Below are positions 1 to 28,107 of a DNA stretch of 28,107 bases, one piece after another (position 1 is the stretch's first letter; every line of letters starts with the position of its first letter). Under the pieces are notes generated by a model. That model had not been told where the DNA came from, ran no database searches, and worked only from the letters and a program-made list of their open reading frames with translations. Position numbers and translations under genes: made by a program. The stretch is from a virus, in IMG/VR virus record IMGVR_UViG_3300002231_000784, positions 2,120 to 30,226 of that record. The stretch is one strand, 5' to 3'.

Positions 1-2
1 CC

Positions 3-368
3 ACAGGAGATTATAAAAATCAATTAACACAGCAATTAAAAGATACTCAAGAATTGGTTGGATCAATGATACTTCTATTTGAAAGATTGAATAAGACTAG
101 GGCAGGTGCTAGTTCAAGTGTAAATGGTATTAATCACGGACAATATAGGGCAAATGGTGGCTCAGTAACTGCAGGACAACCTTATATTGTAGGTGAAAAG
201 CGACCAGAATTATTTGTACCTAGTACAAATGGCACTATAATCCCAAAAGTACCAACAGGAGGTAGTAATGTTAATATCCATATAGATACCATGATAGGTG
301 AGGAATCATTTGCTGAAAAAATGGGGGATATGATAGTGAGGCAATTAGCAGGAAATGTGGCGATATAG
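3..368 (+). CDS. Tail tape measure protein, C-terminal fragment
   Basis: This is the 3' end of a gene that enters from the left edge; the frame is open from base 3, so the first ATG inside is not a start. The last ~110 residues carry a Gly-rich turn followed by GGSVTAGQPYIVGEKRPELF and FVPSTNGTIIPKV. This is the typical C-terminal signature of siphovirus tape measure (tail length) proteins. The family forms the core of the tail, sets its length and is ejected with the DNA. Fifteen bases separate it from the next tail gene, as expected in a tail operon. Only the C terminus is visible, so total size and transmembrane parts cannot be judged. Confidence 0.8.
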   Translation, partial: TGDYKNQLTQQLKDTQELVGSMILLFERLNKTRAGASSSVNGINHGQYRANGGSVTAGQPYIVGEKRPELFVPSTNGTIIPKVPTGGSNVNIHIDTMIGEESFAEKMGDMIVRQLAGNVAI

Positions 369-382
369 AATAATATAAAAAT

Positions 383-2788
383 ATGTTTACTTTTATAAAT
401 GGCACAGACAGGACTTCCAGTGTGGTCAGAAATTCAATTATCATATTGGATGAATTACAAGAAAGAGTAAATTCTGCAAAGTTAAAGGTATTTGATTTTA
501 CACCAACTCAATATCAAGAAATTAGAATATTTGATGGACATGAAATAGATAGTGCTACAGCTAATTCAGTAACTCTTAAAAAAACATATAAGAGTAATCT
601 TGATAATAATTTATTTAGAGTTGGCGACACTGTTTATATTGCTATAAATGAATCAGATGAGGAAAGTGGCACAGTATCTACATTAACAGATGATGGCGGT
701 AATCTTAAAATCACATTTACCGCTAATTTTGGTAACATTCCTGCTCAAGGTGAATTATGTGGTAAATTAAAATTTGCTGGAAATATTATTGATATCAAGG
801 ATAGGAATATATCTAAACTTCCAAATTTGGAATATCAAATTAAATGTTTAGATTATACTCGTGTTTTTGATAAGAAGCTTTTAAATGATACTTATGAAGA
901 TAGGGATGCAAGATATATTGTAAATGATTTTTGTAATGTGACAGTTAATAAGAATCAAATTATTGATGATATGGAGTATGCTAATGCTACTGCTATAAGG
1001 GCTGAGTGGATAGAAAGTGGGGATGGTGATAATCCTAATATTGACACAACTAATTTTAAAGAGGGTGATACAGCGGGGACTTTTCCATGGACTAATTCTG
1101 GTGGTACAGCCACATTTTCTGCAACACCAACAAGTGTAGATATATCTAGCTTTACAGGAATAGCTAGTGGAACTCCAACAAAAGGTGTAATGGCTTTATG
1201 GTATAAGCCTGCAGATAGCACAAAAATAACTTCTTTTGATTTACATATAGGGTCAGATAGCTCTAATTATGCATCAATAACATTTACACCAACAGATAAT
1301 AATTTCGTGTTTGCGCATGGTAATATGAAGGATGCAAGTATTACTGGTACACCCGTTTGGACTGCAGTTGATTATACTGCAATAGTAATAACAGAGACAG
1401 CAAGTAGCAATCTTATAATTGATGGTATTCGTATTTTAGAAGAAGAATTTTTTAGACATTATCCTTATGTAGAAGATTCTGCTGATTTTGATGATTTTAG
1501 GATTCCAAGAATTAAACCCACAGAGGTGCTTCAGAGGCTCTCTGATGAATTAAATTGGTATTGGTATATAGATTATAATAGGAATATTCATTTATTCCCT
1601 AATATAAAGCAGGAAGCCCCATTTGATTTAACTGAAACATCTGATAATTTTAATAATTTACAAATAACAGAAGATGTAAGTAGATTAATTAATAGACAGG
1701 TAGTTAAGGGAGGTGATGAAGTAAGTGAAGATAAATATTCACAGGTAGTTGAAGGAGATAGCATTAAAAGGGAGTGGATATTAAAGAATAAATTTAAAAA
1801 TTTAGAGGTAGAATTTGATAACAATAGCGTTACAGATACTATGGAGGCAGGAACAACAACTACAACAGTAAAGGCAACAGGGCATGGATTGGCTGTTGGG
1901 GATTATATTGTCAATAGAACACGCTCAAATGCAGTTCGTAAAGTTTTAACTTCAGCAGATGCTAATACATTTACAGTTGATGCAGTAACAGCACAAACTA
2001 ATGGTGATACTTTTTCAACTTTTGTTGCTCAGAATGTAGGAGTTGAAGGATTGGATGCAGAGGCAGGGAATGATTATATGTCTAATTTTAATGAAAAATC
2101 AATCAGAAGTGCGGAAGGAGAGGCAACAATATCATCTGGTGAATTTTTAATGTTTAGATATAATGAGGTATTCCCAATACTTGTACAACGTAGTGAAAAT
2201 TTATCAATAGTCAATATGCAGACTATATTAGGATATTCAGATGGGATATTTGATGGTCAGCCTATAGTGGACAGAACTGTTAAAACAATAGCAGAAGCCA
2301 GAAAAGTGGCAGAAGCACAATTAAATAAATATGCAAATGCTGTTATTACAGCAACATTTACCACAAACCAAGAAGGATTAGAGACAGGGCAATTAATTAA
2401 AATTACTGATACTACTTCAAGTGCTAGGAATATTGACCAAGAATTTGTAATACAAAAAATACAGCAATCTCAAATTGAGAATGGGGAGAATTTTTTTAAG
2501 ATAACTGCTAGTAGTTTATTATTCGGAATGATGGAATTTTTACAGCAATTATTAAAAAGCAGACGTAAACTTGATGTTGAGGAAGATGCAAGGATTGATA
2601 ATATAGGAGATGCTTTTGAAATTATTGAAATTGCTGATACAGCAAGTAGTGCAGTTGATGATAATAGGCAAAGTGAAGGGATAGATATAGCTGATGTAAT
2701 AGATGAGGAAACTGTGTTTACCCCACCTTTTAAATGGGAGACTACTGCTGCGAGTGTAACTCGCTGGAGTTTGTTTTCATGGTCTTAA
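383..2788 (+). CDS. Large tail tip / baseplate hub-like protein
   Basis: An 801-residue protein directly after the tape measure gene, the position of distal tail or tail hub (Tal-like) proteins. The N terminus (MFTFINGTDRTSSVV) and the segment at about residues 350-450 (PRIKPTEVLQRLSDELNWYW, then a hub-like DVSRLINRQVVKGG) resemble phage tail hub proteins. Residues ~210-350 look like an inserted beta-sandwich rich in Ser/Thr/Asn that could bind carbohydrate. A second beta-rich insert follows at ~500-550 (ATGHGLAVGDYIVNRT). The start has no Shine-Dalgarno; a TAATAT hexamer lies six bases before the ATG, but no -35 is visible. Function is inferred from position and general look, not from a catalytic motif. 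Confidence 0.65.
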   Translation: MFTFINGTDRTSSVVRNSIIILDELQERVNSAKLKVFDFTPTQYQEIRIFDGHEIDSATANSVTLKKTYKSNLDNNLFRVGDTVYIAINESDEESGTVSTLTDDGGNLKITFTANFGNIPAQGELCGKLKFAGNIIDIKDRNISKLPNLEYQIKCLDYTRVFDKKLLNDTYEDRDARYIVNDFCNVTVNKNQIIDDMEYANATAIRAEWIESGDGDNPNIDTTNFKEGDTAGTFPWTNSGGTATFSATPTSVDISSFTGIASGTPTKGVMALWYKPADSTKITSFDLHIGSDSSNYASITFTPTDNNFVFAHGNMKDASITGTPVWTAVDYTAIVITETASSNLIIDGIRILEEEFFRHYPYVEDSADFDDFRIPRIKPTEVLQRLSDELNWYWYIDYNRNIHLFPNIKQEAPFDLTETSDNFNNLQITEDVSRLINRQVVKGGDEVSEDKYSQVVEGDSIKREWILKNKFKNLEVEFDNNSVTDTMEAGTTTTTVKATGHGLAVGDYIVNRTRSNAVRKVLTSADANTFTVDAVTAQTNGDTFSTFVAQNVGVEGLDAEAGNDYMSNFNEKSIRSAEGEATISSGEFLMFRYNEVFPILVQRSENLSIVNMQTILGYSDGIFDGQPIVDRTVKTIAEARKVAEAQLNKYANAVITATFTTNQEGLETGQLIKITDTTSSARNIDQEFVIQKIQQSQIENGENFFKITASSLLFGMMEFLQQLLKSRRKLDVEEDARIDNIGDAFEIIEIADTASSAVDDNRQSEGIDIADVIDEETVFTPPFKWETTAASVTRWSLFSWS

Positions 2789-2802
2789 TTTTATAATATA
2801 AT
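2774..2802 (+). promoter_or_regulatory. Possible leaderless promoter before the 161-aa tail gene
   Basis: TATAAT at 2797-2802 lies exactly six bases before the ATG at 2809, and TTTTCA at 2774-2779 is 17 bases upstream. This spacing would start the transcript at the A of the ATG. A second overlapping TATAAT is at 2792-2797. The -35 is weak (4 of 6), and the surrounding AT richness makes chance matches easy. Confidence 0.35.
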
Positions 2803-2808
2803 AATAAT

Positions 2809-3294
2809 ATGAATAAACAACAGTCATTAAATTTATGTGGGCATTACCATGTGGAAATACACGATTCAAATACAGGTAAATTAAAGCGTACCTATGATTA
2901 TAAAAATTTAATCCCTACAACTGGGCTTACTGCTTTTGCAGCTCAGATGAGTGGTGATAACTCTACAGATATAGGGGATAACCTTTATATAGCTGTAGGT
3001 AGTGGTACAACAGCCCCTGCGCTTGGGGATTCAACCTTACAAACAGAAGTGGCACGTAAGCTTGCTGGCTCCACATCTTTTTCAGGAGCAGTAGCAAATG
3101 TGGTTGTCTTTTTTGCAGCTACAGAGGCAACAGGAACCCATAGGGAGTTTGGCTTATTCGGGAATGGTAATACAGCCACAGCAAGTGCTGCAGCGGATAG
3201 TGGCACATTATTTTCCAGAGTAGCAGCTAATGTGACAGTATCAGCCAGTGAAACAATCACAATCAGTTTTCAACTTACTTTCGCAAATGATTAA
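2809..3294 (+). CDS. Putative tail fibre / tail tip accessory protein
   Basis: A 161-residue protein in the tail block, rich in Ala, Thr, Ser and Gly. The pattern IAVGSGTTAPALGDSTLQTE followed by repeated beta-strand-like stretches (VSASETITISFQLTF at the end) is like many short phage tail fibre or tip proteins. No transmembrane segment or enzymatic motif is seen. It sits between the hub-like protein and another beta-rich protein, which supports a structural role at the tail tip. The exact role, such as receptor binding or decoration, cannot be read from the sequence. Confidence 0.55.
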   Translation: MNKQQSLNLCGHYHVEIHDSNTGKLKRTYDYKNLIPTTGLTAFAAQMSGDNSTDIGDNLYIAVGSGTTAPALGDSTLQTEVARKLAGSTSFSGAVANVVVFFAATEATGTHREFGLFGNGNTATASAAADSGTLFSRVAANVTVSASETITISFQLTFAND

Positions 3295-3313
3295 TAATTA
3301 ACCTTAATTAGAT

Positions 3314-4168
3314 ATGTCTTTAACAAGTTCAGAAGTATCAGCAGGAGATGATGCAACTGCTGTCCAATATAATAATATAATAAATGATTTAAGATACAGG
3401 GCATTATTACCGCCCAGATTCCTTGTATTCAGTAGTGAAACAGGAGGGGGTTCATCACGATACAATTGTGCAACTTTCTCTGATGATGTTGATTATATTG
3501 TAGAATCTATAGGTTCGGGGAGTACAACTTTTGAGGTACATGACCAAACAGCAGGAGGGGATAATGAGAATAGAGATGTAACTACAGAATGGGCAACTGC
3601 AACAAGTATAATAGGTACTGCAAAAATAGGGGTCTATATATATGTAGGAATGACAGATGCCTCTAATAATACAAGGGTATATAGATATGCTGCGCAGGAT
3701 TTAACTTCATCTACACAGATGACTGTTACTACGTTGGGTACGACCGCAGCCCCTACAAGAATGATAAGTGATGGAACAGCTTTGTATTTTAATAATGATG
3801 GAGGTGATACTGCATCAAGCCTGCATATTTTTGAAAAATTTACAATTTCAGGAACAACATTGACTCAGGCAGGTAAAATAACATGTGGAGCAACTACTGC
3901 GCATTTCAGCAGTGCATCAGCAGATAGGAAAGGTAATTTATATGGTTATAGTAGTTCAGATAATAAAATACGGAGGCATGACTCCAGTGGAACCTTACAG
4001 GCAACTCAAACACTTGCTTTTATTACTACAACAGGAGAGGCACTTGACTCATTCCATGCTTTTGATGGAATACCATATTTTTATACTTATCAGGGCACTA
4101 CTTCTGGCATAGCAGGTTATCATTTTGCACACAAGGTACAATTATTGCCTTCCAATATTTATTCATAA
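3314..4168 (+). CDS. Beta-rich putative tail / receptor-binding protein
   Basis: A 284-residue protein, start at MSLTSSEVSAGDDATAVQYN. This N-terminal motif is seen in phage tail fibre proteins, often before a fibre or propeller domain. The remainder is Thr/Ser/Gly/Asp-rich with regularly spaced motifs such as GVYIYVGMTD, RKGNLYGYSSSD and GIPYFYTYQGTT. These suggest a small beta-propeller or beta-repeat fold. It lies just upstream of the endolysin, a usual place for the last fibre gene. No hydrolase motif is apparent. Receptor binding is an inference from position and composition only. Confidence 0.5.
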   Translation: MSLTSSEVSAGDDATAVQYNNIINDLRYRALLPPRFLVFSSETGGGSSRYNCATFSDDVDYIVESIGSGSTTFEVHDQTAGGDNENRDVTTEWATATSIIGTAKIGVYIYVGMTDASNNTRVYRYAAQDLTSSTQMTVTTLGTTAAPTRMISDGTALYFNNDGGDTASSLHIFEKFTISGTTLTQAGKITCGATTAHFSSASADRKGNLYGYSSSDNKIRRHDSSGTLQATQTLAFITTTGEALDSFHAFDGIPYFYTYQGTTSGIAGYHFAHKVQLLPSNIYS

Positions 4169-4177
4169 AACAATATC

Positions 4178-4753
4178 ATGAACATAGCTTTAATTGCCGG
4201 ACACCACAGGGCATTTTGGTACCATTGGAGAGATACAGGGGCTTTGCCTAGTACAAATGTAAGGCATAGGATTGATTTGAAATATCCAGATGAACCTATT
4301 ATAAATGAGCACCATGAAGCTGAAAAATTAGCTTTGCGAGCTGGATATCAATATGATGGAACTGGGAAAATTCTGATTTGCCCATTTATCTATGATTTAT
4401 ATCAAAAAAAGAAATGGATTGAAAAAAATAATATTGACTGGGTTGTATCAATTCACTTAAATTCCGATAGATATAAAAGTGAACATTCCAATGGATTTGA
4501 AATATGGGTAAATCATGCAGATATTGATTCCCGTATAAATGCTCAAAAAGCGTGTAGAATTGCGTCAGATACTCTTGGAATGGTGAACAGGGGGGTTAAG
4601 TACTCAAGTAAGCTTTACATCCTTCATACGCAAGCACATGAATTATTATTAGAAATGGGGTTTATTAATAATCCTGATGATATGATTAAAATGAGAGAAA
4701 GGGGAGTACAAGCTATAATTGATGTTATGAAGCATATATCTATAAATAGTTGA
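4178..4753 (+). CDS. Endolysin, N-acetylmuramoyl-L-alanine amidase (Amidase_3 type)
   Basis: A 191-residue single-domain zinc amidase that would cleave the bond between N-acetylmuramic acid and L-alanine in peptidoglycan at lysis. Expected ligands are in order: His9 in AGHH, Glu44 in NEHHEAEK, His93 in SIHLNSD, and the catalytic Glu159 in LLLEMGFINNPDD. No signal peptide and no extra wall-binding domain are seen, so export should need a holin. No holin is recognised next to it; the membrane genes near 8676-10255 lie in the opposite operon. It is the last rightward gene before convergence with the leftward operon, only five bases from the stop of the next gene. Confidence 0.88.
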   Translation: MNIALIAGHHRAFWYHWRDTGALPSTNVRHRIDLKYPDEPIINEHHEAEKLALRAGYQYDGTGKILICPFIYDLYQKKKWIEKNNIDWVVSIHLNSDRYKSEHSNGFEIWVNHADIDSRINAQKACRIASDTLGMVNRGVKYSSKLYILHTQAHELLLEMGFINNPDDMIKMRERGVQAIIDVMKHISINS

Positions 4754-4758
4754 TATAG

Positions 4759-4914
4759 TTATATATCCAGTTTAAGTAGTTCATCTATATTTTTCTGCCG
4801 AAATCCATGTGCCAATAGTACAGGTATAATTAAATCCTCTATAACCTCTGGCAAGGCAACAACATCTCTCTCTACTGTCGCTGTTCCATATTCTGATTCA
4901 AGTGTGATTTTCAT
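4759..4914 (-). CDS. Small conserved-looking hypothetical protein (51 aa)
   Basis: A 51-codon gene starting MKITLESEYGTATVERD and ending LLKLDI. Its ATG overlaps the TGA of the upstream gene in an ATGA arrangement (4911-4914), which argues strongly that it is translated by coupling. It is acidic and soluble with a central hydrophobic helix (VIEDLIIPVLLAHGF). Similar short MKI(T/I)LE...EVIEELL proteins occur in many phages as I recall, with unknown function. It is the last gene of the leftward operon. Confidence 0.7.
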   Translation of the reverse strand: MKITLESEYGTATVERDVVALPEVIEDLIIPVLLAHGFRQKNIDELLKLDI

Positions 4915-5267
4915 AATTTTGTAAGCTCATGTTTGCCACTTGAGTATTTGTTAAGTATTAATTCGTATATCCTCCGCATAATACTGGCTATTCTGGTATC
5001 CGTTATTATTTCAGGCATTTCAAGATATCCTTTTACTACTGTTCTGAGATTATTTAATTCCATCTGGCGATATATCTTTAACTGAGTTATCTTTAGGCAG
5101 TCCTCAATCTCTGCTCTGTTATTAAACTCAAGCCCCTCCAGAAGCCAATCTGCAACAACCATTGGTGTCATCTTCTCTCTCATAATCGCATTGTTTAATT
5201 GCTCTCGAACTTCTTTTGAATCCCCATCATATGCTTGCAAAAATCTTTGGAAATAATCAATACTCAT
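4911..5267 (-). CDS. Hypothetical protein (118 aa), helical
   Basis: Starts MSIDYFQRFLQAYDGDSKEV. Predicted to be almost entirely alpha-helical with several amphipathic stretches (LNNAIMREKMTPMVVADWLL; IASIMRRIYELILNKY). No signal peptide, cysteine cluster or catalytic motif is seen. It overlaps the preceding 57-aa gene by 11 bases and the following 51-aa gene by 4, so the three look co-translated. I do not recognise the family. Confidence 0.65.
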   Translation of the reverse strand: MSIDYFQRFLQAYDGDSKEVREQLNNAIMREKMTPMVVADWLLEGLEFNNRAEIEDCLKITQLKIYRQMELNNLRTVVKGYLEMPEIITDTRIASIMRRIYELILNKYSSGKHELTKL

Positions 5268-5430
5268 TTTTAAATTTATGAGTTATCGGGATAATCAGAA
5301 ATTCTTTATTCGTAGCCATTCCCTCTCCATCCATATTCTCAATCCATAATTTACCATCTTCCATTTCACCGATATGATACTCACCTATTTTAATCATGTG
5401 CTTCGGTAATGTATCTATTATTCTTTTCAT
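5257..5430 (-). CDS. Small hypothetical protein (57 aa)
   Basis: A 57-codon frame starting MKRIIDTLPKHMIKIGEYHI, with the start in the context ATTAATTATG typical of this genome. It ends inside the next gene, an 11-base overlap. The middle reads like a small beta domain (IGEMEDGKLWIENMDGEG). No known family is recognised. The supporting evidence is start context, tight overlap and the absence of another candidate gene in this interval. Confidence 0.55.
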   Translation of the reverse strand: MKRIIDTLPKHMIKIGEYHIGEMEDGKLWIENMDGEGMATNKEFLIIPITHKFKNEY

Positions 5431-5460
5431 AATTAATATTGTTTAGGTAATTGATAATAG

Positions 5461-5598
5461 TTAATCTAGTTTAATCATATCTCTGTACTCCATACACCAA
5501 TCATGAGATTGCTTACAATCATTACAAAAATATGTTTCATCTTCACAAAATGGACATTCCCATTTTGCCTCTCGTTTTTCACATACATCACATTTCAT
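5461..5598 (-). CDS. Small zinc-binding (B-box-like) protein (45 aa)
   Basis: A 45-codon gene starting MKCDVCEKREAKWECPFCED. It has cysteine pairs C3/C6, C15/C18 and C25/C28, then H32 and C35. The spacing CxxC...CxxC...CxxC...HxxC is close to a zinc-binding B-box or treble-clef micro-domain. The start is in an AATTATG context with no Shine-Dalgarno. It belongs to a run of three tiny Cys-rich genes. DNA, RNA or protein binding is possible; function unknown. Confidence 0.6.
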   Translation of the reverse strand: MKCDVCEKREAKWECPFCEDETYFCNDCKQSHDWCMEYRDMIKLD

Positions 5599-5600
5599 AA

Positions 5601-5804
5601 TTAAATTTTAGTAAATTGATATACACCATTGACAAATACTTTCCTGAATAAACACAATTTAATTTCTCTACCCACAAAATACTCTGTAAAGGGTATTCTA
5701 AAATAAATTTTCCAATTATTTTTGCACATGTAGCATAAATTATTTGTTAAGCCACTACACTCTTCTCCGCATTTATTGCAATAAGGTGTTCCTATTCCTA
5801 CCAT
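5601..5804 (-). CDS. Small zinc-ribbon protein (67 aa)
   Basis: Starts MVGIGTPYCNKCGEECSGL. Two CxxC pairs (YCNKCGEEC and LCYMCKNN) near residues 9-27 form a likely zinc ribbon, followed by a basic and aromatic C-terminal half (KIYFRIPFTEYFVGREIKL). It is separated from the next gene upstream by the structured element at 5825-5967, so that element would be its 5' leader if read on this strand. Family unknown. Confidence 0.6.
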   Translation of the reverse strand: MVGIGTPYCNKCGEECSGLTNNLCYMCKNNWKIYFRIPFTEYFVGREIKLCLFRKVFVNGVYQFTKI

Positions 5805-5824
5805 AATTTTTAAGTTAATTGATA

Positions 5825-5967
5825 ATAGTTAGTGTTGAGGCAGGGGCTTTCACCTACTCAATGTACATAATGGAGAGAACCAGTGGATAAATGAGAATTT
5901 GTACTTCATTCTCTACCAAAGCTCACATGTGAGATTTTTATTCCTATTCTCCACTCAACACTAACTG
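5825..5967. ncRNA. Candidate structured RNA / regulatory leader
   Basis: This 143-base interval has no convincing gene but has long complementary ends. Bases 5828-5839 pair perfectly with 5954-5965 (12 bp, extendable). Inside, 5871-5876 pairs with 5948-5953, stacked directly on the outer helix. Further in are a 12-base palindrome CTCACATGTGAG and a gagaat...attctc hairpin. On the - strand it would form the leader of the 67-aa gene. On the + strand it contains GCAGGGG...CACCTAC...TCA...TACA, which recurs at 22127-22243. No known riboswitch or ribozyme consensus was recognised. Strand and function are open. Confidence 0.5.
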
Positions 5968-6162
5968 CTACCAATTATTTTTTTTATGGAAAGGATTGCA
6001 TTTTGGCTTATTTTTACACACATGTTTTGTACCCTCATGCTGTGCATGATATGTCGTCTTATAATTATTCTTATCTAACTTCTCACCACAATTATCACAA
6101 TAATATTCTATTTTTTTAATTTTAATTATTCTGGTTTTACCAGTATCTATATATTTCTTCAT
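5968..6162 (-). CDS. Small basic zinc-finger protein (64 aa)
   Basis: Starts MKKYIDTGKTRIIKIKKIEY. It has CDNCGEKL (CxxC) followed by HAQHEGTKHVCKNKPKC, so Cys/His ligands could build a zinc finger. The protein is strongly basic, with ~17 Lys, which fits nucleic acid binding. It sits upstream of the structured element 5825-5967 in the leftward operon. I do not recognise a named family. Confidence 0.6.
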   Translation of the reverse strand: MKKYIDTGKTRIIKIKKIEYYCDNCGEKLDKNNYKTTYHAQHEGTKHVCKNKPKCNPFHKKNNW

Positions 6163-6171
6163 ATTTTATAG

Positions 6172-6312
6172 TTACAATTTCTGATACCTACTTAACATTA
6201 CGAACTCATCCGAGGAAAATTTATTTTGGTTTAAATCCTCTTTAGTCTGGCACTCCTGTAGTAGTTTAACTATATGCGCCTTGGCTTCTATTGCTAATTC
6301 TTTTTTAGTAAC
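6172..6312 (-). pseudogene. Open frame without start, possibly the frameshifted 3' half of the 48-aa gene
   Basis: A 46-codon frame reading TKKELAIEAKAHIVKLLQEC and ending SRYQKL has protein-like amphipathic character but no ATG, GTG or TTG start; a TAG lies just upstream. It begins in the +1 frame exactly where the 48-aa gene ends (its TAA is at 6305-6307, in a CTAAAAAAG context). Either a single-base insertion split one ~92-aa gene, or a +1 frameshift joins the two, or it is a relic. Coding status is uncertain. Confidence 0.35.
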
Positions 6313-6451
6313 CTACCATTCTTATACTTACCAATCTGTCATGCCCCTCTCCTATAACATCGAATATATAATCACGTCTCATCTGGCAGGCACGGATATC
6401 CATGTTGCCCCTTGGGTATAAATGAATTAAGATTGGAGGGCTTTGTTTCAT
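6305..6451 (-). CDS. Small hypothetical protein (48 aa)
   Basis: A 48-codon gene starting MKQSPPILIHLYPRGNMDIR and continuing QMRRDYIFDVIGEGHDRLVS. It has a well-mixed protein-like composition, in contrast to the noise frames around it. The short compact sequence resembles a small beta-rich phage protein of unknown role. It may be the 5' half of a longer gene interrupted at 6305-6312. Confidence 0.5.
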   Translation of the reverse strand: MKQSPPILIHLYPRGNMDIRACQMRRDYIFDVIGEGHDRLVSIRMVGY

Positions 6452-6458
6452 GTATATA

Positions 6459-6713
6459 TTATATCATGTTTTTTAAATACTTTATAAACTCCCTTTCTGG
6501 CATATCTTTTTTTAAGTAGTTGCAGCTTACACAACTACAAGCATAATTAGATATATGATTTCTACCACCATGTGCTTTTGGGATTCTGTGTTCTTTAGTG
6601 GCAAGCTCTAAGGGTATTGTCTTTTTACAATAAAAACATTCTTTATTGTTCTTCTCCCAAAGAATCTGTACTATTGGTTTCGCCTTTATTTTCATTGAGA
6701 AACGTCTCGGCAT
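6459..6713 (-). CDS. HNH endonuclease
   Basis: An 84-residue nuclease with a complete compact HNH finger: CFYCKKTI (first zinc CxxC), then TKEHRIPKAHGGRNHISNY with the catalytic His in the EHRIP position, Asn in GRNHISN, and CSCVSC (second CxxC). Such free-standing HNH proteins nick or cut DNA and are common in phages as mobile genes or packaging helpers. It overlaps the 63-aa gene upstream by 71 bases if it starts at the first ATG; an alternative start at MKIKAKPIV (6695) shortens the overlap. It differs in family from the nucleases at 16065-16592 and 17850-18347. Confidence 0.8.
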   Translation of the reverse strand: MPRRFSMKIKAKPIVQILWEKNNKECFYCKKTIPLELATKEHRIPKAHGGRNHISNYACSCVSCNYLKKDMPEREFIKYLKNMI

Positions 6714-6834
6714 TTTCTTTTAACCAGTTAAGTAATTTAGGTGAAAGCCACACTTTAGATTTTCCACATTTTACAAGTATGCAACTATCATCTACTTTTA
6801 CTGTGTAATCTTCGTTGTGTATTGGTTTAAACAT
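6643..6834 (-). CDS. Hypothetical protein (63 aa)
   Basis: Starts MFKPIHNEDYTVKVDDSCIL with an AAATTATG start context. The sequence WLSPKLLNWLKENAETFLNE suggests a small N-terminal beta part and a C-terminal helix. The last ~24 codons overlap the HNH gene in another frame. The overlapping + strand frame at 6617-6808 is a shadow. Function unknown. Confidence 0.5.
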   Translation of the reverse strand: MFKPIHNEDYTVKVDDSCILVKCGKSKVWLSPKLLNWLKENAETFLNENKGETNSTDSLGEEQ

Positions 6835-6867
6835 AATTTAAGTGTTATGTATTAATTTTTTATACAA

Positions 6868-6888
6868 ATGTATAAGAATCTTATACAT
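6868..6888. repeat. Perfect inverted repeat after the Cys-triplet gene
   Basis: ATGTATAAGA and TCTTATACAT form a 10-bp palindrome around one central base, starting at the base next to the stop codon (6889-6891) of the upstream gene. The overlapping TATACAAATGTATA at 6861-6874 gives an alternative fold. On the - strand it is followed by A/T-rich sequence without a strong U-tract. On the + strand a T run follows. It could be a weak terminator, an RNA end-stabiliser or an operator. Confidence 0.4.
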
Positions 6889-7557
6889 CTATTTTTTAAT
6901 CTTAATAGTCCTCCCCAACTCCTTGCATACCTCTTCCATAGTCAATTCTTCTGCCTTATTATCTATATCTAAGCCTGTAATCTCTTTAAAAATATCCTTA
7001 TCAAATTCTTTTAATCCTTTGATATATTCTAACATCTCTTCAGGAATATTAGCCCAATCCTCAGTAAAATCTTTAGTGGTTAATTGTTGTGTTTCTATGG
7101 CTGACCATTCACCAGCTTTCTTAAGTAACTCAAAGGCATTTGTTTGTTTCGGGTAAAAATTAAAATCTCTTATCTTGTTGTTTATTTCATTAAATTTTTC
7201 TTCTGTTATTTGTTTATTGAACAGCATATACTTTTCTCCAAATAAATCTTTAGAGAATAAGGATTTATAAACCGCTTTGCAATCTTTTATCCCGTAAGAA
7301 TAGTAACAGCCATCACAGCCACGACAGCCACGACAGTCATAACAGCCATCACAGCCATAACAGCCACGACAGCCATAACAGCCACGACAGCCACGACAGC
7401 CATCACAGCCATAACAGCCACAACAGCTATCACAGCCATCACAGCCACGACAGCCATCACAGCCATAACAGCCATCACAGTCATAACAGCTATCACAGCC
7501 ATCACAGCCACGACAGCCACGACAGTTATCTACATTGGTACAATTTGTATTAGGCAT
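6889..7557 (-). CDS. Cys-triplet-repeat protein with conserved-looking C-terminal domain
   Basis: A 222-residue protein. Residues 12-86 are 25 consecutive C-x-x triplets, mostly C-x-G, with Asp, Arg or Tyr in the middle. The C-terminal part (~90-222) is a normal globular sequence: LFGEKYMLFNKQITEEKFNE, later IPEEMLEYIKGLKEFDKDIF and KEITGLDID. From memory, this architecture (CxxC-like triplets, then an FNK...TEE domain) occurs in metagenomic and Patescibacteria-related proteins, sometimes mislabelled CaiB/BaiF. Their function is unknown. The regular Cys spacing of three could bind several metals or build a disulfide-rich or triangular solenoid. The start MPNTNCTN follows an AAAATTATG context. 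The repeat is likely unstable by slippage. Confidence 0.75.
   Translation of the reverse strand: MPNTNCTNVDNCRGCRGCDGCDSCYDCDGCYGCDGCRGCDGCDSCCGCYGCDGCRGCRGCYGCRGCYGCDGCYDCRGCRGCDGCYYSYGIKDCKAVYKSLFSKDLFGEKYMLFNKQITEEKFNEINNKIRDFNFYPKQTNAFELLKKAGEWSAIETQQLTTKDFTEDWANIPEEMLEYIKGLKEFDKDIFKEITGLDIDNKAEELTMEEVCKELGRTIKIKK
7300..7524 (-). repeat. 9-bp tandem repeat tract (TGT-NNT-GGC) inside the Cys-triplet gene
   Basis: About 25 units of nine bases encode C-x-G. The first and third codons are nearly constant (TGT, GGC), while the middle codon alternates among GAT, CGT and TAT with a few AGC or GAC neighbours. Because the unit is a multiple of three, gain or loss of units keeps the frame. Other frames of the tract are also open (AVVAVMAV-like peptides), which is a by-product of the repeat. 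Confidence 0.85.
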
Positions 7558-7561
7558 AATT

Positions 7562-7795
7562 TTATTGGTTAATTTGTAAAATCAGAAACTTAATCCTCTT
7601 AAATCTCTCCTGTATCTCCTGCTGAAAGTCCAATCTAACACTCATGCTTTCTGTAAGCACACACTCTTCCATCATCCTGAGGTATGAAAGTATACCAGAG
7701 ATTTCTCCCTCAATTTGTGTACGTTCAGATGGATGCTTATGCTCTGCCCCGTAGGGTTCACCCAGTAGTATTGCTTCTTCAATTAATTGTTTCAT
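7562..7795 (-). CDS. Hypothetical protein (77 aa)
   Basis: Start chosen at MKQLIEEAILLGEPYGAEHK (7795), in the A-rich context AAAAATATG. A nine-residue-longer frame from 7822 would begin inside the end of the upstream gene. The protein is helical and acidic, with the pattern HPSERTQIEGEISGILSYL and a C-terminal amphipathic helix (QEIQERFKRIKFLILQI). No metal or nucleotide motif is visible. Family unknown. Confidence 0.55.
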   Translation of the reverse strand: MKQLIEEAILLGEPYGAEHKHPSERTQIEGEISGILSYLRMMEECVLTESMSVRLDFQQEIQERFKRIKFLILQINQ

Positions 7796-7805
7796 ATTTT
7801 TAAAA

Positions 7806-8000
7806 TTAAAATATTTCAGCATTACTAGCTTCTATAATCTTTTGTTTATTTGCCTCTTTCTTGCCAGCTTCGTAAGCTTTATTGTAAACATACTCAATAT
7901 ATTCGTTAATTTCAAATATACTGCCGTCTTTAAGCATGACCATGCCAAATTCACTGAAGGTATTGCCATTCCATTCCTGTTTTATTTTTTCTATATTCAT
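7806..8000 (-). CDS. Hypothetical protein (64 aa)
   Basis: Starts MNIEKIKQEWNGNTFSEFGM. The core MLKDGSIFEINEYIEYVYNK is well-formed, with a Lys-rich helical tail. It lies just downstream of the Gly-Tyr-Ser repeat gene in the leftward operon. It resembles no family I can name. The - strand frame 7997-8272 that runs into this region is a shadow of the hexamer repeat. Confidence 0.5.
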   Translation of the reverse strand: MNIEKIKQEWNGNTFSEFGMVMLKDGSIFEINEYIEYVYNKAYEAGKKEANKQKIIEASNAEIF

Positions 8001-8030
8001 TGTAAAAATGTATCAGGTGCAGTTAAAATA

Positions 8031-8300
8031 TCAGCCAGAGCCAGAGCCATCGCCATCGCCAAAGCCAGAGCCAGAGCCATAGCCAGAGCCAGAACCATAG
8101 CCAGAGCCATAGCCAGAGCTATAGCCAGAGCTATCGCCATAGCCAGAGCCAGAGCTATCGCCATAGCCAGAGCCAGAGCCATAGCCAGAGCCAGAGCCAA
8201 AGCCATAGCCAAAGCCATAGCCATAGCCATAGCCAGAGCCATAGCCAGAGCCATAGCCATAGCCAGAGCCACGCATAAATTTAGTTGTTATTGTTCCCAT
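8031..8300 (-). CDS. Low-complexity [G/S]Y[G/S] repeat protein (89 aa)
   Basis: After a ten-residue lead (MGTITTKFMR), the remaining 79 residues contain only Gly, Ser, Tyr, Phe and Asp, with 14 Tyr and 3 Phe evenly spaced in GSGYG, GYGFG and DSSGY units. No fold or catalytic site is expected. The composition resembles prion-like G/S-Y-G/S domains such as that of FUS, which self-associate; that parallel is inference. The gene starts inside the end of the 125-aa gene (13-base overlap), which supports translation in this frame rather than in the alternative Ala-Met or Ala-Arg frames. Similar GYGS genes next to this same neighbour family occur in other phages as I recall. Confidence 0.6.
   Translation of the reverse strand: MGTITTKFMRGSGYGYGSGYGSGYGYGYGFGYGFGSGSGYGSGSGYGDSSGSGYGDSSGYSSGYGSGYGSGSGYGSGSGFGDGDGSGSG
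8034..8270 (-). repeat. Hexanucleotide repeat tract (GGCTMT) inside the GYS gene
   Basis: The tract is built of GGCTCT, GGCTAT and GGCGAT-type hexamers, so Ser/Tyr alternation depends on a single C/A change in codon position two. All six frames are nearly free of stops, which explains the long Ala-Met and Ala-Arg/Ile decoy frames on both strands. Unit gain or loss keeps frame, so copy number probably varies between relatives. Confidence 0.85.
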
Positions 8301-8665
8301 ATTTTTACATTGTTAATTGATCCCTGAGCTTTTTCTGTAGCTGGTATAATTTCAACTACATTATAAACTTTATGATTATTTATTTCACAGGGAAATTTGC
8401 AATTTTCAGGCTTTTTAACACCTTCCATTGCCAATTGAGAAAGACTTGCAGCTCCATCCCAATACCAAAGCCTACGAGACTTTTGAAGTAATGCACATTT
8501 AACACTATCTTCTGTCCACTCTTTCTCAACATAAGCTGCAAAGCAACCTGCTGAATGAGTACGGACTATACAGTACTCCATTCCTTTATAGTCTGGTGCA
8601 GGAGTTGACTTAGACTTTTTGACATACTCTACGTTGTCAATTTTTATAACATCTGGTTGTTTCAT
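8288..8665 (-). CDS. DUF6948-like hypothetical protein (125 aa)
   Basis: Starts MKQPDVIKIDNVEYVKKS. The segment MEYCIVRTHSAGCFAAYVEK followed by RRLWYWDGAASLSQLAMEGV, PENCKFPCE and EIIPATEKAQGSI matches a widespread phage family I recall as DUF6948. It is a small beta-rich protein of unknown role. It is followed, with a 13-base overlap, by the Gly-Tyr-Ser repeat gene; this pairing may be a conserved module. No membrane segment and no catalytic motif are evident. Confidence 0.7.
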   Translation of the reverse strand: MKQPDVIKIDNVEYVKKSKSTPAPDYKGMEYCIVRTHSAGCFAAYVEKEWTEDSVKCALLQKSRRLWYWDGAASLSQLAMEGVKKPENCKFPCEINNHKVYNVVEIIPATEKAQGSINNVKIWEQ

Positions 8666-8675
8666 GTTATTTGGG

Positions 8676-8786
8676 TTAATTAATTATTAGAAGGTCAGGT
8701 GCAGTTAAGAAATAAATTAGAATCAGAGATATAAAGAATGCTGTGAATATTACTGCCATTGTTATTATAAATTGTTTTTTAGTCAT
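8676..8786 (-). CDS. Small single-pass membrane protein (36 aa)
   Basis: Starts MTKKQFIITMAVIFTAFF and has one hydrophobic helix spanning about residues 6-28, with two Lys before it (N-in topology likely). It ends LTAPDLLIIN. Its ATG overlaps the TGA of the upstream gene (8783-8786), supporting translation. A holin-like or accessory membrane role is possible but not shown. The bases encoding LTAPD are part of a 14-bp direct repeat also found at 8013-8026. Confidence 0.6.
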   Translation of the reverse strand: MTKKQFIITMAVIFTAFFISLILIYFLTAPDLLIIN

Positions 8787-9043
8787 ATCATTGTTTCTTT
8801 AATATATTTAATGCATTCCTTTTCTCCTTGTTGTTGGAGTGTCTGAAAAGCATATGTGGAATGATAATCACAACCAAAATGTAATATCTCATCTCCTTTT
8901 ATTTCACTCTCCCCCCACACAGCTTTACACCAGCTCTTATTTGCTAGAAGGTCTGCGAGAGAAAAAATATGCTTGCAATCAGATACATTATATCTTGGCG
9001 GCTTTTCTTTATCCCACCCTGTTTTTTTAAATATTTCTTTCAT
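8783..9043 (-). CDS. Hypothetical protein (86 aa)
   Basis: Starts MKEIFKKTGWDKEKPPRYNV. It contains SDCKHIFSLADLLANKSWCK and later GCDYHSTYAFQTLQQQGEKE. The Asp/His/Cys positions are suggestive of a small structured domain but do not match a known motif. From memory, SLADLLA-containing small proteins occur in many phages without assigned function. Starts in an AGATTATG context, four bases after the membrane protein upstream. Confidence 0.55.
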   Translation of the reverse strand: MKEIFKKTGWDKEKPPRYNVSDCKHIFSLADLLANKSWCKAVWGESEIKGDEILHFGCDYHSTYAFQTLQQQGEKECIKYIKETMI

Positions 9044-9047
9044 AATC

Positions 9048-9302
9048 TTATTTTATAGGAGTTACTTTTTCCTTCTTTGGCATTTCTATTTTAACACACT
9101 CCATAGACCATCCACATTTAATGCAGGTATAATTACCTATTTGAAATGCTTCACATTTATTTAATTGAGTTTTAAATACTTGTGATTTTACTGTTTGTAT
9201 TTTAGCATTTTCTTTTATTTTTAATTGTATAGGATAAATTATTAAAACTAATAAAATCACACATGCAATTATTGCTCCTATTGTGTATAATATTTTGTTC
9301 AT
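9048..9302 (-). CDS. Membrane-anchored small Cys-containing protein (84 aa)
   Basis: Starts MNKILYTIGAIIACVILLVL; a strong N-terminal transmembrane helix covers about residues 4-27. The rest is basic and carries three to four Cys (CEAF, YTCIKCGWSMEC), possibly a zinc-binding or redox domain. If the N terminus is inside, the Cys domain would face the periplasm or cell surface. One of four membrane proteins in 8676-10255. A role in lysis, exclusion or host surface change is possible but unproven. Confidence 0.6.
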   Translation of the reverse strand: MNKILYTIGAIIACVILLVLIIYPIQLKIKENAKIQTVKSQVFKTQLNKCEAFQIGNYTCIKCGWSMECVKIEMPKKEKVTPIK

Positions 9303-9369
9303 AATGATAAGTTAAGTTATATTGTTAGGGTTTTTTAAACTTGGTTATCCCTGAAACAAGTAGATATTA

Positions 9370-10164
9370 CTATATCCTTATCGGATATTTAGCACTACTA
9401 TTATACCCCATTGAATCCAAAGCCCTTAGCATATTATTTATATGATTTTCCCATGAGCTTGCATAACACTTATAGGGAATGATAGCATGCTTACAGATAT
9501 ATTTAGCTTTGATCATTTTTCTTCCTCCATTACTCAATTGTCCTATCATTGTATTACCTTTTAGATATTTATTATTCAAAGTATCAATGACTGCCTGCCA
9601 ACCTGCAAAGGCTGATTGAAAGCCTATTCTATCCCCTCTGTCATTATTCCCTACATTTCCATAATTATATTTTGTAGTAAGTTTTTTGCCACATTGAGTA
9701 TCTGCCCACACTATTGCGAATACTGTTTCTGGTTTTATTTTGCTGTATTCTGCATACCATTTTATTTTGTCTTTTATTTTAATTGTATCTTCATCACAAT
9801 GTTTATCTATCCATTCATCTAAGTTAGATGATTGCTTTACTATAGGATGTGGCTCACCCTTAGCATTTGCCTCTGGGATTCTATGAGCCTGAATACTACT
9901 ATCCCCAAAAACCAGTATTCCTATCACGCCACAAAGGGAAATTAATGCGAATATGCCTTCTCGGCTTTTTGTAAGTTTTATTAATAGATTTGTAATTGGT
10001 CGGATTGTCGCTAGCCAAATCCTTTTTATCAGCTTCCATTCTTTTCTGAATAAATTTAGGAATAGAAAGGGGCTCACTAGGATTATCAGTAGCAACTCTC
10101 CTATGAGCCTTAAGGTAACCTTTAGTGCAGGCAGTAAGTATTTTTTTATTAAGTTTAAATTCAT
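9370..10164 (-). CDS. Membrane-anchored lysozyme-like / wall-lytic-like protein (264 aa)
   Basis: Two hydrophobic segments, residues ~15-38 and ~70-87, precede a soluble C-terminal domain of about 160 residues. That domain has PETVFAIVWADTQCGKKL (~145-162), YNYGNVGNNDRGDRIGF (~166-182), AGWQAVIDTLNNKYL and a tail with WENHINNMLRALDSMGY. The layout resembles lysozyme-like or transglycosylase-like domains (a helix with an acidic residue, then an NxGN loop). The usual Glu position reads Asp (ADT), so activity or fold assignment is tentative. I recall similar ADT...NIGNVGNNDRGD proteins from Patescibacteria-type genomes. Residues 1-88 are encoded in DNA that also encodes the C terminus of the 118-aa gene. 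Confidence 0.6.
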   Translation of the reverse strand: MNLNLIKKYLLPALKVTLRLIGELLLIILVSPFLFLNLFRKEWKLIKRIWLATIRPITNLLIKLTKSREGIFALISLCGVIGILVFGDSSIQAHRIPEANAKGEPHPIVKQSSNLDEWIDKHCDEDTIKIKDKIKWYAEYSKIKPETVFAIVWADTQCGKKLTTKYNYGNVGNNDRGDRIGFQSAFAGWQAVIDTLNNKYLKGNTMIGQLSNGGRKMIKAKYICKHAIIPYKCYASSWENHINNMLRALDSMGYNSSAKYPIRI

Positions 10165-10255
10165 TTCGTTTTTTGTTTAAGTAATAAAATTCATAGATTT
10201 CTAACGATAAAGAAAGAATGAATATGATGCCGATGGTGTAATAAAGATAAGTCAT
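9899..10255 (-). CDS. Membrane protein overlapping the lysozyme-like gene (118 aa)
   Basis: Starts MTYLYYTIGIIFILSLSLEI; one N-terminal transmembrane helix (~4-24) is followed by a basic Asn/Lys/Arg-rich tail. The tail from about residue 31 to the end overlaps the next gene in a different frame for 266 bases. The first 30 codons are free of overlap and look coding. The tail (PSEPLSIPKFIQKRMEADKK; RRHIRINFPLWRDR) is also protein-like, so a true dual-coding overlap is possible. Alternatively the real protein is shorter, or only one frame is used here. Confidence 0.5.
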   Translation of the reverse strand: MTYLYYTIGIIFILSLSLEIYEFYYLNKKRNEFKLNKKILTACTKGYLKAHRRVATDNPSEPLSIPKFIQKRMEADKKDLASDNPTNYKSINKTYKKPRRHIRINFPLWRDRNTGFWG

Positions 10256-10282
10256 TTTATTTTTGATTTAATAGATAAATTA

Positions 10283-10441
10283 TTAAGTATTTTTATTATA
10301 ACTACAGGGCTTAAAAGACCTATTTTTTATTGCCCTTGAATAGTCTTCGGGACTGTCATACCCCATTAATTTATAGAATGGGATATGTGCGAAATATTGT
10401 TCTTGCTCATTTAAAGTCTGGCCCAGCTGTATCTTTTCCAT
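10283..10441 (-). CDS. Small hypothetical protein (52 aa)
   Basis: A 52-codon frame starting MEKIQLGQTLNEQEQYFAHI and continuing PFYKLMGYDSPEDYSRAIKN. It overlaps the end of the SWIM-like gene by 35 bases. The amino-acid mix is balanced and protein-like, with no low-complexity noise. It fills what would otherwise be a 150-base gap. Function unknown. Confidence 0.5.
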   Translation of the reverse strand: MEKIQLGQTLNEQEQYFAHIPFYKLMGYDSPEDYSRAIKNRSFKPCSYNKNT

Positions 10442-10625
10442 TATTGTTATTATCATTGACATATTTTAGATAGTTATTTTGTATATATTTTGAATGTTTA
10501 CATTGATTACGGAACTCATACCCCTTACAAGTACAGACTAATTTACCATCTGAGAAGTAGTGTACATAATGAATCTTTTTCTTATCTGTAGCTGATCTGA
10601 TTTTATAAGTCTTGGTAGGCTTCAT
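10407..10625 (-). CDS. SWIM-type zinc finger protein (72 aa)
   Basis: Starts MKPTKTYKIRSATDKKKIHY. The motif LVCTCKGYEFRNQCKHSKYI fits the SWIM zinc finger CxCx(n)CxH, with a preceding beta pair (YVHYFSDGK). SWIM domains mediate DNA or protein binding and occur in recombination and transposase-associated proteins. The Asn-rich tail (NDNNNNGK) is disordered. Coupled by an ATGA overlap to the upstream 104-aa gene. Confidence 0.7.
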   Translation of the reverse strand: MKPTKTYKIRSATDKKKIHYVHYFSDGKLVCTCKGYEFRNQCKHSKYIQNNYLKYVNDNNNNGKDTAGPDFK

Positions 10626-10936
10626 ACTGATAGCGGGGTTAGATTGTCATTTTTTTTATTGTATTTACAAAATATTGGTATTGTACAATTATAAAATCTT
10701 GATATTCTATTACTTGGGTTCATATCTTCATCATAAAATAATGGGTGATTTTTCTTGATTAATATCTTTCTACCATAATAGAAAATTATCTGAGGAACTT
10801 CTCCATATTTTTCTAAATCAGGCGGAAAGAAAAATGCTATATGTAATTTACCATTAACCTTAGCTATTGATGAAGCCTCTTTTTTGCGTTTTGAGTTCTT
10901 AAATAGAATCTCACAATATATTTTTTTCATAATCAA
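10622..10936 (-). CDS. Hypothetical protein (104 aa)
   Basis: Starts MIMKKIYCEILFKNSKRKKE; the in-frame MKKIYCEI two codons later is an equal start candidate. The protein is basic and beta-rich, with IAFFFPPDLEKYGEVPQIIF as a hydrophobic core. It overlaps the 54-aa gene upstream by 26 bases and the SWIM gene downstream by four. No recognisable family. Confidence 0.6.
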   Translation of the reverse strand: MIMKKIYCEILFKNSKRKKEASSIAKVNGKLHIAFFFPPDLEKYGEVPQIIFYYGRKILIKKNHPLFYDEDMNPSNRISRFYNCTIPIFCKYNKKNDNLTPLSV

Positions 10937-11075
10937 TTATTAATGTATGTTTTTTAAAATGCTGCTCTTTTTGTTTAGGAGTTAATTTATTAATATCAAC
11001 TCCATATCTTTTAATATGAGCTTGCCTCACTTTTTCGTTATGCTCTTTGAATATTGGGCTAAATATATTACTCAT
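10911..11075 (-). CDS. Small hypothetical protein (54 aa)
   Basis: A 54-codon gene starting MSNIFSPIFKEHNEKVRQAH and continuing KRYGVDINKLTPKQKEQHFK. It is basic and helical with a phage-like (D)INKLTPKQKE motif. The start follows TAAAAATG context after the 92-aa gene; the end overlaps the next gene by 26 bases. Function unknown. Confidence 0.55.
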   Translation of the reverse strand: MSNIFSPIFKEHNEKVRQAHIKRYGVDINKLTPKQKEQHFKKHTLIIDYEKNIL

Positions 11076-11077
11076 TT

Positions 11078-11356
11078 TTATTTATTAATTAGCTTATAAG
11101 TTTTTATATTAATTTGTTGTTCAGTTCTTGTATCGTACCAGTCAAAAAATTCATCTGGTGTCATATCGTATTTAAAGTAATCTACTATCTCATGCATATC
11201 TACATACCAATCACCCCACGCTAATACTTCACCTATATTTTCTGCTACCCAATAGGAATCCTCATACAACTCACTATCCTTTGGGTATAAATCCATTAAA
11301 AAATAATCGGCAACTAAATCACATTCTTTATAATAATTTTGTAGTAATTTTATCAT
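11078..11356 (-). CDS. Acidic, Trp/Tyr-rich hypothetical protein (92 aa)
   Basis: Starts MIKLLQNYYKECDLVADYFL. The body is very acidic and aromatic (YPKDSELYEDSYWVAENIGE; VLAWGDWYVDMHEIVDYFKY; FFDWYDTRT), which could mimic DNA charge. Phage anti-restriction and anti-CRISPR proteins are often acidic and small, but that assignment is only compositional. It is adjacent to the exonuclease gene in the leftward operon. Confidence 0.6.
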   Translation of the reverse strand: MIKLLQNYYKECDLVADYFLMDLYPKDSELYEDSYWVAENIGEVLAWGDWYVDMHEIVDYFKYDMTPDEFFDWYDTRTEQQINIKTYKLINK

Positions 11357-11358
11357 AA

Positions 11359-11964
11359 TTATTTAGTTATTTTTTTATAATTCTTTCCAATCTCTTTTAT
11401 TAATTTAATACCCTTTACAATCCCTATTTCTAATTTTTCCTGCATCTTCTTGTCCTTTTTTATTCGTGTAATATTTATATTTTTTGTAAAGTTAGGGTTG
11501 TAGTCTACAAAGTCTACAAAATCCCAACCCATTACTAACATCTGCATTTGCATTTGCCAGATATAACATTTATCAATCTTCTTTTCTATTAATGCTCTAA
11601 GATATTTACTATCCTTTTTGCATTTAATTTCTACCCCTCCATTTTCCCCTTTTATCTGTCTATCTGGGGAACAGCCTACATATTCATTAAGTTCTGCAAA
11701 TCCTATTACCTCTAATTGCTTCCCTGTTTCCATCTCATATATTCCTGCTGCACTTGCTTCTAGCTCGTTCCCTCTTTCCATATCTGCATTCTTATAAGAA
11801 TCATATTCACCACTTGAGTATTTAAGAGCCATTATTTCATATACTAATGTCTCAAGACCTCTGCCTGCTGTCGCTATAGGCTGGGCTGTACTGGCTGTTA
11901 ACTTCCCAGCCCTTACATCATGCCATTCTGTTGAGCCTTGTTCTAAATTATTATATATTTTCAT
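11359..11964 (-). CDS. YqaJ / lambda-exonuclease-like recombination nuclease
   Basis: A 201-residue PD-(D/E)XK nuclease of the YqaJ viral recombinase type. It opens with the signature LEQGSTEWHDVRAGKLTAS (residues ~7-25), has conserved acids in MERGNELEA (~62-70), Asp101 in GCSPDRQI, and Glu112-x-Lys114 in GGVEIKCK. The enzyme would degrade 5' ends of DNA to give 3' single strands for annealing by the RecT-like protein encoded two genes upstream. It starts with an ATGA overlap to the 63-aa gene. Length is slightly short for the family but the core is complete. Confidence 0.88.
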   Translation of the reverse strand: MKIYNNLEQGSTEWHDVRAGKLTASTAQPIATAGRGLETLVYEIMALKYSSGEYDSYKNADMERGNELEASAAGIYEMETGKQLEVIGFAELNEYVGCSPDRQIKGENGGVEIKCKKDSKYLRALIEKKIDKCYIWQMQMQMLVMGWDFVDFVDYNPNFTKNINITRIKKDKKMQEKLEIGIVKGIKLIKEIGKNYKKITK

Positions 11965-12152
11965 AATTCTTTTTCTGTTAGTTTAATTAAGTTATCCTTT
12001 AGATATTTAATCATTTCTACAATAGTGTTAGCGTCTATATACATTAAAGTTTCTTTTCCCTCTTTATCTGTTATCCATAACTCACCTGCATTGCTTAAAT
12101 TTATTTTTGTTGGACAATCCTTTGTTTTACACGTACATTTCAATTCAGTCAT
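11961..12152 (-). CDS. Small hypothetical protein between annealase and exonuclease (63 aa)
   Basis: Starts MTELKCTCKTKDCPTKINLS; the Cys trio CTCKTKDC may bind a metal. A small beta hairpin follows (GELWITDKEGKETLMYI), then a helix (VEMIKYLKDNLIKL). It lies between the RecT-like gene (three-base gap) and the exonuclease gene (four-base overlap), so it is likely part of the recombination unit. From memory such small proteins accompany recT/exo in several phages, with no known role. Confidence 0.6.
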   Translation of the reverse strand: MTELKCTCKTKDCPTKINLSNAGELWITDKEGKETLMYIDANTIVEMIKYLKDNLIKLTEKEL

Positions 12153-12154
12153 AA

Positions 12155-13195
12155 TTATTTTTTATCGTCATAAAATACGTCCATAGCATTCTGCTCTACG
12201 GCTTCTGCTAGCTTAACCTCCTGCGCTACAAGTAAATCCATTACTATCTTCTGGTCAGCTTCATCTAGTTTTTTAATATTAGAATCTTCTGACTCTGAAA
12301 GCTTTTTTAAATCCTCCAAGCTTTTTGTATCTTCAATCCTTTTTGTTATACCTTTTAGAACAAGCTTTAATGAATCCTGCTTAACTTCTTTTTCTGGTTG
12401 CTTTTCTGCCTGCTGTGTAGGTTTTACTTCTTTTTTAGTATCTTCCTTAGGCTCTACTTTTTCTGGCTCTATAACAGGCTGTTCTGGCTTTTCAGCAGTA
12501 AAGGAATCCTTTACAGCTGATTTTTCTTGTTCTTCCTGTACTAATTCTGCCCTTCTAACTAACATTGCCTTGTCCACCTCTTTTCCTTTACCCTTATTTT
12601 TATTATAATAAGTAGTCAATTCTTCAAGGTTTTTTAGGTTAGCAATCTCAGCTGTGAAATCTTGTTCTGGCATATCTATAATCTCTTTATTAAAATCTGT
12701 CTTACTTGCCTGTACCTCTTCTGCTATATAAGATATTGAGCCTAGTATCTCTGGAATATACTGTCTAGCTATACGAGCCAGAGCGTGATATCTCATCTTA
12801 GCTTTTGGATCTGCTTTATATCCAAAGCCAGCCTGTACTTCTTTTTTTGTAGCTGTCTCGCTGTAAGCCTCATCTTTATTTGTAACTGTTGCTGTTACTC
12901 CATTATCTGATTCATCTGTGTATTGAATCTGCCATCCAAACTTACGGAATCTCTTTACTAATCCCTTGCCCCAGAATGTTACATTACCTTTCATTAAAAC
13001 AAGGTCGCTCATTGCTTCCATGGGGGCTAATCCCATCTCTGCCCCTGCCTGTATTTTAACGTAAGCTTGCTGGGTATTTTTTACGTCTGAAGTAAAACAT
13101 CCAGCCTTGAAAAATTGTTCTGCTATTGTTAGCATATTTTTTACACGTTCAACGCTATAATGGTCTACTTGTGTAATTAGGTTTGATTCTTGCAT
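12155..13195 (-). CDS. RecT-family single-strand annealing protein
   Basis: A 346-residue protein whose first ~180 residues match the RecT family: QAYVKIQAGAEMGLAPMEAM, MKGNVTFWGKGLVKRFRKFG, and KAKMRYHALARIARQYIPEI. It would coat and anneal single strands made by the adjacent exonuclease in homologous recombination and repair of phage DNA. The C-terminal third (~190-340) is Glu/Lys/Pro-rich, low in complexity and likely flexible (EPEKVEPKEDTKKEVKP). The start is in the ATAACACCATG context that recurs before the helicase gene. Confidence 0.85.
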   Translation of the reverse strand: MQESNLITQVDHYSVERVKNMLTIAEQFFKAGCFTSDVKNTQQAYVKIQAGAEMGLAPMEAMSDLVLMKGNVTFWGKGLVKRFRKFGWQIQYTDESDNGVTATVTNKDEAYSETATKKEVQAGFGYKADPKAKMRYHALARIARQYIPEILGSISYIAEEVQASKTDFNKEIIDMPEQDFTAEIANLKNLEELTTYYNKNKGKGKEVDKAMLVRRAELVQEEQEKSAVKDSFTAEKPEQPVIEPEKVEPKEDTKKEVKPTQQAEKQPEKEVKQDSLKLVLKGITKRIEDTKSLEDLKKLSESEDSNIKKLDEADQKIVMDLLVAQEVKLAEAVEQNAMDVFYDDKK

Positions 13196-13214
13196 GGTGT
13201 TATGTTGTTAAATG

Positions 13215-13307
13215 TTAATTGTTTTGTAGTCCGATCATAATATCATCTCTGTAATTATCCCATTTTTCTTTTTCTAATTCCTCTGGGTCTATATAATCTT
13301 CATCCAT
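13215..13307 (-). CDS. Very small acidic protein (30 aa)
   Basis: A 30-codon frame starting MDEDYIDPEELEKEKWDNYR, strongly acidic and helical. It fits with one base between its start and the RNase H stop, in a tight operon where every other base is coding. Evidence is composition and packing only; it could be chance. Confidence 0.4.
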   Translation of the reverse strand: MDEDYIDPEELEKEKWDNYRDDIMIGLQNN

Positions 13308-13308
13308 T

Positions 13309-13761
13309 TTATTTAAAGTTATGTTTTTTTAGAATCCCCTCTAATATCCCCCCGTTATTATCTAAGTGTTTTTGTATGGCATCTTTACTTAATTCATCAG
13401 CCTCTGTATTTTCCTCTCGTGGAATCCAATAGAATTTAATTTTTTTAAATTGACTTACTAAGTCTTGAGCCTCAGCATATAAAGGTTTTAAATTATTGGC
13501 TTTAACTTTAAATTTACCATTCATTTGTTCAACTACTAAATTACTATCTGTAGCACAAACAATATCTTTTATTTTTAGTTTTAGTGCCTCTTTTAAGCCT
13601 AACATTAATGCAAGATATTCTGCGTAATTATTAGTATTTTTATCAAGATATATAGCCTTTTTTGTTATAATTTTTAGGTTTTTATCTTTGATAACGAATC
13701 CTGCCCCAGCGTGTCCAGGGTTGCAAAGACTTGCACCATCGTGTAATAATAAGTAGCTCAT
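13309..13761 (-). CDS. rnhA: Ribonuclease HI
   Basis: A 150-residue RNase H fold with the four catalytic acids in order: Asp8 in LLHDGASL, Glu48 in NYAEYLAL, Asp72 in CATDSNLV and Asp122 in ENTEADELSK. It should cut RNA in RNA-DNA hybrids, removing primers or R-loops in phage replication. Length is typical for the single-domain enzyme without the basic handle found in some relatives. It sits in the replication/recombination operon between an HTH protein and the RecT-like gene. Confidence 0.88.
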   Translation of the reverse strand: MSYLLLHDGASLCNPGHAGAGFVIKDKNLKIITKKAIYLDKNTNNYAEYLALMLGLKEALKLKIKDIVCATDSNLVVEQMNGKFKVKANNLKPLYAEAQDLVSQFKKIKFYWIPREENTEADELSKDAIQKHLDNNGGILEGILKKHNFK

Positions 13762-13763
13762 AA

Positions 13764-13991
13764 TTATTTAGTTATTTTTCCTAGGTATCTATAAACGAAA
13801 GCACCTGGGATATATTTTTTAGTAATAGGGTTTTGTATTTGTTTTATTTCTATTTCGTAGTCTTTTCTAAGCTCGTGAATCCTTGCCCCATATCTATAAG
13901 ATATTTTGTTTAGAGCGTGTTGTGTAATCCATGAGCCTATTTGTAGTAATTTTAGTATCTGTTCTTTTTTTGATAATAATGTTACTTGCAT
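13764..13991 (-). CDS. Winged-helix DNA-binding protein (75 aa)
   Basis: Starts MQVTLLSKKEQILKLLQIGS. The pattern of helices with WITQHALNKISYRYGARIHE and LRKDYEIEIKQ matches phage helix-turn-helix 'wing' domains in which the first helices are followed by a recognition helix containing SYRYGARIHELR. It may regulate the early operon or help replication. It is two bases upstream of the RNase H gene. Confidence 0.65.
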   Translation of the reverse strand: MQVTLLSKKEQILKLLQIGSWITQHALNKISYRYGARIHELRKDYEIEIKQIQNPITKKYIPGAFVYRYLGKITK

Positions 13992-14024
13992 TTTAGTTTT
14001 TGTTATGAAGTAAAGTTTTTTAAT

Positions 14025-14273
14025 TTATCTCTGTATTAAAGTTGATAGTCCACCATTATAGCTATAATGTCTATTAAATGGGTGATTTGCAAATCCCTTA
14101 AAATGTATATTTAAGAAATCTGTTAACTCTTGAGTATTAATATTTGGATAAATTCCATTCTTTTTTCTACCACCAATCATAAAATATTGCTTTAATGTTC
14201 CTGTACATTTTCTAACTGATAAATTGAATCCGTTATCTTTTAGAAATTGTTGTACTTCTTTTGTAGTTTTCAT
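14025..14273 (-). CDS. Hypothetical protein (82 aa)
   Basis: Starts MKTTKEVQQFLKDNGFNLSV. Contains a basic central stretch (GRKKNGIYPNINTQ) and the tail HPFNRHYSYNGGLSTLIQR. It is the first gene after the gap holding a good leftward promoter, so it would be the first gene of that transcript. No family recognised. Confidence 0.55.
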   Translation of the reverse strand: MKTTKEVQQFLKDNGFNLSVRKCTGTLKQYFMIGGRKKNGIYPNINTQELTDFLNIHFKGFANHPFNRHYSYNGGLSTLIQR

Positions 14274-14362
14274 AGTAGTAAATTTAAGTGGTAAAGTTTT
14301 AGACTTCTAGCAGGTTATCCCGTTCTATTAGTTGTGGGCGTGTTTGCTTGTTGTCTGTAACT

Positions 14363-14391
14363 ATATTACTCCACTTTTTACATAATTGCAA
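14363..14391 (-). promoter_or_regulatory. Leftward sigma70-like promoter
   Basis: Read on the - strand: TTGCAA (14391-14386), 17 bases, TAATAT (14368-14363). It lies in a 145-base non-coding gap (14274-14418) between the excisionase-like gene and the 82-aa gene. Predicted start near 14356, giving a leader of about 80 bases. It would drive the recombination genes and all downstream small genes independently of the helicase promoter. I see nothing else firm in the gap. Confidence 0.55.
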
Positions 14392-14418
14392 GTAAAAAGA
14401 ATTAATTAAATAGAAATA

Positions 14419-14580
14419 CTATTGCATAAATTCATCAACCTGTTCTTGTGTTATTCTGATTCTTTTCTTTTCATCACCTGTGCCAAAGCGTTTAACATGA
14501 AGTTTATTTGTTCTTATCCATGTATAAATAGTCTGCTCATGGACTCCTAAATGATCTGCTAATTGTTGTACTGTGTACAT
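14419..14580 (-). CDS. Excisionase / MerR-like helix-turn-helix protein (53 aa)
   Basis: A 53-codon gene starting MYTVQQLADHLGVHEQTIYT. VQQLADHLGVHEQTIYTWIR is a clear helix-turn-helix of the excisionase (helix_turn_helix_17) type, followed by a wing KLHVKRFGTGDEKKRIRIT. Such proteins are excisionases or small regulators. No integrase is seen here, so a regulatory role for the neighbouring promoter is as likely as excision. Confidence 0.75.
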   Translation of the reverse strand: MYTVQQLADHLGVHEQTIYTWIRTNKLHVKRFGTGDEKKRIRITQEQVDEFMQ

Positions 14581-14582
14581 TT

Positions 14583-14888
14583 TTATAATTGGTTATATTT
14601 TAAATTTTTACCTTTTGATTTATTTATCGGGTATTTTTTTTCATTGATTTTTAATTTTCGTGCAATGATATTGTGAGCCTTCCACCCTTTAATATTACAC
14701 ATCTGATAACAATATATCATTACATCTGCTAATTCATCTTTTAATTCATTGTCATCTGGTGTTTTACCCCATTGAAATAACTCCAATAACTCGGCACTTT
14801 CAATTGATATTGATTCAGCTAAATTTCTAGGTGTATGAAATTGCAGCCAGTCTCTATCTTCTGTGAATTTTAAAATCTTATTTTGCAT
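14583..14888 (-). CDS. MazG-like nucleotide pyrophosphohydrolase (101 aa)
   Basis: A 101-residue all-alpha NTP pyrophosphohydrolase. It shows the family signature RDWLQFHTPRNLAESISIE, the acidic pair E30-x-x-E33 (ESAE), LFQW, and E52-x-x-D55 (DELAD) as the second metal-binding pair. It would hydrolyse NTPs or dNTPs to monophosphates, possibly cleaning the pool or lowering (p)ppGpp-type signals in the host. Start and helicase stop share one base in TAATG, implying coupling. Confidence 0.85.
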   Translation of the reverse strand: MQNKILKFTEDRDWLQFHTPRNLAESISIESAELLELFQWGKTPDDNELKDELADVMIYCYQMCNIKGWKAHNIIARKLKINEKKYPINKSKGKNLKYNQL

Positions 14889-17659
14889 TATAATGGTATA
14901 GTTAATTGCTGTTTAATATTACAAGCTCTTTCAAGATTTAAAACAGCTTGATCGTAATATGATTTTTTAAGCTCTATCCCTATAAAATTCCTTCCACATT
15001 CAAGACTTACATATCCCTCTGAGCCTATGCCCATGAAAGGACTAAGAACAATATCGCCTGGGTTAGACCATAAATAAACAGCCCTACGGATAACATCAAG
15101 CTGTAATGGGCAAATATGCTTTTCATCTTTATCTTCCCTTGCACTCTTTTTTTGTAGTGTTTCACTAACATTTATATCCATCCAAACTGGACTAGCATAT
15201 TTTTGCCATATCTCAACAGGAAAATCATCTGCTGTATGTGTTATAGGCTCTTTATTTTCTCCTGGTTTTTTGAATGTGAGTAAATATTCAGCATATCCTT
15301 GTGCTGATCTCGCACTATCTTTTTTTACCTGCTTATGTAGCAATGTTAATGCTTTTGTTCGTTGCATTTGGACTACTGGGTCTTTCCAAATTGTAACTTC
15401 TGCATGAAATATAAATCCTGCTTTTTGGAATATCCTTATTAAATCCCCTCTAAAATCCTTCATTCCTATAAATCCGTCTTTAAACTTTTTATAACTTAAA
15501 TTCATACAATGCACACTCATATTTCTACCTTCTTTTAATGTTCTGAATAAATCTTTTGCCAGAAATTCAAAATGCTTATAAAACTCCTGGTCATTTTTAC
15601 TATTACCCATATCACGATCTGAATTTGAATAAGTATACAGATCTGAAAATGGGGGGCTATAAATCATAAAATCAATACTATTGTCTTTTATGCTTTTTAT
15701 TTTTTCTACGCTATCACCTAATATAGCAGTGAATCTATCATGTTTTTGTATATCTTCCATATAAATGTTTTTAGTTTGTTTAAAATTAAAAAATGTTTTA
15801 ACTGAATTAATAATCTGACTACTCATTTCCTCGTGCTTTTTTTCTTTTGATTCTATTGTTTCTATTGTAGATAATTCACGTTCATTTATAACAACATAAA
15901 TATCCACTTTTTCTTTCTGCCCGAATCGCCAGCAACGTCTTATTGATTGATAATATCCCTCATAACTGAATGATATACCGCAGAATATCATATTATGGCA
16001 ATTCTGTAGATTTAAACCAAATCCAAACATTTTTGCTTTACTGACTATATTCCTTTCCCCTGATTTATGACCGCAAATACAAAATTGCTCGTTCCAATAA
16101 TTCTGTATTATCATTAAAATTTCCGAGTCCAAAGTTACATTTAGAACATAGCAATCCTCTGATATTTCCTTTTGAGTGGCAATGATCGACGAATAATCTA
16201 TCTTTTCCATTTGATTTTCCACAAATTGCACATTTATTTTTTTGATTTTCGCACATTTTATTATATTCAGTAAGTGTAATTCCGTATTTTTTAAGTCTTT
16301 GATTAAGTTTAGTTTTAGGATTTCTTTTTGTAGTTTCTCTAGCTGATCTTTTACATTTCTCTCTAAATTCCGAATCAGTTTTATATCTTTCTCGTCGTTT
16401 AGCATTCCACACTTTAATTCTATATTCTGCACGCTGTTTTCTAAGTCGTTCTTTATTTTTGAGATTATATTTTTTATTATATTCTCTTCTGCGCTCTTTG
16501 TGTTTTTTCTCATATTCAATTGATTCTCGTAAGCGTTTATCACGATTTTTTCTATAATATTTTTGCCAATATGTGAGTGATTCTTCTTCCACCTTGCCAG
16601 TTTACCACGAAACAAATTTGAATTGCAAATACATTTATTTCCAATAAACCACTCTATTGCTTGCACCTTATATTCATCTGTGTCACTTCCACTTACATTT
16701 ATACAATTTGGTATAAGCTTTTCTAACAGATTCCCCTCATCATTAAATTGACACCAAATAAGCCATTGTTCATCTGGTTTTGACCTAATGAGTTCAGCGG
16801 TTTTTTTACATCTCTCTTCAAGTGATTCTTTTTGACTTTTTCTTACTTCACTCATTCCAGCTGCAGGCATAGAAAATAAAGTCTCTTTATTTTCTGATTT
16901 ATCCTCTAATATAACATTATGGACTGTTTTTTCGGGTAGTATAAACTTTGAGCCATCAAAACCTAGATCATCTGGAGTAGCAAGCATTACAGCCCACGAA
17001 CCTACAAATTGCCAGAACTCGGATTCAGCATGCTTTTTAAGACGCCAATCACCTACATTACTAGCGTCATTAATAAAGAACATAGATAACATTTCATTTC
17101 TACCCATTACATTTAAAAACTCGCAATGATTGCCAAGCTCGGTATAATCATTTGGGCTAGGTGTAGCTGTACATGCAAGTTTATATTTTGTTTTTTCAAA
17201 TTTTGCCAATAATGATTGTGTTGTTTTGCCTGTGAATGATTTTAAAATACTAGACTCATCAAGCACTATACCGTCAAATTGTGTACAGTCGAACTTATCC
17301 AGTTTTTCATAATTAGTAATGTTTATACCATTTATAATATCTTCATCTGTCTTTGCGACATTAACATTTACTCCAAATTTTTTACCTTCTCTTTTTGTTT
17401 GTAATGATACAGCAAGCGGGGCAACTATTAATATTTTACCCCCTGTTTTTTTATGAACCTGATTAGCCCATTCTAATTGCATAGGTGTTTTACCTAGTCC
17501 ACAATCTGCAAAAATGGCGGACTTGCCACGCTTTAAACTCCATTTGACTATTGCCTTTTGAAAATCAAAAAGCATTGGATTAAGCTCGGATTCATTAACA
17601 TCGAATCCTGCATTGGCTAGATTAAATTTTTTATTTTGTAAAAATTCTTTATAATTCAT
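14888..17659 (-). CDS. SNF2-like helicase fused to N4/N6 DNA methyltransferase, with an in-frame insert
   Basis: A 923-residue fusion. The N-terminal helicase shows Walker A DCGLGKT (52-58), DESS (134-137), TATPSPND (164-171), and, after the insert, MFGFGLNLQ and the arginine motif QSIRRCWRFGQ (571-581). The methyltransferase (from ~634) has the motif IV box DFMIYSPPF (663-671) and a C-terminal AdoMet motif PFMGIGSEG (874-882), a beta-class order. Such helicase-methylase fusions occur in phages and may unwind and methylate DNA against restriction. Residues ~343-526 are a Lys/Asn/Ile-rich insertion between helicase motifs that coincides with the nested nuclease gene. Removing it restores NKCICGHKSGERN. 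The start context is ATAACACCATG. Confidence 0.85.
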   Translation of the reverse strand: MNYKEFLQNKKFNLANAGFDVNESELNPMLFDFQKAIVKWSLKRGKSAIFADCGLGKTPMQLEWANQVHKKTGGKILIVAPLAVSLQTKREGKKFGVNVNVAKTDEDIINGINITNYEKLDKFDCTQFDGIVLDESSILKSFTGKTTQSLLAKFEKTKYKLACTATPSPNDYTELGNHCEFLNVMGRNEMLSMFFINDASNVGDWRLKKHAESEFWQFVGSWAVMLATPDDLGFDGSKFILPEKTVHNVILEDKSENKETLFSMPAAGMSEVRKSQKESLEERCKKTAELIRSKPDEQWLIWCQFNDEGNLLEKLIPNCINVSGSDTDEYKVQAIEWFIGNKCICNSNLFRGKLARWKKNHSHIGKNIIEKIVINAYENQLNMRKNTKSAEENIIKNIISKIKNDLENSVQNIELKCGMLNDEKDIKLIRNLERNVKDQLEKLQKEILKLNLIKDLKNTELHLLNIIKCAKIKKINVQFVENQMEKIDYSSIIATQKEISEDCYVLNVTLDSEILMIIQNYWNEQFCICGHKSGERNIVSKAKMFGFGLNLQNCHNMIFCGISFSYEGYYQSIRRCWRFGQKEKVDIYVVINERELSTIETIESKEKKHEEMSSQIINSVKTFFNFKQTKNIYMEDIQKHDRFTAILGDSVEKIKSIKDNSIDFMIYSPPFSDLYTYSNSDRDMGNSKNDQEFYKHFEFLAKDLFRTLKEGRNMSVHCMNLSYKKFKDGFIGMKDFRGDLIRIFQKAGFIFHAEVTIWKDPVVQMQRTKALTLLHKQVKKDSARSAQGYAEYLLTFKKPGENKEPITHTADDFPVEIWQKYASPVWMDINVSETLQKKSAREDKDEKHICPLQLDVIRRAVYLWSNPGDIVLSPFMGIGSEGYVSLECGRNFIGIELKKSYYDQAVLNLERACNIKQQLTIPL
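16065..16592 (-). CDS. Endonuclease VII-like HNH protein nested in the helicase gene
   Basis: A 175-residue frame, GTG start, inside the helicase-methylase gene in another frame. The C-terminal domain matches recombination endonuclease VII: YGITLTEYNKMCENQKNKC, zinc Cys pairs C121/C124 and C149/C152, VDHCH (135-139) as the metal and catalytic His-Asp site, and LLCSKCNFGLGNFNDN. The N-terminal ~100 residues are an Arg/Lys-rich helix often found in mobile members. The family cuts DNA branches or acts as homing nuclease. It fills nearly the whole 552-base insert, leaving no room for an intron core. Translation must start internally. Confidence 0.8.
   Translation of the reverse strand: MEEESLTYWQKYYRKNRDKRLRESIEYEKKHKERRREYNKKYNLKNKERLRKQRAEYRIKVWNAKRRERYKTDSEFREKCKRSARETTKRNPKTKLNQRLKKYGITLTEYNKMCENQKNKCAICGKSNGKDRLFVDHCHSKGNIRGLLCSKCNFGLGNFNDNTELLERAILYLRS
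16073..16633 (-). mobile_element. Insertion carrying the endonuclease VII-like gene, bounded by a 9-bp direct repeat
   Basis: On the - strand TGTATTTGC occurs at 16633-16625 and again at 16081-16073. The copies are 552 bases apart, exactly 184 codons. Deleting one repeat plus the interior rejoins the helicase frame without gap (GGAAATAAA-TGTATTTGC-GGTCATAAA). The insert has 528 coding bases for the nuclease and few others. Duplication could be a target-site duplication or a microhomology joint. The helicase frame is open throughout. Confidence 0.7.
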
Positions 17660-17726
17660 GGTGTTATTTTTATGTTACAGCAAGTAGTTTATCATAATAT
17701 AATTGAAAAAGCAATACTAAAATGTA

Positions 17727-17755
17727 TTTACATTTAATAAAATATTTGATATAAT
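17727..17755 (+). promoter_or_regulatory. Rightward promoter P1 (TTTACA-17-TATAAT)
   Basis: TTTACA at 17727-17732 and consensus TATAAT at 17750-17755 are separated by 17 bases in the divergent gap between the helicase and HNH genes. Predicted start near 17762, leaving a leader of about 88 bases before the HNH gene. The whole 29-base element is nearly repeated at 27290-27319, before the protease gene, suggesting one common factor recognises both. A good leftward promoter for the helicase gene was not found by eye in this gap. Confidence 0.65.
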
Positions 17756-17791
17756 GTTTTTTGTTCACCCAATCCACTAACAAAAACTATG

Positions 17792-17843
17792 ATAATATTA
17801 AATCTATACATCTATTGACATCTATATAAAAGTTTAATATTAT
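17792..17843 (+). promoter_or_regulatory. Rightward promoter P2 with flanking inverted repeat (operator-like)
   Basis: TTGACA at 17815-17820, 17 bases, TATTAT at 17838-17843; the ATG of the HNH gene is six bases further on, so the transcript would be leaderless. An 11-bp inverted repeat, ATAATATTAAA (17792-17802) with TTTAATATTAT (17833-17843), encloses the promoter and covers the -10. Three ATCTAT copies lie between (17802, 17810, 17820). This looks like a regulator binding region, perhaps the early switch, but no bound protein is known. Confidence 0.6.
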
Positions 17844-17849
17844 TAAGGC

Positions 17850-18347
17850 ATGAAAAGAAATAAAAAAGGACAATTCATCAAAGGCTCTAATGGTAATACA
17901 TTTGAGGGATTCGGAGTATGGTATGACAAAAAAGGGTATCCTAAAATATGTATTAATGGGAAAGATATAAATATTCATGTATATGTTTGGGAACGTATTA
18001 ATGGTACAAAACCTAAAGGATACGAAATCCATCACAAAGACTTTAATAAAAAAAATTATAATTTAGATAATTTAGAACTTCTCACAAATTCAGATCATCA
18101 AAAAATCCATGCTGGATGGGTTAGAGAAAATGGAGTTTGGATATTAAAACCATGCAAGGATTGTGAACAAAAACTGCCACTAGACAAATTTTATCAACGA
18201 AAAGGTCTAACACCTTCCAATAGGTGTATAGAATGTTCTAGTTTATATTTTAAAAAAAGAAATACTAGTGAATATAAAATAAAGAGAAAAAAGTACATGA
18301 AGGAATATTATAAACTTAACAAATCCAAATGGTTGACAAAAGGTTAA
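17850..18347 (+). CDS. HNH homing-type endonuclease with C-terminal zinc ribbon
   Basis: A 165-residue protein: N-terminal NUMOD-like beta domain (GQFIKGSN; KKGYPKICINGKDINIHVYV), an HNH core GYEIHHKDFNKKNYNLDNLE with His61/His62 and Asn positions, then HQKIHAGW. A zinc ribbon follows (CKDC at 102-105; CIEC at 126-129) before a basic tail. This layout is that of free-standing phage HNH homing nucleases. The gene sits directly upstream of, and overlaps by 19 bases, the C5 methyltransferase. It probably entered there as a mobile gene. Confidence 0.82.
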   Translation: MKRNKKGQFIKGSNGNTFEGFGVWYDKKGYPKICINGKDINIHVYVWERINGTKPKGYEIHHKDFNKKNYNLDNLELLTNSDHQKIHAGWVRENGVWILKPCKDCEQKLPLDKFYQRKGLTPSNRCIECSSLYFKKRNTSEYKIKRKKYMKEYYKLNKSKWLTKG

Positions 18348-18969
18348 AAGTATTGAATTGCTACTGCGGAGTTGGAGGCAATAGAAAACTTTGGAATAAT
18401 GTTGAAGTTACAGCTATTGAATTTAATCCACAAATAGCAGCTATTTATCAAGACTTCTTTCCAGATGATGAAGTTATTGTAGCGGACGCTCATCAATATC
18501 TTTTAGATCATTTTAAAGAGTTTGACTTTATTTGGTCAAGTCCTCCTTGTCCGACTCATTCAGACATTAGAAGATGTGGAGTACAAAAAGGGCAATATGA
18601 AGCAAAATATCCGGATATGAAATTGTACGAGGAAATAATACTATTACAACATTTTGCACCAAAAGAATGTAAATGGATAGTGGAAAATGTAAAACCTTAT
18701 TATAAACCTTTAATCCCCTGCAAAGGAATTAGAAAGGCATTTGTTCTGGACTAATTTTGATATCACATACAGAAAAATACATGACGACAGAAGGCATAGT
18801 GATATACATGGCTCTAAGCCTGTTTATGGATTTGATCTTAAAAGTTATACAGGTATTGATAAGCGTAAAACTCTACCGGAATATGGTAAATCCGGAACTC
18901 GGATTATATATATTTAATGAAGCTTTTAATAAGCCTACTAAACAATTTGAACAACAAACATTATTATAA
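18329..18969 (+). pseudogene. DNA cytosine-5 methyltransferase broken by two +1 frameshifts
   Basis: The first 130 codons encode a C5 methyltransferase: AdoMet motif GVGGN (14-18), catalytic WSSPPCPTHS with Cys74, and ENV (119-121). The reading frame is then lost. Motif-like sequence continues in the next frame (a KELERHLFWTNFDI-like stretch, then GSKPVYGFDLKSYTGIDKRK). It shifts again to RNMVNPELGLYIFNEAFN up to 18969. The breaks fit one extra C in CCCC at 18715-18718 and one extra C at 18876-18877. With both removed, a single protein of about 213 residues results, typical for short phage C5 enzymes. Either an inactivated gene or two sequencing errors. Confidence 0.75.
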
Positions 18970-18984
18970 TTTAATCCTAACACC

Positions 18985-19356
18985 ATGAAAAATAAAAATC
19001 GTAGAATGTTTAAACTACCACCATTAAAAAATATGATAAAAATATCTGAAGACAAACTATTTTCATCAAAAATGTTATCTAAGGAAGGTTGGAAACAATT
19101 AAATGAAGTAGTGCCAAGGAGAAAATATAGGCATGCGGATTGTGAAAAGCTTGCAGATGGGCTTGTAGAATTTATTGAAATTTGGCTAGATAATAATGAT
19201 TATTTTATAGATTTCTATAACTTTGATATAAAGCAATTAAAAAGTGGCACAGTTTTTATTTACTATGATGATGTTATAGATAAATATAGATATTATAGAG
19301 GTAATTTAGAAGATGATTTAACTACTAGATTTTCCGAGTATTTACTAGGAGATTAA
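18985..19356 (+). CDS. Hypothetical protein (123 aa)
   Basis: Starts MKNKNRRMFKLPPLKNMIKI in the AACACCATG context. N-terminal basic stretch, then an acidic, aromatic body (EIWLDNNDYFIDFYNFDIKQ; TVFIYYDDVIDKYRYYRG). No family recognised. It begins 16 bases after the methyltransferase remnant and is followed by two more small unknown genes. Confidence 0.6.
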   Translation: MKNKNRRMFKLPPLKNMIKISEDKLFSSKMLSKEGWKQLNEVVPRRKYRHADCEKLADGLVEFIEIWLDNNDYFIDFYNFDIKQLKSGTVFIYYDDVIDKYRYYRGNLEDDLTTRFSEYLLGD

Positions 19357-19358
19357 AA

Positions 19359-19565
19359 ATGGACGTATACAAAAATTATGATAGACAAGCAAATTGGAGA
19401 TATTCCAATCAATTACTATTCAGGAAAACAGAAAAAATTGTTGATAATAACCAGATGTACGAAACACAACAAGGACTATTCAAATTTAACGATTGCTATT
19501 TAACTTTTAGTGATTATATAAGGGCTAAAATCTTCTATGATTACTGGGGATATACTAATATTTAA
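19359..19565 (+). CDS. Hypothetical protein (68 aa) with a Shine-Dalgarno
   Basis: Starts MDVYKNYDRQANWRYSNQLL. Unusually for this window, AGGAG at 19347-19351 lies seven bases before the ATG. It overlaps the last codons of the preceding gene, so it could be fortuitous. The protein is aromatic and Asn/Gln-rich (QGLFKFNDCYLTFSDYIRAK). Function unknown. Confidence 0.55.
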   Translation: MDVYKNYDRQANWRYSNQLLFRKTEKIVDNNQMYETQQGLFKFNDCYLTFSDYIRAKIFYDYWGYTNI

Positions 19566-19575
19566 CTTTAAAATT

Positions 19576-19785
19576 ATGAAAAAAACAATCCCAATCACGC
19601 TACATTTTAATCCTGGTATTATTATAGGAAAAATAGAGATTGAAGAAAAATATTTAAACAAAATACCAGGGATGACATTAGCACCTGCGATTATAAAAAG
19701 GGATAATGGAGAAAAAGATATTGTAGAATTATCATTGGTATATACTAAGAATTATATTGAAGCTTTTAAATATGAACATAAATAA
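19576..19785 (+). CDS. Hypothetical protein (69 aa)
   Basis: Start set at MKKTIPITLHFNPGIIIGKI (19576), which has the usual AAAATTATG context; the longer frame from 19537 begins inside the previous gene. A beta-rich small protein (EEKYLNKIPGMTLAPAIIKR). Last gene before the promoter and leader of the replication initiator. Function unknown. Confidence 0.55.
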   Translation: MKKTIPITLHFNPGIIIGKIEIEEKYLNKIPGMTLAPAIIKRDNGEKDIVELSLVYTKNYIEAFKYEHK

Positions 19786-19787
19786 AC

Positions 19788-19816
19788 TTTACTTTTCAAA
19801 ATAAAAGGAGTAAAAT
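19788..19816 (+). promoter_or_regulatory. Promoter for the replication initiator
   Basis: TTTACT (19788-19793), 17 bases, TAAAAT (19811-19816). Predicted start near 19823, so the transcript leader (about 118 bases) would begin about ten bases before the interlocked inverted repeats at 19834-19938 and consist mostly of them. Confidence 0.5.
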
Positions 19817-19833
19817 AGATAATACTAAATACT

Positions 19834-19938
19834 TACCCCGCAAAAAATGTTTAAATTAGATTATTACAATACCGCCATTACTAGCTCTTTGCGGGGTATT
19901 TTTGGTAATGGCGGTATTGAAGTAATTTAACCCCGCAA
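19834..19938 (+). promoter_or_regulatory. Interlocked inverted repeats (A-B-A'-B'-A'') before the replication initiator
   Basis: A, TACCCCGCAAA (19834-19844), is complementary over 11 bases to A', TTTGCGGGGTA (19888-19898). B, CAATACCGCCATTAC (19867-19881), is complementary over 15 bases to B', GTAATGGCGGTATTG (19905-19919). A third A copy, ACCCCGCAA (A'', 19930-19938), ends two bases before the ATG at 19941. The order A-B-A'-B' cannot form two nested hairpins; it is a pseudoknot order, and A and A'' compete for A'. The elements are GC-rich within very AT-rich DNA. As RNA this could gate translation of the initiator; as DNA it could be a set of operator or replication sites. Confidence 0.7.
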
Positions 19939-19940
19939 TA

Positions 19941-20684
19941 ATGGCTAATCCGCAAACAGAAAACGGGTACACAATAATTGCTAATGAAATATTGGAGGCT
20001 TTAACAAAAGCTAGTTTAAATGGTACTGAATTTAAGGTTATTTTATGTATAATAAGGAAGACATATGGATTCAAGAAAAAAGAGGATAGTATATCGCTTA
20101 CGCAATTTGTCAAATTTACCAGAAGTTCATTACAAGCTATATGCAAAACACTAAACAAATTGATACTAAACAAATTGATACTAGTTAATAAAGGTGGTTA
20201 TATTAACAAATATCGCTTTAATAAGAGATATAACGAATGGATACTAAACAAACGTATACTAAACAGTTGTTTACTAAACAAACGTTTAAAAACTACTAAA
20301 CAAATGGATAATCAGATACTAAACAGTTGTTTAGATACAAAAGAAACTATTACAAAAGAAACTATTACAAAAGAAAGTGGTAAATCCAAAAAACAAAAAA
20401 TTTTTTCAAAAGAAGTTCAGAAATTATCAGACTTTCTTTATGAGTTAATTAAACAGAATGACCCTAAGTTTAATAAAAATGCTAGAAAGTGGGATGATGC
20501 TATGGATAAGATCATAAGGATTGATAAGAGAGATTATAACGAAGTTGCAAAGATTATACAATTCGCACAAGAGAGTGATTTTTGGAAGGGTAATATTTTA
20601 TGTGGTGCAAAGCTTAGAGAAAAATATACTCAATTACTATTACAGGCAAAAGAAAAAGGCGGAAACGCAGTATTTATTTCATAA
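19941..20684 (+). CDS. Replication initiator, phage replication protein O N-terminal type
   Basis: A 247-residue protein. Residues 1-85 match the lambda O-type N-terminal domain: MANPQTENGYTIIANEILEA, VILCIIRKTYGFKKKEDSIS, and LTQFVKFTRSSLQAICKTLN as the winged-helix recognition part. This domain binds origin iterons. The middle (~75-150) is a low-complexity stretch (LNK-ILN-type repeats, then TKETITKES) whose DNA carries iteron-like repeats. The C terminus (~155-247) is Lys-rich and helical, and would contact a host or phage helicase loader or helicase. No helicase gene is seen here, so the host DnaB-type helicase may be recruited. Confidence 0.85.
   Translation: MANPQTENGYTIIANEILEALTKASLNGTEFKVILCIIRKTYGFKKKEDSISLTQFVKFTRSSLQAICKTLNKLILNKLILVNKGGYINKYRFNKRYNEWILNKRILNSCLLNKRLKTTKQMDNQILNSCLDTKETITKETITKESGKSKKQKIFSKEVQKLSDFLYELIKQNDPKFNKNARKWDDAMDKIIRIDKRDYNEVAKIIQFAQESDFWKGNILCGAKLREKYTQLLLQAKEKGGNAVFIS
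20150..20376 (+). repeat. Iteron-like repeats and AT-rich tract inside the initiator gene (candidate origin)
   Basis: ACTAAACA occurs at 20150, 20165, 20243, 20258, 20273, 20295 and 20318; most copies extend to TACTAAACAAA or TACTAAACAGTTGTTTA. Several are 15 bases apart. Two copies (20258 and 20318) belong to near-palindromes of the form TAAACA-GT-TGTTTA. Right after them, 20339-20376 is an AT-rich 15-bp tandem unit (AAAAGAAACTATTAC, two and a half copies). Iterons followed by an AT-rich region inside the O gene is the arrangement of the lambda origin. Function is inferred from that resemblance. Confidence 0.65.
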
Positions 20685-20695
20685 CCAAAATTATT

Positions 20696-20989
20696 ATGGA
20701 AGGAATTAAAAATTATAGGATTAACTTTATGGACAAAACATCGATTAACGTTGATTCAGAAACAGCATTAGCAGTAATGAAGTCAATGGATTTAGGGAAG
20801 AAGATTGTTATCATTGAGGGCGAATGTTTTGTATTACATCAGGTATTATCAGTCAGAAGGGATTTTGAATTAGAGAAAGATGAGCTTTATGGATTAGAGT
20901 TAACGAAGGAGGAAAAACTTAGTTTAGATGTTAGGAATTTGAAACATGGTAACCCACAAATAATTGATAACCTAAAAAAATTAACATGA
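20696..20989 (+). CDS. Hypothetical protein (97 aa)
   Basis: Starts MEGIKNYRINFMDKTSINVD in an AAAATTATTATG context. A small beta-rich domain (TALAVMKSMDLGKKIVIIEG; ECFVLHQVLSVRRDFELEKD) with a basic helical tail. It follows the initiator and overlaps the next gene by four bases (ATGA). I do not recognise it; a replication accessory role is possible by position only. Confidence 0.6.
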   Translation: MEGIKNYRINFMDKTSINVDSETALAVMKSMDLGKKIVIIEGECFVLHQVLSVRRDFELEKDELYGLELTKEEKLSLDVRNLKHGNPQIIDNLKKLT

Positions 20990-21195
20990 GTAAAAATAAA
21001 CCGAAAGGAACACCGTTATGGATTTGTAATTATGGGGTAAAACACAGAATGACAGAAGAATGTGAATGTAAAAACACATTCGGATTCCATTTTAATTTAT
21101 TGGAATATTGTCAAAAAACCTTTGGAATTGAATGGACACATCAAATAACGGAACACATGAGAAATGACTTTTTGAGAGTACAGAGTTTAAGCTAA
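20986..21195 (+). CDS. Hypothetical Cys/His protein (69 aa)
   Basis: Starts MSKNKPKGTPLWICNYGVKH, with Cys14, His20, Cys26 and Cys28 (RMTEECECKNTFGFHF) that could hold one zinc. Followed by EWTHQITEHMRNDFLRVQ. ATGA-coupled to the preceding gene. It is the last gene before a likely promoter for the packaging genes. Family unknown. Confidence 0.55.
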   Translation: MSKNKPKGTPLWICNYGVKHRMTEECECKNTFGFHFNLLEYCQKTFGIEWTHQITEHMRNDFLRVQSLS

Positions 21196-21206
21196 AATAA
21201 TTTTAT

Positions 21207-21235
21207 TTTACTTTTTTGTAGTTTTAGGCTATTAA
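21207..21235 (+). promoter_or_regulatory. Leaderless promoter for the terminase small subunit gene
   Basis: TTTACT (21207-21212), 17 bases, TATTAA (21230-21235), then six bases to the ATG at 21242. The same 17 and 6 spacing as P2 at 17815-17843 would place the first transcribed base at the A of the start codon. No Shine-Dalgarno precedes the gene. Confidence 0.5.
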
Positions 21236-21241
21236 TTAACT

Positions 21242-21832
21242 ATGGCAAAAAAGAAAATCACAACAAAGCGAAAGACGACACGAAGGGAAGTAAAAAGATT
21301 GGCAGAGGAAAAAGCAGGGGAATTACAGGAAAGAATATCTAAATTAAGAATTGAGGATATTTTGGATGAGGAACAATTGGAGATTTACACAAAGGCATCG
21401 GAGCAACAAAAAAAGTGGCTGGAATACTTCATAAGAATTGGTGATCCAAATGTAGCAGCAGAGAAAGCATATCCTAACCAAGCAGGGAATATGAGCAGGT
21501 TTATTACAAGTAGCAGATTGAGGAAAATGTTTAAGATTTCAGTGGCAGATTTGTTTAGAGCTGTTGGAATTGATGAATTAAAAATCGCTAAAAAGACAAC
21601 CCAATTATTAGACGCAAAGAGGACTATCAAGCGGTTTAAGAAGGGTGATTTAGTTGATGTAGTTGAGGAAGAAGATAATTTTGCTATCGGGAAAGGATTA
21701 GATGTAGCGATTAAATTAACAGGGAACGAGCCGACTCAAAAAATACAGCATGGGGAAGATTCCAAGAATCCAATGTTTAGAGGATTAGCTGAATTAATCC
21801 AATCTCAACAGAATAATAAAAAAGATGATTAA
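21242..21832 (+). CDS. terS: Terminase small subunit (DNA recognition)
   Basis: A 196-residue protein. A basic N-terminal arm (KKKITTKRKTTRREVKRLAE) precedes the helical DNA-binding core EQQKKWLEYFIRIGDPNVAAEKAYPNQAGNMSRF, which is the small terminase pattern (chewing helix-turn-helix with gN..A...AYP). The C-terminal half has a coiled helix and a polar tail that may bind the large subunit. Together with TerL (23381) it would cut and package concatemeric DNA. The gene has a leaderless promoter candidate directly upstream and is separated from terL by six small genes including RusA. Confidence 0.8.
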   Translation: MAKKKITTKRKTTRREVKRLAEEKAGELQERISKLRIEDILDEEQLEIYTKASEQQKKWLEYFIRIGDPNVAAEKAYPNQAGNMSRFITSSRLRKMFKISVADLFRAVGIDELKIAKKTTQLLDAKRTIKRFKKGDLVDVVEEEDNFAIGKGLDVAIKLTGNEPTQKIQHGEDSKNPMFRGLAELIQSQQNNKKDD

Positions 21833-21838
21833 ACCTTA

Positions 21839-22129
21839 ATGTCACTTACAATATGCTCCATATCAACACGTAATTACCTATGGAATACTTTAAAAACTCG
21901 AGAGGTTAATCGGTCTAATAAGTGGGAAAAATCCTTAACCGAAAAAGGAATGATTAATTATAACCAAAACTTAAAAGAAGGCAAAATAGTATGTGATAAT
22001 TGTGGTGAAGAGGAATTTTTTTGTGCAATAGCAGTTAATGAATTTATTGAGAGGGTTAAATTAGTCGGGTGGGAAATTAAAGAAGTGGGGAAAGGTTTTA
22101 AGCATTACTGTTTTTATTGTAAAGAGTAA
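21839..22129 (+). CDS. Zinc-ribbon hypothetical protein (96 aa)
   Basis: Starts MSLTICSISTRNYLWNTLKT. Near the middle CDNCGEEEFF and near the end HYCFYCKE give two CxxC pairs of a zinc ribbon (residues ~52-95). It lies six bases after the terminase small subunit gene. The stop (22127-22129) falls in the outer stem of the structured element that follows. No family recognised. Confidence 0.6.
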   Translation: MSLTICSISTRNYLWNTLKTREVNRSNKWEKSLTEKGMINYNQNLKEGKIVCDNCGEEEFFCAIAVNEFIERVKLVGWEIKEVGKGFKHYCFYCKE

Positions 22130-22243
22130 TTATTTCTTCCAGCTTATATGCTCTACTAAGAAATAGAGAGCCAATGTCAGTCTAGCTGGGGTAAAGCTCA
22201 GAGGCACCTACGTCTCATACACATAGGCTGGCAGAAGTAATTA
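22127..22243 (+). ncRNA. Candidate structured RNA in the leader of the RusA gene
   Basis: A 117-base interval with no gene. Its ends pair over 18 bases in three parts: TAATTA (22127-22132) with TAATTA (22238-22243), CTTC (22136-22139) with GAAG (22234-22237), CAGCTTAT (22140-22147) with ATAGGCTG (22223-22230, one G-U). Inside are a CTCTA...TAGAG hairpin (22151-22168) and GCTGGGG...CACCTAC...TCATACACATA. This last box shares GC(A/T)GGGG, CACCTAC and TCA...TACA with 5825-5967 but has its hairpin on the other side of the box. The 3' arm stops two bases before the RusA ATG, so it may regulate that gene. Confidence 0.5.
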
Positions 22244-22245
22244 TT

Positions 22246-22584
22246 ATGATACTTAAAACCCATATCAGAGCAGAGAGTTTAAACCGCATTCTGGGTATGT
22301 ACCCTAACAAGAAGAAGGCATACAAAGAGATGTGTTATTGGGAAGTAAGACGGTATACAGTACCAAAAAAAAGAGAGAAGGTTAGGAAGAAGATTATTTA
22401 TACTCATTACTACCCTGTAGTGCCAATGGATAAAGATAATCTAACAGGAGGGTTAAAATATGTGCAAGATGCTTTAACAAATTACGGGTTAATATATGAT
22501 GATAATGAGAAATGGGTAGAGACAAAAGTGCAGCAAGTAAAGGGGAATAAATATGCCCTTGATATAGAAATTTATGACATATAA
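22246..22584 (+). CDS. rusA: RusA-family Holliday junction resolvase
   Basis: A 112-residue protein with the RusA pattern: acidic cluster PMDKDN (Asp62, Asp64), GGLKYVQDAL (Lys71, Asp75), then GLIYDD (Asp85, Asp86), the residues that bind metal and cut. It would resolve Holliday junctions made by recombination and so debranch DNA before packaging. That fits its place between the terminase subunit genes. The N terminus is basic (KKREKVRKKIIYTHYYP). Its leader is the structured element above. Confidence 0.85.
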   Translation: MILKTHIRAESLNRILGMYPNKKKAYKEMCYWEVRRYTVPKKREKVRKKIIYTHYYPVVPMDKDNLTGGLKYVQDALTNYGLIYDDNEKWVETKVQQVKGNKYALDIEIYDI

Positions 22585-22732
22585 ATGTGTAAAGAAAAAA
22601 TATTATTCAGGGAAAGAATGTAATCATATGATTAATTGTGCCAAGAGATATAACAGAAAAGATTATATCCCGAAAAGGAAGTATTGGTGTAAACAGTGTA
22701 AAGCTTATCATTTATCATCTCAAAAATCTTAA
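22574..22732 (+). CDS. Small zinc-ribbon protein (52 aa)
   Basis: A 52-codon gene beginning 11 bases before the RusA stop, MTYKCVKKKYYSGKECNHMI, with Cys5, Cys16, Cys22 and the pair CKQC (39-42) plus His residues. It is basic, as would suit nucleic acid binding. The overlapping longer frame that begins at 22638 is a shadow of this gene. Family unknown. Confidence 0.55.
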   Translation: MTYKCVKKKYYSGKECNHMINCAKRYNRKDYIPKRKYWCKQCKAYHLSSQKS

Positions 22733-22733
22733 T

Positions 22734-22961
22734 ATGGCTAATAAAACCTTAACAACACAAATATTCAGGATTGAACATGATGAATATAATTACCTGATAG
22801 AGTTTTATAATACAGGGATTAAGCTAAAGAAGATGAAAGGCAAGAAGATAATAGAAAAATTTACTATGGGTAGAGATGAAGCTAAAATATTAAAAGATAT
22901 ATTCAGAGATACAAACCATATTTTTTCTTATCAAAATTTTAATTCTGATTTACCATTTTAA
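22734..22961 (+). CDS. Hypothetical protein (75 aa)
   Basis: Start set at MANKTLTTQIFRIEHDEYNY (22734), one base after the previous stop; an upstream in-frame ATG at 22638 would overlap the small zinc-ribbon gene entirely. A small alpha/beta protein with a Lys-rich turn (KLKKMKGKKIIEKFTMGRDE). Function unknown. Confidence 0.55.
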   Translation: MANKTLTTQIFRIEHDEYNYLIEFYNTGIKLKKMKGKKIIEKFTMGRDEAKILKDIFRDTNHIFSYQNFNSDLPF

Positions 22962-22963
22962 TT

Positions 22964-23143
22964 ATGCCACTTCATAGATTTAGATGTAGGGAATGTGGGG
23001 AGGAAATAGAAAAAATCGTTATGCATGAGGAAAGAGAGATCAAATGTAAATGTGGAGGTAGTGCTGAGAAGAAATTAAGTGCACCAACTTTTAAATGTAG
23101 TAGGGGATTGGATTATAGATGCGGTGACCCTCATAAAGTATGA
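22964..23143 (+). CDS. FmdB-like zinc ribbon protein (59 aa)
   Basis: A 59-codon gene starting MPLHRFRCRECGEEIEKIVM. The CxxC at C8/C11 and CKCGG (C28/C30) with a Lys/Ser-rich region after it match the short FmdB/CxxC-CxxC-SSSS regulatory zinc ribbon, seen in many bacteria and phages. Extra Cys follow (TFKCSRGLDYRCGDPHKV). The stop overlaps the start of the next gene in ATGA. Role unknown, likely nucleic acid binding. Confidence 0.7.
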   Translation: MPLHRFRCRECGEEIEKIVMHEEREIKCKCGGSAEKKLSAPTFKCSRGLDYRCGDPHKV

Positions 23144-23355
23144 ATATTACTAAGCCTACAGCAAAGGATTTACAGGGCTTTACCCTAAAGAGATATAGAG
23201 AGGCTTTAAAAGGCATGGTACTATGTGAATGTGATAGAGTATTTAATGAGATAATAAAGAATCTAAGCCAAATACCAGGCGAAAAGGTAATGGAGATATT
23301 CAAACAAAATCACGAAGTTAAGATAGATGCGAGATTAAAAATAACAAAAACTTAA
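23140..23355 (+). CDS. Hypothetical protein (71 aa)
   Basis: Starts MNITKPTAKDLQGFTLKRYR with a four-base overlap to the FmdB-like gene. A helical basic protein (LKGMVLCECDRVFNEIIKNL) with a Lys-rich tail. Position directly before terL suggests a head or packaging role, but nothing in the sequence identifies it. Confidence 0.55.
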   Translation: MNITKPTAKDLQGFTLKRYREALKGMVLCECDRVFNEIIKNLSQIPGEKVMEIFKQNHEVKIDARLKITKT

Positions 23356-23367
23356 TAACTAAACACC

Positions 23368-23388
23368 ATGCAAACTATGAATGCTTAA
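23368..23388 (+). CDS. Six-codon mini-ORF overlapping the TerL start
   Basis: ATG-CAA-ACT-ATG-AAT-GCT-TAA follows the AACACC context shared by four other starts in the window, whereas the TerL ATG at 23381 lies inside it in another frame. It could be a leader that couples translation to terL, or the AACACC may be chance. The peptide itself (MQTMNA) is too short to be a product with a likely function. Confidence 0.3.
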   Translation: MQTMNA

Positions 23389-24862
23389 TACTACCAAATT
23401 ACTAGAGGATATTAGAAAAGACCCAGCTAAAAATTTTTATGATAAAGTGCTGGGTTGTTCTCATTACAATATCCAAGATGAAATAACAGAGTCAGTATTT
23501 AATAACCAAAGGACTACAGTAAAAAGTTGTCATGGTTCTGGTAAATCCTATACTGCAGCCAGAGTTGGTATGGCTTTTATGTTTGCTTTTCCCAATAGTG
23601 TAGTTATTACTACTGCCCCAACTTTTAGACAGGTAGAAGATGTAATCTGGAGGGAATTTAGGGTCGCCCATTCTACTTCCAAGATAGATCTGGGAGGAAC
23701 ATTATTAAATACCAGATATGATATCGGCCCGAAGTGGTATGCTAAAGGGATTAGCTCAGATAAGTCTGATAATGTACAGGGTTATCATGCAGACCATTTA
23801 CTTGTTATTGTAGATGAAGCAGCTGGGGTAGCTAAAGATATTTTAGACGCTATACAGGGGCTTTTAACTTCCGAATCTGTACACTTACTCTATATCGGGA
23901 ATCCTACAGCTGGGGTTGGAAGTTTCTATGATAGTTTTAAGTCATCTATGTTCAATAAAATTAGTATCTCTGTATTTGATACTCCGAATTTTAAGATAAA
24001 CAACCTAAAGACTGTAGCTGACTTAAAGAAATTTAAAACAAGAGATGAGATAGCTAGTCTGCCTCTGGAGTATCCGCAGCTTGTAACTCCGCTATGGGCT
24101 TGGGAACGCTTAGAGGATTGGGGGGAAGATAGCCCAATATTTAAAGCTAGAGTTCTGGCTGAATTCCCAGAAGAGGGAGATGATACCTTAATTGGCCTCC
24201 ATCTTGTGGAGCAAGCTTTAAGAAAAGAATATACCCCTTTTGATTTTAAAGAATGGGGATTAAAGCCTCGCTCAATTGGAATAGATGTTGCCAGATATGG
24301 GGATAACATGACAGTAATGACAGCTATGCACAGGTATCAACATTTAGATACTAAGTGGCATCAAGGAAAAGACCTTATGCAGACAGCAGGAATGGCTATA
24401 AAATTCTTTAATGATATGGGGTTTGAAAAAAGAAGGGATAGATTTGTAGTAGATGATACAGGGCTTGGTGGAGGTGTAACAGATGCTTTATCAGAACAGG
24501 GGTATAATGTAATTCCTGTAAACTTCGGCTCTAGTAGTACAGAAGATTTATTTATGAATATAAAAGCAGAAATGTTCTGGAATCTAAGGCAGTTATTTAG
24601 AGATGATTTAATAGCGATAAAGGATATAGGAAAATTAATAGCACAATTACCAACTGTAAAATATAAATATACTAGCCAAGGTAAATTACAGATGGTAGAA
24701 AAGGAAAAGATGAAAGCAGAGGGATTAGAAAGCCCCGACTTTGCTGACTCCTTAGCCCTAGCCTGTTGGGGTGGTGCCATGCAAAGGGAAGGAAAGATTT
24801 GGAGTGGGGATAGTCCAGGCGGCAATACTTTAGCAGGTAACTTAATGAAAGCTAAATTTTAA
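23381..24862 (+). CDS. terL: Terminase large subunit (ATPase and nuclease)
   Basis: A 493-residue protein. ATPase: Walker A CHGSGKS (50-56), Walker B LLVIVDEA (140-147) with catalytic Glu, motif III YIGNPT (171-176). RNase H-like nuclease: IGIDVARYGDN (299-309), VDDTGLGGGV (357-366) and SPDFADSLALA (451-461), supplying the metal-binding Asp residues. Full length for a tailed-phage terminase. It would translocate and cut DNA at the portal, and is encoded just before the portal gene with one small gene between. The start is set at MLNTTKLLEDI because no better in-frame ATG lies upstream. Confidence 0.92.
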   Translation: MLNTTKLLEDIRKDPAKNFYDKVLGCSHYNIQDEITESVFNNQRTTVKSCHGSGKSYTAARVGMAFMFAFPNSVVITTAPTFRQVEDVIWREFRVAHSTSKIDLGGTLLNTRYDIGPKWYAKGISSDKSDNVQGYHADHLLVIVDEAAGVAKDILDAIQGLLTSESVHLLYIGNPTAGVGSFYDSFKSSMFNKISISVFDTPNFKINNLKTVADLKKFKTRDEIASLPLEYPQLVTPLWAWERLEDWGEDSPIFKARVLAEFPEEGDDTLIGLHLVEQALRKEYTPFDFKEWGLKPRSIGIDVARYGDNMTVMTAMHRYQHLDTKWHQGKDLMQTAGMAIKFFNDMGFEKRRDRFVVDDTGLGGGVTDALSEQGYNVIPVNFGSSSTEDLFMNIKAEMFWNLRQLFRDDLIAIKDIGKLIAQLPTVKYKYTSQGKLQMVEKEKMKAEGLESPDFADSLALACWGGAMQREGKIWSGDSPGGNTLAGNLMKAKF

Positions 24863-24866
24863 TATT

Positions 24867-25067
24867 ATGACAATAAAACAACTAAATGAAAAGGTAGACA
24901 GAATAATCGAAGTAGTAGCTCGTATTACTAAGATAGACATGGATGAATTAATAGATTATTTTGATAAAAAAGAACTACGCCATGACAGTAAAATTATAAA
25001 CTTAACCAATAATAAAAATGCTAATATTGCAAAAGATGAGAAAGGCAGTGGGAAGCCTATTGCCTGA
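24867..25067 (+). CDS. Small protein between TerL and portal (66 aa)
   Basis: Starts MTIKQLNEKVDRIIEVVARI in a TAATATTATG context, with a coiled-coil-like N-terminal half, then a Lys/Asn-rich tail (NLTNNKNANIAKDEKGSGKP). It overlaps the portal frame by 50 bases, unless the portal begins at its second Met. Function unknown; small proteins at this position may be packaging accessory factors. Confidence 0.55.
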   Translation: MTIKQLNEKVDRIIEVVARITKIDMDELIDYFDKKELRHDSKIINLTNNKNANIAKDEKGSGKPIA

Positions 25068-27282
25068 AAATAAAGACTCTAAAAACCAGCGAATTGGTAT
25101 CGAGCATGGTCATGTCGGGACAGACCTCTTTGGGGGATATTTGGATGTTGACTATCAAACTAAGTGGAGGAATCTGGCTACTAGGATAGACACAATAGAT
25201 GAGATGGTTGGTTCTGATGGCACTATAGAGGCAATATTGGATGCATATAAAAATCCTATAATGTCAGCTAAGTATTTTGTAAAACCTGCAAGCGAGGAGG
25301 CTAAAGATGTGGAATATGCAGCCTTTATCGAGCATAATTTATTTAATGAATTACAAGGGGGATTTAAAAACTTCTTATGGGAAACTTTGACAATGTATGA
25401 TTATGGCTTTTCTGTATTCGAAAAGGTATTCAAAATTAAAGATGGTAAAATTATGTGGCATAAGTTTGCTCCACGTATACAGGAGTCAATAGAAAAGTGG
25501 GGAATAGATGGGGAACAATGGGAAGATGGACACCCTGCTGGTATTACTCAAGAAATTAATTACTCAGATGAAAGCACAGAAAATAGTAAATTTGTTGCTA
25601 AAATCCCATGGGATAAGTTAATTCTATTTAGCCATAAGAGGATTGGTAATAACTTCGAGGGTAAAAGTGTTTTAAGATTCTGTTATATTCACTGGTTTAT
25701 GAAGAATCTTTTATATAAAATATCCTCTATCTCAGCTGATAGGTTTGGAACAGGTATTCCGTATATTAAGCATAAAACAGGTGTTTCTGATGATTTGATT
25801 AATGAGTATAAGAAGCTCGTAAAGAATATTAAATCAAATGAAAGAGGTTACGCAGTATTTGATGAGAATGTAGTTGAGTTTGATATTCTAGTGCCTAAAG
25901 GTAACTCAGAAAAAGGCTCAATAGAAAAAATGATATTACATCATGATAGAAAAATATATGATTCTATTCTGGCTGGCTTCCTTAACCTTACAGCAGGGGA
26001 GGGAGGAAGTAATGCCCTTAGCCAAGACCAAAGCTCATTCTTCCTTAGAGGTTTACAGGGAAGTGTGGATTATATCTTAGGGGTAATAAATGAGCATATT
26101 AAAGATTTAGTTATACAGAATTTTGGAGAGCAAGAGGGTTATCCAGAGCTAATGTCTTCTGATATTGGCCAGATAAGCTTAGATGAATATATAAACTCAA
26201 TCAAGGCTGCAAAAGAAGTGGGAATGTTAACTTGGTTAGGTGCAGATGAGGATAAAATAAGAGAGCAATTAAAATTACCGCCAATAAAAGATGAGGATAG
26301 AGAGGCTATAAAGGAGGAAAAGCCAGAGGAAGTACCAAAGGAAAAGCCGAAAGAAGTAGAGCCGAAAGAAATAAAAGCTAGTGAGGTTCGACAGTTTGCA
26401 AAAACCCCTACAGATAGGGAAAGACAATTTTATAAGAATATATCCGACTTTGAGAACTACTTAGAAAGTGAATATCATAATTATGTTAAGATAGTTGAGG
26501 TTGCTGAGGCAAAATTACAGAAGGGATTAGCTATGGTTTATGGGCAATCTGATATAGAGCTAATGGACGGGGTTAAGGTTTTAGCTTTTAGTAAGAAGAA
26601 CAAACAATTACAGAAAAAAGCTCTGGATTTTATAGATAAAGTTCAGAAGCAATTAAGTGATAAGATTATTAATGGGGCTATACAAAACAGACTATTTGAA
26701 AAGACCAGAATAATGTCTAAGGGGGCCATTAAAGATAACCTTAAAATGCTTCAGGAAATTAAAATTAACGAGAGCCAATTTAGTAGCTTTGTGTCGGGTC
26801 ATGTAAGTAATGTTAAGGGGATATTATTTAATGAACCAAGAAGAATGAGTGAGAAGGTAATTTTAAATTATGGCTCACAGGTCAGTATTGATTTAGCAGT
26901 TAAACAGGCAGGGAAAATTAAGTTTAATAGAAATATCCTTAAATTATCTACAGTAACTCATGCCAGAGGGGCTTATAATGCAGTACATTATGATAATTCT
27001 GTAAAGAATGGGTTTACAATGTTTAAACCAGTTGTGCCTAAAGGGAAGATGAAAGATGTAACCCCGAGTGGCATTACTTCATCTTTACTGTTTAAGATAT
27101 TAGTTGCAGCTGAGATAAATAGGCGGATAAATAAAAAGACTGATGGGGAAAATATAGATGCTATTACAGGATTAAATGTACATCATGGAGGATTCCTGTA
27201 TTACTATCCGATTGCTACTGAAAACCTTGAAGAAGAGAAAAAAATAGCAAAAGAACAGAGGGAAAAGTTTGAGAAAGAATAA
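25018..27282 (+). CDS. Portal protein, DUF935 / Mu gp29-like, with long C-terminal extension
   Basis: A 754-residue protein. Residues ~60-400 match the DUF935 portal family: RIDTIDEMVGSDGTIEAILD, KIPWDKLILFSHKRIG, NNFEGKSVLRFCYIHWFMKN, and SADRFGTGIPYI. A Lys/Glu/Pro linker (~430-465) joins a helical C-terminal part (~470-754) with LSTVTHARGAYNAVHYDNSV, which resembles a minor head (Mu gp30/F-like) region, so this may be a portal-head fusion. The first Met at 25018 overlaps the small gene; MRKAVGSLLP at 25036 is an alternative start. It follows TerL and precedes a Mu gpI-like protease, a Mu-type head order. Confidence 0.78.
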   Translation: MLILQKMRKAVGSLLPENKDSKNQRIGIEHGHVGTDLFGGYLDVDYQTKWRNLATRIDTIDEMVGSDGTIEAILDAYKNPIMSAKYFVKPASEEAKDVEYAAFIEHNLFNELQGGFKNFLWETLTMYDYGFSVFEKVFKIKDGKIMWHKFAPRIQESIEKWGIDGEQWEDGHPAGITQEINYSDESTENSKFVAKIPWDKLILFSHKRIGNNFEGKSVLRFCYIHWFMKNLLYKISSISADRFGTGIPYIKHKTGVSDDLINEYKKLVKNIKSNERGYAVFDENVVEFDILVPKGNSEKGSIEKMILHHDRKIYDSILAGFLNLTAGEGGSNALSQDQSSFFLRGLQGSVDYILGVINEHIKDLVIQNFGEQEGYPELMSSDIGQISLDEYINSIKAAKEVGMLTWLGADEDKIREQLKLPPIKDEDREAIKEEKPEEVPKEKPKEVEPKEIKASEVRQFAKTPTDRERQFYKNISDFENYLESEYHNYVKIVEVAEAKLQKGLAMVYGQSDIELMDGVKVLAFSKKNKQLQKKALDFIDKVQKQLSDKIINGAIQNRLFEKTRIMSKGAIKDNLKMLQEIKINESQFSSFVSGHVSNVKGILFNEPRRMSEKVILNYGSQVSIDLAVKQAGKIKFNRNILKLSTVTHARGAYNAVHYDNSVKNGFTMFKPVVPKGKMKDVTPSGITSSLLFKILVAAEINRRINKKTDGENIDAITGLNVHHGGFLYYYPIATENLEEEKKIAKEQREKFEKE

Positions 27283-27289
27283 AAAAGTG

Positions 27290-27319
27290 TTTACATTTTC
27301 AAAAAAATATTCATATAAT
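27290..27319 (+). promoter_or_regulatory. Promoter before the protease gene (TTTACA-18-TATAAT)
   Basis: TTTACA (27290-27295), 18 bases, TATAAT (27314-27319), immediately after the portal stop. It shares TTTACATTT, AAAATATT and ATATAAT with P1 at 17727-17755. Predicted start near 27326, giving a short leader with an eight-codon mini-ORF. Confidence 0.6.
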
Positions 27320-27334
27320 AGATTAAAGCACACC

Positions 27335-27361
27335 ATGCGTTTAATAGCTTTCCTGCGATAA
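27335..27361 (+). CDS. Eight-codon mini-ORF in the protease leader
   Basis: ATG at 27335 in the context GCACACCATG begins MRLIAFLR and stops at 27359-27361, 24 bases before the protease ATG. It is the only start-like signal between the promoter and the gene. A leader peptide is possible but unproven. Confidence 0.3.
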   Translation: MRLIAFLR

Positions 27362-27385
27362 AGGACTGCATAAAATAGTTATATA

Positions 27386-28107
27386 ATGCCATTTGGTCCA
27401 TATAAAAATTTTAATGCTTGTCTTTTAGACCAAAAAAAGAAGGGGCATGATGAGGAAGCTGCTAAACGTATTTGTGGTGATTTACAAGCACGACTTGAAA
27501 AAGAAAAAGAGATGTCTGAGGTATTTAGGCTTTTTAGTAATGCAGAAGTAGAGTATGGAGATAATTTCGACCCAGATAAGGCTTTTGAATTTATTACTTC
27601 TGATAAACAGTACGATACTAGATATGGTGCTTTTTCTTATTCTCAAAAAGAGCTTAGAGAAATGGCAAATAACTTTAATAGAGATATTAGAGGGATAGAA
27701 ATTGCTGTTGACCTTAACCATAATAGAGAAAAAAAGGCTTATGCTTGGATTAAACCTAATTCAATGTATGTGTCTAAATCAAAGAAGCTAACAGGTGAAT
27801 ATAGCTTATACGGACAATTATATAGATACACCCCAGAGGGAATGGAATTAATGAAAACAGGTGCATATAGGTATTTTTCTTTAGAGATTATCCCTAAATG
27901 GACTCGTTTTATTAAGAATGCCAAAAAGGTATTTAAGAACGTAATTTCTGGAATCGCACTGACTAACAGTCCTGTTATAAAGGACATGGCTCCCACTTTT
28001 AGTGAGGATTTATTAACTAACTCCAATAATATGGAAATACTTAAACTATACTTAGCTAGTCTACTGGCTAAAGACATCGTTACTCCTGATGAAAAATCTA
28101 CAATGAA
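27386..28107 (+). CDS. Mu gpI-like prohead protease / scaffold, N-terminal part
   Basis: 240 codons are visible; the gene runs off the right edge. It begins MPFGPYKNFNACLLDQKKKG, a known N-terminal motif of phage head proteins with a Cys and charged helix. The middle has GIEIAVDLNHNREKKAYAWI with Asp and His in the positions expected for the Mu I-like protease, then EYSLYGQLYRYTPEGMELMK and GAYRYFSLEIIPKW. This is the family that matures the prohead and often supplies the scaffold from its N terminus. It follows the portal, as in Mu-like head operons. The major capsid gene should follow outside the window. Confidence 0.75.
   Translation, partial: MPFGPYKNFNACLLDQKKKGHDEEAAKRICGDLQARLEKEKEMSEVFRLFSNAEVEYGDNFDPDKAFEFITSDKQYDTRYGAFSYSQKELREMANNFNRDIRGIEIAVDLNHNREKKAYAWIKPNSMYVSKSKKLTGEYSLYGQLYRYTPEGMELMKTGAYRYFSLEIIPKWTRFIKNAKKVFKNVISGIALTNSPVIKDMAPTFSEDLLTNSNNMEILKLYLASLLAKDIVTPDEKSTM

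Follow-up and report, generated by a model that had tools for sequence, protein, structure and literature searches.

The replication-initiator operon of an uncultivated virus is led by a short element that we read, with a probability of about 0.6, as a sense-strand, cis-acting switch or attenuator whose arms are ordered as in a pseudoknot, a reading drawn from sequence comparison. The element was found in a window of 28,107 nt, by which we mean the whole stretch of DNA that was analysed, and which comes from a 34.8-kb uncultivated virus record (IMGVR_UViG_3300002231_000784). Dozens of distantly related phages show the same layout in different letters, and this points to a little-known RNA switch for setting the amount of initiator protein. 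The initial annotation of this DNA had already proposed an RNA switch acting on the initiator; interlocked arms, compensatory changes and sense promoters support that idea, and from them we infer the mechanism set out below.

Five elements in the order A-B-A′-B′-A′′ occupy the 105 nt immediately 5′ of the ATG of the initiator (O) gene (Table 1). A and A′ form a perfect 11-bp complement, and the core of B:B′ comprises 15 bp within extended 26-nt arms of 88% complementarity, where G-T accounts for two of the three mismatches. A′′ provides a 9-bp complement to A′ and has its 3′ end two bases before the ATG at 19941. The interlocked order and the positions of its arms, as they had been described initially, are confirmed: the pseudoknot score is 38.7, whereas 3000 dinucleotide shuffles average 15.9 and go no higher than 26.4, and the top unrelated 150-nt stretch on the plus strand of the 28-kb window scores 24.4. 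The view that A and A′′ compete for A′ likewise agrees with the complementarity of both to the same segment. Exactly three copies of ACCCCGCAA are present in the whole window, all of them in this leader, and a nested fold of the leader alone gives z = −4.5. That the leader is nearly all structure is also borne out, the promoters of the family lying just 5′ of A. One element of the original description carries no meaning, namely the recurrence of part of the motif (CCGCAAA) in codons 3-6. The match is explained by conserved Pro-Gln codons (MANPQ); the Pro codon varies freely among CCA, CCT, CCG and CCC in the relatives, and CCGCAA or CCGCAG is found in 42 of 228.

Table 1. Leader elements, promoter candidates and initiator gene in the window
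Feature	Position	Strand	Basis or remark
Candidate sigma70 promoter(s), TTTACT-17-TAAAAT and TTCAAA-17-GATAAT	19788-19823	+	Weak, the window offering no more than a match to the consensus; strong promoters at this place across the family
A, TACCCCGCAAA, 5′ arm near the predicted transcript start	19834-19844	+	Sequence, repeats
B arm, core CAATACCGCCATTAC at 19867-19881	19856-19881	+	Repeats, fold
A′, TTTGCGGGGTA, in the loop of B:B′, followed by TTTTTGG	19888-19898	+	Repeats
B′ arm, core GTAATGGCGGTATTG at 19905-19919, pairs with B and crosses A:A′	19905-19930	+	
A′′, ACCCCGCAA, second partner of A′	19930-19938	+	Repeats
Replication initiator, Phage_rep_O, MANPQTENG type	19941-20684	+	PF04492, E = 3.8e-23; phrog_277, E = 4e-34
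Seven iteron-like repeats ACTAAACA inside the O gene, lambda-type origin	20150-20325	+	

The origins of lambda-type phages are usually placed at repeats within the O gene. The gene behind the leader belongs with Phage_rep_O by both its PF04492 domain (82.3 bits against a cut-off of 28.7) and its in-gene repeats. Repeated 8-mers are found within O in 40 of the 42 loci with an interlocked leader (see below); they differ from phage to phage and are read through as repeated peptides. No integrase was found in the virus record. Other parts of the window hold features of separate interest. A DNA methyltransferase-like ORF (phrog_363; 18329-18760) has an early end at 18754 and seems to continue in the adjacent frame, a break attributable to mutation or to assembly. 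On the minus strand, a 175-aa endonuclease VII/HNH-like ORF (16065-16592) lies within a 923-aa helicase-methylase ORF of the same strand in another frame, and the longer ORF remains open across it. Low-complexity tandem-repeat ORFs that are rich in Cys-Gly and carry periodic Gly-Tyr/Ala-Met repeats occupy 6889-8300 (minus strand), and a 24-nt inverted repeat (88%) with arms 114 nt apart and a palindrome between them is situated outside the listed ORFs at 5816-5977.

Scans of IMG/VR and GTDB genomes yielded approximately 375 loci that carry an O gene; among these are 224 distinct leaders, each of which was tested against its own shuffles with a crossing-helix scanner that uses stacking energies without pseudoknot loop terms. 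The interlocked A-B-A′-B′ order stands directly 5′ of O in about 42 of the 224, a figure that includes about seven leaders added by hand where the scanner had picked other arms, membership at the lower end being partly by eye. An automatic filter (z of at least 3, plus geometry) passes 35 leaders, and the right tail of the scanner scores is clearly separate, with 39 leaders above z = 3 and 17 above z = 6. The O leader is the top interlocked stretch of its own locus in 32 of the 42 member loci, and scores of at least 30 are reached by 21% of O-leader windows versus 0.04% of the background. In leader L005, whose initiator is 42% identical, the same five elements recur with unrelated letters (AACTCGCTAG, TTATATCCGTCAACTA, CTAGCGAGTT, TAGTTGACGGATATAA and again AACTCGCTAG), and the last of them, A′′, ends 4 nt 5′ of the ATG. 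Except for T-runs, no sequence motif or k-mer is shared among the interlocked leaders.

With regard to loci in which O directly follows another gene, the element is usually missing from its position before O, and in 12 such loci it is present upstream at the head of the operon. Overall, 13 further loci have an interlocked leader further upstream of O. In most of them it is followed by a short gene, for an HNH nuclease, a zinc-finger or ribbon-helix-helix protein or an unknown product, which runs up to the O start or slightly past it, so that the upstream leader heads the replication operon. The exceptions are L059, which precedes O itself, L061, to which the script assigned no gene, and L007 and L040, which have a larger gap. 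The HNH endonuclease genes between leader and O in L253, L035 and L042 overlap the O start by 8-44 nt, as if inserted behind the leader. At L222, a second interlocked leader with a T-run (positions 1000-1100) precedes the O leader by about 0.9 kb; the 22-codon ORF that comes after it (MKNWSIEKAFNAPIGK...) may be the decayed start of a gene. A pattern scan for further leaders like L028 and L100 returned the known locus, two unrelated coding matches and no more.

The interlocked leader is inherited with the O lineage. On a tree of O proteins that is weakly resolved at depth, the trait clusters, requiring 24 changes compared to 45.7 in shuffles (none of 500 as low), and it is absent from a group of 57 rows composed mostly of proteobacterial and Bacillota prophages. 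In each of the annotated cultured phages with O homologues that were inspected (Caldibacillus CBP1, Halomonas YPHTV-1, Aeromonas phiARM81mr and a Flyfo siphovirus) O lies directly behind another gene, and a laboratory system would therefore need synthetic leaders.

The original proposal had been staked on pairing being kept in relatives, and pairing is kept. Formal covariation is limited to two alignable pairs of leaders with 48 base pairs in total: the L028/L100 alignment has four two-sided compensatory changes and 19 unchanged pairs, and the L236/L309 alignment has four two-sided changes, two one-sided changes and 19 unchanged pairs. Thus eight changes are two-sided and none of the 48 pairs is broken, and in many distant relatives the topology persists although the letters have changed. 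When helices were chosen on Watson-Crick pairs only, their interruptions comprised 24 G-U, 5 A-C and 11 other mismatches. Weak control leaders also favour G-U over A-C (29:16), so the strand test alone gives moderate support for a sense RNA. Promoters point the same way. Sigma70-like sense promoters 5′ of A score on average 11.19 versus 8.35 in shuffles across the 42 leaders, many resembling TTGACA-17-TATAAT, with a median of 15 nt from the end of the −10 box to A; the independent set of 13 upstream leaders gives 11.64 versus 8.15. It follows that the leader RNA would start at or near A and consist almost wholly of this structure. The promoter that had been placed just upstream of the leader is accordingly strong as a feature of the family, and support for it within the window is weak: it matches 9 of 12 consensus bases and scores 10.4, the shuffles averaging 8.8. 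Together, these comparisons support well both the fold and the sense strand of the predicted leader RNA. Within 150 nt upstream of A, the DnaA-box-like sequence TTATCCAC is found in nine of the 42 leaders (L034, L155, L247, L309, L004, L033, L213, L032 and L100), where its density is about 18-fold that of the remainder of the loci; it is absent from positions −250 to −100 of 182 non-interlocked O genes.

In most members a T-run comes after the GC core of B′: T is found at the first four positions in 74, 63, 77 and 66% and A in 6-26%. With this T-run, B:B′ in these leaders probably acts as an intrinsic terminator, placed between promoter and first gene, and the T-run favours attenuation of transcription. 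The window differs: there is no T-run after B′ and a simple scan detects no terminator, the T-run following A′ instead. L005 also has no T-run after B′. The third arm A′′, which is missing from most members, is present in these same two leaders, and a nested calculation for the window finds the AUG region nearly fully paired in the A′:A′′ conformer, unlike in A:A′ or B:B′. The window and L005 represent a sub-variant that has no T-run after B′ and has an A′′ by which the start codon could be hidden. The original suggestion that A′′ gates the start codon fits these two leaders and does not extend to the family, in which most members have a T-run after B′. In L246, L268 and L261, an extra terminator-like hairpin with a T-run (for example, CCGAC...GTCGGTTTTTT) is placed between A and B within the A:A′ loop, which suggests two termination points per leader.

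The switch that we propose would operate by co-transcriptional competition, termination and feedback in trans. Transcription from the promoter just 5′ of A would yield a leader RNA with A at its 5′ end. B:B′ is predicted to be a strong hairpin that carries A′ in its loop, and A may pair with A′ such that the two helices interlock. A:A′ would be the first to form, once A′ exits the polymerase, and B would be kept in the A:A′ loop, so that formation of the B:B′ terminator is delayed or prevented. If A is occupied, B would be freed, B:B′ would form and transcription would stop before O. The occupant of A is most plausibly the leader RNA itself, accumulating with rising numbers of phage copies; the letters diverge freely with pairing kept, which favours self-recognition by the leader RNA. 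In the window and L005, A′′ would replace A as the partner of A′, and the A′:A′′ helix would cover the start codon. With no T-run after B′ and an A′′ able to pair with A′, the competition is expected to act mainly on translation in these two leaders.

A translational switch throughout the family, in which the helices gate ribosome access to the O start, A′:A′′ (or B:B′) closing it and A:A′ opening it with no termination of transcription, would account for the two leaders in which A′′ ends 2-4 nt 5′ of the ATG, the A′:A′′ conformer buries the AUG and the T-run after B′ is missing. As an explanation of the whole family it is unlikely, since most members are without A′′ and the bias 3′ of B′ is towards T rather than A, which indicates termination. 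Moreover, an SD-like purine-rich sequence is free 3′ of B′ in L253, L189, L081 and L007, and the first gene in such leaders is often not O, making direct closing of the O start impossible there. The helices might instead belong to the DNA and form a cruciform or a set of protein-binding boxes; the initiator, or some other protein, would occupy them in autoregulation or as part of origin function. O-type initiators do bind repeats, perfect inverted repeats adjoin the initiator gene, and DnaA boxes are enriched upstream of the promoters in nine of 42 leaders, but the polarity of the T-runs, the sense promoters and the preference for G-U over A-C on the sense strand all speak for RNA, and the arm letters differ wholly between relatives whose initiators are 40-60% identical. 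The arms are also unlike the in-gene iterons (65 observed versus 48.8 expected), so that the initiator-binding boxes offered as one option at the outset are disfavoured and a DNA-level role is very improbable.

The remaining alternatives are modelled on known systems. The CI RNA of P4 binds by complementarity to two segments, seqA on its upstream side and seqC on its downstream side, and transcription then ends ahead of the replication genes (PMC4825925; PMC10111431). By analogy, processing or termination could turn the B:B′ hairpin with A′ into a stable RNA; acting in trans on new transcripts, this RNA would base-pair with their A (the counterpart of seqA) and A′′ (the counterpart of seqC), so that transcription of the replication genes stops and superinfection immunity results. 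A-A′-A′′ in the window has the P4 order (seqA, CI RNA, seqC), a hairpin-borne segment being complementary to one upstream and one downstream segment, as it is in L005 and not in most members, and letters that diverge rapidly while the pairing persists are in keeping with a specificity determinant. The leader further resembles P4 CI RNA, C4 and isrK in being the sense-strand leader of a replication operon and in its presumed action on premature termination of transcription. In contrast to P4, the element measures about 100 nt in all and stops where the gene begins, the initiator is of the O-type theta class rather than P4 alpha, and A′′ is rare; lysogeny (no integrase was found in the record) and a role in immunity are putative. 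Rfam searches at the gathering threshold (the window and eight relatives) and with E up to 10 over the leader returned nothing but a tRNA in L008; C4 and isrK, the families through which relatives of P4 CI/seqA are recognized, gave no match. A P4-like immunity RNA is a possibility that we regard as doubtful. For pT181, a pre-emptor blocks the terminator before repC and an antisense RNA favours the terminator (PMC5703833). The leader is like pT181 repC and pIP501 repR in that a terminator-like hairpin lies directly before the initiator and an upstream segment would pre-empt it, so position and purpose would match a counter-transcript from the opposite strand that binds the leader and induces the terminator. 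Antisense promoters over the 42 leaders show no excess over shuffles (9.20 versus 9.29), and A:A′ and B:B′ are formed from separate strands and would exclude each other by interlocking, whereas the pT181 pre-emptor scheme shares one strand. The antisense-controlled leader that had been among the initial options is for these reasons improbable. The element would work like the P4 and pT181 systems and is not filed as a member of either.

Two more distant comparisons are informative. The repZ leader of IncI-alpha/IncB plasmids forms a pseudoknot that activates translation and requires translation of a leader peptide and an antisense RNA. The window is similar in that a hairpin-loop segment (A′ in B:B′) can pair with a segment (A′′) 2 nt before the initiator ATG, but the AUG would here be hidden by A′:A′′, and there is no sign of a leader peptide or of an antisense RNA. 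The put antitermination RNAs of HK022 are structured, lie right after an early phage promoter and keep their sequence through contact with RNA polymerase; the present leaders are structured RNAs behind a promoter as well and, unlike put, share no k-mer beyond the T-runs. Other readings were set aside. An HDV-like ribozyme, which has the same A-B-hairpin-A′-B′ order, was rejected by judgement, with L3 at 0-13 nt leaving no room for P4/J4-2 and with no conserved sequence. Open frames in L028 and L100, read by eye, give unrelated peptides and hence no leader peptide. A ligand-pocket riboswitch was rejected on finding no conserved motif beyond T-runs; with neither a shared motif nor an Rfam match, a ligand pocket or a conserved protein site is unlikely.

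In plasmids and in P4-type satellites, replication initiators are known to be controlled by RNA. A literature search found the P4, IsrK and pT181 systems and no description of this element, nor any for lambda-O-type initiators at large, and no Rfam family covers the leader. The layout recurs among about 55 unrelated leaders that have no sequence in common, and standard covariance searches are therefore blind to it. It is conceivable, if speculative, that leader RNAs which regulate themselves form a widespread, sequence-free family among uncultivated phages, in which the terminated product of a leader pairs with A and shuts off further copies; this would be a protein-free device for both copy number and immunity, its letters free because only self-recognition matters. 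If the proposed mechanism holds, many uncultivated phages would set their level of replication, and possibly immunity, by an RNA that recognizes itself, and the interlocked leaders would amount to a natural library for asking how topology alone, without shared bases, controls the termination of transcription.
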